From Syntrophorhabdaceae bacterium (GTDB lineage Bacteria; Desulfobacterota; Syntrophorhabdia; Syntrophorhabdales; Syntrophorhabdaceae), in contig JAOAGQ010000034.1 of the NCBI GenBank assembly GCA_026415675.1, positions 1-59,104 of the forward strand: 59,104 bases of DNA, written 5' to 3'. The translations under genes were made by a program, and so were the position numbers. Shown piece by piece: positions 1 through 59,104 of the stretch. The first letter of the stretch is position 1. Each line of letters opens with the position of its first letter. The notes under the pieces were generated by a model, which saw only the letters and a program-made list of their open reading frames with translations, had not been told where the DNA came from and ran no database searches.

Positions 1-7
1 AAAAAAA

Positions 8-766
8 ATGGAATCCTTTAAAAGACTTGTAGAACTCGTAGAGACCTTGAGGGGAGAGAACGGTTGCCCCTGGGATAAAAAACAGACAGAAAAATCTTTT
101 AAAACATTTCTTCTCGAAGAGGTATATGAGCTCATTGAGGCGATAGAGGAAGATAATATATACGGTCTTAAAGAAGAACTCGGGGATCTCCTCTTCCATA
201 TCCTCTTTATCGCCCAGATCTCCAGGGAGAGGGGAAGGTTCGATATAGTTGATGTGATAGACTTCGTCTATGAAAAGATGAGAAAAAGACATCCCCATGT
301 CTTCCACAACGGAGATAGAGATAAACCTGTTGAGAGGATGTGGGAGGAGATAAAAAAAGAGGAGAAGAGAGGGGGTTACTCCCTTCTCTCCAATATACCG
401 AAAGAGATGCCGGCCCTTTTGAAGGCCTATATAATCTCGAAAAAGGTTGCTCGGGTCGGCTTCGACTGGGAGAATATAGAAGACGTATATAAAAAACTAC
501 AGGAGGAGCTTTCCGAATTAAAAAAGGCCGAAGAGTCAGGCAATGAAGAGGAGATAAGGGAAGAGATAGGGGATATCCTCTTTACAATCGTAAACATATC
601 GAGGTTTTACAGGATAGACCCCGAAGATGCCTTAAGGTCTTCTTCGGAGAAGTTTATAAGACGTTTCAATTATGTTGAGAGACAGATTAACCCATCTGAT
701 TCATCGCTTGCGACAATGGATCGTCTTTGGGAGGAGGTAAAATCTAAAGAAAAAAAGAGGGGATAA
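8..766 (+). CDS. mazG: MazG nucleoside triphosphate pyrophosphohydrolase
   Basis: 252 aa, a normal length for two-domain MazG. It hydrolyses NTPs to NMP plus pyrophosphate and acts as a house-cleaning enzyme. Two all-alpha MazG domains are visible: the N-terminal one has GCPWDKKQT followed by EEVYEL and ELGDLL (metal-binding acidic residues), and the C-terminal one has LQEELSEL and EEIGDIL around residues 160-200. The ATG at base 8 is the first possible start and only seven A residues precede it in the window, so no ribosome site can be judged. The last codons form one arm of the terminator shared with the convergent cspA. Confidence 0.93.
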   Translation: MESFKRLVELVETLRGENGCPWDKKQTEKSFKTFLLEEVYELIEAIEEDNIYGLKEELGDLLFHILFIAQISRERGRFDIVDVIDFVYEKMRKRHPHVFHNGDRDKPVERMWEEIKKEEKRGGYSLLSNIPKEMPALLKAYIISKKVARVGFDWENIEDVYKKLQEELSELKKAEESGNEEEIREEIGDILFTIVNISRFYRIDPEDALRSSSEKFIRRFNYVERQINPSDSSLATMDRLWEEVKSKEKKRG

Positions 767-778
767 CCCCTCTTTTTT
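751..778. terminator. Bidirectional intrinsic terminator of mazG and cspA
   Basis: A perfect 12-bp inverted repeat (AAAAAAGAGGGG / CCCCTCTTTTTT) with a 4-nt loop. It has a U-tract on either strand, so it can end both convergent transcripts. The mazG stop codon (764-766) lies in the loop, and the cspA stop (779-781) directly abuts the stem. Confidence 0.93.
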
Positions 779-982
779 TTATTCCGCCTTAGTTACATTC
801 GCTGCCTGAGGACCCTTTGGACCTTTTGTAATCTCAAATTCCACTTTCTCCCCTGTTTTTAAACTCTTAAAACCATCCTGTTTTATTGCAGAAAAATGGA
901 CGAATACATCCTCCCCATTCTCCTGTTCAATAAACCCATACCCCTTAGCATCGTTGAACCATTTTACCTTGCCTACTGCCAT
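779..982 (-). CDS. cspA: Cold shock domain protein (CspA family)
   Basis: 67 aa, a standard single cold-shock domain. It binds single-stranded RNA or DNA and probably acts as an RNA chaperone. RNP1 (KGYGFI) and RNP2 (DVFVHF) are intact. An AAAGGAG Shine-Dalgarno precedes the ATG. It has its own near-consensus promoter (1028-1056) and shares the terminator with mazG, so it is a monocistronic unit downstream of the trp genes. The predicted 5' UTR is only about 40 nt, shorter than those of classical cold-inducible cspA genes, so expression may be constitutive. Confidence 0.95.
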
Positions 983-1027
983 GTTACAAAACTCCTTTCA
1001 ATTGTATTAAAGCACATGCTTTTCGCT

Positions 1028-1056
1028 ATATTAAAATTATTTAATTTTAGTGTCAA
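1028..1056 (-). promoter_or_regulatory. Sigma70-type promoter of cspA
   Basis: TTGACA (1051-1056) and TAATAT (1028-1033) with a 17-nt AT-rich spacer on the minus strand. The predicted start near 1021 gives a leader of about 40 nt before the cspA ATG. Confidence 0.85.
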
Positions 1057-1098
1057 GGGAATTTTGAAAAATCTTTTACGACTTGTACACACGTCTTT

Positions 1099-1899
1099 TT
1101 ATGCAAAAGAATTTTTTATCACCCTAAAAAATTCTTCGAATATACCGCCTTTTTCACAGGTAAAGGATGCCTCTTCCCATCTTCTCACAAAGGCACTCCC
1201 TATCACAAACCCATCCACATACGGGGAGAATCTTTCTATCGTCTTCACATCGGACACGCCAAAGCCAAGAACAACGGGAAGGGCAAAGAATGTTTTTATC
1301 TGGATCAACGTCTCCTCAAGGGTTCGGGGAAGCTCTTGTCTCTCCCCTGTCACCCCTGTAACGGAAACGACATATAAAAAACCCTCGGCAACTCGGCCTA
1401 TAATCTCCATCCGTCTTTTTCCTGTAACTGGCGTCACAAGAAAGATGGGTAGTATGCCGTTTTTCTTCAGTTCCTTAAAAAACCATACCCCTTCTTCAGG
1501 GGGGAGGTCAACGGTAAGAACCCCATCGACCCCTGCAAGCCGAGCCTCCTTACAGAACCTATCTAACCCGTATGCGAGAAAGGGGTTACAGTATCCCATA
1601 ATGACAACGGGGATATTATAACGTTTCTTGAAGCTTCTCACCAGACCAAGGATATCTCCAAGTGTAGTTCCTGCCTTCAAAGCCCTCTCCATCGCCCTCT
1701 GTATTACAGGTCCATCCGCCATAGGGTCTGAAAAGGGGACGCCTATCTCTATGATGGAGGCGCCGTTTTTACCGTAGAAATCGAGGAGTTCCCCCGTTTT
1801 ATCAAGACAGGGGTCCCCCCCTGTTAGATAGGGTATAAGGGCCTTTTTCCCTTCTCTTTTTAGTCGTTCGAATGTCACCACAATGCCATTTTTATTCAT
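1099..1899 (-). CDS. trpA: Tryptophan synthase alpha chain
   Basis: 266 aa, normal length. It cleaves indole-3-glycerol phosphate to indole and glyceraldehyde 3-phosphate in the TrpA2B2 complex. The family motif YLTGGDP, the catalytic Glu in [15 protein letters not shown] and the phosphate-binding segment GFGVSD are present. The ATG follows a GGAGGG ribosome site and overlaps the end of trpB by 8 nt, suggesting translational coupling. It is the last gene of the 15-gene aromatic operon. No strong terminator follows, only an AT-rich hairpin in its last codons. Confidence 0.96.
1107..1136. repeat. AT-rich inverted repeat at the 3' end of trpA
   Basis: A perfect 12-bp inverted repeat (AAGAATTTTTTA / TAAAAAATTCTT) with a 6-nt loop, inside the last codons of trpA. 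It is too AT-rich to be a typical intrinsic terminator and has no proper U-tract, but it is the only hairpin near the end of the aromatic operon. It could be a weak terminator or a 3'-end processing or protection site. Confidence 0.4.
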
Positions 1900-3073
1900 G
1901 GGCTTCCCTCCGATGCTTTAAAACGTGGTCCACATCTTTGTCTCCCCTGCCTGATAGATTCACGATCACCACCTTTCCTTTCAGTTCATCCTTATGATTT
2001 ACAACATAGGCTATGGCATGGCTACTCTCAAGGGCAGGGATGATCCCTTCCTCTTTTGACAGAAGATGGAAGGCATCTAACACATCTTCGTCCGTTGCAT
2101 AGGTATACTCCACCCTCCCTGTCTCTTTTAGTTGACTGTGCTCAGGCCCCACACTCGCATAATCAAGTCCCGCAGAGATCGAATAGGTAGAGAGTATCTG
2201 TCCATGTTCATCCTGGAGGACATAACTTTTTGTTCCCTGAAAAATACCGGTTTTACCTGAGGCAAACCGCGCGGCATGTCTGCCCGAGGGGATACCAAGC
2301 CCCCCAGCCTCAACCCCTATAAGCCTTACCTCCTTTCTCCTGATAAAGGGGTAGAATATACCCATAGCATTACTACCCCCTCCCACACAGGCAACTATTA
2401 CATCGGGGAGGGAGTGTTCTTTCTGGACAATCTGTCGTAACGTCTCCTTTCCAATAATCGAAACAAACTCCCTGACCATTGTCGGATAGGGATGGGGTCC
2501 AAACACTGTGCCTATTACATAGTGGGTATCTCTCACATTGCTCACCCAGTCTCTCAGGGCCTCATTGATCGCATCCTTTAAAGTCCTGCTGCCACTTACC
2601 ACACCTTCCACCTCAGCCCCGAGCATCTTCATACGGATCACATTCAGGCCCTGCCTTTTCATATCCTCTGTACCCATATATATTCTACATTTCAAGCCCA
2701 AAAGGGCCGCGGCAGTGGCAGTGGCAACTCCATGCTGGCCTGCCCCGGTCTCAGCGATCACCCTCTTTTTCCCCATAAACTTCGCAAGCAAAACCTGCCC
2801 TATGGCATTATTTATCTTATGGGCCCCTGTATGGCAGAGGTCTTCCCGTTTCAGATATACTCTTATACCGAGTCTTCCCGATAGATTCTCCGCATAGTAT
2901 AAAGGTGTAGGTCTCCCTACGTAATCTTTAAGGTATGAGAGAAGTATGCCCCTGAATTCCTTTGACCTTCTATGGATGGAGAACTGCCTCTCGAGCTCAT
3001 CCAGGGCCCCCATCAATGTCTCAGGAACAAACCTGCCGCCAAATTCGCCAAAATACCCTTTTCTCTTTCCCAT
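1892..3073 (-). CDS. trpB: Tryptophan synthase beta chain
   Basis: 393 aa, a typical TrpB1 length. It is a PLP enzyme that condenses indole with L-serine to give tryptophan. The PLP lysine is in [10 protein letters not shown] (near residue 85), the catalytic Glu is in ETGAGQHG, and the PLP phosphate loop is CVGGGSNA. The N-terminus [13 protein letters not shown] is typical of the canonical TrpA-partnered form, not TrpB2. It starts two bases after trpF and overlaps trpA. Confidence 0.97.
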
Positions 3074-3075
3074 CG

Positions 3076-3684
3076 TTACCTGCCCCTCTCATAACCACAT
3101 AAAGCATCGAAAATTCGTTTCATCTTTTCCGGGTCTTTAACCCCGGGCTTTGATTCCACCCCCGAAGAGATATCGATAGCATAGGGCCTATATTTAAGGG
3201 CACTCAGGATGTTCTCCTCGTTTATACCTCCTGCCAGTATATACGGTCTATCAAAACCTTGAAGGAGGCTCCAGTCAAATGGCCTTCCCCTTCCTCCGTA
3301 ACCATCCACGTATGCATCAAGAAGAGGGAAGGCAGGGGAACTCTTTGCAGATCTGATATCCTCTGCACCTCTTATCCTGTACGCAAAGATAGTGATTTCC
3401 GGTATCATTTCAGAGAGATAGGCCCCAAAGTCCCCGTACACCTGTATCATATCGAGTCTACAAAAATCCCTTATCTTCATCATCTTATCCCAGGGCTCAT
3501 CTACAAAAACCCCCACCTTTGTGACAAAAGGGGGTAGACTACACACAATCCTTCTCGCATCATCGCTTCTTATGTATCTTTTGCTCAACGGATAGAAGAC
3601 AAAACCAAGGGCATCTACCCCCATATCGACAGCGGTCAACGCATCTTTTAAGTTTGTGATCCCGCAGATTTTGATCCGTATCAC
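3076..3684 (-). CDS. trpF: Phosphoribosylanthranilate isomerase
   Basis: 202 aa TIM barrel, third step of the tryptophan branch (PRA to CdRP). The catalytic Cys is in KICGIT at the N-terminus, and the catalytic Asp is expected in the conserved F-V-D segment (VGVFVDEP). AGGINEEN near the C-terminus is the phosphate-binding loop. The start is GTG, overlapping the trpC stop as GTGA, so it is probably translationally coupled. It is a separate gene, not fused to trpC as in enterobacteria. Confidence 0.95.
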
Positions 3685-4469
3685 CGATAATCCCCTTTAA
3701 GCTCCCTTATCTTTTCTGCTGGGTCTACGGAGGTCATAAGGGTGGTACCTATCAGAAAACCCGATACCCCGTATCCCATAAACCCCTCTATATCCCCTCT
3801 TGTTTTAATACCGCTCTCAACCACAACAGGCATGTCATCAGGTATCTCTTTAAGCAACCTCTTCGGTATATCCATGTCCACCTCCATGGTGTGGAGGTCT
3901 CTACTGTTTATCCCGAGGATATACCCCTCCATGTCGGAGACCTTTTTGAACGTCTCTATACCGTGGATCTCAAGGAGCACATCCACATCTATTTCCCTTG
4001 CAATGTTAAGGAAACGTCTTATCTGTTCCCTCTCAAGCGCCTCCCCGATCAACAGAATGGCATCTGCCCCAGAGGCCTTACTCTCTATGATCTCATACTC
4101 ATCAACGATAAAATCCTTTCTCAATACAGGAAGCCCTGTTAACCTCTTTACCTCTTCGAGGTATCCCAAGGAGCCCATGAAGTATCTTTCCTCTGTTATG
4201 ATGGAGATGGCCCTTACACCCCCTCTTATGTAAGCATCCACGAGTCTTATAAGGTCTAAATCCTCAACCAAAACCCCCTTTGACGGGGATGCCCTCTTGA
4301 CCTCCCCTATGATTTTTACCTCGGTTTTTTCCCTTCTTGAGAACACTTCAAAGAAAGCCCTCTTCTCTTTGTCCCTCCCCTTCATTTCAAGCTCAGAGAT
4401 GGGGACCGTGGATTTTAAAAACTTTACCTTCTCTTTTTTTTCAAAGACGATGCGTTCTAAAAACGTCAA
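3681..4469 (-). CDS. trpC: Indole-3-glycerol phosphate synthase
   Basis: 262 aa TIM barrel converting CdRP to indole-3-glycerol phosphate. The segment EVKRASPSKG carries the catalytic Glu and Lys, VLRKDFI holds the general-acid Lys, and GINSRDL and ESGI are family signatures. The best start is TTG at 4469, preceded by AGGGG at good spacing. It lies 32 nt after trpD, one of the widest gaps in the operon. The order trpC-trpF inverts the reaction order. Confidence 0.95.
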   Translation of the reverse strand: MTFLERIVFEKKEKVKFLKSTVPISELEMKGRDKEKRAFFEVFSRREKTEVKIIGEVKRASPSKGVLVEDLDLIRLVDAYIRGGVRAISIITEERYFMGSLGYLEEVKRLTGLPVLRKDFIVDEYEIIESKASGADAILLIGEALEREQIRRFLNIAREIDVDVLLEIHGIETFKKVSDMEGYILGINSRDLHTMEVDMDIPKRLLKEIPDDMPVVVESGIKTRGDIEGFMGYGVSGFLIGTTLMTSVDPAEKIRELKGDYR

Positions 4470-4501
4470 GGATAACCCCTTTATGTATAATCGCAGAATG
4501 A

Positions 4502-5521
4502 CTACATAGATTTTCCTGCATTTACCAGCTCTTCGAGCTTAGCCATCGCGGAACCTGAATCTATCACCCTTTCTGCACGGACTATCCCCTCCGTTAAGTC
4601 CCTGCAATGCCCTGAAACATAGAATGCCGCCCCGGCGTTTATGAGAACCGCTGCCCTTTTCGCCCCCCTCTCCCTCCCCGATAGGACCTCCCTCAAAAAA
4701 AAGGCATTCTCATCGGAATTGCCTCCAATTAACCCTTGGGAATCGTATAAAGGGATACCGTAATCCCTTGGGTCTATCGTGTAGTTTATTATTTGACCCT
4801 CTTTAATCTCTGCCACCTTCGTCTCCGATGTCACAGTGATTTCGTCCATACCATCGAAACCATGTACCACCATTGCCCTCTTTGCACCGAGCCTCAATAA
4901 CGCATGGGCGAACATCTCACATAGCTCCTCCTTATATACCCCAATCAGGAGATGGTCTGCCGAGGCAGGGTTTGTCAGGGGTCCAAGCATGTTAAAGATC
5001 GTCCTTATCCCTATCTCCCTTCTCGGTCCTACCGCATACCTTGTTGAAACATGGTATGTGGGGGCAAAGAGAAAGGCAATACCAACCTCATTCAATAGAC
5101 GTTCCGCCCTATCCGGGGGTGCCTCCACATCAATACCTATCTTTTCGAGTACATCGGCACTACCGCACCTGCTCGAGATGGATCTGTTCCCATGTTTTGC
5201 CACCCTTATACCACCACCGGCAACAACAAAGGCTGCGGCAGTCGAGATATTAAAGGTCATCAAACCATCTCCCCCTGTACCTACAATATCAACGGTTACA
5301 ACATCCCCATTATGTCTTATCTTTAACGCCTTCTTCCTCATAATCATCGCCGCACCGACAAGCTCATCTATGGTCTCCCCTTTTATCCTCAGGGCGGTAA
5401 TAAAAGATGCAATCTGGGCGGAAGTGGCCTTACCCTCCATAATCTCTTCCATCACACAGGCCATCTCCTCTTCTTTTAAATCAACCATATTCACAGCCTT
5501 ATCTATCGCCTCTCTGATCAT
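4502..5521 (-). CDS. trpD: Anthranilate phosphoribosyltransferase
   Basis: 339 aa, matching the family. It transfers phosphoribose from PRPP to anthranilate. DIVGTGGDGLMTFNIST (PRPP binding), KHGNRSISSRCGSADVLE (substrate and phosphate binding) and the metal-binding DE in GMDEIT are present. The frame stays open upstream, but the ATG at 5521 overlaps the trpG stop as ATGA and the protein then begins where TrpD proteins normally do. It is separate from trpG, unlike the fused enterobacterial protein. Confidence 0.95.
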   Translation of the reverse strand: MIREAIDKAVNMVDLKEEEMACVMEEIMEGKATSAQIASFITALRIKGETIDELVGAAMIMRKKALKIRHNGDVVTVDIVGTGGDGLMTFNISTAAAFVVAGGGIRVAKHGNRSISSRCGSADVLEKIGIDVEAPPDRAERLLNEVGIAFLFAPTYHVSTRYAVGPRREIGIRTIFNMLGPLTNPASADHLLIGVYKEELCEMFAHALLRLGAKRAMVVHGFDGMDEITVTSETKVAEIKEGQIINYTIDPRDYGIPLYDSQGLIGGNSDENAFFLREVLSGRERGAKRAAVLINAGAAFYVSGHCRDLTEGIVRAERVIDSGSAMAKLEELVNAGKSM

Positions 5522-6105
5522 CGCAATCCCCCTTTCATTCTTGATAACTCTATAAAGTTTTTTAGGATCTTTTTCCCCTCCTTCGTGAGAATGGATTCGG
5601 GATGAAACTGAACGCCCTCTAAAACAAATCTTCTGTGTCTTATGGCCATAATCTCCCCATCTTCTGTCCATGCGGAGATCTCCAGTTCATCTTCCACCCC
5701 CTTTATATCAACGGCAAGGGAATGGTACCTCGTTGCCACAAAAGGGTTTTCAACGCCTGCCATGATCGTCTTTCCATCGTGATATACCATCGAGGTCTTT
5801 CCGTGCATCAATGCCTTTGCGTTTACCACCCTTCCTCCAAACGCATATGCGATGGTCTGATGGCCAAGACAGACCCCGAGTATAGGTATGAGACCGGAAA
5901 AATGTTTTACCACATCGATAGATATCCCTGCCTCCCGGGGGGTGCAAGGACCGGGGGAGATTACGATCATCTCCGGAGATATCCCCTCTATATCTTTGAG
6001 GGCAATCTTATCATTTCTATACACCACCACCTCTTCGCCCAGTTCACCTAAATACTGGACGAGATTGTAAGTAAAGGAATCGTAGTTATCTATCATAAGC
6101 ACCAT
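5518..6105 (-). CDS. trpG: Anthranilate synthase component II (glutamine amidotransferase)
   Basis: 195 aa class I glutamine amidotransferase that supplies ammonia to TrpE; it may also serve PabB. The triad is visible: Cys in LGVCLGHQ, and His and Glu in VQFHPES. GPGxP appears as SPGPCTPREAG. It follows trpE by one base and ends in an ATGA overlap with trpD. The N-terminus MIDNYDSFTYNLVQYL is canonical, beginning at the ATG at 6105 or three codons later. Confidence 0.95.
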   Translation of the reverse strand: MVLMIDNYDSFTYNLVQYLGELGEEVVVYRNDKIALKDIEGISPEMIVISPGPCTPREAGISIDVVKHFSGLIPILGVCLGHQTIAYAFGGRVVNAKALMHGKTSMVYHDGKTIMAGVENPFVATRYHSLAVDIKGVEDELEISAWTEDGEIMAIRHRRFVLEGVQFHPESILTKEGKKILKNFIELSRMKGGLR

Positions 6106-6106
6106 A

Positions 6107-7594
6107 TCAACCTATTATCTCCTTCAATTCAACGATGGATTTTACAAGGGCTTGGGATTTGTGGATCGTCTCCATATACTCTTTCTCAGGGATAGAATCC
6201 GCCACTATCCCTGCCCCTGCCTGTATGTATATCTTTCTCCCCTTTTTAAGAAGTGTCCTTATGGTGATGCAGAAATCCATGTTCCCGTTGTAGGCAAAAT
6301 ACCCCACACAACCTGCATAAAACTCCCTCCTCTCCTTTTCCAGTTCTTCTATAATCTCCATGGCCCTGATCTTAGGTGCCCCTGACACTGTCCCTGCCGG
6401 AAAAGTCGCTATAAAGATATCGAAGGCATCTATTTTGTCTTTCTTCTTTCCCTTTACCGAAGAGACGATGTGCATAACGTGGGAATACCTCTCTATCCCA
6501 AAAAATTCAGGGACATAAACACTTCCAACCTGGGCCACCCTTCCCACATCGTTCCTCCCGAGGTCAAGGAGCATCACATGTTCAGCCCGTTCCTTTTCAT
6601 CGGAGAGGAGTTCCCTCTCGAGGGCTTCGTCCTCTATCCTGTCCCTGCCCCTTCTTCTCGTCCCGGCCAGAGGTCTTACCTCTATTTCATCATTCTCAAG
6701 CCTTACCAAAGTCTCCGGGGAAGAGCCTATGAGGCTGTATTCGATGTAATCGAGTAAAAACATATAAGGTGATGGGTTCACAACCCGTAAGGCCCTGTAT
6801 AGACTTACACTCTCTGCCTCTGTCTCAAGGGTAAACCTCTGGGAGAGGACAACCTGGATGATATCCCCGTTATGGATATATCCCTTCGCCCTTCTCACCA
6901 TGTTTTCAAACTCCTCCTTCGTCGTATTGCTATCCATCGTGTTGACGGAGAAGTCTGTCTCCCTTTTCACCTTCAGAGTAGAACGGATCATCCCCTGCAA
7001 ACAATCGAGTTCGCTGAGCCCCCTTTCATATACCTCTTTTTCCTCTTCTTTATCTTCTGCAAAGAGATATACGAAGAGCCTCATTCGTCTTGTGTAGTTA
7101 TCGAATACGATCAGTTTCCTCGGAAACATAAAATACATATCGTATATGTTGAGACTTCTCTTTGAAGAATCGGGTAAATTTTCAAAAAATCTGACCACAT
7201 CGTAACCTGCATAACCTACGGCCCCTCCAAACATACCGGCATTATCGGGGAGGTTATGGCCTTTTATCTCTCCCATCACCTCTCTCAACAGAAGAAGGGG
7301 GTTTTCCGACCCCCCTTTGGCCTCTATTAACCCTTCCAGAAATACCCTTTCCCCTATACTTTTGAATGTAATGAACGGGTCGTAACCTATGAATGAAAAC
7401 CTCCCAAGCCTCTCCTTCGCCTCCACGCTTTCAAGCAAGAAGGACGGCGATTCAGGGTATACCTCCTTTAATTTCATATAACAGGAGAGAGGCGTATCGA
7501 GATCCGCCAGAATATCCCTGAAATACGACACAAGCCTTCTCTTCTTTAAAGGCAACAGAATATCCTTGATCGCCAACCTATCCATCAAAAACAC
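6107..7594 (-). CDS. trpE: Anthranilate synthase component I
   Basis: 495 aa. It makes anthranilate from chorismate and ammonia and commits carbon to tryptophan. The feedback-inhibition signature LLES (in SFLLESVE) is present, so Trp inhibition is likely retained on top of attenuation. The catalytic core has SPETLVR, PLAGTRRRG and the C-terminal AGAGIVADS. It starts at GTG 7594 or, three codons in, ATG 7585, inside the end of tyrA. It is followed by trpG after one base. Confidence 0.95.
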   Translation of the reverse strand: MFLMDRLAIKDILLPLKKRRLVSYFRDILADLDTPLSCYMKLKEVYPESPSFLLESVEAKERLGRFSFIGYDPFITFKSIGERVFLEGLIEAKGGSENPLLLLREVMGEIKGHNLPDNAGMFGGAVGYAGYDVVRFFENLPDSSKRSLNIYDMYFMFPRKLIVFDNYTRRMRLFVYLFAEDKEEEKEVYERGLSELDCLQGMIRSTLKVKRETDFSVNTMDSNTTKEEFENMVRRAKGYIHNGDIIQVVLSQRFTLETEAESVSLYRALRVVNPSPYMFLLDYIEYSLIGSSPETLVRLENDEIEVRPLAGTRRRGRDRIEDEALERELLSDEKERAEHVMLLDLGRNDVGRVAQVGSVYVPEFFGIERYSHVMHIVSSVKGKKKDKIDAFDIFIATFPAGTVSGAPKIRAMEIIEELEKERREFYAGCVGYFAYNGNMDFCITIRTLLKKGRKIYIQAGAGIVADSIPEKEYMETIHKSQALVKSIVELKEIIG

Positions 7595-8402
7595 CCTTTT
7601 TTTCTATCCCTTTACCCTTTTCCCATCCCAGATTCGCCTTAAGGCTCGCCAGAAGCCTCTCCAGTTCTTCATAATCTCTGCTCCGGATGATATGTTTTAG
7701 ATATTCGAGTCTTGCCGTAATCTTATCGACCTCCTGGAGGGAGTAAGGGTTAAAGAGTATCTCGGAGAGGAGGTGGGTATCTTCGGAGAGGACCCCCCTC
7801 GCTATCTTCATATGTCGGGCAAAGGTCGTGCCTGGTACCACCACCCTGTCAACACATGCCGCAAAGGACATGGAAGAGATAAAGGGTATGGTAAGGGAAT
7901 AGGCCATCATCCTGTCGTGCTCATCGAAGGTATAATGGAAAATCTTCAACCCGAGTCCTTCAAAAAAAGTCTTGAAAAAATCAACACCCCTTTTATCGGA
8001 GCCTTTTATCACGATTACACTTTCATCTCTCAACTCATCCATATTTGCAAAGGTAGGGCCAAACATAGGGTGCATGGAGACAAAAGGAAAGTCCCCCTTC
8101 TCGTAAAAGGGGGCAAGGTCCTTCTTTATGGATGCTATGTCGGCGATAATACAGTCCTTACCTATAAAGGGGAATGCACTTTCAAAGGCAGAAACCGTCT
8201 TGGATAGGCTCACAGCGTTTATAAGTATATCGGGGGTGTGTAGCGAAATCCCCTCCAATGAATCCAATACGGTCACTTCCTTTTTTTCAAAAACCCTTAA
8301 CCTCTCTTTTTTTATATCAAAGACCGCCACATCATGTGCCTTTGATAACTGAAGGGCAATCCATGCCCCCATGTGTCCTACACCTAAGACAACTATCCTC
8401 AT
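7578..8402 (-). CDS. tyrA: Prephenate dehydrogenase (TyrA)
   Basis: 274 aa. It oxidatively decarboxylates prephenate to 4-hydroxyphenylpyruvate; arogenate use cannot be excluded. The N-terminal Rossmann fold is marked by VLGVGHMG, and SMHPMFGP carries the catalytic His. The all-alpha dimerisation domain follows from about residue 170. There is no ACT or fused chorismate mutase domain, so feedback control is probably weak. Its ATG overlaps the pheA stop as ATGA. Confidence 0.9.
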   Translation of the reverse strand: MRIVVLGVGHMGAWIALQLSKAHDVAVFDIKKERLRVFEKKEVTVLDSLEGISLHTPDILINAVSLSKTVSAFESAFPFIGKDCIIADIASIKKDLAPFYEKGDFPFVSMHPMFGPTFANMDELRDESVIVIKGSDKRGVDFFKTFFEGLGLKIFHYTFDEHDRMMAYSLTIPFISSMSFAACVDRVVVPGTTFARHMKIARGVLSEDTHLLSEILFNPYSLQEVDKITARLEYLKHIIRSRDYEELERLLASLKANLGWEKGKGIEKKGVFDG

Positions 8403-9481
8403 CTGTCTGCCTCCTTATGGGACTTATAACACCCCAGAAATTTACAGGTAATGGTATTCTCTCTTATCTTTTTCAACACCTCCTTGACCTTCGGGTCTTT
8501 ATCTGAACCTTCAAAATCGGAGAAGAAGATGTAGCTTCCAAGGTTGTTACGGGTGGGCCTCGACTCAATCCTTGTGAGGTTTATATTCGCCTCGGAGAAG
8601 AGTCGAAGCACAGAGAATAAAGCCCCTGCCTCATGCTTCACAGAGAAAATGATCGAACACTTATCCCCCTCCTCCACCTCTTGATGTTTGGACAGGACTA
8701 TAAACCTTGTCATATTTGATGGATGGTCCTCTATACTTTCCTTTATGACTTCCAGACGGTAAAGGTCCGCACAGAGCCTGCTCGCTATCACCCCGCATGC
8801 CTCAGGTCTTTCCCTTGCAAGCATCTTTGCCGCCCCTGCCGTATCGTAATAGGGCCTTGCCTCAAGTTTATGCCTCAAAATAAATTCACGACACTGGGCA
8901 AGGGCCTGGGGATGGGAATAGACGACCTTCAGGTCCCTGTATTCTACATCGGGCAATGTGAGGAGGGCATGATGTATGGGGATATTGATCTCCCCCACTA
9001 TCTTAAGTTTTGTCTCGATAAGGAGGTCGTTCACCTGGGTTACGGCCCCTTCAAGGGAATTTTCCACAGGGACGATACCATAATCGAGGAGCCCTGTTTC
9101 AACCTCATAGAAGACCTGATAAAACTCCTTGCAAGCCACAGGCACAAGAGAGGGGTCGTATTGAAGGGATGCCACCTCACTGAATGCACCGTGTTCACCT
9201 TGAAAACCTATGATTTTAAGGTCCCTCTCCTGAATCCTCTTGCTCTCCTCTATGATCTCCCTGTAGAGTCTTTCAGAAAACTGAGGGGTTAACGTATTGT
9301 GGGAGAAACTTCTAACAAACTTGAATACCTCCCTTTCCCTTTCTTCATCGGTTATGCTTTTCTTAAATCTCTTTGCCCTCAAGGCAAGTTCCATTCTTTG
9401 GTTAAGTAGCCCCAAGATCTCCCCATCGATCATATCTATCCTCTGCCTTATGGCAGCCAGATCAAATCCCTTCATGTCCAT
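8399..9481 (-). CDS. pheA: Bifunctional chorismate mutase / prephenate dehydratase (P-protein)
   Basis: 360 aa with three domains: AroQ chorismate mutase (about 1-90, IRQRIDMIDGEILGLLNQR), prephenate dehydratase (about 92-270, GFQGEHGAFSE; TRFIVL marks its end), and a C-terminal ACT domain (about 278-350) with the Phe-binding ESRPT motif. It takes chorismate through prephenate to phenylpyruvate. The ESRP motif implies allosteric inhibition by Phe. Its mutase domain also has to feed tyrA, because no other chorismate mutase is in the operon. It overlaps aroC by 10 nt. Confidence 0.96.
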   Translation of the reverse strand: MDMKGFDLAAIRQRIDMIDGEILGLLNQRMELALRAKRFKKSITDEEREREVFKFVRSFSHNTLTPQFSERLYREIIEESKRIQERDLKIIGFQGEHGAFSEVASLQYDPSLVPVACKEFYQVFYEVETGLLDYGIVPVENSLEGAVTQVNDLLIETKLKIVGEINIPIHHALLTLPDVEYRDLKVVYSHPQALAQCREFILRHKLEARPYYDTAGAAKMLARERPEACGVIASRLCADLYRLEVIKESIEDHPSNMTRFIVLSKHQEVEEGDKCSIIFSVKHEAGALFSVLRLFSEANINLTRIESRPTRNNLGSYIFFSDFEGSDKDPKVKEVLKKIRENTITCKFLGCYKSHKEADR

Positions 9482-10464
9482 ATCCTCCCGATATTTCCAT
9501 TTAGCATCATCAAATCGGCAAATACAATCGCCGTTACTGCCTCAATGATGACAGGTACCCTTAACGCAAAACAGACATCGTGTCTCCCCCCCACAGAAAT
9601 CTCCACAGAACTGCCGTCTCTGATGTCTACCGTCTTCTGAGGTATACCTATCGAGGCGGTGGGTCTTATTGCCACCTTAAAAAACACCTCATTTCCATTT
9701 GTGATACCCCCGTTTATACCCCCTGCATTGTTCGTTTCTGTCTTACCGCTTATATCGAGAATCCTATCGTTGAACTCACTCCCCCTCATCCCTGCCCCGG
9801 CAAAACCTGCCCCGAACTCTATACCCTTTACCCCTGGTATCGAGAATACGATGTGGCCTATCAACGACTCTACAGAATCGAAAAACGGTTCTCCAAGTCC
9901 GACAGGAACACCCTCCACCCTGCAGAGGATGATCCCCCCCACCGAATCCCTTACCTCCATAGCGGACTTGACCGCATATTCGATATCGGTAATACCCCCT
10001 GCCTCTATGAGTTCTGCCCTTACCTCCACAGGTTTTATCACCTTTTTTGCGATCACCCCTGCTGCAACAAGACCTACCGTAAGCCTCCCGGAAAACTGCC
10101 CCCCTCCCCTGTAATCGTTGAATCCACCGTATTTTTTATAGGCGGTGAAATCGGCGTGGCCTGGTCTTACCCTGTTACGGATGGATGCATAATCCTCTGA
10201 AATATTCTCTCTATTTTCAAAGAGTATTGTGATCGGGGCCCCTGTTGTTCTTCCGTTATATACCCCGCTTTCAATTATCGGGATATCCCCTTCCCTCCTC
10301 GGGGTAGTCCCCGGTTGGCCTGCCCTTCTCCTTTTCAAGTCATGATTAAAATCGTCATGATCGACAGGAACTCCGGCAGGGCAACCGTCTATAACAATGC
10401 CCACCCCTTTGCCGTGGGATTCGCCAAAGATAGAGACCCTAAATATCCTGCCAAATGAATTCAT
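9472..10464 (-). CDS. aroC: Chorismate synthase
   Basis: 330 aa, at the short end of the family (usually 350-390). It converts EPSP to chorismate using reduced FMN. Signatures GESHGKGVGIVIDGCPAG, RRRAGQPG, RPGHADFT, GGGQFSGR and the C-terminal GGRHDVCF are all intact, so the shorter length reflects trimmed loops and C-terminus rather than damage. The ATG overlaps the aroA stop (ATGA). Confidence 0.96.
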   Translation of the reverse strand: MNSFGRIFRVSIFGESHGKGVGIVIDGCPAGVPVDHDDFNHDLKRRRAGQPGTTPRREGDIPIIESGVYNGRTTGAPITILFENRENISEDYASIRNRVRPGHADFTAYKKYGGFNDYRGGGQFSGRLTVGLVAAGVIAKKVIKPVEVRAELIEAGGITDIEYAVKSAMEVRDSVGGIILCRVEGVPVGLGEPFFDSVESLIGHIVFSIPGVKGIEFGAGFAGAGMRGSEFNDRILDISGKTETNNAGGINGGITNGNEVFFKVAIRPTASIGIPQKTVDIRDGSSVEISVGGRHDVCFALRVPVIIEAVTAIVFADLMMLNGNIGRIWT

Positions 10465-11717
10465 GTTACTCTCCTCACCCTGTCCAATTCTTCAAAAAAA
10501 TTCGGGTATGACTTGGCTACACACAGATGGTTATGTATAGTTACAGGGCCTCTCCCGTTTAAACCTGCGATGGCACAGGCCATGGCGATCCTGTGGTCGT
10601 TGTGTGAATCTACCACCCCTCCCTTTATCGCACCCCCCCTTATCGCCATTTTGTTTTGAGAAATCTCCAAATCGATACCCAGCTTACTAAATTCGTACAT
10701 GAGGGTTATAGCCCTGTTGCTCTCTTTGTGTTTGAGTCTATCCACCCCGTAGATAATACTTGTCCCTTCACAGTTTGCCGCGAGGGCAACAAGGGGAGGG
10801 AATAGATCCGGGGAGTCGCTTGCATCGAAGCTAAATGCCTTGAGTTCACCCTTTCTGACGCTCACACCCCTGTCAGAACCTTCAACAGAAGCCCCTACTG
10901 TTGATAAAACATCCAAAATCGCCCTATCCCCCTGGGATGAGGTAACATCTAAACCTTCTATTCTTATAGAACCTGCGATGGCCCCTGCCACAAGGAAAAA
11001 GGCAGCCCCTGACCAATCCCCCTCCACCGCGAAGACCGTTTCTTTATACCTCTGCCGTCCCGGGATAAAGAATTCATCTATATCCTGCCTCCAGTGGGCT
11101 TCTACACCGAATTTATCCATAGTCTCTAAGGTCAACCTTACATACGGTTTACTTTTGAGGCCATCCACTTTAACTATCGAATCCCCTTCCAACACGGAAA
11201 GGGCCATAATAAGGCCGCTTATAAACTGGGATCCTTCGTTACCATTTATGGTAATCTTCCCCGACTTTAATCTCCCCTTCACCTTAACGGGGACGTATCC
11301 GTTTTCGGTCTTGCAACGCCCGTTTAATAGGTTCAATTTTTCCACCATCCCAACAGGTCTTAATAGAAGGGAACCTCTCCCGTAAAGGGTGATCTCTTCT
11401 TCCGATAATGCCGCAATCGGTGTGAACATCCTCAAACAGAGGCCTGACTCATTACAATCGAGGGTATGGTCTATAAAAGCCCTCTCGAGGAGATTTCCGT
11501 TACCTTTTATAACGACCTTTTCTTCCTTTCTATAGACCTCTGCCCCTAAGGAAGAGGCAATGTTGATCGCCGCCAGGGCATCATCGCAGTAGGTGGGGTT
11601 TTCGATCTCGGAGGTACCGTAAGCGAGAAGGGAGGCCGCAACGGCCCTTATCATAGAACTCTTTGACGGTGGGGCGCAGATCACACCTTCAACGCTCGAT
11701 GGTTGAACTACTCTCAT
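10461..11717 (-). CDS. aroA: 5-enolpyruvylshikimate-3-phosphate synthase
   Basis: 418 aa, a two-lobed EPSP synthase that joins PEP to shikimate 3-phosphate. PPSKSSMIRA holds the N-terminal substrate-binding Lys, and GNEGSQFISGL and the late HKESNRA and DHRIAMA motifs are present. The motif usually read LxGNAGTAxR appears as LDCNESGLCLRM, so this looks like a divergent class II-type enzyme. The start lies 29 nt inside the aroE-aroK gene with a GAGGTG ribosome site. Confidence 0.93.
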   Translation of the reverse strand: MRVVQPSSVEGVICAPPSKSSMIRAVAASLLAYGTSEIENPTYCDDALAAINIASSLGAEVYRKEEKVVIKGNGNLLERAFIDHTLDCNESGLCLRMFTPIAALSEEEITLYGRGSLLLRPVGMVEKLNLLNGRCKTENGYVPVKVKGRLKSGKITINGNEGSQFISGLIMALSVLEGDSIVKVDGLKSKPYVRLTLETMDKFGVEAHWRQDIDEFFIPGRQRYKETVFAVEGDWSGAAFFLVAGAIAGSIRIEGLDVTSSQGDRAILDVLSTVGASVEGSDRGVSVRKGELKAFSFDASDSPDLFPPLVALAANCEGTSIIYGVDRLKHKESNRAITLMYEFSKLGIDLEISQNKMAIRGGAIKGGVVDSHNDHRIAMACAIAGLNGRGPVTIHNHLCVAKSYPNFFEELDRVRRVT

Positions 11718-13047
11718 CGTAACACCTCGATATCACTTCTTCTATTCTCTTATTCGCTGTTGAAATGACCATATCTGATACATCTCCGTAATACGGTATC
11801 CTCATCTTCACCATCCTCTCCATATCCTCTTTCCCCGATACGCCTTCAAGCAAAGGTCTTGAACCATCCCCCTTCACCCTCTGGGCAAGGGTCTCTATAT
11901 CCGCCCACAACCAGATGTTTATGCAATTTTCTTTAAGGATATCCCTGTTTTTCTCCTTCAACACAACACCCCCTCCACAGGAGACCACAGAGGGATTGAT
12001 ATTTTTTAAGTTCTTTAGCTCATCTTCCTCCATTTTTCTAAAGGCCTCTTCCCCGTCGTTTTTGAAGATCTCCTTTATCGATACCCCCGATCTCTCTTCG
12101 ATCACCCTGTCCATATCGATAAAATACATATTATGCCTCTTTGCAAGTCTCTGTCCTATGGTTGTCTTCCCGCTACCCATGAATCCGATCAGGGCTATAT
12201 GCCTTTTCCTCCTCGTATCGTTCCTGTAGATCGCATCCTGCATTACATTAATCGGGGCATCAAAACCCGTAAAGTATTTGAATGCCTTTGCCCCCTGATA
12301 TATGAGCCATTCTCTCCCGTCTATGATTCTACACCCCCTTCTCTTCCCGTCCCTTACAAGCTGTGTTTCTTCCCTGTAGTTCGCATCGAAGATTACCTGC
12401 GTTTCCTTCAGTAACTCGGGTTTCACAATGGTTCCTGTAAAAGATATGGTGGATACGATAATATCTGCCGTCTCTATGGCCCTGTTTAACCCTTTGAAGG
12501 AAGCGGTTTTACACCCCATTCTCTCGGCGAGCATCTCCGCCCTCTCATGGGTTCTGTTTATTATCGTAACCTCCGCCCCCTCCCCTTTTAAGGCATAGGC
12601 AGCGGCAGAGGCAGCACCCCCTGAACCCAAAAGGAGAACCCTCTTCCCTTTAAGGGGTACCCCGTTCGCATAGAAGGCATCCTTGACCCCTGCCACATCC
12701 GTGTTAAAACCCTTTGACAGACCGCCTTCGAAGAGTACGGTATTTATGGCCCCTATCTCTTTTGCCTCTCCTTCCACCTCATCGACAAGGGCGTACATCG
12801 CCTCTTTAAAAGGGGCCGTCACGTTTATTCCCGCCATGCCTATCTCCCTCGCCACCTCTAATGCCTCCTCTGCGGTATATGCGGCAATCCTCGTATAGAC
12901 TCCGTTGATTGAAGAGACCCTGAATGCCTCATTGAACATGGGGGGACTTAAACTGTGTAAAACAGGGTTTCCTACAACGGCATAAATCTTTTTCCTTATT
13001 AAGTCCTCTGAAAAAGAGTCATTTCTTCTTTTAATATCTCTTTCCAT
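11689..13047 (-). CDS. Fused shikimate dehydrogenase - shikimate kinase
   Basis: 452 aa with two catalytic domains. Residues about 20-275 are an AroE-type shikimate dehydrogenase: SLSPPMFNEAF (shikimate site), NVTAPFKEA with the catalytic Lys, FNTDVAG with the catalytic Asp, and LLGSGGAASAA for NADP. Residues about 283-445 are an AroK-type kinase: Walker A GFMGSGKTT, the DMD shikimate-binding motif, CGGGVVL and the lid SRPLLEG. It performs steps 4 and 5 of the pathway (dehydroshikimate to shikimate 3-phosphate). It overlaps aroD by 17 nt and aroA by 29 nt. Confidence 0.94.
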   Translation of the reverse strand: MERDIKRRNDSFSEDLIRKKIYAVVGNPVLHSLSPPMFNEAFRVSSINGVYTRIAAYTAEEALEVAREIGMAGINVTAPFKEAMYALVDEVEGEAKEIGAINTVLFEGGLSKGFNTDVAGVKDAFYANGVPLKGKRVLLLGSGGAASAAAYALKGEGAEVTIINRTHERAEMLAERMGCKTASFKGLNRAIETADIIVSTISFTGTIVKPELLKETQVIFDANYREETQLVRDGKRRGCRIIDGREWLIYQGAKAFKYFTGFDAPINVMQDAIYRNDTRRKRHIALIGFMGSGKTTIGQRLAKRHNMYFIDMDRVIEERSGVSIKEIFKNDGEEAFRKMEEDELKNLKNINPSVVSCGGGVVLKEKNRDILKENCINIWLWADIETLAQRVKGDGSRPLLEGVSGKEDMERMVKMRIPYYGDVSDMVISTANKRIEEVISRCYDESSSTIER

Positions 13048-13684
13048 CTATCAACTCCAGGAGCGTCTCCATCTCATCGATAGAGAATTGGCCATCCCCG
13101 CTCTCCTTACCCTTTTCCGGGGCAACAAAGGTAAAGGGACTGCCCAGAAAGAGGGAGGCAACCCTCGTTATTCGACCTTTATCCCCCATACCGATGACGA
13201 TGATCCTTTTCCCTTCATCGACAATACCGAATAGACCTAAGAGCCTTATGTTATCAGCCGATGTGTTCACCTTGCATGAGATCTTCACAATGTCAGCCCC
13301 GTATCCAAAGGAGAGATTAATGATCTCTTTTAAAGAGTCCACAGGCGGGGTCTTTTCATAGTCATGAAAGGACAGGATCACCTTGCACCCCTTAGACCTC
13401 GCCTTTTCTATCACCTCTCCCTTAGCCCTATCATCCATCTCAAGCTCTATATCCACATATCTTGCCCCTGCCTCAATGGCAGCGAGAAGGTACTCTAATC
13501 TGTTTTCATCACCCTTTTTATCAGGCCTGTACGTTGCGATAAGGTCTTTCCCCATAGAAAAGACCTCTCTTACCTCCTCCAGGGTAAGGGCGATTCTGTC
13601 CATCCTTATCTCTGCCAAATCTATATTTCTCTTTTCTTTTAATATGTTAAGGCCATCTTTTTCACTCAAACTTACACATATCAT
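13031..13684 (-). CDS. aroD: 3-dehydroquinate dehydratase, type I
   Basis: 217 aa, a class I (Schiff-base) enzyme that dehydrates 3-dehydroquinate to 3-dehydroshikimate. YVDIELEM, the catalytic His in LSFHDYEKTP and the Schiff-base Lys in DIVKISCKV are visible, as is QFSIDEME near the C-terminus. It overlaps aroB by 23 nt at its start and the aroE-aroK gene at its end. Confidence 0.94.
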   Translation of the reverse strand: MICVSLSEKDGLNILKEKRNIDLAEIRMDRIALTLEEVREVFSMGKDLIATYRPDKKGDENRLEYLLAAIEAGARYVDIELEMDDRAKGEVIEKARSKGCKVILSFHDYEKTPPVDSLKEIINLSFGYGADIVKISCKVNTSADNIRLLGLFGIVDEGKRIIVIGMGDKGRITRVASLFLGSPFTFVAPEKGKESGDGQFSIDEMETLLELIDGKRY

Positions 13685-14699
13685 TTATTAACCCTTCTAT
13701 TTCATTTAGTTTTATCCTCTCTATAGATGCCTCTCCCAAGCGGTGGAGCAAAATCGCATAAATATAGTCTCCCTCCCGTTTTTTATCTTTCCTTATGGCA
13801 TCTATGATGGTATCGGCCTTTCCGTCAAAGTGGACAGGCAGTCCGTACCCTTTTAGTATCCCGTATATCCTCTCCACATCCTCTCTCTCGATATAACCTT
13901 TTATTTCAGAGAGGTAAGCCTCAAAGGCCATACCGAGGCTCACCGCTTCACCGTGGCTTATTTGAAGGGTTTTTTCAAGGGCATGGCCTATGGTGTGACC
14001 GAAATTTAATATCCTCCTCTTTCCCCCCTCCCTTTCATCTTCCGCAACAATCGAGGTCTTAAGCTTCAAAGAATCGTGGACGATCCTCTCTATCCCGTAT
14101 TCTTTAAGGGAAATAATCGATGTCCTCTCCTTTTCCATAAACGATAAAAGGTCATAATCGCCGATCAAACCGTGCTTTATAGCCTCGGCAAATCCGTTCT
14201 TTAACTCCCCTGGGGTTAGGGTTTTTAAAAGGTTAAAATCGCACAGGACAAAATCTGGCTGATTGATGGTGCCTATCAGGTTTTTATATCCAAAAAAATT
14301 CACGCCGTTTTTCCCCCCTACCGCCGCATCCACCTGGGCAAGGAGGGTGGTCGGCACAAAGGCAAAAAAAAGCCCTCTTAGGTAGGTTGAGGCGACAAAA
14401 CCGGCTATATCGCATACAACCCCTCCCCCGATCCCCACTATCTTTGTCGACCTATCAGCTTCAAAATCCATTAATTCTTCATAAATCCCCTTCACCGTAT
14501 CGAGGCTTTTATTAATCTCCCCCGGTTCGATTACAATCCTTCTAAAATCGGAAATCTTTTCACCGTAGAGGCGGTCAACATTCGTATCCGTTATCACCAC
14601 CGTCTTTTCCACATCCACAAGCCGGGGTAGTTCTTCAATGGAACCCCCCAAAAATATCCTGGAGAGACCCCTATCATTTTTTAGCTCTATCTCTCTCAT
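13662..14699 (-). CDS. aroB: 3-dehydroquinate synthase
   Basis: 345 aa, normal length. It converts DAHP to 3-dehydroquinate with catalytic NAD+ and a divalent metal. [34 protein letters not shown] and the metal-binding His in [12 protein letters not shown] are present. Its ATG overlaps the aroF stop as ATGA, which suggests coupled synthesis of the first two enzymes. Confidence 0.96.
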
Positions 14700-15508
14700 C
14701 TACAACCTTCCATAAATTTTTCGAGCATCCGTATTTTTCCCATCATCAAGGAGAATTCATCGGGGTTTAGCGTCTGTTCCCTATCGCATATGGCCTCAGA
14801 AGGGTTTTTATGAACCTCCACTATGATCCCATCGGCCCCGGCGGCGACAGAGGCCATACTTAATGAACCTACAAGGCTTGCCTTCCCCGAGGCATGGGAG
14901 GGGTCTATTATTACGGGCAGGTGTGTGAGCTCCTTCAATGCAGGAACGGCACTTATATCGAGGGTATTTCTCGTATACGTCTCAAAGGTCCTGATCCCCC
15001 TCTCGCAGAGGATCACATCCCTGTTTCCGCCGTCGAGGATATATTCCGCACAGTTCAACCATTCTTCAATCGTTGAGTTCATCCCCCTTTTAAGGAGTAC
15101 CGGTCTTCTCGCCTTTCCAACCTCTCTCAAGAGGGAAAAGTTCTGCATATTTCTTGCCCCGATCTGTAGTACATCCGCGTATTCTGAAACCCACGAAACA
15201 TCCCTGGGATCTATCACCTCTGTCACAATCGGAAGACCTGTCTCCTCCTTTGCTTTCTTTAGTATCTTCAATCCCTTTAAACCCAGGCCCTGGAAGGCAT
15301 AAGGGGAAGTCCTCGGCTTAAAGGCCCCTCCTCTCAACATATCTGCCCCTGCCTTTTTCACCGCAATAGCCGTCTCAATCGTCTGTTTCTCGCTCTCAAC
15401 GGAACAAGGACCGGCAATTACACAGAACCCCTCACCTATCACAACATCCCCTACATAGACAACCGTCTTCTCATGTTCCTTCAAAGCCGTGTGCCTCATG
15501 TTTTTCAT
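14696..15508 (-). CDS. aroF: DAHP synthase, type I-beta, without a regulatory domain
   Basis: 270 aa. It condenses PEP and erythrose 4-phosphate to DAHP, the entry step. Signatures: [40 protein letters not shown] and the metal-binding DPSHASGK. The start is ATG 15508, with AGGAGAAGAGG just upstream. The frame is open 20 codons further, but that stretch crosses the attenuator's terminator. The catalytic barrel begins about 25 residues in, so neither an ACT/ferredoxin-like nor a chorismate-mutase-like regulatory domain is fused. Allosteric feedback is therefore unlikely, leaving the attenuator as the visible control. Confidence 0.94.
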
Positions 15509-15537
15509 TCCTCTTCTCCTTTCCCTGAAACAGAAAT

Positions 15538-15576
15538 AAAAAAAGGCCATGGGTTTTATTACACCCATGGCCTTTT
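15538..15576 (-). terminator. Attenuator terminator (3:4 hairpin) before aroF
   Basis: Minus strand: AAAAGGCCATGGGT, an 8-nt loop, ACCCATGGCC, then seven T residues. This is a 10-bp GC-rich stem extended by A-U pairs with a U-tract, a textbook intrinsic terminator placed after the leader ORF and 30 nt before aroF. Its 5' arm can pair instead with the end of the leader ORF. Confidence 0.93.
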
Positions 15577-15612
15577 ATAGCCTTTCTTAGGCTCTAAAAA
15601 GGACAGGGGTGT
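15561..15612 (-). promoter_or_regulatory. Antiterminator (2:3) pairing of the aromatic attenuator
   Basis: Leader segment ACACCCCTGTCC (15601-15612, minus strand) can pair with GGCCATGGGTGT (15561-15572), the 5' arm of the terminator, at 10 of 12 positions. Forming it would block the terminator. The same leader segment is shared with the 1:2 hairpin, so the three structures exclude one another. Confidence 0.82.
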
Positions 15613-15689
15613 GGCATGGAGTAAAAATACCAGAAACCAAAATAATTTCTAAATGTTATCTCCATGCCACACTCGTATTTCCTGTTCAT
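15594..15689 (-). CDS. Aromatic amino acid leader peptide (attenuator peptide)
   Basis: 31 codons from ATG 15689 to TAG 15594. Ten residues are aromatic, and residues 16-23 read Y-F-G-F-W-Y-F-Y, carrying Phe, Tyr and Trp codons. The run lies just before segment 2 of the attenuator. A ribosome stalled there would disrupt the 1:2 hairpin yet leave the antiterminator segment free; one that reaches the stop would cover it, so the terminator forms. The predicted transcription start is about 2 nt before this ATG, so translation is either leaderless or begins at the in-frame ATG 15665 (23 aa, with AGGAAA upstream). Both versions include the aromatic run. Confidence 0.85.
   Translation of the reverse strand: MNRKYECGMEITFRNYFGFWYFYSMPHPCPF
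15609..15672 (-). promoter_or_regulatory. Leader 1:2 hairpin of the aromatic attenuator
   Basis: Perfect 13-bp inverted repeat inside the leader ORF: GTGTGGCATGGAG (15660-15672) and CTCCATGCCACAC (15609-15621), minus strand, with a 38-nt loop that holds the Phe/Tyr/Trp codon run. In an untranslated leader it would sequester segment 2 and leave the terminator free to form. Confidence 0.88.
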
Positions 15690-15697
15690 TGTACATA

Positions 15698-15725
15698 ATT
15701 ATATACAATCTGACTTTTTTGTCAA
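15698..15725 (-). promoter_or_regulatory. Promoter of the aromatic amino acid superoperon
   Basis: Exact consensus boxes on the minus strand: TTGACA (15720-15725) and TATAAT (15698-15703), with a 16-nt spacer. The predicted start is near 15691, two bases before the leader ORF. It is the only strong promoter found ahead of the 15-gene unit. Confidence 0.92.
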
Positions 15726-15802
15726 TACCAATTTTATAAAGTCTTCCAAAAAAAATCGATTCATACTCCAAAATTTCCCGGGAAATGGTATAACATTACC
15801 CC

Positions 15803-16366
15803 ATGCATAAACAGATGAAGATTAAGGTAGGGGTCAGCAGTTGCCTTCTCGGCAATAATGTAAGGTACGACGGGAACAATAAGCTCGATACGTATATAAA
15901 AGAAACGTTGGGCAGACATGTTGCCTTTATCCCTGTCTGCCCTGAAGTGGAATACGGACTCCCTGTACCGAGGGAGGCGATGCATCTTGTTGGCAATCCA
16001 GTGTCACCCCGTATTATCACGGTTAACACAAGGATAGACCATACAGAAGGGATGAAAAAATGGGTCAATAAAAGACTTGACCTCCTTGAAGGGGCAGGGC
16101 TGTCCGGTTTTATCTTCAAGAGCAAGTCTCCCAGTTCGGGGTTAAAAGATGTTCCCGTTTATGATGAGCATGGGAGACTGATCGGTCACGGTAGGGGCAT
16201 CTTCGCCCGTTCCTTTGTGGAGAGATTTCCCTTATTGCCGGTTATAGACGAGGTAGACTTAGCGGATCCTGTCTTTAGGAGGAGATTTTTTAGAGACCTA
16301 TTTTCATACCATAAAAATCGTCTGAATCCTTTATATCGCCCATCCTCCGGATACGGTTATCGTTGA
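15803..16366 (+). CDS. DUF523 family protein
   Basis: 187 aa. The DUF523 core is clear at the N-terminus: VGVSSCLLGNNVRYDG, PVCPEVEYGLPVPREAM, FKSKSPSSGLK and GRGIFARSF. The conserved cysteines (SSCLLG, PVCPE) suggest a metal or cluster site, but the function of the family is not established. The fused DUF1722 seen in some homologues is absent. No ribosome site precedes ATG 15803. A TATAAC box at 15789-15794 would place the transcript start near 15801, so leaderless translation is possible; ATG 15815 is the alternative. Its last 36 bases overlap the convergent reductase gene. Confidence 0.85.
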   Translation: MHKQMKIKVGVSSCLLGNNVRYDGNNKLDTYIKETLGRHVAFIPVCPEVEYGLPVPREAMHLVGNPVSPRIITVNTRIDHTEGMKKWVNKRLDLLEGAGLSGFIFKSKSPSSGLKDVPVYDEHGRLIGHGRGIFARSFVERFPLLPVIDEVDLADPVFRRRFFRDLFSYHKNRLNPLYRPSSGYGYR

Positions 16367-17068
16367 ACCTGTGATATACGAGGCATCATCCGATGCAAGG
16401 AAAGCGACCACCCTTGCTACCTCCTCGGGCTCCCCCATCCTGCCGAGAAGGGTCTGGGCAATTATAGGTGCTTTGTATTTATCAGGCATCTTTATCATGG
16501 GGGGCGTACGGATTAAACCGGGCACAACGGCATTTACCGTTACACCATCGGAACCCGCCTCCCTTGCAACCGTCTTTGTAAGCCCTATGACCCCTGCCTT
16601 AGCGGTACAGTATGCAACCTCTCCCTTTGCCCCGGATATCCCGTAAATAGAGCTTATATTGATGATCCTTCCCCATTTTCTTGCCCTCATATCCGGCAAG
16701 AGCCACTTGATCAGTAGAAAGGGTATCGTAACATGTATCCCTATTACCGCATTGAAATCGTTTTTCTCGATTTTGGTTGTTATACCTGGTCTATCGAAGC
16801 CTGCATTGTTGACGAGTATATCTATCGGATAATCGGCCTTGATCTCCTGAATGAGTTGTTCAAGGCGGGTTGTATGGGTAAGATCAATTATCTCCCCAAT
16901 CACATTACCCCCTTTTTCTTTAATCCTTTCTACCACACGAGGTAGGGTCTTTTTGTTCTTATCAAGTAAGACGAGTTGAGCCCCCCTCTCAGCAAACACA
17001 TAGGCGCACGCCTCACCAATACCCTGACCGGCCCCTGTAATAAGGGCTCTTCTGCCCTTTAGATCCAT
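16331..17068 (-). CDS. Short-chain dehydrogenase/reductase (FabG-like)
   Basis: 245 aa NAD(P)-dependent SDR. The cofactor loop TGAGQGIG, NNAG and the catalytic Ser-Tyr-Lys (NISSIYG, YCTAK) are intact, and the C-terminus GSTITVSGGW is typical of the classical FabG/BdhA group. The start is ATG 17068, preceded by AGGAGG; the frame is open ten codons further but without a ribosome site. The substrate cannot be read from the sequence; 3-oxoacyl-ACP or a 3-hydroxyacyl compound are the usual ones. It stands alone and is convergent with the DUF523 gene. Confidence 0.9.
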   Translation of the reverse strand: MDLKGRRALITGAGQGIGEACAYVFAERGAQLVLLDKNKKTLPRVVERIKEKGGNVIGEIIDLTHTTRLEQLIQEIKADYPIDILVNNAGFDRPGITTKIEKNDFNAVIGIHVTIPFLLIKWLLPDMRARKWGRIINISSIYGISGAKGEVAYCTAKAGVIGLTKTVAREAGSDGVTVNAVVPGLIRTPPMIKMPDKYKAPIIAQTLLGRMGEPEEVARVVAFLASDDASYITGSTITVSGGWAI

Positions 17069-17136
17069 ATTTCCTCCTGACCCAGTATAAAAAATCAAAA
17101 AAAAATCAAAATAAGGGTTATGAAAATACCATAAGT

Positions 17137-17144
17137 GGCGATAA
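17137..17144 (+). promoter_or_regulatory. Sigma28-like -10 box before the triple FliM-N gene
   Basis: GGCGATAA differs by one base from the flagellar sigma28 -10 consensus GCCGATAA. The -35 region (TTATGAAA, 11 nt upstream) is a poor match to TAAAGTTT. A sigma70 reading (GATAAT with a weak -35) is also possible. Confidence 0.45.
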
Positions 17145-17189
17145 TATTGCTAACCTAATTACATAAACATACATTTGGGTTATTATTCA

Positions 17190-17474
17190 ATGGAAGAATT
17201 GTTATCGCAAAGCGACATTAATGCCCTGTTTGAAGATTTAACTTCCGATGCCGATGGTTCAACCTGCGATGAGGACACCTGCGTAATAGATTCAACAGGT
17301 GACCTCATAACCCAGGATAGCTTAAATGAGTTGCTTGGTATCACGGAGAAGGGGATACCAAAAAATACGGCGAATCAACAGGCTTCACCATCAATTACAT
17401 CTAATGATGAAAATAGGTCATTGACTCAAGATGAGATCGATGCCCTTCTCAGGGAATTTAATCTCGATGTCTAA
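17190..17474 (+). CDS. Small protein with three FliM-N-like CheY-docking motifs
   Basis: 94 aa from ATG 17190; a TTG at 17175 would add five residues. No family is recognised as a whole. Three copies of a motif like the FliM N-terminal CheY-P-binding peptide are visible: LLSQSDINALFEDL, LITQDSLNELLGIT and SLTQDEIDALLREF. The FliM of this window has ILTQEEIDALLEGL. The linkers are acidic or polar and look disordered; no SpoA or FliM core follows. It may bind phosphorylated CheY at several sites, as a sink, adaptor or competitor of the switch. A near-consensus sigma28 -10 box lies upstream. Coding status is likely, since the motifs are conserved in frame. Confidence 0.75.
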   Translation: MEELLSQSDINALFEDLTSDADGSTCDEDTCVIDSTGDLITQDSLNELLGITEKGIPKNTANQQASPSITSNDENRSLTQDEIDALLREFNLDV

Positions 17475-17514
17475 ATCTTTTCTTTTTTAATGACAAAGAG
17501 TTATACCCATTTTC

Positions 17515-17829
17515 TCAGCAACTACATGATGTTCCGCAACCAGATGATTTCGATAACTCAGATTTTATTGTAAAGCCTCCTCCCATAGGGGTCTGCACGA
17601 AATCAACGGTTATCGGTTGTGCCTTTTCGTAAAGGTCCTTCTCGATGAGAAACTTAATTCCCTTCTCATGGAATATCTCATCGTTCTCTGTTGGCTCGTC
17701 CAGAGCCATGCCCAAAGAGGGCCCCGCTCACCCACCCTCCATCATCATAATCCTTACAGAACTCTCTGCATCTTTACCTTCGAGGATCTGCCTTATCACC
17801 TCTCCGGCCCTTTCTGATACCTCTAACAT
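17515..17829 (-). CDS. HesB/IscA-like selenoprotein (in-frame UGA read as selenocysteine)
   Basis: 104 aa if the UGA at 17728-17730 is decoded as Sec34. The frame is the same on both sides: 33 residues ending MMMEGG, then Sec, then AGPSLGMALDEP and a C-terminus with CGTSCSC. Sec falls where HesB/IscA proteins carry their first conserved Cys. The ATG has an AGGAGAG ribosome site. HesB-like selenoproteins are known in anaerobic bacteria; members of the wider family bind or deliver Fe-S clusters. A SECIS-like hairpin follows the UGA. A conventional ORF caller would report only the 66-aa C-terminal part, from a false TTG start at 17715. Confidence 0.87.
17686..17719 (-). promoter_or_regulatory. 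Candidate bacterial SECIS element of the HesB-like selenoprotein
   Basis: Minus strand, 11 nt after the UGA: CTCT, internal loop, TGGCTC, apical loop TGGAC, GAGCCA, AGAG. The 6-bp upper stem has a 5-nt loop with G at its second position, starting 25 nt after the UGA, as expected for bacterial SECIS elements bound by SelB. Confidence 0.7.
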
Positions 17830-17852
17830 GATACTCTCCTATGTTTTTATTT

Positions 17853-17874
17853 GTTATCACCGAAAGGTGTTAAC
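17853..17874. repeat. Inverted repeat in the 5' leader of the HesB-like gene
   Basis: GTTATCACC-GAAA-GGTGTTAAC, 8 of 9 positions paired, between the predicted transcription start and the ribosome site. It could be an operator for a regulator or a leader hairpin. No match to a known operator is claimed. Confidence 0.5.
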
Positions 17875-17885
17875 ATCGTTATTAT

Positions 17886-17914
17886 ATAATAATCGTTTCT
17901 ACAAAAATTATCAA
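17886..17914 (-). promoter_or_regulatory. Promoter of the HesB-like selenoprotein gene
   Basis: TTGATA (17909-17914) and TATTAT (17886-17891) with a 17-nt spacer on the minus strand, in the gap after the DUF3786 gene. The predicted leader of about 50 nt holds an inverted repeat and an AGGAGAG ribosome site. Confidence 0.7.
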
Positions 17915-17920
17915 GGTGGA

Positions 17921-18583
17921 TCATCCTTCAACAGAATAAAACTCATCTTCGCCGTATAGGGCCTTTACTTTTTTGATAAGCCTCGTTGAAGCGAGCTTTG
18001 ATAGAACCGTTATATCCTCGAGGGGGAGATAGTCAGGTATAGAGGGGTCGAAGAGCACCTTCAACGATGGAGGGAATTCCTCATCCCCCTCCCAGAGGAT
18101 GAACATAAGGGGCACACGCGGTAAAACAGAAAGGATAAATGAGCTATCCCCAAAATCTCCCTTTTTGCCACCAAGGGCAATTCCTGCCTCAAGAAAGGCA
18201 TGTTTATCATACCCAAAGGCCTGCAATACGGGCTTTACAACCCTTCTTTCAAAAACCGGCAAATAACCTCTAAGACCTGGTATATCTTCGTATGGAACAA
18301 AATCCCCTTTTAAAGGGGTGCCTTTGGCATTTATCAGATAATGAAGGATGATGATCTTCGTAACGAGGGTGACATTCACACCTTTTGAACTCTTAAAATG
18401 AAAAAGGGGGATAGAGAGAGTGATAATCTCATCGAAATAACTTATATGGACATCAAAACCCCCCTCTTTTTTTTCATAGTTTACCCCTGAGCGCAAAAAC
18501 TGCCTCTCCATATCAGATGATAGAAAGTTTCTACAGGCGATCTCATATACCTTTTTATAGGTCTTCTGCTTTTCTATCGCCAC
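17921..18583 (-). CDS. DUF3786 domain protein
   Basis: 220 aa. It resembles DUF3786 proteins of anaerobic bacteria; the function is unknown. No membrane segment or catalytic motif is visible. The recognisable stretch is the middle and C-terminal part (LHYLINAKGTP, PYEDIPGLRGY, FGDSSFILSVLPRVPL, LWEGDEEFPPS). The start is GTG 18583, placed by a GGAGGGGG ribosome site inside the end of rpe (29-nt overlap), so it is coupled to rpe. It is the last gene of the htpX operon. Confidence 0.85.
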   Translation of the reverse strand: MAIEKQKTYKKVYEIACRNFLSSDMERQFLRSGVNYEKKEGGFDVHISYFDEIITLSIPLFHFKSSKGVNVTLVTKIIILHYLINAKGTPLKGDFVPYEDIPGLRGYLPVFERRVVKPVLQAFGYDKHAFLEAGIALGGKKGDFGDSSFILSVLPRVPLMFILWEGDEEFPPSLKVLFDPSIPDYLPLEDITVLSKLASTRLIKKVKALYGEDEFYSVEG

Positions 18584-19250
18584 AACTCACCCCCTCCAAT
18601 TCTCTTCTTATCTCCCTTATCTTCTCCTTATAGTTTTTACTTCCGAATATCTCCGTACCCATCACAAGGATGTTGGCCCCTGCCATTACCACCTCTTTTG
18701 CGTTGTGTGCCTTAATGCCTCCATCCACCTCGAGATCAATAGACCTCCCCGTACCCTTAATCATATCGTATGTCCTCGCTATCTTTTTTAACATCCCTGG
18801 TATAAAGGATTGACCGCCAAAACCCGGATTGACCGTCATTATCAAAACAAGATCCACCATGTCGAGGACGTAATCTATTATATCAAGGGGGGTCGAAGGG
18901 TTTAAAGATACCCCAGCGGTCCTGTTCTTCGATTTGATCTCGTCGAGGGTTCTATGCAGATGGGGATCTGTTTCTGCGTGGACCGTTACAATATCGGCCC
19001 CTGCATCTATAAAGGCGCCTATATACCTTGAGGGTTTCTCTATCATCAGGTGTACATCAAGGGGGGTCTTTGTGATACCCCTTATCGCCTCAACAAAAAG
19101 GGGCCCTATTGTGATATTGGGAACGAAATGGCCATCCATTACGTCTATATGGATCAGATCCGCTTTTGCCTCATCAACAGCCTCTATCTCTTCTTTTAAC
19201 CGTAAAAAATCACACGATAAGATCGAAGGTCCTATCCTCACCTCATTCAT
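18555..19250 (-). CDS. rpe: Ribulose-phosphate 3-epimerase
   Basis: 231 aa TIM barrel interconverting ribulose 5-phosphate and xylulose 5-phosphate. GPSILSCDF, HIDVMDGHFVPNITIGP (metal-binding His and catalytic Asp), DVHLMIEKP, TVNPGFGGQSFI and LEVDGGI are all intact. The start is ATG 19250, just after GGAGG; an ATG four codons upstream would consume that ribosome site. Its product feeds the pentose phosphates used by aroF (erythrose 4-phosphate), though it belongs to a different operon. Confidence 0.96.
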   Translation of the reverse strand: MNEVRIGPSILSCDFLRLKEEIEAVDEAKADLIHIDVMDGHFVPNITIGPLFVEAIRGITKTPLDVHLMIEKPSRYIGAFIDAGADIVTVHAETDPHLHRTLDEIKSKNRTAGVSLNPSTPLDIIDYVLDMVDLVLIMTVNPGFGGQSFIPGMLKKIARTYDMIKGTGRSIDLEVDGGIKAHNAKEVVMAGANILVMGTEIFGSKNYKEKIREIRRELEGVSCGDRKAEDL

Positions 19251-19251
19251 T

Positions 19252-19965
19252 TTAACCTCCACCGTCTATCCTTATTTCTACCTCCTCCGAATCCCTGATA
19301 ATGGTCTTTGGAAGCTTGGACGTCTCCACATAGGGCATACCGTATGAAGTATCCCCGCTTCTTATACTTGAGAGTCTATACTTAATCCCCCTTCTCTCCA
19401 ATTCATAGATGATCTCGTTTATGTTGCGGAGATCAATTTCCGGTAGGACATAATAGGATACTTCGGGGACGGCAACAAAGACCGTTAATCCCTGCTTTCC
19501 CTCTAAGACGGTCTCCCCCTCGTTGGGTATCTGTGCCAATATAATACCTTTCATTCTGTTATTGGGCACAGGTATCACCCTTTCGATTCTTGCTTTTACT
19601 TTATAAAGTACCTCTTCCGCCTCTTTAATCTCTTTTCCTTTAACATTAGGTATCTTTATCAACTCAGGGCCTTCTGAGACCATAACATAGACCACCCTGC
19701 CCTTCCTTATGGATATATTGGCCTGGGGTTTCTGTACCGTAATATGGTTATAGGGGATATCGTTTCTCCTCTCATACTTTGCTATAGAAAGGGAGAGCCC
19801 CTTCTCCTCAACGATTTTTTTTGCCTCCTCTACGTTCTTCCCTTTAATATCAGGGCAGATAACCGTCTCCCCTGACTTTAAGAGAATGGCTATGGTGAGA
19901 TAAGAAGTCGCTGTAAAAACAAAGATTCCTGTGAAGAAATAGAGGATGACCCTTTTAATATTCAT
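19252..19965 (-). CDS. PASTA-domain membrane-anchored protein
   Basis: 237 aa. One N-terminal transmembrane segment (about 5-27) is followed by three PASTA-like repeats (about 33-95, 97-165, 166-235), of which the third is the most divergent. PASTA domains usually bind peptidoglycan or muropeptides outside the membrane, as in PknB kinases and PBP2x. No kinase or transpeptidase domain is attached. ATGA overlap with rsmB. PASTA-only proteins between rsmB and rpe occur in other bacteria; a role in cell-wall sensing is inference. Confidence 0.87.
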   Translation of the reverse strand: MNIKRVILYFFTGIFVFTATSYLTIAILLKSGETVICPDIKGKNVEEAKKIVEEKGLSLSIAKYERRNDIPYNHITVQKPQANISIRKGRVVYVMVSEGPELIKIPNVKGKEIKEAEEVLYKVKARIERVIPVPNNRMKGIILAQIPNEGETVLEGKQGLTVFVAVPEVSYYVLPEIDLRNINEIIYELERRGIKYRLSSIRSGDTSYGMPYVETSKLPKTIIRDSEEVEIRIDGGG

Positions 19966-21209
19966 ATCTTCCTTAAACAGGCGATAAAAAAGCCGTCCAT
20001 ACCCGTTTCGTGGGGTAAGGAAAGAAAATAACCATTATTAAACAGAAAAGGAAGGGGTTTTTCAAGGAGAAAAGACCCTCCTCTTTCCCTGAAGAGTTCG
20101 ATGACCCCTACGGTCTCTTCAGGTTCAAAGGAGCAGACCGAATAGACAAGAAGGCCCCCCTCTGAGAGGTGTTCCCATAACGAACTCAAAAGGTTAAACT
20201 GTTTGTTCGCAAAGGATAGAACCTCTTCTTCTCTCCTCTTCCATTTTATTTCAGGATGCTTCCTTATGATACCAAGAGAGGAACAGGGTGCATCAAGGAG
20301 TATGGCGTTGAATTTACATCTCTTGAAGGGCGGGGATAGACCGTCCCCTAAGACAGCTACTATACCTCCCTTTTTTTTCAAAGAGCGGAGCCTCTTTATC
20401 TCCCTATCCATCGCTACAATAGTGGCATTTAAGGATTCTCCGTGTATCTGCCCGGTCTTTGTCCCAAACCCTGCGCAGGCATCGAGGATGATTTCACCGT
20501 TACGGGGCTTGATTATGCTCCCCCCTATCTGGGATGCCTCATCCTGGATATGGATGAGACCTTTTTTGAATAACGGGTCTTCTATTACTGGCTGAAGCCT
20601 GTCCACATAAAAGGCTGAATCGAGAAAATATCCTTTTTTTACGTTGAGACCCATCTCACTGAAATGGAGCATCACTTCATCCCTTGTTATCCTCTCTATA
20701 TCTACCCTTATTCCAAAACCTGAAGGCCTGTTCGATGAAGAAAGGAGCCTTTCTGCATCTTCCACCCCGAATCGATCAACCCATCTTCTAACTATCCACT
20801 CAGGATACGAATAGAGAATGGATAGATATTTAACCGGGGTAGGTTTTAGATGGGTCAAGAAAAAATCAAAACCCTTCTCCTTCTCCCTTATGTACCACCT
20901 GAACAAGGCGTTGGCGAAATTCCCTGCCTCTCTTCCTATTTCATGCTTTATAGTCTCGATGGTCTCATTTATCACGAAAGGAGCGGGCTTCTTCATAAAT
21001 GAGATCTGGTATAAACCTATTTCGAGAAGGTTCCTCAATCTCCTTTTGATATGCCTTCTGGCAAAGCTTTTGATTACGGCAGAGAGGTAGAGTCTCCACC
21101 TGATTACCCCTGAAACTATCTCATATATGAGACTCTTATGGGTTTCAGCAAAGGTATTATTTTTAAATATATGGTTCAGGGCATCATCGAGAAACCATCC
21201 GTTCTCCAC
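19962..21209 (-). CDS. rsmB: 16S rRNA (cytosine-5) methyltransferase RsmB
   Basis: About 415 aa. It has an N-terminal NusB-like RNA-binding domain (about 1-130) and a C-terminal SAM-dependent RNA m5C methyltransferase: DACAGFGTKTGQ (SAM loop), LLDAPCSSLG (Cys of motif IV) and the catalytic Cys in VYSVCSFEPEE. The start is uncertain. GTG 21209 has no ribosome site, and the frame upstream reads RRVCLSVIESVENG, which looks like the usual first RsmB helix but has no ATG, GTG or TTG. A strong AAGGAGGG at about 21237 precedes an ATG in another frame with only five codons. Confidence 0.9.
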   Translation of the reverse strand: MENGWFLDDALNHIFKNNTFAETHKSLIYEIVSGVIRWRLYLSAVIKSFARRHIKRRLRNLLEIGLYQISFMKKPAPFVINETIETIKHEIGREAGNFANALFRWYIREKEKGFDFFLTHLKPTPVKYLSILYSYPEWIVRRWVDRFGVEDAERLLSSSNRPSGFGIRVDIERITRDEVMLHFSEMGLNVKKGYFLDSAFYVDRLQPVIEDPLFKKGLIHIQDEASQIGGSIIKPRNGEIILDACAGFGTKTGQIHGESLNATIVAMDREIKRLRSLKKKGGIVAVLGDGLSPPFKRCKFNAILLDAPCSSLGIIRKHPEIKWKRREEEVLSFANKQFNLLSSLWEHLSEGGLLVYSVCSFEPEETVGVIELFRERGGSFLLEKPLPFLFNNGYFLSLPHETGMDGFFIACLRKI

Positions 21210-21255
21210 GCTTTCAATAACTGAAAGGCATACCCTCCTTAAAGCTACCCCGAAA

Positions 21256-22110
21256 TTATCTTCTATACGCCATATCCTCCAGTCTCTTTATCCTCTCCTC
21301 TATGGGAGGATGGGTGCTGAACAGGGCAAGGACACCCTTTGCAGTGAAGGGGTTTACGATAAAAAGGGGTGCGGTAGACGGGTTTGCATCATTCATCGGC
21401 ATAAGGGCAACTCCTGCATGGAGTTTCCTTAAAGCGTTTGAGAGATAGAGCGGGTTACCCGATAGGTAAGCCCCTCCTTCATCTGCAAGATATTCCCTTG
21501 AACGGGAGATGGCAAGCTGTATAAGCATGGCGGCAAAGGCAGCGATAATTGAAAAGAGGATGACACTGAAGATATTTCCTCCCCCTTCCTCATCATCGCT
21601 ATTTCCTCCTCCGAATATAGCGGTAAAACGCATCCAGTTTGCGAGCATGGTGATTGCCCCTGCCATAGTCGCTGCCACCGTCTGAATAAGTATGTCCCTG
21701 TGTTTTATGTGGGATATTTCATGGGCAAGGACCCCTTCGAGTTCCTGGAGCGTGAGTATTCTCATTATGCCTGTAGTGACGGCGACAACCCCATTTGAAG
21801 GATTCCTCCCTGTAGCAAAGGCATTGGGGCTTTCATCATCTATGATATAAATCCTCGGCATGGGGATGGATGCCTTCTGGGAGAGGTTATACACAATTCT
21901 ATATAGCTCCGGGGCTTCGCTCTGAGAGACCTCCCTTGCCCCATACATGGAAAGGACGATCTTATCGGAAAACCAGTAACTCACAAGGTTCATAATAAGG
22001 GCTATGGTGAAGGCTATATAGGCCCCTGATGTTCCCCCTATCAAACTTCCCAAAGCGACAAGTATTATTGTCAAAAGTACCATCAGGAAGAATGTTTTTG
22101 CCTGATTCAT
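21256..22110 (-). CDS. htpX: Membrane zinc metalloprotease HtpX
   Basis: 284 aa M48B peptidase of the inner membrane that degrades misfolded membrane proteins. Two N-terminal transmembrane segments (about 6-27 and 32-52), the zinc motif HEISH (about residue 136), further transmembrane stretches around 150-205, and [11 protein letters not shown] with the third zinc ligand. The ribosome site GGAGGGT precedes the ATG. First gene of the htpX-rsmB-PASTA-rpe-DUF3786 operon. Confidence 0.95.
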
Positions 22111-22136
22111 CTAACCCTCCATAAGTTTTTATATTA

Positions 22137-22164
22137 ATTATAACCATTTTTTACCATTATTCAA
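22137..22164 (-). promoter_or_regulatory. Promoter of the htpX operon
   Basis: TTGAAT (22159-22164) and TATAAT (22137-22142), 16-nt spacer, minus strand. The predicted start is about 20 nt before the htpX ATG, leaving room for its GGAGGGT ribosome site. Confidence 0.8.
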
Positions 22165-22219
22165 CGGTTAATCTTATAGCCCAAAGTCGTCTTTACTCCA
22201 CCCTTCCCTCCCCTATCGA

Positions 22220-22248
22220 TTGACAAAATAGGCATTATATTTTACTAT
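22220..22248 (+). promoter_or_regulatory. Promoter of the GalT-like gene (leaderless)
   Basis: TTGACA (22220-22225) and TACTAT (22243-22248) with a 17-nt spacer. The -10 box ends only 5 nt before the ATG at 22254, so transcription should start at or within a base or two of the start codon. Confidence 0.82.
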
Positions 22249-22253
22249 AAATC

Positions 22254-23231
22254 ATGGCAGAACTGAGAAGGGACCCTGTTTCAGGCAACTGGATCATAAC
22301 GGAGTATACCTATGATAAAACAGGTTCTGCCGGGATATGTCCCTTCTGCCCTGGGAATGAACATCTAACACCAAAATCTATCTTTGAGTATAAAGACCCC
22401 GATGGGCAGTGGCAGATAAGGTGTTTCCCCGCAAAAAATTCTATCTTTGTCATAGAGGCGAAGGAGAATAAAAGGGCCGAGGGTATATACGATAAGATGG
22501 GGAATGTTGGGGCCCACGAGATCATAGTGGAGAATAGATCCCACACCAAGACACTCTCAAACTTCACCGAAAATGAACTCTATCTTTTACTAAACACATA
22601 TAAAGAGAGGATATCCGACCTTAAAAAGGACAAAAGATTCAAACATATCCAGGCATTCAAGAACCACGGGGAACTCGCAGGGTCGTACATCTTCCACCCC
22701 CATTCCCATATCCTTGCGACCCCCATTCTGCCCCACAGGATAGAACTGGAACTTCAAAACACAAAGAGCCACTATATGCAGAAAGAAAGGTGCCTCTTAT
22801 GTGATATCCTAAACCAGGAATTGAGAAATCAGAAGCGGTTGGTGAGCATAAACAGTGATTTTATAGCCCTGTGTCCCTTTGCCTCCCGATTCCCTTTTGA
22901 GGTCTGGATCATTCCGAGAAAACATGATGACCGTTTTGAAAATACCAGGAGTGATACCATAAAACAGAGTCTCGTTCCCATAATGCTCGATATCATGAAG
23001 CGGATTGAAAAGCTTACAAACTCATACGCCATTGCCCTCCATACCTCTCCTAATACGGATGGGAAAAGCTACCACGATGAAGGGGTATCCATATCCACCT
23101 ATTACCACTGGCATATAGAGATTCTTCCTATGGATTTCCGCACCTCCAGATATAAAAAGGAGGATGAATTCTACGTCGTTCCCTTCACCCCTGAAGAGGC
23201 GGCCAAAGCATTGAGGGAACAATCGATATAG
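22254..23231 (+). CDS. GalT-like nucleotidyltransferase of the HIT superfamily
   Basis: 325 aa. It resembles galactose-1-phosphate uridylyltransferase: an N-terminal zinc pair CPFCPGNE, the active-site segment FHPHSHILATP, a second CLLC pair and the C-terminal YHWHIEILP. The motif is H-P-H-S-H where GalT normally has H-P-H-x-Q, so a different transfer or phosphorylase reaction (for example with ADP-sugars) is possible. No other galactose genes are nearby. The ATG is at the predicted transcript start. Confidence 0.85.
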   Translation: MAELRRDPVSGNWIITEYTYDKTGSAGICPFCPGNEHLTPKSIFEYKDPDGQWQIRCFPAKNSIFVIEAKENKRAEGIYDKMGNVGAHEIIVENRSHTKTLSNFTENELYLLLNTYKERISDLKKDKRFKHIQAFKNHGELAGSYIFHPHSHILATPILPHRIELELQNTKSHYMQKERCLLCDILNQELRNQKRLVSINSDFIALCPFASRFPFEVWIIPRKHDDRFENTRSDTIKQSLVPIMLDIMKRIEKLTNSYAIALHTSPNTDGKSYHDEGVSISTYYHWHIEILPMDFRTSRYKKEDEFYVVPFTPEEAAKALREQSI

Positions 23232-23244
23232 ATTTTCGGGGTTT

Positions 23245-25083
23245 TCATTCCCGGACGACTTGTACCCCCTTTCTGTGGAAATGCTGGATGCCTTTACTGC
23301 TTATCATTGCAGGGATATCGAGTATGAGTATTACCTTTCCGTCCCCTCTTATCGTTGCCCCCCCTATGCCGTTCACATTACCCATGAATTCCCCTAAAGG
23401 TTTTATAACCACCTCTTCCTGTCCTATGACAGACTTTACCTTCACCCCTATAGTCTTATCGCTTATCCTGCATATAACGAGATAGCCTTCACCTATATCC
23501 CCTTCTTCTTTTACTCCTGTGTTTCCATTCCCTGAAAAGAAGACCCTTGGCATATCGAGGACAGGTATGATAGAGTCCCTTAAGACAAAGACCTCGTTTT
23601 TATCCACCGTCTTTGTCATGCCCTTCTTCAGTTTAACAAGCTCTATCACATTGTTTAAGGGGATGGCAAATATATCATCCTCTACTTTGACTATAAGGGC
23701 CCGCATAATCGCAAGGGTAAGAGGTAGTTTTATCGTGAGCTTCGTCCATTTCCCTGATTCACTGTCTATATACACCTGACCGTTCATTTTCTCTATGTTA
23801 CTTCTCACCACATCCATCCCCACACCCCTTCCGGATACCTTGGTTACCTTCTTGGCGGTACTCAAACCGGGGATAAATATTAGGTTCATCGCCTCTTTAT
23901 CGGATAGGGCGTTGAGATCGCTTTCGCTCATCAAACCTTTCTCTTTCACCTTCTCTTTAACGGCCTGAACGTTTATGCCCTTTCCATCATCAAAGACCTC
24001 TATTATCACGTTATTCCCCTCATTGTATGCGCTTATGGAAAGGGTACCTTTTTCGTCTTTACCACTTCTTCTTCTCTCCTCTGGGGTCTCTATACCATGG
24101 TCTACCGAGTTTCTTATGATATGCACAAGGGGATCGTGGAGGGACTCTATCAAGGATCTGTCGAGTTCCGTCTCTTCCCCGCTTATCTTAAGGGTGATCT
24201 CTTTTCCGAACTCTTTGGAAAGATCCCTTACCATCCTCGGAATCTTGTTGAATACCTTGCTCATCGGTACGAGTCTTGCCTTCATTATCGCCAGTTGAAG
24301 GTCGTTGGTGATCACCTCGATATAGTTTGAGACCTCTTCGAGATTCTCAAGTACTCCGTTGTCGGTTCCCCTCTTTGCAAGTGTATTCACCATTGTAAGG
24401 CGGTTCTTGCCGAGTACGAGTTCTCCCACGAGGTTCATCAGTTCATCCAGTTTTTTCACATCAATCCTGACCGTCTGGTCTTCTTTATAAGATTTCTGTT
24501 TGTTGAGTACCGTATTGAGCTGGCTTTCCGTTATGAGCTTCTCCTCTACAACAATCTCGCCCAGTCGTTTGTTCTCCCCTTCTTTCTGCTTCTCCAGCAC
24601 CACCTCAAGCTCTTCCCTTGTTATCACCTTTTCTTCAACGAGTATCTCTCCGAGGGGCTTCTTCTCTTCTTTCTCTTTCTTTATCAGAGATTCAAGGCCT
24701 TTGACCACATGTTCTATCTCCTCTTCATCGGTACCACTATCCTTTATCTTCTCGACCATCACCCTCATCAGATCTGCGGCCTCGAGGAGGGCATCCCCTA
24801 TATCTTTATTCATCCGTATCTCACCCTTCCTGACCATACCAAGTAGGTCCTCAGATTTGTGGGCGAGGTTTGATAACCTTGTAAAGCCAAGAAAGCTGGA
24901 TGTACCTTTTATCGTATGGACTGCCCTGAATATACCGTTTATTAGCTCTTCATCGGGACTCTCTTCTATAGCCACTATATCCCTTATCACATTCTCTATA
25001 AGCTCTGTTGTCTCTACCAAGAAATCGTTTATGATCTCCTTCATCTCATCGTTTTCAAAGGTCTGTCCGCTCATCTCATTCAC
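23245..25083 (-). CDS. cheA: Chemotaxis histidine kinase CheA with MshEN-like motifs
   Basis: 612 aa. P1 HPt domain (about 10-115) with the phosphorylated His in HTIKGTSSF. In place of a recognisable P2 domain, residues about 140-200 hold two copies of a 24-residue motif (PLGEILVEEKVITREELEVV and RLGEIVVEEKLITESQLNTV, each followed by L-x-K-Q) that resembles MshEN, the c-di-GMP-binding domain of GspE-like ATPases. P3 dimerisation, P4 kinase (HIIRNSVDHGIE, DDGKGI, GVGMDVVR) and P5 CheW-like domain follow. Last gene of the fliL operon; overlaps cheY by 8 nt. No cheW or MCP gene is in the window. Confidence 0.95.
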   Translation of the reverse strand: MNEMSGQTFENDEMKEIINDFLVETTELIENVIRDIVAIEESPDEELINGIFRAVHTIKGTSSFLGFTRLSNLAHKSEDLLGMVRKGEIRMNKDIGDALLEAADLMRVMVEKIKDSGTDEEEIEHVVKGLESLIKKEKEEKKPLGEILVEEKVITREELEVVLEKQKEGENKRLGEIVVEEKLITESQLNTVLNKQKSYKEDQTVRIDVKKLDELMNLVGELVLGKNRLTMVNTLAKRGTDNGVLENLEEVSNYIEVITNDLQLAIMKARLVPMSKVFNKIPRMVRDLSKEFGKEITLKISGEETELDRSLIESLHDPLVHIIRNSVDHGIETPEERRRSGKDEKGTLSISAYNEGNNVIIEVFDDGKGINVQAVKEKVKEKGLMSESDLNALSDKEAMNLIFIPGLSTAKKVTKVSGRGVGMDVVRSNIEKMNGQVYIDSESGKWTKLTIKLPLTLAIMRALIVKVEDDIFAIPLNNVIELVKLKKGMTKTVDKNEVFVLRDSIIPVLDMPRVFFSGNGNTGVKEEGDIGEGYLVICRISDKTIGVKVKSVIGQEEVVIKPLGEFMGNVNGIGGATIRGDGKVILILDIPAMISSKGIQHFHRKGVQVVRE

Positions 25084-25450
25084 CTCCTGCCAATAAACTT
25101 TCTACCTTATACAGCAATAGATTGGGCTGAATAGGTTTATTCAAAAAGAGGTTTACCCCTGCCTCAAGGGCACTCTTCTTTAATTCCTCATCTTTAGTCG
25201 TTGTGAGCATTATTATAGGGGTATCGAGATGGTAATAGCTGTTCCTTAAGCTCTTTACAAGCTCTATACCGTCCATATTGGGCATATTGAGATCAGCTAT
25301 CACAAGGTCGATCTTTGTATTTATAAGTTTCTCCATCGCATCAACACCATCCTCCGCCTCTGTAACAATGTAGTTCTTCTTCTTCAGGATAAAATTGATC
25401 AACTTTCTTATCGTAGGCGAATCGTCTACAATTAAAATCTTTTTCATCAC
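25076..25450 (-). CDS. CheY-like single-domain response regulator
   Basis: 124 aa receiver domain. Acidic pair in IVDDSP, phospho-acceptor Asp in VIADLNMPNMDG, Thr in LTTTKDEE and Lys in LNKPIQ are intact. It is cotranscribed with cheR and cheA and so is a likely direct CheA target. It lacks the aromatic residue at the Tyr106-equivalent position (it reads NLFLNKP), unlike the second CheY at 58509, so its partner may not be the motor. ATGA-type overlap with cheR. Confidence 0.92.
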   Translation of the reverse strand: MMKKILIVDDSPTIRKLINFILKKKNYIVTEAEDGVDAMEKLINTKIDLVIADLNMPNMDGIELVKSLRNSYYHLDTPIIMLTTTKDEELKKSALEAGVNLFLNKPIQPNLLLYKVESLLAGGE

Positions 25451-26277
25451 TTCCCCCTCTGGTATGCGATTGAACCGGGAAACATAAGCGGCTTAAAGGC
25501 CCTCGAAATGTTGTGGAGAGATTCGGCGTGGCCTATTGTTAAAAACCCTCCCGGTTTTAATGATTCGTACATAAGGTCGATGACCTTCTTTTTTGCCTTT
25601 TCATCAAAATAGATGAGCACGTTTCTGCAAAAAATAAAATCCATACCCCTATATTTTTTATAAGCCTCCGTATCCATAAGGTTCATAAATTCGAACCTCA
25701 CATACCTCTTCACATTTTCACTGAGCTTAAAAGAACCGTTGTCCTCGCTGAAATATCTCTTAAGTATATTCCCATCCATGTTCCGTATGCTATATGGACC
25801 AAAGACCCCTCTTTTTGCCGTTTCGAGGACTTTTTGACTTATATCTGTTGCATATATAATAAAGGGGATGTTCTTCTTTGTCGTCTCCATAAGCTCAAGA
25901 AGGATAATAGCAAGGGTATAAGGTTCCTCCCCTGTTGAACACGCAGCACTCCATATCTTTATGGGGTTCACAGTAGGGGTTCCGTTCAGATAGTTTTTCT
26001 GTACGATCACTTTGAATGCATCAAGCTGAGGGGGATTGCGAAAAAAGCTCGTCTCATTGGTGGTAACCACCTCAAAGAGGTTGTTCAGTTCCTTCTTTGA
26101 CTGCTCTCCCCCGAATTTGAGATAGAGATAGTAGTCCTCATAGGTACTTAAGTTCAGTTCATTGAGCCTGTTACTTAACCTGCTTTCGAGGAGATAGGTT
26201 TTGTTTTCGGTAAAATAGATGCCTGTCTTTTCGTATATATAATCCCTTAGATGGGTAAACCCCTCTTTGCTCATCAT
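25447..26277 (-). CDS. cheR: Chemotaxis protein methyltransferase CheR
   Basis: 276 aa. It methylates glutamates of chemoreceptors with SAM. The N-terminal CheR alpha domain (about 1-70) is followed by the methyltransferase: TSFFRNPPQLD, SAACSTGEEPYTLA (SAM loop), and FCRNVLIYFD. There is no C-terminal TPR extension. It overlaps the cheY gene and follows the HEAT-repeat gene by about 10 nt. Confidence 0.95.
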   Translation of the reverse strand: MMSKEGFTHLRDYIYEKTGIYFTENKTYLLESRLSNRLNELNLSTYEDYYLYLKFGGEQSKKELNNLFEVVTTNETSFFRNPPQLDAFKVIVQKNYLNGTPTVNPIKIWSAACSTGEEPYTLAIILLELMETTKKNIPFIIYATDISQKVLETAKRGVFGPYSIRNMDGNILKRYFSEDNGSFKLSENVKRYVRFEFMNLMDTEAYKKYRGMDFIFCRNVLIYFDEKAKKKVIDLMYESLKPGGFLTIGHAESLHNISRAFKPLMFPGSIAYQRGK

Positions 26278-26287
26278 AGCTCTTCCC

Positions 26288-28123
26288 CTAACTGTTCTCC
26301 ATTCTTTCTATAGCCATCTCTGCCTCTGATCTTATGTCATCATTCGTATCGAGGACAAAGGGCATTATATGGGGGATTGCCCTTTTGTCGTTTAAATCTG
26401 CCAATGCCTTGATGCTGCCTATTTTTATTAAATCTTCCCTGTCTTTCAAACCTTTAAGAAAGATATCGAACAGATCAGGGTCTTCAAAGGAACTCAACGC
26501 CATAAGGGCATAGTATTTCGTCCACAGTTCATCGGATTGCATGAAGATATCGATCAGCCTCTCCTTGAAGATTATGAGGCGTCTGTCCTTTATAATCTTT
26601 AGAATCTCATGGGGCACATTTTTATCCATAAGGATGGATTTGAAGATCTCCATATATCTATCGTCATCGAGGAAGGCCCCCATTACCCCTATGGCAGCCT
26701 TTCTTACACTCTCCTCTCCATCCTGGAGCAATTTTTTAATAAAAGGGAGGTTTGTGCCACCGTCGAGTTTACTGGCTACAGAGAGGTAGAGCTTTCTGTC
26801 CTCAACAGAGGGACTATTGACAAGGGTCTCAACGAGTTCATGGCATCTTTCGCCGTCAAACTTTAAAAGGGTCTCAAAGGCCTTTCTCCTTACATCGAAG
26901 AAATCTCCCATGGCGATCTTTGTTATATCTTCTGTAAGGGCCTTCAAACCCATAACACCTGCGGCAATCACACCATCCCCTTTTATATGACCGTCAGGGT
27001 CATTTAAGGCCTCTTTGATTATAGAAATACCTGGGCCGTCTATAATATAGGGGGCATTTTTTATAATCTCCCTTTTCGCCTCAATCGAAGACTCTCTAAA
27101 CTTCTCTAAGAGGATATCCTCTTTTATCCTTATCCCTTTCATTGTACATGCCCTTACGATAGGTATTACATACCCCCTATCCCTATCTATCATTTCTTCG
27201 GTACGTCCCTTCCAAACATCACTCAACCCCGCAAAAATCTCTACCCCTTGAGCGTAGAACTCTTCGTCTTCTTCCTCATCGTCTACCATCTTCAGAGAAC
27301 CCAATATCGCCTCACAGGCTCGTATGTTTTTAAAGTTTGCCAAAAGCCTCAAGGTCTTTAAAGACCTCTTATCCTCATTTTCTATCGTAAACATTAGGTG
27401 CTCAAACAATTCCTCCCCTATCTTCTCCTTGAGAAGGTTGAATATCTCCTCGTCTTCCCTCTCGAGAAGCATCTTTATATAGGCCCCTCTCTTTTTTCTT
27501 CCCCATTTTTTTAATACCTTGATGATCTTCTCTATAATTTGGCCATCCCCCTGATCTATAAGGACCTCACACGCAGAGAGAGAGGCCTCCTCCTCACCTT
27601 TTTCGAAAATATTGAAAAGAGGCTCAACAATCCTTGGTCCCCCTATCTTTCCAAGACTTTCTATAGCGGAAAACTGGATCCATTCGTTATCGTTTAGTAC
27701 ACTGAGAAGGGCATCTATCGCATTCTCATCCTGTAAATCCCCAAGGGATATACAGGCTATATTCCTCACGTTATCCGATTCATCCTTCAGTTTATTTATA
27801 AGGTAGGGCAACACCCTTTCATCCTTAATCGCCCCTAATATCTCACAGGCATAGACCCTGATATCCTCATCTTTATCGTCAAGTAGGGAGGCTAAACCTT
27901 CTATGTGTTTGCTCCCTATTTTCTTTAAAATCTCAACCGCTGCCATACGAAGGGGGGTGTCTTTCGTGTATAGGAGTTCACGTACCTTTTCAACCACATC
28001 TTTTGACGGTCTTGATACGAGTTCTTCAATCACCTTTTCTCTTTCAAAGCTATCCCCTGTCTTTAGCTTTTCCATCAACTTCAGAAGTCTCTTTTCGCTT
28101 AACTTTCTCTCTTTTCTTCTCAT
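26288..28123 (-). CDS. HEAT-repeat protein inside the chemotaxis operon
   Basis: 611 aa from ATG 28123 (GAGGTGATT upstream); GTG 28129 is possible. The whole protein is a chain of helical pairs with HEAT/PBS-lyase-like repeats, most regular at about 50-200 (for example ACEILGAIKDERVLPYLI and ACISLGDLQDENAIDALL) and again at the C-terminus (ALADLNDKRAIPHIMPFV). It is very acidic and has no signal or membrane segment. Its place between cheB and cheR suggests a scaffold for chemotaxis or motor proteins; the function is unknown. Confidence 0.85.
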   Translation of the reverse strand: MRRKERKLSEKRLLKLMEKLKTGDSFEREKVIEELVSRPSKDVVEKVRELLYTKDTPLRMAAVEILKKIGSKHIEGLASLLDDKDEDIRVYACEILGAIKDERVLPYLINKLKDESDNVRNIACISLGDLQDENAIDALLSVLNDNEWIQFSAIESLGKIGGPRIVEPLFNIFEKGEEEASLSACEVLIDQGDGQIIEKIIKVLKKWGRKKRGAYIKMLLEREDEEIFNLLKEKIGEELFEHLMFTIENEDKRSLKTLRLLANFKNIRACEAILGSLKMVDDEEEDEEFYAQGVEIFAGLSDVWKGRTEEMIDRDRGYVIPIVRACTMKGIRIKEDILLEKFRESSIEAKREIIKNAPYIIDGPGISIIKEALNDPDGHIKGDGVIAAGVMGLKALTEDITKIAMGDFFDVRRKAFETLLKFDGERCHELVETLVNSPSVEDRKLYLSVASKLDGGTNLPFIKKLLQDGEESVRKAAIGVMGAFLDDDRYMEIFKSILMDKNVPHEILKIIKDRRLIIFKERLIDIFMQSDELWTKYYALMALSSFEDPDLFDIFLKGLKDREDLIKIGSIKALADLNDKRAIPHIMPFVLDTNDDIRSEAEMAIERMENS

Positions 28124-28130
28124 AATCACC

Positions 28131-29159
28131 TCATAGAATTCTTATGATCTCCTCCGCTATTTTGTCGATGGGAAGGACGGCATCTGCAATGTTTGCAGTG
28201 ACCACCGCCTTTGGCATACCGTATACAACACAGGTATCTTCATTCTGGGCAATGATATAGCCCTTCTTTGCCTTTATCTCCTTTGCACCAACTAAACCGT
28301 CGCTACCCATACCTGTTAAAATCACCCCCATGGATCTCGAACCAAAAACATCGGCTACAGATAGCATAAGGTGGTCTACCGATGGTCTGTATATGTATTT
28401 CGTCTCGTTTATAAAATCAACGCAGATATCGTTCCCCCTTCTTTTAAGGCCCATATGCGTATCCCCTGGGGCGATAAATGCAATCCCAGGCCTTATAACC
28501 TCCCCGGGCTCTGCTTCTTTAACTTTTATCATAGAAGCCGCATTTAGCCTCTGGGCAAAGGACTGGGTGAATATTTTCGGCATATGCTGGGCTATAAGTA
28601 TAGGTACCGAAAGATCCTCCGGTAAAGAGGTTATGATATGCTGCAGGGCCGGAGGACCCCCTGTTGATGCCCCGATAGCTATTACAGAATGGTTTCTCGA
28701 TGTATCTTTCTTAAGAACCGCAGGTTTATCGGGCCTTCTAATTCTATTGAGTAATAACCTTACCTTGTTTTTTGCCACGGCCTTTACCTTGTTTATAAGC
28801 TCATTCTCCCTTGTAGAAATATTTAGGGAAACATTGGAGAAATCTTTTGTGATAAAGTCTGAGGCCCCGATACTTAAGGCCTCCATCGTGATGTCCGCCC
28901 CCTCTTTCGTTAATGCACTGAACATGATAACCGGAAGCTTATACTTATCCATTATATGTTTTAGGGCCTCAATTCCATTCATAACAGGCATTTCTATATC
29001 AAGGGTAACAACATCGGGTTTGAGTTCCTCCACCTTCTCGAGGGCCTCAAGACCGTTTCTCGCGGTCCCCACCACCTTTATGCCTTCATCCTTCTCCAGC
29101 ATCCTCGATATGGCGTTTCTCATAAAAGCAGAGTCATCAACAACAAGAACCTTAATCAT
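28131..29159 (-). CDS. cheB: Chemotaxis response regulator / methylesterase CheB
   Basis: 342 aa. The receiver (about 1-120; VVDDSAFMRN, TLDIEMPVMNG with the acceptor Asp) is linked to the methylesterase (about 150-340) with the catalytic Ser in IGASTGGPPAL, His in AQHMP and Asp in TGMGSDG. It removes methyl or amide groups from receptors and counters CheR. It overlaps the upstream HDOD gene by 8 nt and is followed after one base by the HEAT gene. Confidence 0.96.
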   Translation of the reverse strand: MIKVLVVDDSAFMRNAISRMLEKDEGIKVVGTARNGLEALEKVEELKPDVVTLDIEMPVMNGIEALKHIMDKYKLPVIMFSALTKEGADITMEALSIGASDFITKDFSNVSLNISTRENELINKVKAVAKNKVRLLLNRIRRPDKPAVLKKDTSRNHSVIAIGASTGGPPALQHIITSLPEDLSVPILIAQHMPKIFTQSFAQRLNAASMIKVKEAEPGEVIRPGIAFIAPGDTHMGLKRRGNDICVDFINETKYIYRPSVDHLMLSVADVFGSRSMGVILTGMGSDGLVGAKEIKAKKGYIIAQNEDTCVVYGMPKAVVTANIADAVLPIDKIAEEIIRIL

Positions 29160-30039
29160 ATGTCTGCTCCGTTATCATATCTGTCATATTCAATACCCCT
29201 TTCAGGTTGTTGTGGATCGTTTCAAAAAAATCGAGTTCCTCTTTGGGAGAGGAAAGCTCTTTAATATTTGAGACCTCTTCCAAAAACCCTCTATGACTCA
29301 ATATAAACTCATCCAAACCCATGCTGCCACCCTTAGACTCTACCTTTTTTGCCAGCCTGTTTGCTATATACAAAACGGCAATGTTCCCCTTTGATTCTAT
29401 TACCCTGTCGGGAAAGTGGTGAAATTTCACCGCTTCTGTAATAGCCTCCGGTATGTTCCAGATTTCAAGTAGAAGTCCCCCGAGATAACCGTGATCCATA
29501 GACATTATCTCCCTTTCCGCATCCACCCTGGCTATGGATTTCTCTTCCATCAATTCCCGTATGGCGACCCATTCTCTTTTAAAATATCTGTAGAGGACAA
29601 TTATTCCGAGATCATGGATGACCCCACTTACGTAAACTTCGTTTGGGTTACCCAAATTCAACGTTTCACTTAGACCCTTTCCTATGGCCCCCGTTGTCAG
29701 GGAATGGTTTATATATTTAACCCTGTCAAAATTTTTATCCCTTTCATCAATCAGGGAGAGAAAAGGCATCTGTAGAATAATGAGCGAGAGTTGTCCGAAC
29801 CCGATAACGGCAATGGCATGTTCTATGCTCGATATCCTTCTAAAATTTTTCGTTCCATAATAGGCGCTGTTGGCGATCCTCAAAACTTCACTCACCAGAG
29901 AAGGATCCAGATGCTGGGCAACATCAGAGGCAGAACTCAAAGGATTCTCTATAATATCCATCACCTCTCTCACAATATTGGGAAAAGTAGGAAGTAGTTC
30001 TATCTTTTTAAGCTCCCCAATCACACTCTGCTCATCCAT
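29152..30039 (-). CDS. HDOD-domain protein
   Basis: About 295 aa. An HDOD domain covers about residues 10-210: LLPTFPNIVREVMDII, then HDLGIIVLYRYF and FHHFPDRV, a related but catalytically incomplete HD fold. The ATG 30039 is preferred over the TTG two codons earlier. HDOD proteins are signalling and output modules often found with flagellar genes, but the biochemical role is not established. It sits between fliA and cheB. Confidence 0.86.
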   Translation of the reverse strand: MDEQSVIGELKKIELLPTFPNIVREVMDIIENPLSSASDVAQHLDPSLVSEVLRIANSAYYGTKNFRRISSIEHAIAVIGFGQLSLIILQMPFLSLIDERDKNFDRVKYINHSLTTGAIGKGLSETLNLGNPNEVYVSGVIHDLGIIVLYRYFKREWVAIRELMEEKSIARVDAEREIMSMDHGYLGGLLLEIWNIPEAITEAVKFHHFPDRVIESKGNIAVLYIANRLAKKVESKGGSMGLDEFILSHRGFLEEVSNIKELSSPKEELDFFETIHNNLKGVLNMTDMITEQTYD

Positions 30040-30085
30040 AAACAACCTTAATAATTTATCGAATAATCAGAAATAAACTTTAGCG

Positions 30086-30814
30086 TTATACTATTTTTTT
30101 CATCGCTGTCCGTAGATTAAGAATCGCCTGGGAGTGTATCTGACATACCCTTGCCTCTGTTATATTAAGGGCCTCCGCGATCTCTTTCATATTCATATCC
30201 TCCCGATAGTATAGACTCAAAACAAGTTTCTGTTTTTCCGGCAGTTTGTCTATCTCTCTTCCGAGGATCTCCTCTATTTCTCTTATCTCCGCAGATGACT
30301 CAGGGTTTTCCCCTTCATTCGTTGCGTAAAGAAATACCTTTTCTCTGTCATCACCCATAATCTCATTCAGATCATCGATGCTAAAGACGGAAAGGTTTCT
30401 GTAATCCTTTATTAAGGAGAGATAATCATCGACATCCATGTTCATGGCCTCTGCGACTTCCTCTTCTCGAGGATACCTTCCAAGCTTACCCTCAAGGGTT
30501 CCTATTGCCTCTTCAAGACGCTTTGACTTTGCCCTTGCACTCCTCGGGAACCAATCCCTTGCCCTAAGCTCATCTATCATCGCCCCTCTTATCCTCATAT
30601 AGGCAAAGGTATTGAGCTTTGCCCCCCTTCCAGGATCATACTTTTCTATCGCCTCGAGAAGACCTATTACCCCTGCTGATATAAGGTCATCTATAATGGT
30701 CTCATCATCGCTTCCTTTTGAAACCTTATATGCGAGATGTTTTATGACAGGGATAAACTCTTCTATTATCCTCTCCCTATCATCTTCTATATATCTTGCA
30801 TACCCGTTTCTCAT
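30086..30814 (-). CDS. fliA: Flagellar sigma factor sigma28 (FliA)
   Basis: 242 aa, FliA length. Region 2 ([38 protein letters not shown]), region 3 and region 4 (KLVLSLYYREDMNMKEIAEALNITEARVCQI) are all present. It should direct late flagellar and chemotaxis genes. Two good sigma28 promoters (57202-57228 and 58929-58955) lie in the same window. It follows flhG directly, the common order. No anti-sigma factor flgM is in the window. Confidence 0.95.
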   Translation of the reverse strand: MRNGYARYIEDDRERIIEEFIPVIKHLAYKVSKGSDDETIIDDLISAGVIGLLEAIEKYDPGRGAKLNTFAYMRIRGAMIDELRARDWFPRSARAKSKRLEEAIGTLEGKLGRYPREEEVAEAMNMDVDDYLSLIKDYRNLSVFSIDDLNEIMGDDREKVFLYATNEGENPESSAEIREIEEILGREIDKLPEKQKLVLSLYYREDMNMKEIAEALNITEARVCQIHSQAILNLRTAMKKIV

Positions 30815-30820
30815 TATTAC

Positions 30821-31564
30821 TCAGCCTGCCACCTTATGGCATATCTTTATCAACTCTTTCGTGGAGGCTGCGTCCGGATAAGCCTCCACCCATAGCCTCT
30901 GTTTTTTTGTGGCGATACCAATATTTCTGTCCAGGGGTATAAAACCTACGAAGTCAAGGTATACATTTAAAAATCTATCTGTCACAGAAAGGATCTTTTT
31001 AAAAACCTCGATGGCTTCCCCCTCATCTTTCACCATATTGACTATGATGCCAAAATCCTCTCTACCGGTCTTTTTTGAAAGCACCTTTATCACCGCATAT
31101 GAGTCTGTTATGCTTGCAGGATCCGGTGTAATAACAACAAAGACCTTCTCGCTGATCGAGTTGAAATATATAACATTTGAAGAGATGCCCGCCGAGGTAT
31201 CTATAAGAAAAAAGTCACAATTGGGCAACTCTTGAAAGGAATTATAGAGCATATTCTTCTCCCTCATGGAGAGGTTTGAAAGTTCGCTTATACCTGAAGA
31301 CCCCGGTATAATCCTTATGCCACAGGGCCCCTCCATTATAATCTCTCCGATCGTCTTTCTCCCTTCTAAAAAATCCATAATGTTATACTTAGGCACCATA
31401 CCGAACATTATGTCTATGTTGCCCAGGGAGAGATCCGCATCGAAAATGTAGGTAGAAGAGTTGTTTGCCCCCAGTATATAGGCCATATTGGATACGATGG
31501 ACGATTTACCAACCCCACCTTTTCCGCTTGTTATTGTTATAGTCCTTTTTTTATTGTTCACCAT
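30821..31564 (-). CDS. flhG: MinD-like ATPase FlhG
   Basis: 247 aa. The deviant Walker A TSGKGGVGKSS is at the N-terminus, with IFDADLSLGNIDIMFG (Walker A') and LIDTSAGI (Walker B). FlhG limits flagellar number and position, usually by acting on the GTPase FlhF. Here flhF is missing from its normal place between flhA and flhG, so this protein may control flagella in another way, or flhF lies elsewhere. Confidence 0.93.
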   Translation of the reverse strand: MVNNKKRTITITSGKGGVGKSSIVSNMAYILGANNSSTYIFDADLSLGNIDIMFGMVPKYNIMDFLEGRKTIGEIIMEGPCGIRIIPGSSGISELSNLSMREKNMLYNSFQELPNCDFFLIDTSAGISSNVIYFNSISEKVFVVITPDPASITDSYAVIKVLSKKTGREDFGIIVNMVKDEGEAIEVFKKILSVTDRFLNVYLDFVGFIPLDRNIGIATKKQRLWVEAYPDAASTKELIKICHKVAG

Positions 31565-31590
31565 CTCTTCTCCTCAAAGAACTGATATTA

Positions 31591-33654
31591 CTAACCATCA
31601 CTCAGTTTAATCACACCTATAGTCTGGATCTTTATCTGGGGGGGGATCTCATTATGGGAGATCACGGTAATCCCCTGGATATACCTTTCCAAGAATCGTC
31701 TTAACCTTCCCCTTACCGCCGGATGAACGAGAAGGACCGGATGGACATTCTGCATTAATGCCTTCTTTGACTCAGCCCCTACCTTTTCTATGAGTTTTTG
31801 ACTGAAGGCAAGGTCAAATGTAAAGAGCCCCCCCTGTTCAGGGGACTGGAGGCTACTTATAATCTTCTCTTCCAGGACCTTTTCAAAGATAATGATACTC
31901 AATATGCCATCGACGAGATAAGGTTTTAGAATGCTCCTCGACAGCCTCTGTCTTACAAACTCTGTGATTAAATCAGGGTCTCTGACGCTGGATGAGGCAT
32001 CCGCTATTGCCTCAAGAATCGTCACGAGATCCCTTATGGAAACCTGTTCCCTTAAAAGATTCTGGAGCACCTTTTGAATGACCCCCATGTTAAGCTGTGC
32101 CTGGTTTATCTCCTCGACGACCTTCTGGTGGGTACCGACAATAGTCTCTATTAATTTCTGCGTTTCCTGTCTGGTGAGGAGCTCATGGGAATTATTCCTT
32201 ATGATTTCCGTAAGATGGGTAACGATTATTGTGGGGTGGTCTACAACGGTAAAACCGGAGGCGATACATTTTTCCCTATCCTTCTCTTTTACCCAGATGG
32301 CATCAAGGTTAAACACAGGTTCTTTTGTGGGTACACCGTCGATATTCAACTCTCTATCCTCTGAACCCATGGCGAGGACATGACCTAAAAGCAACTCCCC
32401 TCTGCCCATCTCAATACCTTTCAGCATAATCACATACTCCCCCGCCTTCAACTGGAGGTTGTCCCTTAGTTTCATCGGCGGGACGACTATGCCCAGCTCA
32501 TGGGCTATCTGTTTTCTCATCCCCCTTATCTTGTCAAGGAGTTCTCCCCCCTGTTCCACATCAACGATAGGGACAAGGCCATATCCTATCTCAAGTTCAA
32601 GAATTTCAAGGGGTTGGATTAGCTCTGCCTTTTCCTGTTCGGAAGCAGGCATCTCAGGAGTAATCCCCTGGGGCTCTGCGATTTTCTGTTTTTTCATCAC
32701 ATACCCCATACCAAAGGTGAAGGTAGACAGGATGAGAAAAGGTACAAGGGGTATCCCTGGAACCATACCGAGGGAGAAGATCACAACAGAGGCGAGTACC
32801 ATTGCCTTGGGCTGGGTCAGCATCTGCTCGATTACATCCCTGCCGAGATTTGACTCCCCTGCGGCCCTTGTAACTATTATACCTGCCGCGGTAGAGGTAA
32901 GTAGAGCAGGTATCTGGCTTACAAGCCCATCACCAATTGTCAGTATGGTGTATATGGAGAGGGCATCATCAAAGGACATGCCCTTCTGTATAACCCCTAT
33001 GATCAACCCCCCTATAATATTCACGAAAATTATGATGATGCCGGCAATTGCATCCCCCCTTACAAACTTACTGGCACCGTCCATAGCACCGTAAAAATCT
33101 GCCTCAAGCTCAACCCTTTCCCTTCTTTTTCTCGCCTCGAGGTCGTTTATCAACCCTGCATTCAGATCCGCATCGATACTCATCTGTTTTCCCGGTAATG
33201 CGTCAAGGGTAAAACGGGCAGCAACCTCTGCCACCCTGCCGGCCCCTTTAGTGATAACCACAAAATTAATAACGACGAGAATCAGAAAGACCACCGCCCC
33301 AACCACATAGTTCCCGCCGACTATGAAAGTACCAAAGGCCTTTATTATCCTCCCTGCGGCGTGGGCCCCCTCATCACCGTGGACAAGGATAAGACGGGTT
33401 GAGGCTATATTCAACGACAACCTAAAGAGGGTGGTTATAAGCAGTATGGAGGGGAATACGGAGAAGTCGAGGGGTTTCTGTATGTACATACCGATAAAAA
33501 GGATCAGAAGGGAGATGGAGATGCTTAAGGTAAGAAAGATATCTATAAAGAAGCTCGTCAAAGGCACGATCATGATGAGTATGACAAATACGATGCTAAT
33601 AGCTATGAAGATATCGCTCTTGAGCTTAATGAGGGATAGAATCCTGCCCATCAT
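31591..33654 (-). CDS. flhA: Flagellar export apparatus protein FlhA
   Basis: 687 aa. About eight transmembrane segments in residues 15-310, including FPSILLITTLFRLSLNIAST, then a large cytoplasmic domain that docks chaperone-substrate complexes. It forms the gate ring of the flagellar type III secretion system. It overlaps flhB by ATGA and is followed by flhG after 26 nt. Confidence 0.97.
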   Translation of the reverse strand: MMGRILSLIKLKSDIFIAISIVFVILIMIVPLTSFFIDIFLTLSISISLLILFIGMYIQKPLDFSVFPSILLITTLFRLSLNIASTRLILVHGDEGAHAAGRIIKAFGTFIVGGNYVVGAVVFLILVVINFVVITKGAGRVAEVAARFTLDALPGKQMSIDADLNAGLINDLEARKRRERVELEADFYGAMDGASKFVRGDAIAGIIIIFVNIIGGLIIGVIQKGMSFDDALSIYTILTIGDGLVSQIPALLTSTAAGIIVTRAAGESNLGRDVIEQMLTQPKAMVLASVVIFSLGMVPGIPLVPFLILSTFTFGMGYVMKKQKIAEPQGITPEMPASEQEKAELIQPLEILELEIGYGLVPIVDVEQGGELLDKIRGMRKQIAHELGIVVPPMKLRDNLQLKAGEYVIMLKGIEMGRGELLLGHVLAMGSEDRELNIDGVPTKEPVFNLDAIWVKEKDREKCIASGFTVVDHPTIIVTHLTEIIRNNSHELLTRQETQKLIETIVGTHQKVVEEINQAQLNMGVIQKVLQNLLREQVSIRDLVTILEAIADASSSVRDPDLITEFVRQRLSRSILKPYLVDGILSIIIFEKVLEEKIISSLQSPEQGGLFTFDLAFSQKLIEKVGAESKKALMQNVHPVLLVHPAVRGRLRRFLERYIQGITVISHNEIPPQIKIQTIGVIKLSDG

Positions 33655-34715
33655 TCCAGTATCCTCTTCTTCTGCTTATACACCTGTGCGAGGAGCTCTG
33701 CCACAACCATATAAAATTCCTCGGGAAGATACTGACCCACCTTAACGGAATAGAAAAGGGCCCTCGCAAGGGGTTTATTCTCTTTTATCGGTACGTTATG
33801 TATCAAAGCCATCCTTTTGATCTTCTCCGCCACAAATCCTGCCCCTTTTGCCACAATCTTTGGCGCATGCATCTTCGATGGAGTATACATTATGGCAATA
33901 GCAAATGTTGTAGGGTTTGTAATAACGAGATCCGCCTTCTTTACATCCTCTATCATCCTGTGCCGGGCCATCTCCCTCTGGAGGCTCCTTATCCTCGACT
34001 TCACAAGGGGATTTCCCTCCCTCTCCTTTATCTCCTCCTTTATCTCCTGATGGGTCATCATAAGATCTTTTTTATGCTGCCATTTTTGAAAAAGGAGGTC
34101 TAAGCCTGCTATAAAGATAAGAACGACACTCACTTTGATCGCAAGCTTGAAGGAGATCCTCCCTATATAAGAGATGGTATCCTGGAGTTCGTTCCCCGAC
34201 AGCGATATGAGGGTGGGCAACTCATTTGTTATAATGGAATAGCATATATATGAGAGGACGATGATCTTTGCTATGGATTTTAGTGTTTCTACGGCAGACC
34301 TCTTTGAAAATAGCTTCTTAATACCTGCAAGGGGGTTTATTGTCTCAAGGTTGATCTTAAGTGCCTCTGTGCTCCATACAAAACCTGTTTGAACAAATGT
34401 TCCGAAGAAAGATACAGCCATAAAAAGGGCAAAGACAGGTACGACGAGCCAGAGCCATTTAATCGCCCCTACCGATAATATGTGGTTGATATTTAAGAGG
34501 TTCACATCGAGATTTACGTTTCTCACATAGCCCGTATAGACCTTAAAGAGTTCTTCAAACCCTTTAGATAGGGTAAAATAGAGAAAGAGGGATGAAAACA
34601 GAATCAGTATACAGGAGGAGAGTTCCCTTGACTGGGCTATCTGCCCTTTCTTTTTCGCATCCTCAAGTCTCTTCTCTGTTGGTTGTTCTGTTTTTTCCTG
34701 AAATGTATCGGCCAT
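33651..34715 (-). CDS. flhB: Flagellar export switch protein FlhB
   Basis: 354 aa. Four transmembrane segments (about 30-210) and a C-terminal cytoplasmic domain that switches export from rod/hook to filament subunits after self-cleavage. The cleavage motif is N-P-T-T (in ITNPTTFAIAIMY) where nearly all FlhB/YscU proteins have N-P-T-H. Asn and Pro are kept, so cleavage may still occur but possibly with altered rate. The N-terminal EKTEQPTEKRLEDA is typical. Confidence 0.96.
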   Translation of the reverse strand: MADTFQEKTEQPTEKRLEDAKKKGQIAQSRELSSCILILFSSLFLYFTLSKGFEELFKVYTGYVRNVNLDVNLLNINHILSVGAIKWLWLVVPVFALFMAVSFFGTFVQTGFVWSTEALKINLETINPLAGIKKLFSKRSAVETLKSIAKIIVLSYICYSIITNELPTLISLSGNELQDTISYIGRISFKLAIKVSVVLIFIAGLDLLFQKWQHKKDLMMTHQEIKEEIKEREGNPLVKSRIRSLQREMARHRMIEDVKKADLVITNPTTFAIAIMYTPSKMHAPKIVAKGAGFVAEKIKRMALIHNVPIKENKPLARALFYSVKVGQYLPEEFYMVVAELLAQVYKQKKRILE

Positions 34716-34718
34716 TGT

Positions 34719-35486
34719 TTATACCATCATCCTCATAAGTCTTAAAATCTCCCCCTCTAAACCCCTGAAAAGCCCATCTATCGCCGAGACTGTAAAACTC
34801 ATCGAAAAAGATAACACCATGAAGGCAATCAGAATCTTCATGGGCATACCCTCTATAAATATGTTCATCTGTGGTAATAGCCTTGATAGTAACCCAAGGG
34901 AAAGCTCAACTACAAAAAGGGTAGCAATAACAGGCGCCCCTATCTTCATACCTACCGAAAATATTTTCCCTACCCCATTTATTAGATATCTCAAAATCCC
35001 TTCGTTTAACGATAAGGTACCAATAGGCACCTCCCTGAAACTCAAAAATATCCCTTTTATCAGACTGTGGTGGCCATCAATAGAAAAAAATACAAAAATG
35101 GCGAGTATATTCTGTAGTTGTTCAATAACGGAAATCTGGGTCATGCTTAAGGGATCCATAAACCTCGCAAAACTGAAGCCTGTCTGGAGAGATATGATCT
35201 CCCCTGCTCCATAAACCATAAAGAAGAGGATTCTAACAAAAAAACCTATGGTGAGCCCTATAAAGACCTCCTTCATTACAAGCAACATAAGAAAATAGGG
35301 ACCTTCCCCTTCCCCAATATCGACGTTTATCCAATCGATAAGGAGATAAGTGATGGCAAGGGAGAGGCCTGCTTTGAAGAGGGCAGAGACTGCCCTTGAT
35401 GAAAAAATAGGTAAAAGCCAGAGTATAGATATGACCCTGAAAAAGATGAGGATAAATTTTACGCTTAAGAAACCTATATCTCCCAT
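34719..35486 (-). CDS. fliR: Flagellar export protein FliR
   Basis: 255 aa, mostly hydrophobic, with about six predicted transmembrane stretches. It forms the export gate with FliP and FliQ. Recognisable by SSRAVSALFKAGLSLAIT near the N-terminus, GEIISLQTGFSFA in the middle and by its place between fliQ and flhB. Confidence 0.95.
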   Translation of the reverse strand: MGDIGFLSVKFILIFFRVISILWLLPIFSSRAVSALFKAGLSLAITYLLIDWINVDIGEGEGPYFLMLLVMKEVFIGLTIGFFVRILFFMVYGAGEIISLQTGFSFARFMDPLSMTQISVIEQLQNILAIFVFFSIDGHHSLIKGIFLSFREVPIGTLSLNEGILRYLINGVGKIFSVGMKIGAPVIATLFVVELSLGLLSRLLPQMNIFIEGMPMKILIAFMVLSFSMSFTVSAIDGLFRGLEGEILRLMRMMV

Positions 35487-35488
35487 CT

Positions 35489-35758
35489 TTATCTCACATA
35501 ATTGGGGATGTTGGCCAGAAGGTTCGTCGTATAGGTAACCGTCAGATTTAGCATCCAGGGGAAAAGGATCATCAGAGACAAGGCTATCGCGAGTATCTTC
35601 GGAACAAAAACAAGGGTCATTTCATGTATCTGGGTTGCCGCCTGAAATATGCTGATCACAAGACCTACAACTATGGAAACAAGAAGGGCCGGTCCCATAA
35701 GGAGAAGGGTTATTTTGATCACGTCTCTAAAAATCTGGATAACCATATCTTGGCTCAT
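35489..35758 (-). CDS. fliQ: Flagellar export protein FliQ
   Basis: 89 aa with two transmembrane helices (about 15-38 and 50-72). GPALLVSIVVGLVISIFQAATQI and EMTLVFVPK are typical. Part of the FliPQR export gate; two bases before fliR. Confidence 0.95.
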   Translation of the reverse strand: MSQDMVIQIFRDVIKITLLLMGPALLVSIVVGLVISIFQAATQIHEMTLVFVPKILAIALSLMILFPWMLNLTVTYTTNLLANIPNYVR

Positions 35759-35768
35759 TATAATCCTC

Positions 35769-36527
35769 CTATAAAAAACCTTTTATCATGGAACCCACAA
35801 GGAGATTCCAGCCGTCCACAAGAACGAAAAGCATAAGCTTAAAAGGGAGTGAGATAAATATAGGGGGTAGCATCATCATCCCTGCAGAGAGGAGAACACT
35901 TGCCACCACCATATCTATCACGAGAAAAGGGATATATAGGAGAAACCCTATCTGAAACGCCCTCTTCAACTCACTTATCGCAAAGGCCGGCACGAGCACC
36001 CTCATGGGTATCTCATCAGGATTTTTTGGTCTATTAATCCCCGCCACATTTATAAAAAGGGCGAGGTCTTTCTCTTTCGTCTGTTTTATAAGAAAACCGC
36101 CGATCTCCCTCGATGCCCTGTTTAAGAAGTCCTCAAACCCTATCTGGTTTTTCATATAAGGCGAAAGGGCCTTTGTATGGACGTTCTCATAGGTGGGGGC
36201 CATGATAAAAAATGTGAGGAAAAGGGAAAGGCCTATTATAATCTGGTTGGGGGGAAGTTGAGGTATCCCTATAGCCTGTCTGAGGAGGGACAAAACTATC
36301 ACTATCCTTGTGAATGCACTCATAAGGAGAAGTATGGCAGGCACAAAAGCAAGGATGGTTAGGATGAGAACGATGTTTATTAGATTCCTGTTGCCTTCCA
36401 CAGTGGAAAAGAGGCTCATAAGATTATCGGGATTCTGTACCCTCTCCTTTGGGGCCGCCTTTGCCGAAGCTACCAATGGGGCAAAAAAAAGAGATAGGAT
36501 GACCAAAATAGTGATAATAAACCTCAT
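35769..36527 (-). CDS. fliP: Flagellar export protein FliP
   Basis: 252 aa. A cleavable signal-like N-terminus (1-24) is followed by four transmembrane segments. Signatures: RIVIVLSLLRQAIG, PPNQIIIGLSLFLTFF, and near the end MMMLPPIFISLPFKLMLFVL. Core of the FliPQR gate. ATGA overlap with fliO. Confidence 0.96.
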   Translation of the reverse strand: MRFIITILVILSLFFAPLVASAKAAPKERVQNPDNLMSLFSTVEGNRNLINIVLILTILAFVPAILLLMSAFTRIVIVLSLLRQAIGIPQLPPNQIIIGLSLFLTFFIMAPTYENVHTKALSPYMKNQIGFEDFLNRASREIGGFLIKQTKEKDLALFINVAGINRPKNPDEIPMRVLVPAFAISELKRAFQIGFLLYIPFLVIDMVVASVLLSAGMMMLPPIFISLPFKLMLFVLVDGWNLLVGSMIKGFL

Positions 36528-36802
36528 AAAGGCCTCTCCTCTTTCTTCCAGTTCGCAAGGGGGGTGATCTCCTTTTCTCCTATGGCAAGGACAAAGATAT
36601 GCTCCTCTATCTCCACGATAGCGATCTGTTTTTTATAGCCGATGTACATGGAACCTACCTTTTTTATCGTATAACCCCCGGGGGTCCTACCCAACTGGTA
36701 CTTAAGCCTTAACTTTTCCGTTAATCGATAGAGAAATACGATACCCACCACAAGACCTACAAGCACAAACAATACCTTTAAAATCTCAAGAAGAGTTCCC
36801 AT
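36524..36802 (-). CDS. fliO: Flagellar protein FliO
   Basis: 92 aa. A single N-terminal transmembrane segment (about 5-26) and a short cytoplasmic domain with YIGYKKQIAIVEIEEHIFVLAIG-like beta strands. FliO helps FliP assemble. It is short but typical in size and in position between fliN and fliP. Confidence 0.88.
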   Translation of the reverse strand: MGTLLEILKVLFVLVGLVVGIVFLYRLTEKLRLKYQLGRTPGGYTIKKVGSMYIGYKKQIAIVEIEEHIFVLAIGEKEITPLANWKKEERPL

Positions 36803-37143
36803 TATCCGAGCTTCTGTACCCTTTCTTTAGGGGTCACTATTTCAGTTACCCTGACCCCGAGTCTCTCATTTGCAACAACTATTTCCCCTTTACCGAGGAG
36901 TTTCTCGTTTACATATATATCCACAGGTTCCCCTGCTATCCTGTTTAATTCAACGATAGACCCTTTTGAGAGGGATAGGAGTTCTCCTATCGCCATCTTG
37001 GTCCTCCCTATTTCAACAGATATCTCTACGGGGATATCGAGAAGGCTGTCTATATCAAGCTCGAGCTTTTTTGAATCTCCTCCTTTTGGCCCTCCCTCGA
37101 ACATATCTTCTAATTTGCCTTCCATAGAAACATTCTCCATCAT
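36802..37143 (-). CDS. fliN: Flagellar motor switch protein FliN
   Basis: 113 aa. A C-terminal SpoA domain (about 40-110: DIPVEISVEIGRTKMAIGEL, VDIYVNEKLLGKGEIV) forms the lower C-ring. The N-terminus is short and carries no extra CheY-docking motif. ATGA overlap with fliM. Confidence 0.95.
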   Translation of the reverse strand: MMENVSMEGKLEDMFEGGPKGGDSKKLELDIDSLLDIPVEISVEIGRTKMAIGELLSLSKGSIVELNRIAGEPVDIYVNEKLLGKGEIVVANERLGVRVTEIVTPKERVQKLG

Positions 37144-38126
37144 CTAACCACCTCCTCTATCATGATTGCTTTATTGCCTTTCATGACCCCTAACCTACCT
37201 TTGAACTTGGATCTGTTTTCTACAAGGAGGTCAACAGGGTCGTTTACATGGCGGTCAATCATGATGATATTGTCTTTGGTAACTTTTAAAAATTCGTTAA
37301 GGGACATCTTTCTTTTACCGAGGATGGCTCTCACCTCAAGGGGTATGCAGTAGACCCTCTCTTTCAGCACAGAACACCATTTTTCCCTCATCTCCATATC
37401 CTCCCTTGAGGGGGTAGAAATGAGGTATCCTTTGATCGTCTCGAGGATACTATAAGGTATACAGACCTTCATCCACCCCGATACTCCCTCTATGTCTACT
37501 GAAAATTCGCATACACTCACTATCTCCTCAGGAGAGATCATCGTGATATAGTTGGGGTTCATCTCGGATCTTGAGTATTTACAGGTAATCTCGTAGACAG
37601 GGGCCCATGCCTTTTCCATCTCGACGCAGAATAACTCTAAAAGCTTTTTAATCACACCGAGTTCTATTTTTGTAAATTCCCTCCCCTCTATTTTCGTCTT
37701 CGTTACGCTTGCACTACCGAAAATCGTCTCTAATACGGAGAATATGAGCTTTGCATCGAATATCACTATGAAAAAACCTTTCAGTCTATCTGTCACAATG
37801 ATGTTCATGTTTGTAGGAAGGGGTAAGGTCTTTATAAACTCGTCGTACTGTATGTACTGTATAGTGCCCTGCTCCATATCTATCTCCCTTTCCATAAAAA
37901 GGACAAGGGCGGTCCTGAACGACTTGGAAAACCTGTCATACACAAACTGCAGGGCAGGAAGTTTATCCTTCCTCATTTTTGAGTATTTTACAAAATCAAA
38001 GGCCTTAACCTCGATCTCTTTCTTCGACGGGACAGGCTCCTCGGTTTTTTGCTCGATCTCTATATTTCCATCAGATAAACCCTCAAGGAGGGCATCGATC
38101 TCCTCCTGTGTAAGTATCTGTTCCAT
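37140..38126 (-). CDS. fliM: Flagellar motor switch protein FliM
   Basis: 328 aa. The N-terminal CheY-P docking peptide ILTQEEIDALLEGL is intact, followed by the CheC-like middle domain and a C-terminal SpoA domain (about 250-325). It sets rotation direction on binding CheY-P. The same docking motif occurs three times in the small protein at 17190-17474. Confidence 0.96.
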   Translation of the reverse strand: MEQILTQEEIDALLEGLSDGNIEIEQKTEEPVPSKKEIEVKAFDFVKYSKMRKDKLPALQFVYDRFSKSFRTALVLFMEREIDMEQGTIQYIQYDEFIKTLPLPTNMNIIVTDRLKGFFIVIFDAKLIFSVLETIFGSASVTKTKIEGREFTKIELGVIKKLLELFCVEMEKAWAPVYEITCKYSRSEMNPNYITMISPEEIVSVCEFSVDIEGVSGWMKVCIPYSILETIKGYLISTPSREDMEMREKWCSVLKERVYCIPLEVRAILGKRKMSLNEFLKVTKDNIIMIDRHVNDPVDLLVENRSKFKGRLGVMKGNKAIMIEEVVR

Positions 38127-38135
38127 CTATTCCCC

Positions 38136-38636
38136 TTACTGGATAATGATATCGGTAATATAAACTGCCTGTATCTGTTCCTTGTCCTTTAATGCACCCC
38201 TTAGGGCACCCATAATCTCATCCTTTATCAGGTTTCTGTTATTTACATCGATGAGGATATCCACACTCTTTGTCCCCAGGACACTTAAGACCCTATCCCT
38301 CACAAGGGGGATCATCTTCTTCATATCTTCCATTACCTTATCGTCCTTAACCTGAATACCTATTGTCACCTTGGCAAACTTGTTACCGCTTCCGAAAATG
38401 TTGAAGAGAAAAGGGTCCAGAGATAGTATAGGACCCCCTGGTTTTACTTTTTTTTCAACAGGTTTTGCCTCCTCTGAAGGGGCACTCTCCTTTCCTCCCA
38501 ACATTTTTTTAGCAAAAAAGAAATAGGTCCCCCCTGCTCCTATGGAGAGCGCGAACACTATAATGAGTATCACAAATAACAGCTTACTCTTCTTTTTTGG
38601 TGCCTTCTTTGCATCTTCTGTCTGTTCTGTCGCCAT
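38136..38636 (-). CDS. fliL: Flagellar basal body-associated protein FliL
   Basis: 166 aa. A transmembrane segment at about 19-42 follows a Lys-rich N-terminus, and the periplasmic FliL domain (about 75-166) includes LSLDPFLFNIF and VRDRVLSVLGTKSVDIL. It supports stator function at high load. First gene of the second flagellar unit. The ribosome site AAGGAGAG and a sigma54 promoter lie just upstream. Confidence 0.94.
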   Translation of the reverse strand: MATEQTEDAKKAPKKKSKLLFVILIIVFALSIGAGGTYFFFAKKMLGGKESAPSEEAKPVEKKVKPGGPILSLDPFLFNIFGSGNKFAKVTIGIQVKDDKVMEDMKKMIPLVRDRVLSVLGTKSVDILIDVNNRNLIKDEIMGALRGALKDKEQIQAVYITDIIIQ

Positions 38637-38667
38637 AGGTTTCTCTCTCCTTTCGATTATATTAAAA

Positions 38668-38681
38668 GCAATTCCTATGCC
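38668..38681 (-). promoter_or_regulatory. Sigma54 promoter of the fliL-cheA operon
   Basis: Minus strand TATGGCATAGGAATTGCTT: the -24 GG (38680-38681) and -12 GC (38668-38669) are separated by exactly 10 nt, with TGGCA and TTGCT matching the sigma54 consensus. Predicted start near 38656, 20 nt before fliL. Confidence 0.88.
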
Positions 38682-38829
38682 ATACGAAAAATAATCCCTC
38701 TGTAGAATAAAAAATGATTAATTTCAGTTAGTTATAGATTTAAATGGGGTCTTTTTATTATTTAAAATAAAAGGGAATATCGATTAAGACAAGTCTTTTC
38801 ACATTATCATGTTGGAAAGATAGACAAAA

Positions 38830-38848
38830 CTGTCATCTAATTGACATA
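38830..38848. promoter_or_regulatory. Putative enhancer site upstream of fliL (dyad B)
   Basis: CTGTCAT-CTAAT-TGACATA, identical in its 14 arm bases to the site at 51603-51621. It is centred about 180 nt upstream of the predicted fliL transcript start, in range for a sigma54 activator, and probably binds one of the NtrC-type regulators encoded here. Confidence 0.72.
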
Positions 38849-38887
38849 AAAGATGAAGGGGAGGTATTTTAACCTGCCCCTTCATCC
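38847..38887 (-). terminator. Terminator after flgE
   Basis: Minus strand GATGAAGGGG-C-AGG, loop, CCT-CCCCTTCATC, then TTTTAT. Thirteen base pairs with one bulge. It separates the flgB-flgE unit from the fliL unit. The rest of the 260-nt gap holds the dyad and the sigma54 promoter. Confidence 0.85.
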
Positions 38888-38898
38888 TATATCATTCA

Positions 38899-40473
38899 CT
38901 ATCTCTTTAGGTTCATCAACTCCTGGAGCACTTCATCCGTCGTGGTGATCACCCTGGAATTCGCCTGAAAACCCCTCTGGGCCACGATCATCTTTACAAA
39001 TTCCGTGGCGAGATCCACGTTAGACTGTTCAAGGGAGTTGGGGTTTATCTTTCCGAGCCCTCCTTCTCCAGGGGCATTTGTATAAGCAGGACCTGAATCG
39101 ATGGTTTCGGAGTACAGGTTCCCCCCCTCTTTTCTCAAGGCCTGGGTATTGTTGAAGTTCGCTAGTGTAATCTGGTACAGGTCAAGGATCTGTCCGTTTG
39201 AATAGTGTCCCGAGATTATACCCTCTCCGTTAACGGTTATATTCATCAGAACCCCGGGGGGATAACCATCCTGGGACTGGAAATTCGTTGTAGAGGCGAT
39301 AGGATATTGGGTAGATGCACCCCCTCCTGATTTATTGCCAAAAATCAGCTCTATCTTCTGGTTCTGTATAGCCCCCTGGGAAAAGTTAAATACAACCGTA
39401 ACAGGATCACCCCCACTTATGAGGACACCGTTCTGGTTGAATTTAAGATTACCCCAGTCAACAAGGGTGTCTTTCCCTGTCACCGAATCGTTACCGTTTA
39501 ATACCGCCATCCATTCCCACACACTCGTGTCGTTATCATCCTCATAGGCCTTTCTGAAATAGACGTTTACCACATGGGCCTGACCCAGTGAATCATAAGC
39601 GGTGATAGAGGATGAATAGTTCGATGTTGCCGTGGCGTTCTTTGTGGCACTCTCATACTTATATTCGAATCCTGATATGGTAAAATTCTGTGTACCATCT
39701 GATATTGCTGAGTTTATCTTGAGATCAAGGCCCGAACCCTGCCAGTCTTTATACTCTTGTCCACCTACAATTGTACCTGTAAACTCTTTGGTTTTACCCG
39801 TTGTCTTCCCATCAGGGCCTTTTTCTTCCACCGTCAATTTCAGGGTGTTCCCTGTCACTTCTGCAGTATAGTCCCCGGCCCTTGGATACTTCCCTTCACT
39901 TGCAGTAATAGATGATATGGCCCCTGTAGCTGAGAGGGCACCCACGCTCCCCTTCCACTCTGCATTCGATTGCAGATTGACCGCCATACCGATCTTCTGG
40001 GTTGCCCTTGGTTCACTTGGTTCGGGGGAAATCACTATATCCTTGCTCACCCCTACCGGGGCATTGGTTGTCCTGTCTATGGCTCTACCCTGTAAAACAT
40101 AACCTGCAGGGGTTGTCATATACCCCTCTTTGTCAAACCTGAATTGTCCTGCCCTCGTATAATACTTCGTGCTGTTTTCCGGGGACCTGACTATAAAAAA
40201 ACCTTTTCCTCCTATCGCGAGATCCGTCGGTTCGCTTGTACTCTCAAAGGAACCCTGGGTAAAAAGGGTATCGACCGAATTGAGGGCCGTACCTCTTCCA
40301 ACCTGGCTTGAACCTGAAGAACCGAATATAGACTGGTACAGAACATCCTCAAACGTAGCCCTGCTACTTTTGAAACCCACCGTATTTACGTTTGCTATGT
40401 TGTTACCCACCACATTGATGGAATGGCTGTTTGACATGAGACCGCTTATCCCTGAAAAAAAGGAACTTAGCAT
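38899..40473 (-). CDS. flgE: Flagellar hook protein FlgE
   Basis: 524 aa. The N-terminal rod/hook domain (GISGLMSNSHSINVVGNNIANVNTVGFKSS) and the C-terminal domain (QSNVDLATEFVKMIVAQRGFQANSR) bracket D1-D2 domains (about 85-440) that are somewhat expanded over the enterobacterial form (about 400 aa). Secreted by the flagellar export system. It ends the first flagellar unit, followed by a strong terminator. Confidence 0.95.
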   Translation of the reverse strand: MLSSFFSGISGLMSNSHSINVVGNNIANVNTVGFKSSRATFEDVLYQSIFGSSGSSQVGRGTALNSVDTLFTQGSFESTSEPTDLAIGGKGFFIVRSPENSTKYYTRAGQFRFDKEGYMTTPAGYVLQGRAIDRTTNAPVGVSKDIVISPEPSEPRATQKIGMAVNLQSNAEWKGSVGALSATGAISSITASEGKYPRAGDYTAEVTGNTLKLTVEEKGPDGKTTGKTKEFTGTIVGGQEYKDWQGSGLDLKINSAISDGTQNFTISGFEYKYESATKNATATSNYSSSITAYDSLGQAHVVNVYFRKAYEDDNDTSVWEWMAVLNGNDSVTGKDTLVDWGNLKFNQNGVLISGGDPVTVVFNFSQGAIQNQKIELIFGNKSGGGASTQYPIASTTNFQSQDGYPPGVLMNITVNGEGIISGHYSNGQILDLYQITLANFNNTQALRKEGGNLYSETIDSGPAYTNAPGEGGLGKINPNSLEQSNVDLATEFVKMIVAQRGFQANSRVITTTDEVLQELMNLKR

Positions 40474-40483
40474 AAAATACCTC

Positions 40484-41098
40484 CTATTCTTTAATTTGTT
40501 TCACCGTATCGGCAGGGTAAGACTCTCCACTCCCCGCGATAAGCATGATTTTCCCGTCCCTCATATCGATACCCTTTACTATCCTGTATGAGCTTGTCTT
40601 GCAATTAACCACCTTATTACCCTTGTATGCGACAGCGGCGATAGTTGCGCTTCCGTCGGACTCATGGGTATATACAAGGGGTTCTCCCTTTTTAAACCTC
40701 ACCTCTTTTACAGAACCATCCTCCAAACTTTTTATGGTCAAGAGTACCTCATCGAAGTCACCCTCCGGGGTCAGGTAGACCGAATCCCCCTTTGAAAGAT
40801 TGCTACTCTCAACATTCACCTTCTTTCCAATGGTGGAGATCCACTGTGTTATATTTCCCTTTTCCCACGACTGTTTCATACCATCTAGGGTGCTCGATAT
40901 ATTCTGCAACTGTTCCACCTGTGTGAGTTGGGACAACTGGTTCAAAAATTCATCCGCCTTCATCGGGTTTAACGGATCCTGGTATTTAATCTGGGATATG
41001 AGGATCTTCAAAAAGGCATCCTTATCGACAAGATTGGTCGACCGTGTCTGATTCTGATTCTTGTTTCCCTGGGTACTCGATACGGTTTGTATCTCCAT
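40484..41098 (-). CDS. flgD: Flagellar hook capping protein FlgD
   Basis: 204 aa. The N-terminal LVDKDAFLKILISQIKYQDPLNPMKADEF-type segment is diagnostic. The middle holds a FlgD Ig-like or Tudor-like fold and a C-terminal YRIVKGIDMRDGKIMLIAG stretch. It caps the growing hook. Located directly before flgE. Confidence 0.94.
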   Translation of the reverse strand: MEIQTVSSTQGNKNQNQTRSTNLVDKDAFLKILISQIKYQDPLNPMKADEFLNQLSQLTQVEQLQNISSTLDGMKQSWEKGNITQWISTIGKKVNVESSNLSKGDSVYLTPEGDFDEVLLTIKSLEDGSVKEVRFKKGEPLVYTHESDGSATIAAVAYKGNKVVNCKTSSYRIVKGIDMRDGKIMLIAGSGESYPADTVKQIKE

Positions 41099-41107
41099 GA
41101 TTCCTCC

Positions 41108-42823
41108 TTAAATTGCCTCCAAAATTTCTTTAAACCCCTTCCCTTCTTTGCCCTCTCCGTAATTCCTCCTCCCTGTATATCTATATTCCCTCTTTCCGTT
41201 ACCCTCTCTTGTTCCGTCGGGATTTATAAAAATATTCGCATAGATGTTTTTATCTTCGAGGTTTCTTATAATGGTATCTCTATTGGTCTGAAGGATATTC
41301 GTGATCCTCGCATCCATCGTTTTTATATCGACGATTATTGATTTCCCCTCCTGTTTAAACCCTAAAAGAATCGTATCATCTTCGTTGAACTTTAATCTAA
41401 CAACCACATTTAAAGATTCATTTTTATTGACGGCCTCCTCTATTATTTTCTCGACCCTGTCTACAAGGTTAAAATGGGATTTTAAAACCCCTTCCGCCTT
41501 ATCCCCCGTATCCCCAATATTATTCAATCGTTCGCTGTGGTTTTGCCCCATATAATATTCCATTTTGGGTCCATTCTCCTTCTCCCTTATTTTTTCAAAA
41601 CCTAAATTTTCATCTGCCTTTAAGCCTGAGATTATACCTCCATCGTTATGTTTCTCGGTAAGATATGTAGCGTCTAATCTCTCTTTTACTTTGGCCATCT
41701 TCATCGGTTCATCCATCTCATAAGGGATATTATGGGAGGCCCTTTCATTATCTTTTTTAATAAGCTCCCCGAGGAATAAGCGGTCTTTCTCTGCAGGCTC
41801 GATTCTATCTGCAGATAAATTCAATACTTTAACCTCTATTTCTTCCCTCTCGAGTAGTCGGTAACCCTTAGCCTTCTCTAAGGGAACTTCATCTCCCTCT
41901 CCTTTAGAAAGAATCCTCTTATTCGAAAAATCATGCTTTATCATCTCCGTATTGGTACCAACATAAAAGGTATCCCTCTTTCCATCTGTAACATCTTTTA
42001 AAACAAAAGGATTTATAGATATAGGCCTATCATCTCCTTCGTCTGCCCCAAAAGGATTAACCCCATATATAGAAGAAAGGTGTACTTTCTCTTCCATATT
42101 GCCCTTTATAGAAGTCGTATACGCCCTTTCTTCCTGATTATCCTCTATACGGGGATTATCCATGAGCTCTTCTATTTTATATCCCGGAATAAGGCCTGGT
42201 GTCTGGAAAGCTATGTTTTTATCGTATAAGGGTTTTTCAACTTCCTGATTTACCCTATACCCTTGCGGTCTCTCCTCTTCTCTTATATCTTTTTTCTCCT
42301 GGAATACCCCCTTTTTTTCAGCACCCACGATCAAAGGGGATGATTCGGAAGATTCACCTCTTTTTGTGTCCGGGGCAATAAATTCGGTTAATACAGAATT
42401 TCCCTTAATCTTTCCGTCCTCTCCTCTTGACATCTGTTCGCTATAGTATAGATTTGACAGATACATAAAAAATTGGGCTAGTTTCTGTGACTCTATGGGT
42501 TTATCCATAAGGGACAGGGATGAATCCTCAACCTCTATTTCCTTTTTCTCCTCTGATTGGCCTTCATATTTTTCTAAAAGCAAAGGAAGGGCTAAATTTA
42601 AAAAAGCTTGCCCTTTTGCGTCTATGCCTTCCTCTGCTGTCCCTTCATCTACCCCTCCATGAAGGGATAAAAAGCCCTCAAAGATAGAAGAGAAATTAAA
42701 ACCGTCTCCCTCTGTATTTCCCCCTCTCCCCTCTCCTGGATAATGTATGCTGTTTCCCAGGATATTCATTAGATAGTTGATAGTGGCATTTGTTTCCATG
42801 TAAAAGGATAATTCAAAATCCAT
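41108..42823 (-). CDS. fliK: Flagellar hook-length control protein FliK
   Basis: 571 aa. A long, low-complexity, charged N-terminal ruler (about 1-440) precedes the C-terminal Flg_hook domain (about 455-545: VVRLKFNEDDTILLGFKQEG, ANIFINPDG). It measures hook length and triggers the FlhB switch. Sequence conservation is limited to the C-terminus, as usual. The gene is more AT-rich than its neighbours, which fits a disordered ruler. Confidence 0.88.
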   Translation of the reverse strand: MDFELSFYMETNATINYLMNILGNSIHYPGEGRGGNTEGDGFNFSSIFEGFLSLHGGVDEGTAEEGIDAKGQAFLNLALPLLLEKYEGQSEEKKEIEVEDSSLSLMDKPIESQKLAQFFMYLSNLYYSEQMSRGEDGKIKGNSVLTEFIAPDTKRGESSESSPLIVGAEKKGVFQEKKDIREEERPQGYRVNQEVEKPLYDKNIAFQTPGLIPGYKIEELMDNPRIEDNQEERAYTTSIKGNMEEKVHLSSIYGVNPFGADEGDDRPISINPFVLKDVTDGKRDTFYVGTNTEMIKHDFSNKRILSKGEGDEVPLEKAKGYRLLEREEIEVKVLNLSADRIEPAEKDRLFLGELIKKDNERASHNIPYEMDEPMKMAKVKERLDATYLTEKHNDGGIISGLKADENLGFEKIREKENGPKMEYYMGQNHSERLNNIGDTGDKAEGVLKSHFNLVDRVEKIIEEAVNKNESLNVVVRLKFNEDDTILLGFKQEGKSIIVDIKTMDARITNILQTNRDTIIRNLEDKNIYANIFINPDGTREGNGKREYRYTGRRNYGEGKEGKGFKEILEAI

Positions 42824-42887
42824 GCCACAATATATTTCTTGTTATTTCAAATAGATAGAAAATGCGATGGCAAATTCAGTTTGCTTG

Positions 42888-42910
42888 AAGGGGGAATTTT
42901 ATTCCCCCTT
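42888..42910. repeat. Hairpin between fliJ and fliK
   Basis: Perfect 10-bp inverted repeat AAGGGGGAAT / ATTCCCCCTT with a 3-nt loop in the 102-nt gap. There is no U-tract on the coding (minus) strand, so it is more likely an mRNA processing or stability element than a terminator. Confidence 0.7.
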
Positions 42911-42925
42911 AGGGAAATTTTTTCC

Positions 42926-43351
42926 TTATCGGTTCTCATCTATACGGAGGGCAAGCTCATCAAGCCTCTTCTGCTCTTTTCTATTTTCGATCCGCTTCTT
43001 TTCTCTCAAGGCCTTCTTTTTCAGTGTTTCAAGCATCTTCAGTTCTTTCAAGAGACTGAGCATCTCTGACCTTATCTTTTCTTTCCTTTTTGCGAGTTCC
43101 TCGTTTTTTCTTTTCAAACCCTGCTTTACGTTTTCAAGATAGATGGTATGCTCTTTTATTACATAAAACTCATTGCTCTCCAAAAGACCTTCGCCTATCT
43201 TCGTATATTCCTCTATGATCCTGCGATCCACCTCAACAATCTCTAAACCTACCCTCTCCATCTCAGAAATAACCCGTTCCATCTCCGTCTTTCTATCATC
43301 CATCAACCTCTCTTTTATCTCTATAACCCTATCAAGGCCAAACTTTACCAT
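42926..43351 (-). CDS. fliJ: Flagellar export chaperone FliJ
   Basis: 141 aa, almost entirely coiled coil with dense Glu, Lys and Arg heptads, typical of FliJ, the stalk-like partner of the FliI ATPase. Identification relies on coiled-coil character, length and position right after fliI. Confidence 0.86.
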   Translation of the reverse strand: MVKFGLDRVIEIKERLMDDRKTEMERVISEMERVGLEIVEVDRRIIEEYTKIGEGLLESNEFYVIKEHTIYLENVKQGLKRKNEELAKRKEKIRSEMLSLLKELKMLETLKKKALREKKRIENRKEQKRLDELALRIDENR

Positions 43352-43368
43352 GATTTTTATGACGTTTT

Positions 43369-44694
43369 TTATACGTAGAAGAGTATCTTCATGCTGTTAA
43401 TCGCCTCTTCCATCGTGACCTTCTCATCCGTTTTCTGTGTTAAAAAGGCCCTCACCTTATCGATCATCGATATCGCATAGTCGATCTTTTTGTTGCTCCC
43501 GGGGTTATAAGCACCTATGTTTATCAGATCCTCTGCCCTCTCATATTCTGAAAGTATCTCCACTATTCTCGTGGCATACTCTAACTGTTCTTTTGTGGCA
43601 ATGTCCTTCATCGTTCTGCTTACGCTTCTCAATACATCTATAGCAGGGTAGTGGTTCATATCCGCAAGGCGTCTTGATAATACTATGTGGCCGTCGAGAA
43701 TAGACCTGGCCGAATCTGCTATGGGGTCATCGAGGTCGTCTCCTTCCACTAAAACGGTGTAAATTGCGCTCATCGTCCCCTCCCCTTCACCGTTACCGGT
43801 TCTTTCAAGTAACTTGGACAGAAGAGAAAAAACACTCGGGGTATATCCCTTCGTCGTTGGAGGCTCCCCGATAGCCAACCCCACCTCCCTCTGGGCCATA
43901 CTGAACCTCGTCAAAGAATCCATCATAAGGAGCACATCATTCCCTTTGTCCCTAAAATATTCGGCAATCGCCACCGTGAGAAATGCCCCCCTTATCCTTA
44001 TAAGAGGCGGCTGGTCCGATGTTGCCACAATAACAACAGTCCTCTCGATCCCTTCCCCCAGGTCCTTCTCGATGAACTCCCTCCCCTCCCTGCCTCTCTC
44101 CCCTATTAAACCGATTACGTTTATATCCGCCGATGTGTGCCTTGCTATCATCCCGAGGAGGACGCTTTTCCCAACTCCCGAGCCTGCAAAAATACCTATC
44201 CTCTGCCCTTTGCCACAAGTGAGAAGACCATTTACGGACCTTATACCGAGATCAAGGGGGGTTGTTATCCGCTTCTTTTTCATGGGGTTTACCGTATCTC
44301 TGTAAACAGGTACGGTATCAGAACAGTTGATTGGGCCCTTTCCATCTATAGGATTACCAAGACCATCGATCACCCTTCCGAGGAGTAAATCCCCTACCTT
44401 TGCGTTCACCATCTGTTTTTTGGAAAGTATCTTTGAGCCGATACCTACACCCCTTATATCCCCTAAAGGCATAAGGAGAGTTTTTCCATCTTTAAAACCT
44501 ACCACTTCCGCATCTATGGGAATCTCTCCGTCTACAGGAAATATCTGGGCGGCATCACCAACGGAAGAGATAGGTCCCTTCCCTTCTATCACAAGCCCCA
44601 CAACCTGATTGACCTTACCGTAGAGTCTATACGGGTAAAGCTCAACCAATCTGTTTTGAACGAAGGAGAGTATCTCCCCAACGGCTAAACTCAT
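43369..44694 (-). CDS. fliI: Flagellum-specific ATPase FliI
   Basis: 441 aa, F1-beta-like ATPase that powers or aids export. Walker A GIFAGSGVGKSVLLG, Walker B LLMMDSLTRFSMAQREV and the family loop GEPPTTKGYTPSVFSLL are present. Overlaps the end of fliH. Confidence 0.97.
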   Translation of the reverse strand: MSLAVGEILSFVQNRLVELYPYRLYGKVNQVVGLVIEGKGPISSVGDAAQIFPVDGEIPIDAEVVGFKDGKTLLMPLGDIRGVGIGSKILSKKQMVNAKVGDLLLGRVIDGLGNPIDGKGPINCSDTVPVYRDTVNPMKKKRITTPLDLGIRSVNGLLTCGKGQRIGIFAGSGVGKSVLLGMIARHTSADINVIGLIGERGREGREFIEKDLGEGIERTVVIVATSDQPPLIRIRGAFLTVAIAEYFRDKGNDVLLMMDSLTRFSMAQREVGLAIGEPPTTKGYTPSVFSLLSKLLERTGNGEGEGTMSAIYTVLVEGDDLDDPIADSARSILDGHIVLSRRLADMNHYPAIDVLRSVSRTMKDIATKEQLEYATRIVEILSEYERAEDLINIGAYNPGSNKKIDYAISMIDKVRAFLTQKTDEKVTMEEAINSMKILFYV

Positions 44695-45329
44695 AAGATA
44701 AGGGCCCTCTTCATCTCCTCTATCTGCGTCTTAATCCTTCCATCGATGTCACCAAAATTCGTCTCTATCACAAAACCGGGGCCGTCTAATGTATCATCGG
44801 CGACGAAGTTTAGATGTCTTATCCTCTCATGATCCAGATATTTTAAATCATCTCCCCTTACCCTTACAGTTATGTTGCTTTTCTCCTCACAGATCTCGAG
44901 GGCTTTTCTGATCATATTCAATATGATTCCCCTCTCCTCTTCACACTTCTTTAAAATGATCGCCTCGGCAAACAAAAAGGCGAGTTCAAAGGCGAGGTTT
45001 TCTGCCCTTTTGATAAGCTCTTCCTTGAAATCAGAAAGTTCATCGAGGTACTGGTTCAACCTTTTTACGAGGGGCTCCACCTTTCTCATGCCCATTTCCA
45101 CCCCTGCCTTTTCCCCCGCGATATAGGCATCTTCAAAAATCTTCCTCGCCTGTGCCTCTATATCGATTTCATCTTTCTTCACCTCTTCCTGAGGTTTTTC
45201 CTTTTTTTCTTCTTCTTTTGGCTCTTCCTTCTCTTCTATCTCATCGAGAAACAAAGGGACAAAACCATCTTCAGGCTCATCCCTTTCAAAAATCCCTTCG
45301 AATCCCTCTAATTCATAGCTCTTTATCAT
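44691..45329 (-). CDS. fliH: Flagellar assembly protein FliH
   Basis: 212 aa. A Glu-rich N-terminal half (for example EEKEEPKEEEKKEKPQEEV) and a C-terminal FliH domain (about 90-205, with LNFVADDTLDGPGFVIETNFGDIDG). It is the peripheral stalk and negative regulator of FliI. Follows fliG after 55 nt. Confidence 0.92.
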   Translation of the reverse strand: MIKSYELEGFEGIFERDEPEDGFVPLFLDEIEEKEEPKEEEKKEKPQEEVKKDEIDIEAQARKIFEDAYIAGEKAGVEMGMRKVEPLVKRLNQYLDELSDFKEELIKRAENLAFELAFLFAEAIILKKCEEERGIILNMIRKALEICEEKSNITVRVRGDDLKYLDHERIRHLNFVADDTLDGPGFVIETNFGDIDGRIKTQIEEMKRALIL

Positions 45330-45384
45330 GGCCTAAAACCGGTCAACCTTATCTTATTTTCATATAAGACATCGGGGGGTTTTT

Positions 45385-46389
45385 TTAAATGAACTTCTCA
45401 TTGCCCCTTGAGATGGTGATCTTCCCTTCGCTATCAAGCTTTTTGGCTGTCATGGCGATCCTGACCTGGGCCTGTTCTACCTCAGAGAGCCTCACAGGGC
45501 CCATGGCCTCAAGGTCTTCCTTCAGCATGGCCGATGCCCTCTCCGACATATTTGCAAATATCTTCGTCTTTATGTTTTCCGATGCCCCCTTAAGGGCAAG
45601 GGTAAGGTCTTCTGAAGAGATCTCCTTCAAAAGTATCTGAATACCCTTATCATCAAGGTGGAGGAGATCTTCAAAGGTAAACATGAGTTGTCTTATCCTC
45701 TCCGCAAGCTCAGGGTTTGATTCCTCCAATCTATTCATGATCTCTTCTTCCATCGTCTTATCCATCTGGTTCAATATATTGGCAACCACATCAACCCCGC
45801 CGAGCTGTCTTCCCTCAACAAAACCGACAGACTCAATCTGTTCCCTTATGATATTTTCCACCTCAAGAAGGATATTGTTGTCCACCTTTTCCAGCTTTGC
45901 CATCCGCATGATCACCTCACCCTGAAGGTTTTCCGGTAGATTTGCGATCGCCTCACACGCCTTCTTGGAACTCAAAACGGAAAAGACAAGGGCAATCGTT
46001 TGGGGATGTTCCCCCCTCAATGTATTTGCGAGGAGTCTCGCATCGCATGTTTTAAGAAAATCCCCTGGAGTACCTTCCTTTGTTCCTATGGATTCGAATA
46101 GCTGTTCCGCCTTCTCCTCCCCGAGGCTTTTCTTAATCAATTCCTTAAACTTTGTCTCTCCGTTTGTTACAATCTTGTTAATCCTCTCCATCTCTTTCAT
46201 GAACTCTTCATGGACAAGTTTAACCACATCCTCAGAAACGATTTTTAATCGCGATATCTCCTGACCTATGGTCTCTATCTCATCCTGGTCAAGCTCTTTT
46301 AATACCTCTTTTGAGATCTCCTCGTCTAAGGTTAGAAGGAGTATCGCTGCCTTCCTCACCCCGGAAATGTCTGAAGCATTCATCGTCAT
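45385..46389 (-). CDS. fliG: Flagellar motor switch protein FliG
   Basis: 334 aa. Three FliG domains: N-terminal (about 10-105), middle (about 115-195, EHPQTIALVFSVLSSKKA with the EHPQ motif) and C-terminal (about 205-325, MFTFEDLLHLDDKGIQILL) with charged residues that face the stator. It transmits torque. Overlaps the fliF stop. Confidence 0.97.
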   Translation of the reverse strand: MTMNASDISGVRKAAILLLTLDEEISKEVLKELDQDEIETIGQEISRLKIVSEDVVKLVHEEFMKEMERINKIVTNGETKFKELIKKSLGEEKAEQLFESIGTKEGTPGDFLKTCDARLLANTLRGEHPQTIALVFSVLSSKKACEAIANLPENLQGEVIMRMAKLEKVDNNILLEVENIIREQIESVGFVEGRQLGGVDVVANILNQMDKTMEEEIMNRLEESNPELAERIRQLMFTFEDLLHLDDKGIQILLKEISSEDLTLALKGASENIKTKIFANMSERASAMLKEDLEAMGPVRLSEVEQAQVRIAMTAKKLDSEGKITISRGNEKFI

Positions 46390-48008
46390 CTCTCTCTAAT
46401 CCACCCTTTAATAACGGATGTTACAACGGATTTATCCTTGAGTGCACTCACAAGGGCAGGCTGCGGGGTTAGATTTGCCTGTATGGCCTCGTAATTTGCC
46501 TTCGAAACCTCCTTTAACTGCTCCCCACTTTTGATGTAGATATCCTTCGCTGCCTCTGCGACCTCTGAAATCCCGTTTTTATGCTTTAAGATGGATATGA
46601 TAGGCCTTATAACAAAAAACAGGAAAGATAGTACAATGGAAAGGTAGAATACGTATTTGCCTACATTGTATATCAATTCTTTTCTTTCTGCCCTCTCTAT
46701 CATCTCCTTCTCATCGGCAAAACTCTCCACCTCGAAGGGCATATTAACAACCTCTATCTTATCTCCCCGCCCCTCATCAAAGCCTATTGCCCTTGCGATG
46801 AGACTCTTGATATCGTTCAGTTCTTTCTGCGGTCTCGGAATATACTTTACCTCTTCTCCCTTCTGCCCTTTTATTTTTTCATATTTACCATCTATCACAA
46901 CGGCTACAGAAATCCTCTTTATATCCCCGAAGGGCTCCACTATCTTCCTAACCGTTTTACTCACCTCAAAGGTGGTCTGAGCTTCCTCCCGTTCCTTTTC
47001 TGATTCGTTTGTTCTTCCGTTATTGCCCTGGATATTCTCCCGCGCTATACTACCAGGATTGTTAGAGGCAACCCCTGGAACCCCCGATGCCCTGCTCGTC
47101 TTTCCAAGGGTCTTTTCTTTCAATTTTTTCTGTATATTCACCGCAACCTTTTCAGGGTAATACTCCTCCTCAACTTTCTCTACCCTCCTTAGGTTCAACT
47201 CTACACTCGCCTTCACAATGGACTTGTTTGCAGGCAAGAACCTATCGAGCATGGTCTGTATCGATTCCTCGATCTTTTTCTCCACATTCCTCTGAAGTTC
47301 AAACTGATGTCCCGAAAGCGTTACAGGTGAGTTTGAGTCTCCCCCTTTATACAGCACCTTCCCCGAGGAATCGATGACCGCTACATTTTCCGGTCTCATG
47401 CCCTCCACGCTACCCGCCACCAACTGAACTATACCCATTATCTGGTCTTTAGATAAAACCTTCCCCGGTTTCAACTTTAAGAATACGGAGGCGGTCTTCT
47501 CCGTCTCCTTCTGAGAAAAGAGCGTCTTCTCGGGAATCGCTATGTGTACCCTCGAACCCTTGACTTCAGGCATCTGGTTTATGGTTCTCGACAGTTCCCC
47601 CTGTATGGCCCTTTTGTAGTTAACATTCTGGAGAAACTCTGTCATACCATAGTTCGTTTTGTCGAAAAGTTCAAAACCAACCCCGCTGTTTCCGGGAAGG
47701 GCATTCTGGGATGCAAGGAGTAGTCTTACCTCGTATACGTTCTCTTTCGGGACATAGATACTCGTTCCCCCGGTCCCCAATTTATAAGGGACCTTATGTT
47801 CTTTCAGTTTTGCAACGATCATCGAGGCGTCTTCCGTAGAGAGTCCGGAAAACAGAACCTGATAGTTATCTTTTTGCATTATGGAGAGCCCGAGGATCGA
47901 ACCTCCAAAAAGGGCGATGAAGAGGAAGAGATAGATGTACAGTTTCCCCTTCGGGATGCTCTTTATATAATTTTTAGCGTTCTCCAGAAAGAGCTCTATC
48001 GATGCCAT
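46386..48008 (-). CDS. fliF: Flagellar MS-ring protein FliF
   Basis: 540 aa. Two transmembrane segments (about 24-44 and 440-460) flank the periplasmic YscJ-like ring-building domains, including SGLSTEDASMIVAKL and VHIAIPEKTLF. The short C-terminal tail binds FliG. It is the base on which the rotor and export gate assemble. Confidence 0.96.
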   Translation of the reverse strand: MASIELFLENAKNYIKSIPKGKLYIYLFLFIALFGGSILGLSIMQKDNYQVLFSGLSTEDASMIVAKLKEHKVPYKLGTGGTSIYVPKENVYEVRLLLASQNALPGNSGVGFELFDKTNYGMTEFLQNVNYKRAIQGELSRTINQMPEVKGSRVHIAIPEKTLFSQKETEKTASVFLKLKPGKVLSKDQIMGIVQLVAGSVEGMRPENVAVIDSSGKVLYKGGDSNSPVTLSGHQFELQRNVEKKIEESIQTMLDRFLPANKSIVKASVELNLRRVEKVEEEYYPEKVAVNIQKKLKEKTLGKTSRASGVPGVASNNPGSIARENIQGNNGRTNESEKEREEAQTTFEVSKTVRKIVEPFGDIKRISVAVVIDGKYEKIKGQKGEEVKYIPRPQKELNDIKSLIARAIGFDEGRGDKIEVVNMPFEVESFADEKEMIERAERKELIYNVGKYVFYLSIVLSFLFFVIRPIISILKHKNGISEVAEAAKDIYIKSGEQLKEVSKANYEAIQANLTPQPALVSALKDKSVVTSVIKGWIRER

Positions 48009-48010
48009 AA

Positions 48011-48298
48011 TTACACCTGCATCCTCATGATCTCTTCATATGCGCTTATGATCTTATTCCTTATCTGCATCATCATCTGGAAGGTCAAATCCGCCTTTTC
48101 AATGGCGATCATGGTGGTATGCAGGTCTTGGGTTTCCATCGTTGCGAGTTTCTTTATCTCGTTATCCGCATCCTTTTCGAGTTCAGCTACCTTATTTATG
48201 GACTCTTTCAGGATCTCCGAAAACGAGGTCTTTGAATTCGGCTCATTCTTAATTTTAGCCTCTGTAAAATCCTGGAGTTTTAATGTTTCAACCTTCAT
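48011..48298 (-). CDS. fliE: Flagellar hook-basal body protein FliE
   Basis: 95 aa helical adaptor between MS ring and rod. FSEILKESINKVAELEKDADNEI and ADLTFQMMMQIRNKIISAYEEIMRM are typical. Two bases before fliF. Confidence 0.93.
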   Translation of the reverse strand: MKVETLKLQDFTEAKIKNEPNSKTSFSEILKESINKVAELEKDADNEIKKLATMETQDLHTTMIAIEKADLTFQMMMQIRNKIISAYEEIMRMQV

Positions 48299-48308
48299 AA
48301 ATAGCCTC

Positions 48309-48740
48309 CTACTTTGCTATGTCGAGGGTCTTCATAAACATCTCTTTCGTCGTGTTTACAACATTTATATTCGCCTCATAGGCCCTTGTGGCAGACACCA
48401 TATCTGCCATCTCCTCCATAAGATTTACATTTGGATAGGTCACATAACCCTCCCTATCCGCATCCGGATGGCCGGGGTCGTATATCTTTTCAAAGGGTTT
48501 ACCACTCTCTACGATCTCCTCCACGATTACCCCTTCCAGTCTTTCCGCCAACATATTATCGAATGTTTTCCCCTCTGAGATCTCCGTCGCCGTAAAAACA
48601 ACCTCCTTCTTTCTGAAAGGTCCCCCTTCCTCCGTCCGCGTCGTCTGGATATTAGCGAGATTTGTCGCGATCACTTCCATCCTCTTTCTCTGTGCCGAAA
48701 GACCGGAAGCACTCACCTTTAAAATATCAAGAATGCCCAT
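48309..48740 (-). CDS. flgC: Flagellar basal-body rod protein FlgC
   Basis: 143 aa. The N-terminal rod motif SASGLSAQRKRMEVIATNLANIQTTRT and the C-terminal PNVNLMEEMADMVSATRAYEANINVVNTTKEM identify proximal rod protein FlgC. Exported without a signal peptide. Confidence 0.95.
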   Translation of the reverse strand: MGILDILKVSASGLSAQRKRMEVIATNLANIQTTRTEEGGPFRKKEVVFTATEISEGKTFDNMLAERLEGVIVEEIVESGKPFEKIYDPGHPDADREGYVTYPNVNLMEEMADMVSATRAYEANINVVNTTKEMFMKTLDIAK

Positions 48741-48748
48741 AACTCCTC

Positions 48749-49090
48749 CTATCTTCTCCCTTCGTTTATCAGATAGCGCATAATGGAAAACTTCTTAGAG
48801 ACGACATGGACAAGGGAGTTGTATAACATGCTGTTTTCCGTAAGCCTTACCATTTGATCCTCTATATTTACAGTATTACCATCAATGCTATTTGAACCCT
48901 CTTCGTCTTCAATCTTTTCCTTAACTTCGATGTCGTTCGCACCTGAAATTTGTTTTTCCATTGCTTCACGAAAATCGATATCCTTCTCTTTATAGTTAGG
49001 CGTCTCAACATTGGCTATATTACCCGATATGATCCTGTGATAAAACGCCCTTATGTTCAGCGCCTTTTCAACGAGATTCAAAACCTCCAT
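48749..49090 (-). CDS. flgB: Flagellar basal-body rod protein FlgB
   Basis: 113 aa. ALNIRAFYHRIISGNIANVETPNYKEKDIDF and MVRLTENSMLYNSLVHVVSKKF are typical of FlgB. Its start overlaps the end of the sigma54 regulator gene by 13 nt, tying structural genes to their regulator in one transcript. Confidence 0.95.
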   Translation of the reverse strand: MEVLNLVEKALNIRAFYHRIISGNIANVETPNYKEKDIDFREAMEKQISGANDIEVKEKIEDEEGSNSIDGNTVNIEDQMVRLTENSMLYNSLVHVVSKKFSIMRYLINEGRR

Positions 49091-50391
49091 GTCTCCTCCC
49101 TGTCAGGGATGCTATCAGGTATGGCTATCCCCATCTCCCTGTATTCCCTTATCTTGTTTCTCAGCGTTCTGACCGTGATACCGAGGGCCGATGCCGCCTT
49201 TGTTCTATTTCCGTTTAATGCCTTTAATGCATCTAAGATGAGTTTTACCTCCATCTCCTTCATGGTACCCTGATGTGCCTCCTTTGCAAAATCCATCTCC
49301 TTGAGATGTGTCAATTTTATAACAGAGTAATTTGACAGGATGCAGGCCCTGGCAATTATGTTCTCGAGTTCCCTTACGTTGCCCCTCCAGCTGTTCTCCT
49401 TAAGGAATGCCATTGCCTCCTCTTCGACCCTCACATCCATACCCTTCGAATGTTTACGCAAAAAATGTGCCACAAGCTCCGGTATGTCATCTCTTCTTTC
49501 CCTTAAGGGGGGTACGTGTATGGGAAAAACATTCAACCTATAGTAGAGGTCCTCTCTGAATCTTCCCTCCTCGACCAGTCTTTTCATATTCCTGTTTGTT
49601 GTTGCAATCACCCTCACATCAACCTTTTTAGGATGTCTGGAGCCGATCACCTCTATCTCCTTCTCCTGGAGCACCCTAAGGAGCTTTGCCTGGAGTTTGA
49701 AATCCATCTCCGTGACCTCATCGAGGAGGATCGTACCTTTATCGGCCACTTCGAATTTACCCGGTTTCCTGCTCTGGGCCCCTGTGAATGCCCCTTTTTC
49801 ATAACCAAAGAGTTCACTCTCGAGAAGATTTTCCGGTAGGGCCGCACAGTTCACAGGCACAAAAGGCCCTTTTGCCCTGTCGCTATTCTCATGGATAAAA
49901 CGGGATACCACTTCCTTTCCCACACCGCTCTCTCCATGGACAAGGACCGTAATGTCCGACTTTGCCACCCTTTCAGCCTTGAGAAGTACTTCTTTCATCG
50001 CCTTCGAGGCGCATATGATGTTACCCGAATCTCCTTTCAAAGCCCTCTTTACAACACTGTAGAGGGCCTCTGAGTCGAAGGGCTTCTGGATATAATCGAA
50101 GGCACCTTCCTTTATCACATGCACCGCATCCTGAATGGTACCATAGGCGGTAATCAGTATCACAGGTAAAAACGGTTGCTTCTCCTTAACGAGCTTCAAA
50201 AAGTCTATTCCGTTCATCCCTGGCATCTTTACATCCGTTATCACCACGTCGAACATCCTTTTCTTTAACTCATCCGATGCCCTTATGCCGTCCTCGGCAA
50301 CATAGACGTTATAACCTGCCCTTATAAGAGACTCTTTCAGGGCAAGCCTCATATGATAATCATCGTCAACTACGAGTATTGCCCTCTTCAT
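49078..50391 (-). CDS. NtrC-family sigma54 activator (FlgR-like)
   Basis: 437 aa from ATG 50391 (GGAGAGGT upstream). Receiver (about 1-115; VVDDDYHM, ITDVKMPGMNG), AAA+ sigma54-activator domain (about 125-355; GESGVGKE, GAFTGA, Walker B ILLDEV) and a C-terminal Fis-type helix-turn-helix (KAASALGITVRTLRNKI). It is probably phosphorylated by the kinase encoded just upstream and activates the flagellar sigma54 promoters. The dyads at 38830 and 51603 are its best candidate sites. Confidence 0.93.
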   Translation of the reverse strand: MKRAILVVDDDYHMRLALKESLIRAGYNVYVAEDGIRASDELKKRMFDVVITDVKMPGMNGIDFLKLVKEKQPFLPVILITAYGTIQDAVHVIKEGAFDYIQKPFDSEALYSVVKRALKGDSGNIICASKAMKEVLLKAERVAKSDITVLVHGESGVGKEVVSRFIHENSDRAKGPFVPVNCAALPENLLESELFGYEKGAFTGAQSRKPGKFEVADKGTILLDEVTEMDFKLQAKLLRVLQEKEIEVIGSRHPKKVDVRVIATTNRNMKRLVEEGRFREDLYYRLNVFPIHVPPLRERRDDIPELVAHFLRKHSKGMDVRVEEEAMAFLKENSWRGNVRELENIIARACILSNYSVIKLTHLKEMDFAKEAHQGTMKEMEVKLILDALKALNGNRTKAASALGITVRTLRNKIREYREMGIAIPDSIPDREETWRF

Positions 50392-51478
50392 ACCTCTCCT
50401 TCGGTATATATACAAAAAATTTCGAACCCATTTTCTCTTTCGACTCTACTTCAATATAGCCACCATGGGCCTTTACGATGTTATACACGATGAAAAGCCC
50501 AAGACCAACACCTTTATCTTTTGTCGTAAAAAAGGGGTTAAAGATATTTTTCCTCGTCTCATCGCTCATCCCTATCCCGTTATCGGCAATGGTGATCAAC
50601 ATATATCGTTCATGATCTTTTGTCTCCACCTCAATAACACCATTCTCGCCGATGGCCTCTATCGCATTGCTTACAAAATTCATCAGGACGAGTTTTATCA
50701 TATCGGGGTCAAAACTTACCTCCCCTATCGGTCTTAGGTTTAATTTTACCTCTATGTCCCTACTCACAAGGGAAACGGTCATAAAATCCATAATCTCTCT
50801 GATGGTTTCATTTATATCCCCCTTCTTTAATACGAGTGTTTTCGGCCTAGTATAGGAAAGGATGTTGTTTATAATTCTGTCAACTGTCTTAACCCCATAA
50901 CGGATATAGTCAACATATTTTTTTTCCTTTGCCTTAAGCCTGCCACTGGAAAGCATAGAGAGGAAAAGTTCCATGCTCCCTAGCGGGTTTTTTATCTCAT
51001 GGGCGATCCTCGCCGCCATCTCTCCCATCGCGTATAATCTTTCATCCCTCTCTATCCTCTCCTTCATCCTCTCGAATTCTGTAACATCCTCAAAGACCAC
51101 GACCTCTCTTCTCCCAAATCCGTTTGTGAGAAACTCCTTCTTCCATCTATACTGGCCTGAACCATTTTTTATCTCTCCCTCTTTAACAGAACTCTCTTTT
51201 ATGCTTTGCAGGTATTTCCCGTAACCCAGTCTATTTGCCTTGCCGTTTGAAAAGGCCACACTATCCTCATCGTAGACAACAACCCCAACAGGTAGTGAAT
51301 CGAGTATGTTCTGGAGATATTCCTTTGCCTTCTGGAGCTCTCCGTTCTTCTCTTCTACCTCCTTTTTAAGAAGGGCTATCCTGTTTTCAAGAAGGTTATA
51401 ATAATTGATGATAGAATCCGAAGCCTTGGAAAATTGGCTGAAAGCATCCTTCAACAGATTTGCATCTATATTTGCCAT
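50366..51478 (-). CDS. Cytoplasmic PAS-type sensor histidine kinase (FlgS-like)
   Basis: 370 aa from ATG 51478. No transmembrane segment. An N-terminal coiled coil (about 25-60), a PAS-like domain (about 55-130), HisKA with the phospho-His in ARIAHEIKNPLGSME, and HATPase (NFVSNAIEAIG, DNGIGMS, GVGLGLFIV). By position and make-up it matches FlgS, which with FlgR controls sigma54-dependent rod-hook genes. The ATG seven codons upstream (51499) overlaps the -12 region of the sigma54 promoter and is unlikely to be used. The predicted transcript starts one base before ATG 51478. Confidence 0.9.
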   Translation of the reverse strand: MANIDANLLKDAFSQFSKASDSIINYYNLLENRIALLKKEVEEKNGELQKAKEYLQNILDSLPVGVVVYDEDSVAFSNGKANRLGYGKYLQSIKESSVKEGEIKNGSGQYRWKKEFLTNGFGRREVVVFEDVTEFERMKERIERDERLYAMGEMAARIAHEIKNPLGSMELFLSMLSSGRLKAKEKKYVDYIRYGVKTVDRIINNILSYTRPKTLVLKKGDINETIREIMDFMTVSLVSRDIEVKLNLRPIGEVSFDPDMIKLVLMNFVSNAIEAIGENGVIEVETKDHERYMLITIADNGIGMSDETRKNIFNPFFTTKDKGVGLGLFIVYNIVKAHGGYIEVESKEKMGSKFFVYIPKERYEEGNTRS

Positions 51479-51490
51479 ACAAATCTTTAT

Positions 51491-51504
51491 GCAAATCATG
51501 TACC
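51491..51504 (-). promoter_or_regulatory. Sigma54 promoter of the kinase-regulator-flgB-flgE unit
   Basis: Minus strand TTGGTACATGATTTGCAT: -24 GG (51503-51504) and -12 GC (51491-51492), 10 nt apart, close to consensus. Predicted start near 51479, next to the kinase ATG. The activator is encoded in this unit, which implies positive autoregulation. Confidence 0.87.
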
Positions 51505-51602
51505 AAAATCTGGATGTAAGTCTATGGGGGGACTAAATTAAGGTATATGCTCTATTTATTTTTTGTTTAAGTAAATGTGGTATGTTGTGACAGAGAAAAA
51601 AG

Positions 51603-51621
51603 CTGTCATTGTTTTGACATA
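51603..51621. promoter_or_regulatory. Putative enhancer site upstream of the kinase gene (dyad A)
   Basis: CTGTCAT-TGTTT-TGACATA, centred about 130 nt upstream of the predicted sigma54 start. Its arms are identical to the site upstream of fliL and in the same orientation. A further TGACAG half-site (51588-51593) precedes it. Confidence 0.72.
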
Positions 51622-51642
51622 GGTTATCGATAATAGGTCTAC

Positions 51643-52278
51643 TTAAAGTTGTCTTAGTCTATCCATCTCTTTTAATATTTCCCCAATTACTTCCTTATTA
51701 ACAATCACTTTTTTCTCTCCCGATTTTGTGGAAAAGACATAAAAAACTTTGCCCCCATACTCATTTGTGAATTTTTCATGGCTCTTTTGTTGGATCTCTT
51801 TCTCTTTGAATATTTGAGAAAGCTGAATACCTTGATTTAAAGGTTTTATCTGAATACCAATATATTTGTCATTTATTTTTATATAAAAGTCGATGTTGTA
51901 GAGTCTGTCCCATTCGTCAGGGGCTGATTCTATCTTGACCCCCAACTCTTTTTCAAGCTGACCATAAATTGTTTTGATTTCAGCCATATATCCATCAAAG
52001 GTTCTATCGATAACAATCTGGAACATATAATCTATACAATCCTGCTCTGTTATTTCCTCGACCTCTGACTGAATGACTTCTGTTATCTTTACATAGAGTT
52101 TCCTTCCAAGATTCTCTATATGTTCTTTTGTTCTCACATTTTTGAAATAGTATTCACGCCACTCCTCAAGGGTCCTTGGGGCACACCTCCTAATACTTTC
52201 AGAAGTGGGGCCCACATTCCGTTTAAAATTAAGCTGGAATCTATTCATCGCAATATTTAGTATCCATTCCTTTGCCAC
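51643..52278 (-). CDS. MjaI-family type II restriction endonuclease
   Basis: 211 aa. The N-terminus MAKEWILNIAMNRFQLNFKR and the block ITEVIQSEVEEITEQDCIDYM are strongly like the MjaI endonuclease family, whose founding member cuts CTAG. A PD-(D/E)xK-like core is visible in NIDFYIKINDKYIGIQIKP. CTAG specificity is inferred from family likeness. The gene overlaps the methyltransferase by 38 nt and is visibly more AT-rich than the surrounding flagellar genes. Confidence 0.88.
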   Translation of the reverse strand: MAKEWILNIAMNRFQLNFKRNVGPTSESIRRCAPRTLEEWREYYFKNVRTKEHIENLGRKLYVKITEVIQSEVEEITEQDCIDYMFQIVIDRTFDGYMAEIKTIYGQLEKELGVKIESAPDEWDRLYNIDFYIKINDKYIGIQIKPLNQGIQLSQIFKEKEIQQKSHEKFTNEYGGKVFYVFSTKSGEKKVIVNKEVIGEILKEMDRLRQL

Positions 52279-53560
52279 GTTGGCTTTCCCTGATCTTTAA
52301 AAAATTGTTTTTCAATTTAAAATCTATTTCTGTATCAACGTCAGCTAGACCTTCTTTGATCAAATGGGCGTTGATAAATGTCTTGTTCTTAAGGTAAACA
52401 TAACAGAGGAGATTGTTCTCATTGTCGTGTTTTATATTATCAAATTTAATAAAAATCTTCTGCCCCTTCAGTTTTTTATGTAAAAACGCTATAGCCTCTC
52501 CATTAACAACCTTTTTTTCTTTCACACCAATGAGACGAACAATTAAGTCGTTATTGAGCCTAAACAGAATGGGACTAACAATCTCCTTTACATAGTAAAA
52601 TTCCTCTCTTCTTCCGCTATGTTGGTCTATTCTTGAACCAAATTGCAACTTCTTCGGATCTATCTTTTTGTCAAGCCTGTGGGGATCTTTAAAAATATAA
52701 GGTAACTTTTCTATTTGCCTGTTTAAATCGGTCGGTATATTATCCTCTAAAAAAATATACTCTGTTCCGAGAACATCAGGCTGGAATACCTTCAATTTTT
52801 CCTTTGCTTTTTCAATATATTCTTGGTTTATCTCGTAGCCTATCGAGTTTCTCCCAAGATTACGGGCAGAAAGCGAAGTGGTTCCACTGCCTAGAAACGG
52901 GTCTAGAACTGTTTCTCCTATAAATGAAAACATCTTGATAAGCCTCGCCGGTAATTCTTCGGGAAACATGGCGAGATGACCATTCTGCCTTGCCCCGGGA
53001 AAATTCCAGTGGCCTGAAAAATATTCATTCCATTCTTCCTTGCTTAAGCGGGACATCTCCTTCTGTTCTTTTGATGGTTTAGGAGGGTTCCCTTGTTTTT
53101 TAAATATAAGGATAAACTCATAGTCAATCTTCAATATTCCATTTCTTGGATAGGGGAAGCTCCCCATAATGCTTGCCCCACCGGTTGTATTTGTTGTTGT
53201 AACTTTTTGCCAGATGATCGCACCCATATAGTCAAAACCTATTGTTTCGCAGAATTTTATAATCTCCGTTCTTATGGGTATGACCTTATAACGCCCATAA
53301 TAGACAGACCTGGCAAACTGGTCCCCTATATTTATGCAAAGCCGGCAACCAGGATGCAAAACCCTGTGACATTCGTTCCACACAAGATTTAAGTTATTGA
53401 TATAACTCTCATAGCTGTCATTAAAACCTATTTGCTCACTCCTTCCGTAATCCTTTAACTGCCAGTAAGGAGGGGATGTAATAATTAAATGGATAGACCT
53501 ATCAGGCAAAAGGTTCATCTGACGACTATCACCTTTTATTATCTTATGGATGGTTTTCAA
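52241..53560 (-). CDS. DNA methyltransferase (N4-cytosine type) with SNase-like C-terminal domain
   Basis: 439 aa from TTG 53560 (AGAGGGG upstream); GTG 53584 is the outer alternative. Motif IV TSPPYW near the N-terminus and DPFLGSGTTS (motif I, after motif IV) mark a beta-class N4-cytosine or N6-adenine methyltransferase that should protect the site of the adjoining endonuclease. From about residue 320 a staphylococcal-nuclease-like fold follows (VRLIGV, GEAIAFLHKKLKGQKIFIKF, NNLLCYVYLKNKTFINAHLIKEGLADV). The nuclease residues equivalent to Asp40, Glu43 and Arg87 are not conserved, so that domain is probably non-catalytic, perhaps for DNA binding. Confidence 0.88.
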   Translation of the reverse strand: MKTIHKIIKGDSRQMNLLPDRSIHLIITSPPYWQLKDYGRSEQIGFNDSYESYINNLNLVWNECHRVLHPGCRLCINIGDQFARSVYYGRYKVIPIRTEIIKFCETIGFDYMGAIIWQKVTTTNTTGGASIMGSFPYPRNGILKIDYEFILIFKKQGNPPKPSKEQKEMSRLSKEEWNEYFSGHWNFPGARQNGHLAMFPEELPARLIKMFSFIGETVLDPFLGSGTTSLSARNLGRNSIGYEINQEYIEKAKEKLKVFQPDVLGTEYIFLEDNIPTDLNRQIEKLPYIFKDPHRLDKKIDPKKLQFGSRIDQHSGRREEFYYVKEIVSPILFRLNNDLIVRLIGVKEKKVVNGEAIAFLHKKLKGQKIFIKFDNIKHDNENNLLCYVYLKNKTFINAHLIKEGLADVDTEIDFKLKNNFLKIRESQRGKGMDTKYCDE

Positions 53561-53584
53561 TGAGTTACCCCTCTTTGATACCAC

Positions 53585-55018
53585 CTACTCCATCTTTAGT
53601 CTTTTCATCTTTTCTATGAGGGTGGTTCTGTTCATATTCAAAATCTGGGCGGCCTTACTTTTAACCCCCTTTGTCTGCTGTAAAGCCTTTGATATGACGG
53701 TCTTTTCAAATTCGGTGACGAGGGTATCATACCCTTTTTCAAGGTCCATATGGAACACCCCCTCGCCAATTTTGAGAAATTTTTCAGGTAAATCTTCCAG
53801 ATCTACGATCCCGCTTTTTTTCAGGACAACAATTCTTTCAACAATATTCTGGAGTTCCCTCACATTACCGGGGTAATCATAATTGATCAGTGCCTCAAGG
53901 GCACTTTCGGAAAAACCCTCTATATTCGTGTTGTTAATATTATTGGACCTCTCGAGAAAATAGTTAAGAAGAAGTGGTATGTCCTGTTTCCTCTCCCTCA
54001 AGGGGGGTATGTGGATGGGAACAACACTGAGCCTGTAATAGAGATCCTCTCTAAATTTTCCCTCCCTCACAAGGTCTTCCAGTCTTCTGTTCGTAGCCGC
54101 TATCACCCTCACATCTACCTTTATGGTTCTATTTCCCCCGAGCCTTTCAAAAGTCTTCTCCTGGAGTACCCTTAAGATCTTCACCTGGAGGTTCGTGCTC
54201 ATGTCGCCTATCTCATCTAAAAATATGGAGCCACCGTTTGCGATTTCAAACCTGCCCAGCCTTGAATTGACCGCCCCTGTAAAAGCACCCCTTTCATAAC
54301 CAAAAAGTTCGCTCTCGAGAAGGTTTTCAGGGATGGCCCCGCAGTTAACGACAACAAAGGGGTTATCCTTCCTCGATGAGTTGAAGTGAATGGCCTTTGC
54401 TACAAGCTCCTTTCCTGCCCCGCTCTCTCCGGTAATCAAAACAGTTGCATTTGTATCCGCCACCTTCTCTATGAGCTCAAAGACCTTCTGCATGCCAAAA
54501 CTAATCCCGATTATATTATCGAATCTGTATTTATCCTTTAAAAAACTCCTCAGGATGGTGTTTTCTCTTATGATTTTACTCTCAGAGTAACGCCTCAAGA
54601 GGTTTGCCTTTGAGGTGAGGCCTTTAGGGATGCTCTCATGCTTTAGGAGCCTGTAATAGTTCATCGCGGAATTAACGGTGTTTAAGATTTCATCAAAACG
54701 GAACGGTTTCAATATATAATCGAAGGCACCGAATCTCATTGCTGCTATGGCAGTCTCGAGACTCCCATAACCTGTCATAACTATCCCCAGGGTGTCGAGG
54801 TACTCTTTCTGGATGAAATTTATAAGCTGAAGCCCATCTAATTTGGGCATAGAGAGATCCGTTATTAAAATCTGATACCCGTTTTCCTTAAGGGCAGATA
54901 AAGCGAGCCTGCTGTCGAGAAAGGTATCAACGTCATAACCGTTTTCCCTCAAAAACTCCGCAAGCATAAAAAGTATCTCTTCCTCATCTTCAACGAGAAT
55001 AATCTTGCCCTTTTCCAT
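53585..55018 (-). CDS. Second NtrC-family sigma54-dependent response regulator
   Basis: 477 aa from ATG 55018 (GAGGG upstream); ATG 55024 is too close to that ribosome site. Receiver (about 1-115; LVEDEEE, ITDLSMPKLDG), a linker of about 45 residues, AAA+ domain (about 165-395; GESGAGKE, GAFTGA, SIFLDEIG) and Fis-type helix-turn-helix (KAAQILNMNRTTLIEKM). No cognate kinase is adjacent. The restriction-modification genes follow directly on the same strand. Confidence 0.92.
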   Translation of the reverse strand: MEKGKIILVEDEEEILFMLAEFLRENGYDVDTFLDSRLALSALKENGYQILITDLSMPKLDGLQLINFIQKEYLDTLGIVMTGYGSLETAIAAMRFGAFDYILKPFRFDEILNTVNSAMNYYRLLKHESIPKGLTSKANLLRRYSESKIIRENTILRSFLKDKYRFDNIIGISFGMQKVFELIEKVADTNATVLITGESGAGKELVAKAIHFNSSRKDNPFVVVNCGAIPENLLESELFGYERGAFTGAVNSRLGRFEIANGGSIFLDEIGDMSTNLQVKILRVLQEKTFERLGGNRTIKVDVRVIAATNRRLEDLVREGKFREDLYYRLSVVPIHIPPLRERKQDIPLLLNYFLERSNNINNTNIEGFSESALEALINYDYPGNVRELQNIVERIVVLKKSGIVDLEDLPEKFLKIGEGVFHMDLEKGYDTLVTEFEKTVISKALQQTKGVKSKAAQILNMNRTTLIEKMKRLKME

Positions 55019-55056
55019 ATTCATTCCCTCGGGATATATATCATGTCTTATCCATA

Positions 55057-55062
55057 ATTATA
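55057..55062 (-). promoter_or_regulatory. Possible -10 box of the second sigma54 regulator gene
   Basis: TATAAT on the minus strand, about 35 nt upstream of the gene. The -35 region at 17 nt spacing (TTTTTA) is weak, so this is tentative. Confidence 0.4.
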
Positions 55063-55099
55063 TATCTTTTTTGGCAAGATAAAAATAGATTTGACCTGC

Positions 55100-56020
55100 C
55101 TATGTATGCCTTCTATCCATCATCCAGCATCCCCCTTTACTTTTCTTCGCAAGGGATTTCATTTTAGAGGCTATACCTGTTGCCTCGCCGAAATGGGAGA
55201 ACGGGATAAATCGGTTATGGGCAATACCGATCGACATGGTCATGATGGGGAAATGCCTCTCGATACCCTGTCTATCCTTTGATATTATAAATCCTCTTTC
55301 GATATCGTCCTTGTCATAGAATATGGATACAAGGTTGTTGAAGCTCGTAATAATCTGATCCGATATCTTTTCTATAAGTTCTGTACTTGTTATATAGACA
55401 AAGTCATCTCCCCCTATATGACCTACAAAACCATTTTTTGGTTCCTCCTGTCGTACAATATTCATTACGATACGACCGGTGGCCTTTATCACCTCATCGC
55501 CCCGGCTAAAACCGTATTTATCGTTGAAGGGCTTGAACTGATCTATATCCCCATAGGCAAGGGCAAATATCTCTTTTCTGTCGATCCTCCTCTGGATCTC
55601 TCTATTGATCGATATATTCCCTGGTAGCCTAGTCAGCGGGTTTATCTCCACCACCCTTTCGTTCCTAACAATGGTAAGCTTTATCCTCTCAATCAAATCA
55701 TTCTCTATAGAGGACTCGTACAGGTAGTCTTCTGCAAACGCTTTATCCCAGTCTATCTTCATCCCGTCCGGTATAATCAAAATTACGGGCATTCTACTGA
55801 ATATAGGGTCTAATTTTATATCATTTATAATTTCCATAGATTTCGCACCCTTCCGTCGGGTATGGAGGATCACGAGATCAGGCAAAGAATGGTAGATATA
55901 ATCTATCGCCTTCTCGACCTTTGTAAACAGAGAAACCCTGTATATCCCATCGAGTCTATCCCTTATATCTTTTAACACTGTTTTATCATCGGATATGACA
56001 AAGATCGTCTTTTCGTCCAT
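55100..56020 (-). CDS. Pseudo-receiver - GGDEF domain protein
   Basis: 306 aa. The N-terminal receiver-like domain (about 1-118) keeps the acidic pair (ISDDKT) but has His where the phospho-acceptor Asp should be (VILHTRRKG), so phosphorylation is unlikely. The GGDEF domain (about 125-300) carries GGDDF in HIGGDDFVYI and ALAYGDIDQFKPFNDKYGFSRGDEV, compatible with diguanylate cyclase activity. No I-site RxxD is obvious. Last gene of a sigma28-driven operon with a KPGM-domain and an HDOD protein. It could supply c-di-GMP to the MshEN-like CheA. Confidence 0.87.
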   Translation of the reverse strand: MDEKTIFVISDDKTVLKDIRDRLDGIYRVSLFTKVEKAIDYIYHSLPDLVILHTRRKGAKSMEIINDIKLDPIFSRMPVILIIPDGMKIDWDKAFAEDYLYESSIENDLIERIKLTIVRNERVVEINPLTRLPGNISINREIQRRIDRKEIFALAYGDIDQFKPFNDKYGFSRGDEVIKATGRIVMNIVRQEEPKNGFVGHIGGDDFVYITSTELIEKISDQIITSFNNLVSIFYDKDDIERGFIISKDRQGIERHFPIMTMSIGIAHNRFIPFSHFGEATGIASKMKSLAKKSKGGCWMMDRRHT

Positions 56021-56023
56021 AAA

Positions 56024-56863
56024 TTATTCAAGCGAGAAAAAATCCTCATCTTCCAGCATATCCTCCGCCTCTCTCAGGACCTCCCTTAAATCCTCCTCTG
56101 TAAGACCAACCTTCTCCCAAGCCTTCTTATTCACAGGGCTAAGGATATGATCCCCACCGTATCCAAAGCCCCTTGCCCTGATAAGTACATTTGAGATGTG
56201 TACAATCGCGGTTTCAAAGGGTGAGAATTTGGCCAGATCAGGTTTGTGATGATACTCTATCGTATCGACAAGGGTAGCGGGAAACCTCCATTTTTTTAAA
56301 ACCCATCCCCCTGCACTCGCATGGGTTGTGTTAAATATTTTCCTCTCCCCTTCGATGATCGGTATCTGCCCCTCTTCGGCCAACCTTAATGCCTCACTAT
56401 AATTAGGCTGGAAGTGAAGTATGAGAATCACCTTGCCTATATCATGGAGTAAACCGGCTATCGATACCTCTTCAGGTTCTCTATGGCTCTTCCTTTTTGC
56501 GATAATCTTAGACAATACCGCACATCCCAGGGAATGTTCCCAGAGACCGATCATGGCCTTTTGCATAAGCTCAAACACGGAAATACCGAGTAAAAGTCCC
56601 TTTACCACATTCAACCCGAGAAGTATCACCGCCTGACTCACCGAGGATATTCTCCCGGGGAAGCCGTATATGGGAGAATTGACCATCTTCAAGACTTTGG
56701 TGGTAAGGACGGGGTCTTTTGCGATAAAATCACCTATGTCACTTAAAGATACCCTTGGATTTTCAAGAACCTTCAATGTCTTTTTTAAAATAGAGGGTAA
56801 TGTGGCAAGGGTATCTGTGTTTTCTACCTTAAAACGAATTGTCTTTAGATCCAGTTTCTCCAT
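56024..56863 (-). CDS. HDOD-domain protein
   Basis: 279 aa. HDOD domain over about residues 15-215 (TLATLPSILKKTLKVLENP, LLHDIGKVILILHF, EYHHKP). It keeps HD in LLHDIGK but, like other HDOD proteins, lacks the full metal set of HD phosphohydrolases. An acidic C-terminal tail follows. Overlaps the upstream KPGM-domain gene by 35 nt and is followed by the GGDEF gene after three bases. Confidence 0.88.
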   Translation of the reverse strand: MEKLDLKTIRFKVENTDTLATLPSILKKTLKVLENPRVSLSDIGDFIAKDPVLTTKVLKMVNSPIYGFPGRISSVSQAVILLGLNVVKGLLLGISVFELMQKAMIGLWEHSLGCAVLSKIIAKRKSHREPEEVSIAGLLHDIGKVILILHFQPNYSEALRLAEEGQIPIIEGERKIFNTTHASAGGWVLKKWRFPATLVDTIEYHHKPDLAKFSPFETAIVHISNVLIRARGFGYGGDHILSPVNKKAWEKVGLTEEDLREVLREAEDMLEDEDFFSLE

Positions 56864-57152
56864 AAAGATCCTCTACATGTTTCAACAACGCCCTTTTAAT
56901 AACATCCATTATAGGTTCATCCTTTAACCTTTCAAACCTCAACTCAATAGATTTTATCATCTCTTCCTTTGGTTTATCCATCCCGGGCTTCTCTTTGATG
57001 CATACGGAATCTATCTTCATTGCAAAGAGTTTTGAAATCTTTTCCTCTGTCAATACCGTATCACTGTTTAACAGTACCACATTGTTCTCATTTAATACAG
57101 GTTTTGCAAGCTTCATGCCAGGTTTTAGTTTATCAAGGCCCAATCTCCGCAA
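56829..57152 (-). CDS. Small KPGM-domain protein
   Basis: 107 aa from TTG 57152, which has AGGAGG six bases upstream; the outer TTG 57173 would translate that ribosome site. The segment DKLKPGMKLAKPVLNENN, VLLNSDTVLTEEKI and FAMKIDSVCI resembles the small beta-rich domain found in front of many HD-GYP and HDOD proteins. Here it is a separate gene joined to an HDOD gene by overlap. The role is unknown; a partner subunit for the HDOD protein is plausible. Confidence 0.75.
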   Translation of the reverse strand: MRRLGLDKLKPGMKLAKPVLNENNVVLLNSDTVLTEEKISKLFAMKIDSVCIKEKPGMDKPKEEMIKSIELRFERLKDEPIMDVIKRALLKHVEDLYGETGSKDNSF

Positions 57153-57201
57153 GGCAGACCTCCTTTTAGGCAATATAGTTTGCCAAAATATTTAATATCT
57201 A

Positions 57202-57228
57202 TTATCGGCAACATCAACACCCATTTTA
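57202..57228 (-). promoter_or_regulatory. Sigma28 promoter of the KPGM-HDOD-GGDEF operon
   Basis: Minus strand TAAAATGG (57221-57228), 11 nt, GCCGATAA (57202-57209). Both core elements (TAAA and GCCGATAA, 15 nt apart) match the flagellar sigma28 consensus exactly. Confidence 0.87.
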
Positions 57229-57255
57229 AGTAAAAAAGTAAAAAAATGCATAAAA

Positions 57256-57269
57256 GGCACAAAAAATGC
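57256..57269 (+). promoter_or_regulatory. Sigma54 promoter of the GH108-like gene
   Basis: AGGCACAAAAAATGCAT: -24 GG (57256-57257) and -12 GC (57268-57269), 10 nt apart. Predicted start near 57281, two bases before the ATG. It is divergent from the sigma28 promoter in a 130-nt region. The stretch AAAAAATGCATAA is repeated twice here (57241 and 57261). Confidence 0.8.
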
Positions 57270-57282
57270 ATAAGCTAATGGT

Positions 57283-57990
57283 ATGGATAAGTCGGATACA
57301 GGGAGGATATTATCAGATTTTTATGTGAGGGTTGCCCTCATTCAGGCTGCCAAAGGGGAAAGAAAGGGCATAGAGAGGAATAGGGCCTTTGAAAATCTTT
57401 TCAACTCTTCCTTGAGGGAGGTCGGGACTAACCGTATAAAGGATAATGGCCAAAATAACTTAAATAATGACGCAACGGGGGCCTCAATTGCCTTGCCTGC
57501 TTCTTCCCTTGAGGATGATGCAAAGTTTGAACTATCCTTAAAGACCGTTCTCCTCCATGAGGGCAATGAAGCTGTTAGAGAGGCAAACGGTAAAGAAATA
57601 TCAAAATTTGGCATCACCGAATCTACCGCAAAGGCATACGGATTTAGGGGCAATCTGGAAGAATTAACAAAAGAGGGGGCTATTGAAATATATAGAAAGA
57701 TATGGTTTAAATCCGGTGCCCAATCCCTCCCCTATCCATTGAGCGTCATACATTTTGACACCTATGTCAATAGCCCTGCAATGGCAAAAAAACTTTTATT
57801 AAAATCAAATGGTGATGTAAATCTCTACCTTAATCTCCGCATAGGACGTTATAAAAAGCTTGCCCAGTTAAGACCTGAGAGATATGGCAGATATCTAAAG
57901 GGCTGGATAAACAGGGTAAAGAACCTTCAATCCATTGCCTCAAATAACGTAAACCCTTATATGAAAGATACTTTTAAAAGACCCCTCTGA
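57283..57990 (+). CDS. GH108-like peptidoglycan hydrolase, probably flagellar
   Basis: 235 aa. The C-terminal 145 residues resemble glycoside hydrolase family 108: catalytic Glu in LLHEGNEA, then FGITESTAKAYGF, LTKEGAIEIYRKIWF, and IHFDTYVNSPAMAKKLL. The N-terminal 85 residues are polar and show no known domain or signal peptide. The flagellar sigma54 promoter suggests it opens the cell wall for the rod, the job done by the C-terminal half of FlgJ in enterobacteria, and it could leave through the flagellar export system. No ribosome site precedes the ATG. An in-frame GTG about 16 codons on is an alternative start. Confidence 0.8.
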   Translation: MDKSDTGRILSDFYVRVALIQAAKGERKGIERNRAFENLFNSSLREVGTNRIKDNGQNNLNNDATGASIALPASSLEDDAKFELSLKTVLLHEGNEAVREANGKEISKFGITESTAKAYGFRGNLEELTKEGAIEIYRKIWFKSGAQSLPYPLSVIHFDTYVNSPAMAKKLLLKSNGDVNLYLNLRIGRYKKLAQLRPERYGRYLKGWINRVKNLQSIASNNVNPYMKDTFKRPL

Positions 57991-58010
57991 CCCTTAACCC
58001 TCCTTATTTT

Positions 58011-58493
58011 CTATTCGAAAGAGAAGTCAAGAAAGAATAGCTCTTTTTCAGCACCGTTTCCATTCACCAGATTGAACTGGAAGGGTAAACAAACAATGGG
58101 TATTTTTGTGATGAAGTTCATCTCCACATCCTTTCCGACAACCACGATGGGAATCGATGCCTTCAAATTTATCCCTGCCTTCTCGAACTCTTTCCTCGCC
58201 TGTCCCGAGATTATGTTCGTTAACTCCCCTATGGCATCCACAACTTCATGGGTCACATCCTCACATTCATCCCCTATGAGCGTTTTAAAGACGAATATGG
58301 CCCCTTTCTTTCTAAGGCTTATCGCAATGGTGCCCTTCTGGTCCCCTACAAGACCCATAATGCCTGTCACATCTCCGGAAGTTGTATTCACATTCTTTAA
58401 CACAGGTTTCATGATCTCCACGTTTATACCGAGCATGGTTCTAAAGACCGTTTGTGTCGCTACGATAAAAGGATTGATATACTTTACATCCAT
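58011..58493 (-). CDS. cheX: CheX-like CheY-P phosphatase
   Basis: 160 aa. It matches the CheX/CheC family: SGDVTGIMGLVGDQKGTIAISL and the catalytic helix DAIGELTNIISGQARKEF with the Glu-x-x-Asn pair. CheX removes phosphate from CheY-P. Cotranscribed after cheY from a sigma28 promoter, so signal and quencher are made together. Confidence 0.92.
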   Translation of the reverse strand: MDVKYINPFIVATQTVFRTMLGINVEIMKPVLKNVNTTSGDVTGIMGLVGDQKGTIAISLRKKGAIFVFKTLIGDECEDVTHEVVDAIGELTNIISGQARKEFEKAGINLKASIPIVVVGKDVEMNFITKIPIVCLPFQFNLVNGNGAEKELFFLDFSFE

Positions 58494-58508
58494 GGCCTCC
58501 CCCTTCTC

Positions 58509-58883
58509 TTATTTACCTATTCTTGCCCTTGCTTTATCTATAGCACCCTGCAGCTTTTCGGGGGTAAATGGTTTTACAATGTAGTTATCCACCCCTGACT
58601 TTATCGCCTCAAGGATACAGTCTTTCTGGGCCTCTGCGGTTACCATCAAAAAAGGGATATTCTTTATAGCATCATCACTTTTACAGGCTTTTAAAAAATC
58701 TATCCCTGTCATTTCAGGCATGATCCAGTCACTTATTATAAGATCAATCTCTTCCTTCCTTAGGACGTCCAGTGCATGCCTTCCATTTTCCGCCTCTACG
58801 ACATTTTCGATATTGATCTGTTTAAGCACATTCTTGATAATCTTCCTCATGGTGGCAAAATCATCAACTACCAGTACCTTCAT
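58509..58883 (-). CDS. cheY: Chemotaxis response regulator CheY
   Basis: 124 aa, canonical CheY: VVDDFATMRKI, acceptor Asp in IISDWIMPEMTG, VTAEA, the Tyr106 equivalent in NYIVKPFTPEK and the Lys next to it. This is the likely motor-binding CheY that docks on FliM, and a probable partner of the triple FliM-N protein. GGAGG ribosome site; a sigma28 promoter lies upstream. Confidence 0.95.
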   Translation of the reverse strand: MKVLVVDDFATMRKIIKNVLKQINIENVVEAENGRHALDVLRKEEIDLIISDWIMPEMTGIDFLKACKSDDAIKNIPFLMVTAEAQKDCILEAIKSGVDNYIVKPFTPEKLQGAIDKARARIGK

Positions 58884-58928
58884 AGAAAACCTCCTTACCT
58901 CGATTTCTAAAAATCACCGTCACTATCA

Positions 58929-58955
58929 TTATCGATTTTTTACGGAGAAACTTAA
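58929..58955 (-). promoter_or_regulatory. Sigma28 promoter of cheY-cheX
   Basis: Minus strand TTAAGTTT (58948-58955), 11 nt, ATCGATAA (58929-58936). Seven of eight and six of eight matches to TAAAGTTT-N11-GCCGATAA. Confidence 0.8.
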
Positions 58956-58978
58956 GACAAAAGAAAAAATTTTATTCG

Positions 58979-59007
58979 TTGAAGGACATATTTTTTTCAA
59001 ATATAAT
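58979..59007 (+). promoter_or_regulatory. Promoter of the truncated HDOD gene
   Basis: TTGAAG (58979-58984) and TATAAT (59002-59007) with a 17-nt spacer. The predicted start near 59014 is two bases before the ATG at 59016. Confidence 0.8.
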
Positions 59008-59015
59008 AGCAGATT

Positions 59016-59104
59016 ATGGGTGGAGATGTGATCCTTGAAAGATTAAAATCCGGTTACCTCCTGCCAACATTATCCCCCATTACAATAAGGCTTCTGGAGC
59101 TCGC
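59016..59104 (+). CDS. HDOD-domain protein, N-terminal fragment (runs off the window)
   Basis: The first 29 codons from ATG 59016 are open to the window edge. The segment ERLKSGYLLPTLSPITIRLL is the usual N-terminal signature of HDOD proteins (compare LLPTFP and LATLPS in the other two here). The GTG at 59028 is an alternative start. Divergent from cheY. Only the beginning is visible, so the family call is tentative. Confidence 0.65.
   Translation, partial: MGGDVILERLKSGYLLPTLSPITIRLLEL

Follow-up and report, generated by a model that had tools for sequence, protein, structure and literature searches.

A predicted attenuator reading Phe, Tyr and Trp in front of a complete aromatic amino acid operon, and its sister leaders

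A 15-gene operon for chorismate, Phe, Tyr and Trp in a Syntrophorhabdaceae genome is very probably gated by one ribosome-mediated transcription attenuator whose leader peptide would read all three aromatic amino acids together. It was found in the window, the whole 59,104-nucleotide stretch of DNA analysed here, where clustered codons for the amino acids that the operon makes are accompanied by an intrinsic terminator before aroF, an antiterminator that excludes this terminator and a 1:2 hairpin. The sequences compared show the parts and how they are conserved, pairings that exclude one another, and a codon content that follows the downstream genes. One leader reading three amino acids would couple the common trunk of the pathway and its three branches without a protein regulator.

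The leader region and the operon behind it

The sigma-70 promoter consists of TTGACA (15725-15720) and TATAAT (15703-15698) on the minus strand and, as the preliminary description had it, matches the consensus, at 12 of 12 positions with a spacer of 16. The leader ORF behind it (15689-15594, minus strand) has 31 codons that encode MNRKYECGMEITFRNYFGFWYFYSMPHPCPF, then a stop. The length had been left at 23 to 31 amino acids with the run Y-F-G-F-W-Y-F-Y; the run stands, and the 31-amino-acid start is taken as the correct one because the distance from the -35 box to the first ATG is constant among relatives. TTGAC is placed 36-39 nt 5' of the leader ATG in 16 of the 17 aroF loci of the order, and in 17 of 19 leaders, those 17 in which a -35 box was found, 7-11 nt separate the end of the best -10 hexamer from the ATG. 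Since the window leader ATG lies about 8 nt 3' of the end of the -10 box and a Shine-Dalgarno sequence is absent, the peptide is probably translated leaderless, with transcription beginning at or beside the AUG. The mean anti-SD pairing energy is +0.5 kcal/mol for the leaders and, at the same loci, -8.3 kcal/mol for the starts of aroF. The aromatic run is hardly a matter of chance: none of 5,000 dinucleotide shuffles of the region gave an eight-residue window with at least seven aromatics including all three, and the binomial probability is 2e-7 per such window at the operon's own aromatic frequency. The elements of the leader region are as follows.

15698..15725, minus strand: sigma-70 promoter TTGACA-16-TATAAT; predicted transcription start at the leader ATG or a few nt 5' of it
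15594..15689, minus strand: leader peptide gene, 31 amino acids, without Shine-Dalgarno (from sequence)
15621..15644, minus strand: control codons Y16 F17 G18 F19 W20 Y21 F22 Y23 (YFGFWYFY; from sequence)
15660..15672, minus strand: segment 1 (GTGTGGCATGGAG), anti-antiterminator, partner of 15621-15609 (from folding; seen in only 6 of 19 leaders tested)
15601..15621, minus strand: segment 2, in which 15621-15609 pairs with segment 1 and 15613-15601 with the terminator 5' arm (from folding and relatives)
15579..15593, minus strand: small hairpin AGCC-TAAGAAA-GGCT inside the antiterminator loop, between leader stop and terminator (from sequence and folding)
15541..15576, minus strand: intrinsic terminator 3:4 (AAAAGGCCATGGGT / ACCCATGGCCTTTT), U run to 15538 (from sequence and folding)

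The window leader folds more stably than its shuffles (z = -9.35). Its 1:2 helix joins 15672-15660 to 15621-15609 with 13 of 13 pairs and -29.6 kcal/mol, the perfect hairpin first described. In the antiterminator (2:3), 15613-15601 onwards pairs with the terminator 5' arm; the 10 of 12 pairs originally given for that stretch are there but make it too short, since the predicted fold comprises some 14 pairs and encloses a nested hairpin (15593-15579), at -24.4 kcal/mol. A hairpin recurs at this position in most relatives, and its sequence differs. The terminator (15576-15541) has 14 pairs and -24.4 kcal/mol, and the seven U once ascribed to its tail do form a run (15544-15538), but four of the seven lie within the stem. 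Terminators of the type GGCCATGG...CCATGGCC are confined to these attenuators in the window's genome, where attenuators elsewhere were located by model and pattern searches only.

Behind the terminator, on the minus strand, the gene order is aroF-aroB-aroD-aroEK-aroA-aroC-pheA-tyrA-trpEGDCFBA, and NCBIfam bears out the earlier claim of a complete aromatic operon of 15 genes. Except where stated, the identities below are from NCBIfam.

14696..15508, minus strand: aroF, DAHP synthase
13662..14699, minus strand: aroB, 3-dehydroquinate synthase
13031..13684, minus strand: aroD, type I 3-dehydroquinate dehydratase (below cut-off, E 9e-36)
11689..13047, minus strand: aroE-aroK fusion, shikimate dehydrogenase and shikimate kinase
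10461..11717, minus strand: aroA, EPSP synthase
9472..10464, minus strand: aroC, chorismate synthase
8399..9481, minus strand: pheA, chorismate mutase-prephenate dehydratase (also Pfam PDT)
7578..8402, minus strand: tyrA, prephenate dehydrogenase
6107..7594, minus strand: trpE, anthranilate synthase component I
5518..6105, minus strand: trpG, glutamine amidotransferase
4502..5671, minus strand: trpD, anthranilate phosphoribosyltransferase (ORF overlaps trpG; true start probably internal)
3681..4469, minus strand: trpC, indole-3-glycerol phosphate synthase
3076..3684, minus strand: trpF, phosphoribosylanthranilate isomerase
1892..3073, minus strand: trpB, tryptophan synthase beta
1099..1899, minus strand: trpA, tryptophan synthase alpha, last gene of the unit
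750..779, minus strand: candidate operon terminator 3' of trpA, 13-pair stem and U-rich tail (from sequence)

Most adjacent genes overlap or almost abut and a strong terminator follows trpA, so the genes form one unit that leads from DAHP to the prephenate products and tryptophan. The genome holds one DAHP synthase of this type, and the trpE product is the only Chorismate_bind protein found in it. Trp is scarce in the operon's own proteins (1099-15508), with 16 Trp codons in 14 genes, or 0.36% of residues.

The full 15-gene order is kept in G016, G012, G013, G007, G042 and G038, where aroF is cut by a contig end, and is nearly complete in G003 and G026, where pheA is apparently reduced to its mutase part. 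The unit of G028 is without pheA and tyrA; that of G002 is without pheA, and its tyrA is a remnant. In G037 and G039 the trp genes are either missing from the neighbourhood or some 5 kb away, yet the leader retains Trp, as fits a leader that controls DAHP synthase.

Codon content of the aroF leaders and their sisters

A search for DAHP synthase across 60 related genomes, plus named ones, yielded 17 usable aroF loci in the order, all with the same layout of aromatic run, terminator and then aroF. Two regions of named genomes (L191, L194) came from wrong contigs and were left out. A comparison of homologous leaders had been proposed as a check, and all 17 keep the aromatic cluster, the antiterminator and the terminator, the latter two with pairs changed on both sides. 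Relatives that lack both the aromatic run and the alternative pairings had also been envisaged; instead, the run and the antiterminator are kept in 17 of 17 aroF leaders. All of these leaders encode a Phe/Tyr/Trp cluster, with single residues missing in a few: Phe is present in 15 runs, Tyr in 17 and Trp in 16. Selection would act on the amino acid rather than the triplet, since both Phe codons and both Tyr codons are used.

The same switch precedes other genes as well, according to matches of a covariance model built from the 17 aroF leaders. A class-I aminotransferase (PRK06836 family) has 39 leaders with Phe, usually with Tyr too, and in the window's own genome (L142, G000:C29:24605-24710) the Phe/Tyr leader MAMFGTCTFYGFYFYFRGLHPGIVLL stands before the aminotransferase. 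In L142 a second terminator-like hairpin lies immediately behind the first. A second aminotransferase has 11 leaders (L145, L146, L147, L149, L155, L205, L207, L209, L210, L212 and L221), nearly all with six to eight Tyr, as in NSYYYYYYYAKGHSCRTFA. These poly-Tyr leaders occur mainly in one genus that also bears Phe-rich leaders before the first aminotransferase. In genus g4, the leaders of aminotransferase A are almost pure Phe and those of aminotransferase B are Tyr. Trp is found in the run of 16 of 17 aroF leaders versus 2 of 50 aminotransferase leaders (Fisher P = 2e-12, uncorrected for phylogeny, as are all codon-content statistics here), and in both of the latter it falls outside the aromatic stretch. 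Leaders with Tyr/Phe runs also precede a gene like that of an ADP-forming acyl-CoA synthetase (L160, L240, L241), which perhaps serves to make aromatic amino acids from aryl acids.

A separate, Trp-only attenuator with terminators precedes TrpB2 in the window's genome (MMRGKKVYSMVWWWQ, with VWWWQ; L190, G000:C74, leader near 21240). Its counterparts elsewhere read NWWWRKL (G021), NNWWWRRKL (G035) and SWIWWRRVSVV (G038); TrpB2 was identified by family search in G000, by protein similarity in G021 and G038 and by position only in G035. The window's genome accordingly carries an FYW attenuator before genes for all three amino acids, an FY attenuator before a Phe/Tyr step and a W attenuator before a Trp gene. 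By inspection, a further Trp leader, WAWWWQ, with a terminator precedes a TRAP-type substrate-binding protein gene (L301, G015:C39), possibly part of a Trp-controlled transporter.

Gene loss offers a similar comparison. No prephenate dehydratase was found in G002, G003, G026 and G028 by a Pfam PDT search in which four relatives and 14 controls were positive; this supersedes a search of eight genomes with the window pheA protein, which gave no matches and is weak by itself. These four genomes are near-complete, and the remainder of the aromatic operon is present in them. The aroF leaders of G026 and G028 are without any Phe codon (CCYWWYYYAYLRL; AYTGWWWYRS). There are exceptions: G002 is without pheA but retains Phe codons in its leader, the leader before a stand-alone pheA in G009 (L227) includes two Trp codons, the run of L012 has Arg in place of Trp, and the phylum-level aminotransferase leader L250 contains Trp. 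The tracking of downstream genes by codon content, as judged from these sequences, is a strong pattern and not an absolute one. Read in this way, the sister leaders are natural codon swaps, ready-made on one RNA scaffold, and they make control-codon specificity directly testable.

An effectively single-valent attenuator, in which just one amino acid, such as Trp or Tyr, is limiting in practice and the remaining aromatic codons are mere passengers, is unlikely, although there is something to be said for it. Trp, with one codon and as the rarest residue at 0.36% of the operon proteins, could dominate through that single codon, and Tyr is the most frequent of the three, in 17 of 17 runs. However, nearly every aroF leader has all three residues, and leaders with the same switch before other genes drop exactly the residues that those genes do not make, which passengers would not do.

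Conserved pairings and the proposed mechanism

In the aligned leaders, 96.6% of terminator cells are paired and six pairs have changed on both sides, a result reached by 0 of 500 shuffles. The first six antiterminator pairs are formed in 17 of 17, with four pairs changed on both sides (9 of 500 shuffles reach this), and in 15 of 19 leaders the 2:3 pairing outdoes that of shuffled segments (combined P about 1e-18). The 1:2 helix passes the same comparison in only 6 of 19, so that this hairpin, central to the preliminary description, is by this measure real but lineage-specific, and optional within the family. Of 46 genomes in the order, 45 have matches to the covariance model, a count that is not fully independent because the genomes are related. 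The predicted ribosome-mediated attenuator is, on this evidence, conserved across a bacterial order.

The antiterminator core, GCACCC:GGGTGC, pairs in 65-66 of 66 distinct leaders, paralogues included. Depending on the leader, GCACCC is read in different frames as Leu-His-Pro, Gly-His-Ser or Val-Arg-Leu; since the core is kept while its encoded residues differ, the RNA and not the peptide would be under constraint. This bears on a TnaC-like arrest, in which the stall would be set off by a free aromatic compound that the nascent peptide detects inside the exit tunnel, and not by uncharged tRNA. The leaders are rich in aromatics and most have a conserved His-Pro near the end, but the peptide is unconserved beyond its aromatic richness and the His-Pro region is conserved as RNA, being Gly-His-Ser or Val-Arg-Leu in other leaders, so that such an arrest is very improbable. 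Slightly less credible still is an ordinary constitutive terminator beside a short ORF, with the operon controlled elsewhere, for example by a repressor or by internal promoters. Promoter-like sites do exist inside the operon, in about the number expected by chance, and against this stand the mutually exclusive pairings conserved across an order and the codon content that fits the downstream genes. A T-box or other described riboswitch would suit an amino acid operon with a leader terminator, but its probability is negligible, as no Rfam family, T-box included, reaches the gathering score in the window and the leader is an ORF in all relatives. These last three were rejected on the conservation of RNA instead of peptide, the conserved exclusive pairings and the Rfam result, respectively.

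For the preferred ribosome-mediated attenuator, we infer stalling, termination and a response to each of the three amino acids along the following lines. The transcript would begin at or beside the leader AUG and the peptide would be made without a Shine-Dalgarno sequence. When charged tRNA-Phe, tRNA-Tyr or tRNA-Trp is short, the ribosome would slow on codons 16-23 and block the pairing of segments 1 and 2, leaving 15613-15601 free to pair with the terminator 5' arm before the 3' arm is made, and polymerase would continue into aroF. When all three are plentiful, the ribosome would reach the stop codon and cover segment 2, and the terminator would form. The terminator would also form when no ribosome has loaded, as the 1:2 hairpin would then hide segment 2, a step limited to lineages with the hairpin. 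The ribosome footprint sizes used for this geometry are the usual values. With codons 16-20 in the A site, segments 1 and 2 would lie on opposite sides of the ribosome; with codons 21-23 there, the 5' part of segment 2 that serves the 1:2 helix would be covered and most of 15613-15601 free; and a ribosome at the stop codon would cover 15613-15601. The geometry thus agrees with the original proposal that a stall frees segment 2 and a ribosome at the stop covers it, and modelled pre-terminator transcripts with a stalled ribosome form the antiterminator fold in the window and in nearly all relatives.

Known systems and leaders beyond the order

The classical attenuators are trp, pheA and his of E. 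coli and Salmonella (reviewed in PMC1183508). The window leader shares with them a leader peptide with control codons, a 2:3 antiterminator, a 3:4 terminator and, in the window species, a 1:2 hairpin, and the working principle proposed here from sequence, read-through on starvation, is the same. Unlike them, it has codons for three amino acids of one biosynthetic tree, its antiterminator arms are farther apart and enclose a nested hairpin, it is apparently leaderless and its 1:2 hairpin is optional. The preliminary description considered three aromatics in one peptide to be unusual. The ilvGMEDA attenuator of E. coli is multivalent, one leader peptide reading Ile, Leu and Val. In ilvGMEDA (named in PMC1183508), too, several amino acids made by the operon are encoded in one leader peptide; it differs in its pathway, whereas the window leader precedes the route from DAHP to three end products in one unit and has paralogous leaders with subsets of its codons.

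The nearest aromatic case is aroR-aroF of Corynebacterium glutamicum, together with a Phe uORF before aroF in Acholeplasma. The aroR attenuator has the leader motif F-Y-F and is induced under Phe limitation, according to PMC4046766 and PMC11802643, the latter citing Neshat 2014. It is likewise an aromatic leader peptide before a DAHP synthase gene, a likeness in kind only; its motif has no reported Trp, and its unit is smaller. The uORFC-13-1 motif of Acholeplasma (PMC8632094) also combines an upstream ORF holding at least one Phe codon with a terminator before aroF, but it has a reported ribosome binding site and belongs to another lineage. The trpL leader ORF of Sinorhizobium meliloti, shown experimentally to be leaderless (PMC7298713), starts at the transcript 5' end, as the window leader would by its sequence; it reads Trp only. 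The claim of unusualness therefore needs qualifying: reading several amino acids has precedents in ilvGMEDA and aroR, while neither a leader with codons for Phe, Tyr and Trp nor a matched set of sister leaders turned up in the literature search. The attenuation principle is classical; the predicted three-aromatic leader and its matched sisters appear, as far as was found, not to have been reported before.

Other families of the phylum have further leaders, their genes assigned by inspection. Those with aromatic codons stand before DAHP synthase (L253, L255, L259, L262), shikimate kinase (L256, L260), an ADTH-synthase-like gene (L257) and DUF362-like and metallo-beta-lactamase-fold genes (L252, L254); in front of a LeuA-like gene (L258) the leader is Leu-rich.

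A broader reading can be put forward only tentatively, and is somewhat doubtful as a whole. It holds, first, that the leaders form a family, modular and probably leaderless, whose common RNA switch with interchangeable codons (FYW, FY, F, Y or W) splits control of the pathway among operons, and, second, that an aromatic leader with alternative pairings precedes the same aro operon in DPANN archaea. DAHP synthase matches 67-76% identical to that of the window occur in archaeal genomes of one phylum, the archaeal ribosomal protein S28e being present in those members that were tested; on the G064 contig, genes for a CDC48-type ATPase and an archaeosine-pathway protein lie close by. Matches to this DAHP synthase are dispersed by horizontal transfer. 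Leader-peptide attenuation before the aro operon of these putative DPANN archaea is possible, judging by their leaders. If functional, these would bring translation-coupled attenuation into a domain in which a literature search of partial coverage found no leader-peptide attenuation, and the case would be the first in Archaea. A search upstream of archaeal trpE gave no W-only ORFs. At 16 archaeal loci (L270-L281, L283, L284, L196 and L198), aroF is preceded by a short ORF with abundant Phe and Tyr and, in many cases, Trp. The ORF ends within or next to the 5' arm of a conserved hairpin (combined P = 1e-17), most of whose loops have a U tract, and this arm could instead pair with a segment that adjoins the start codon (combined P = 8e-8).
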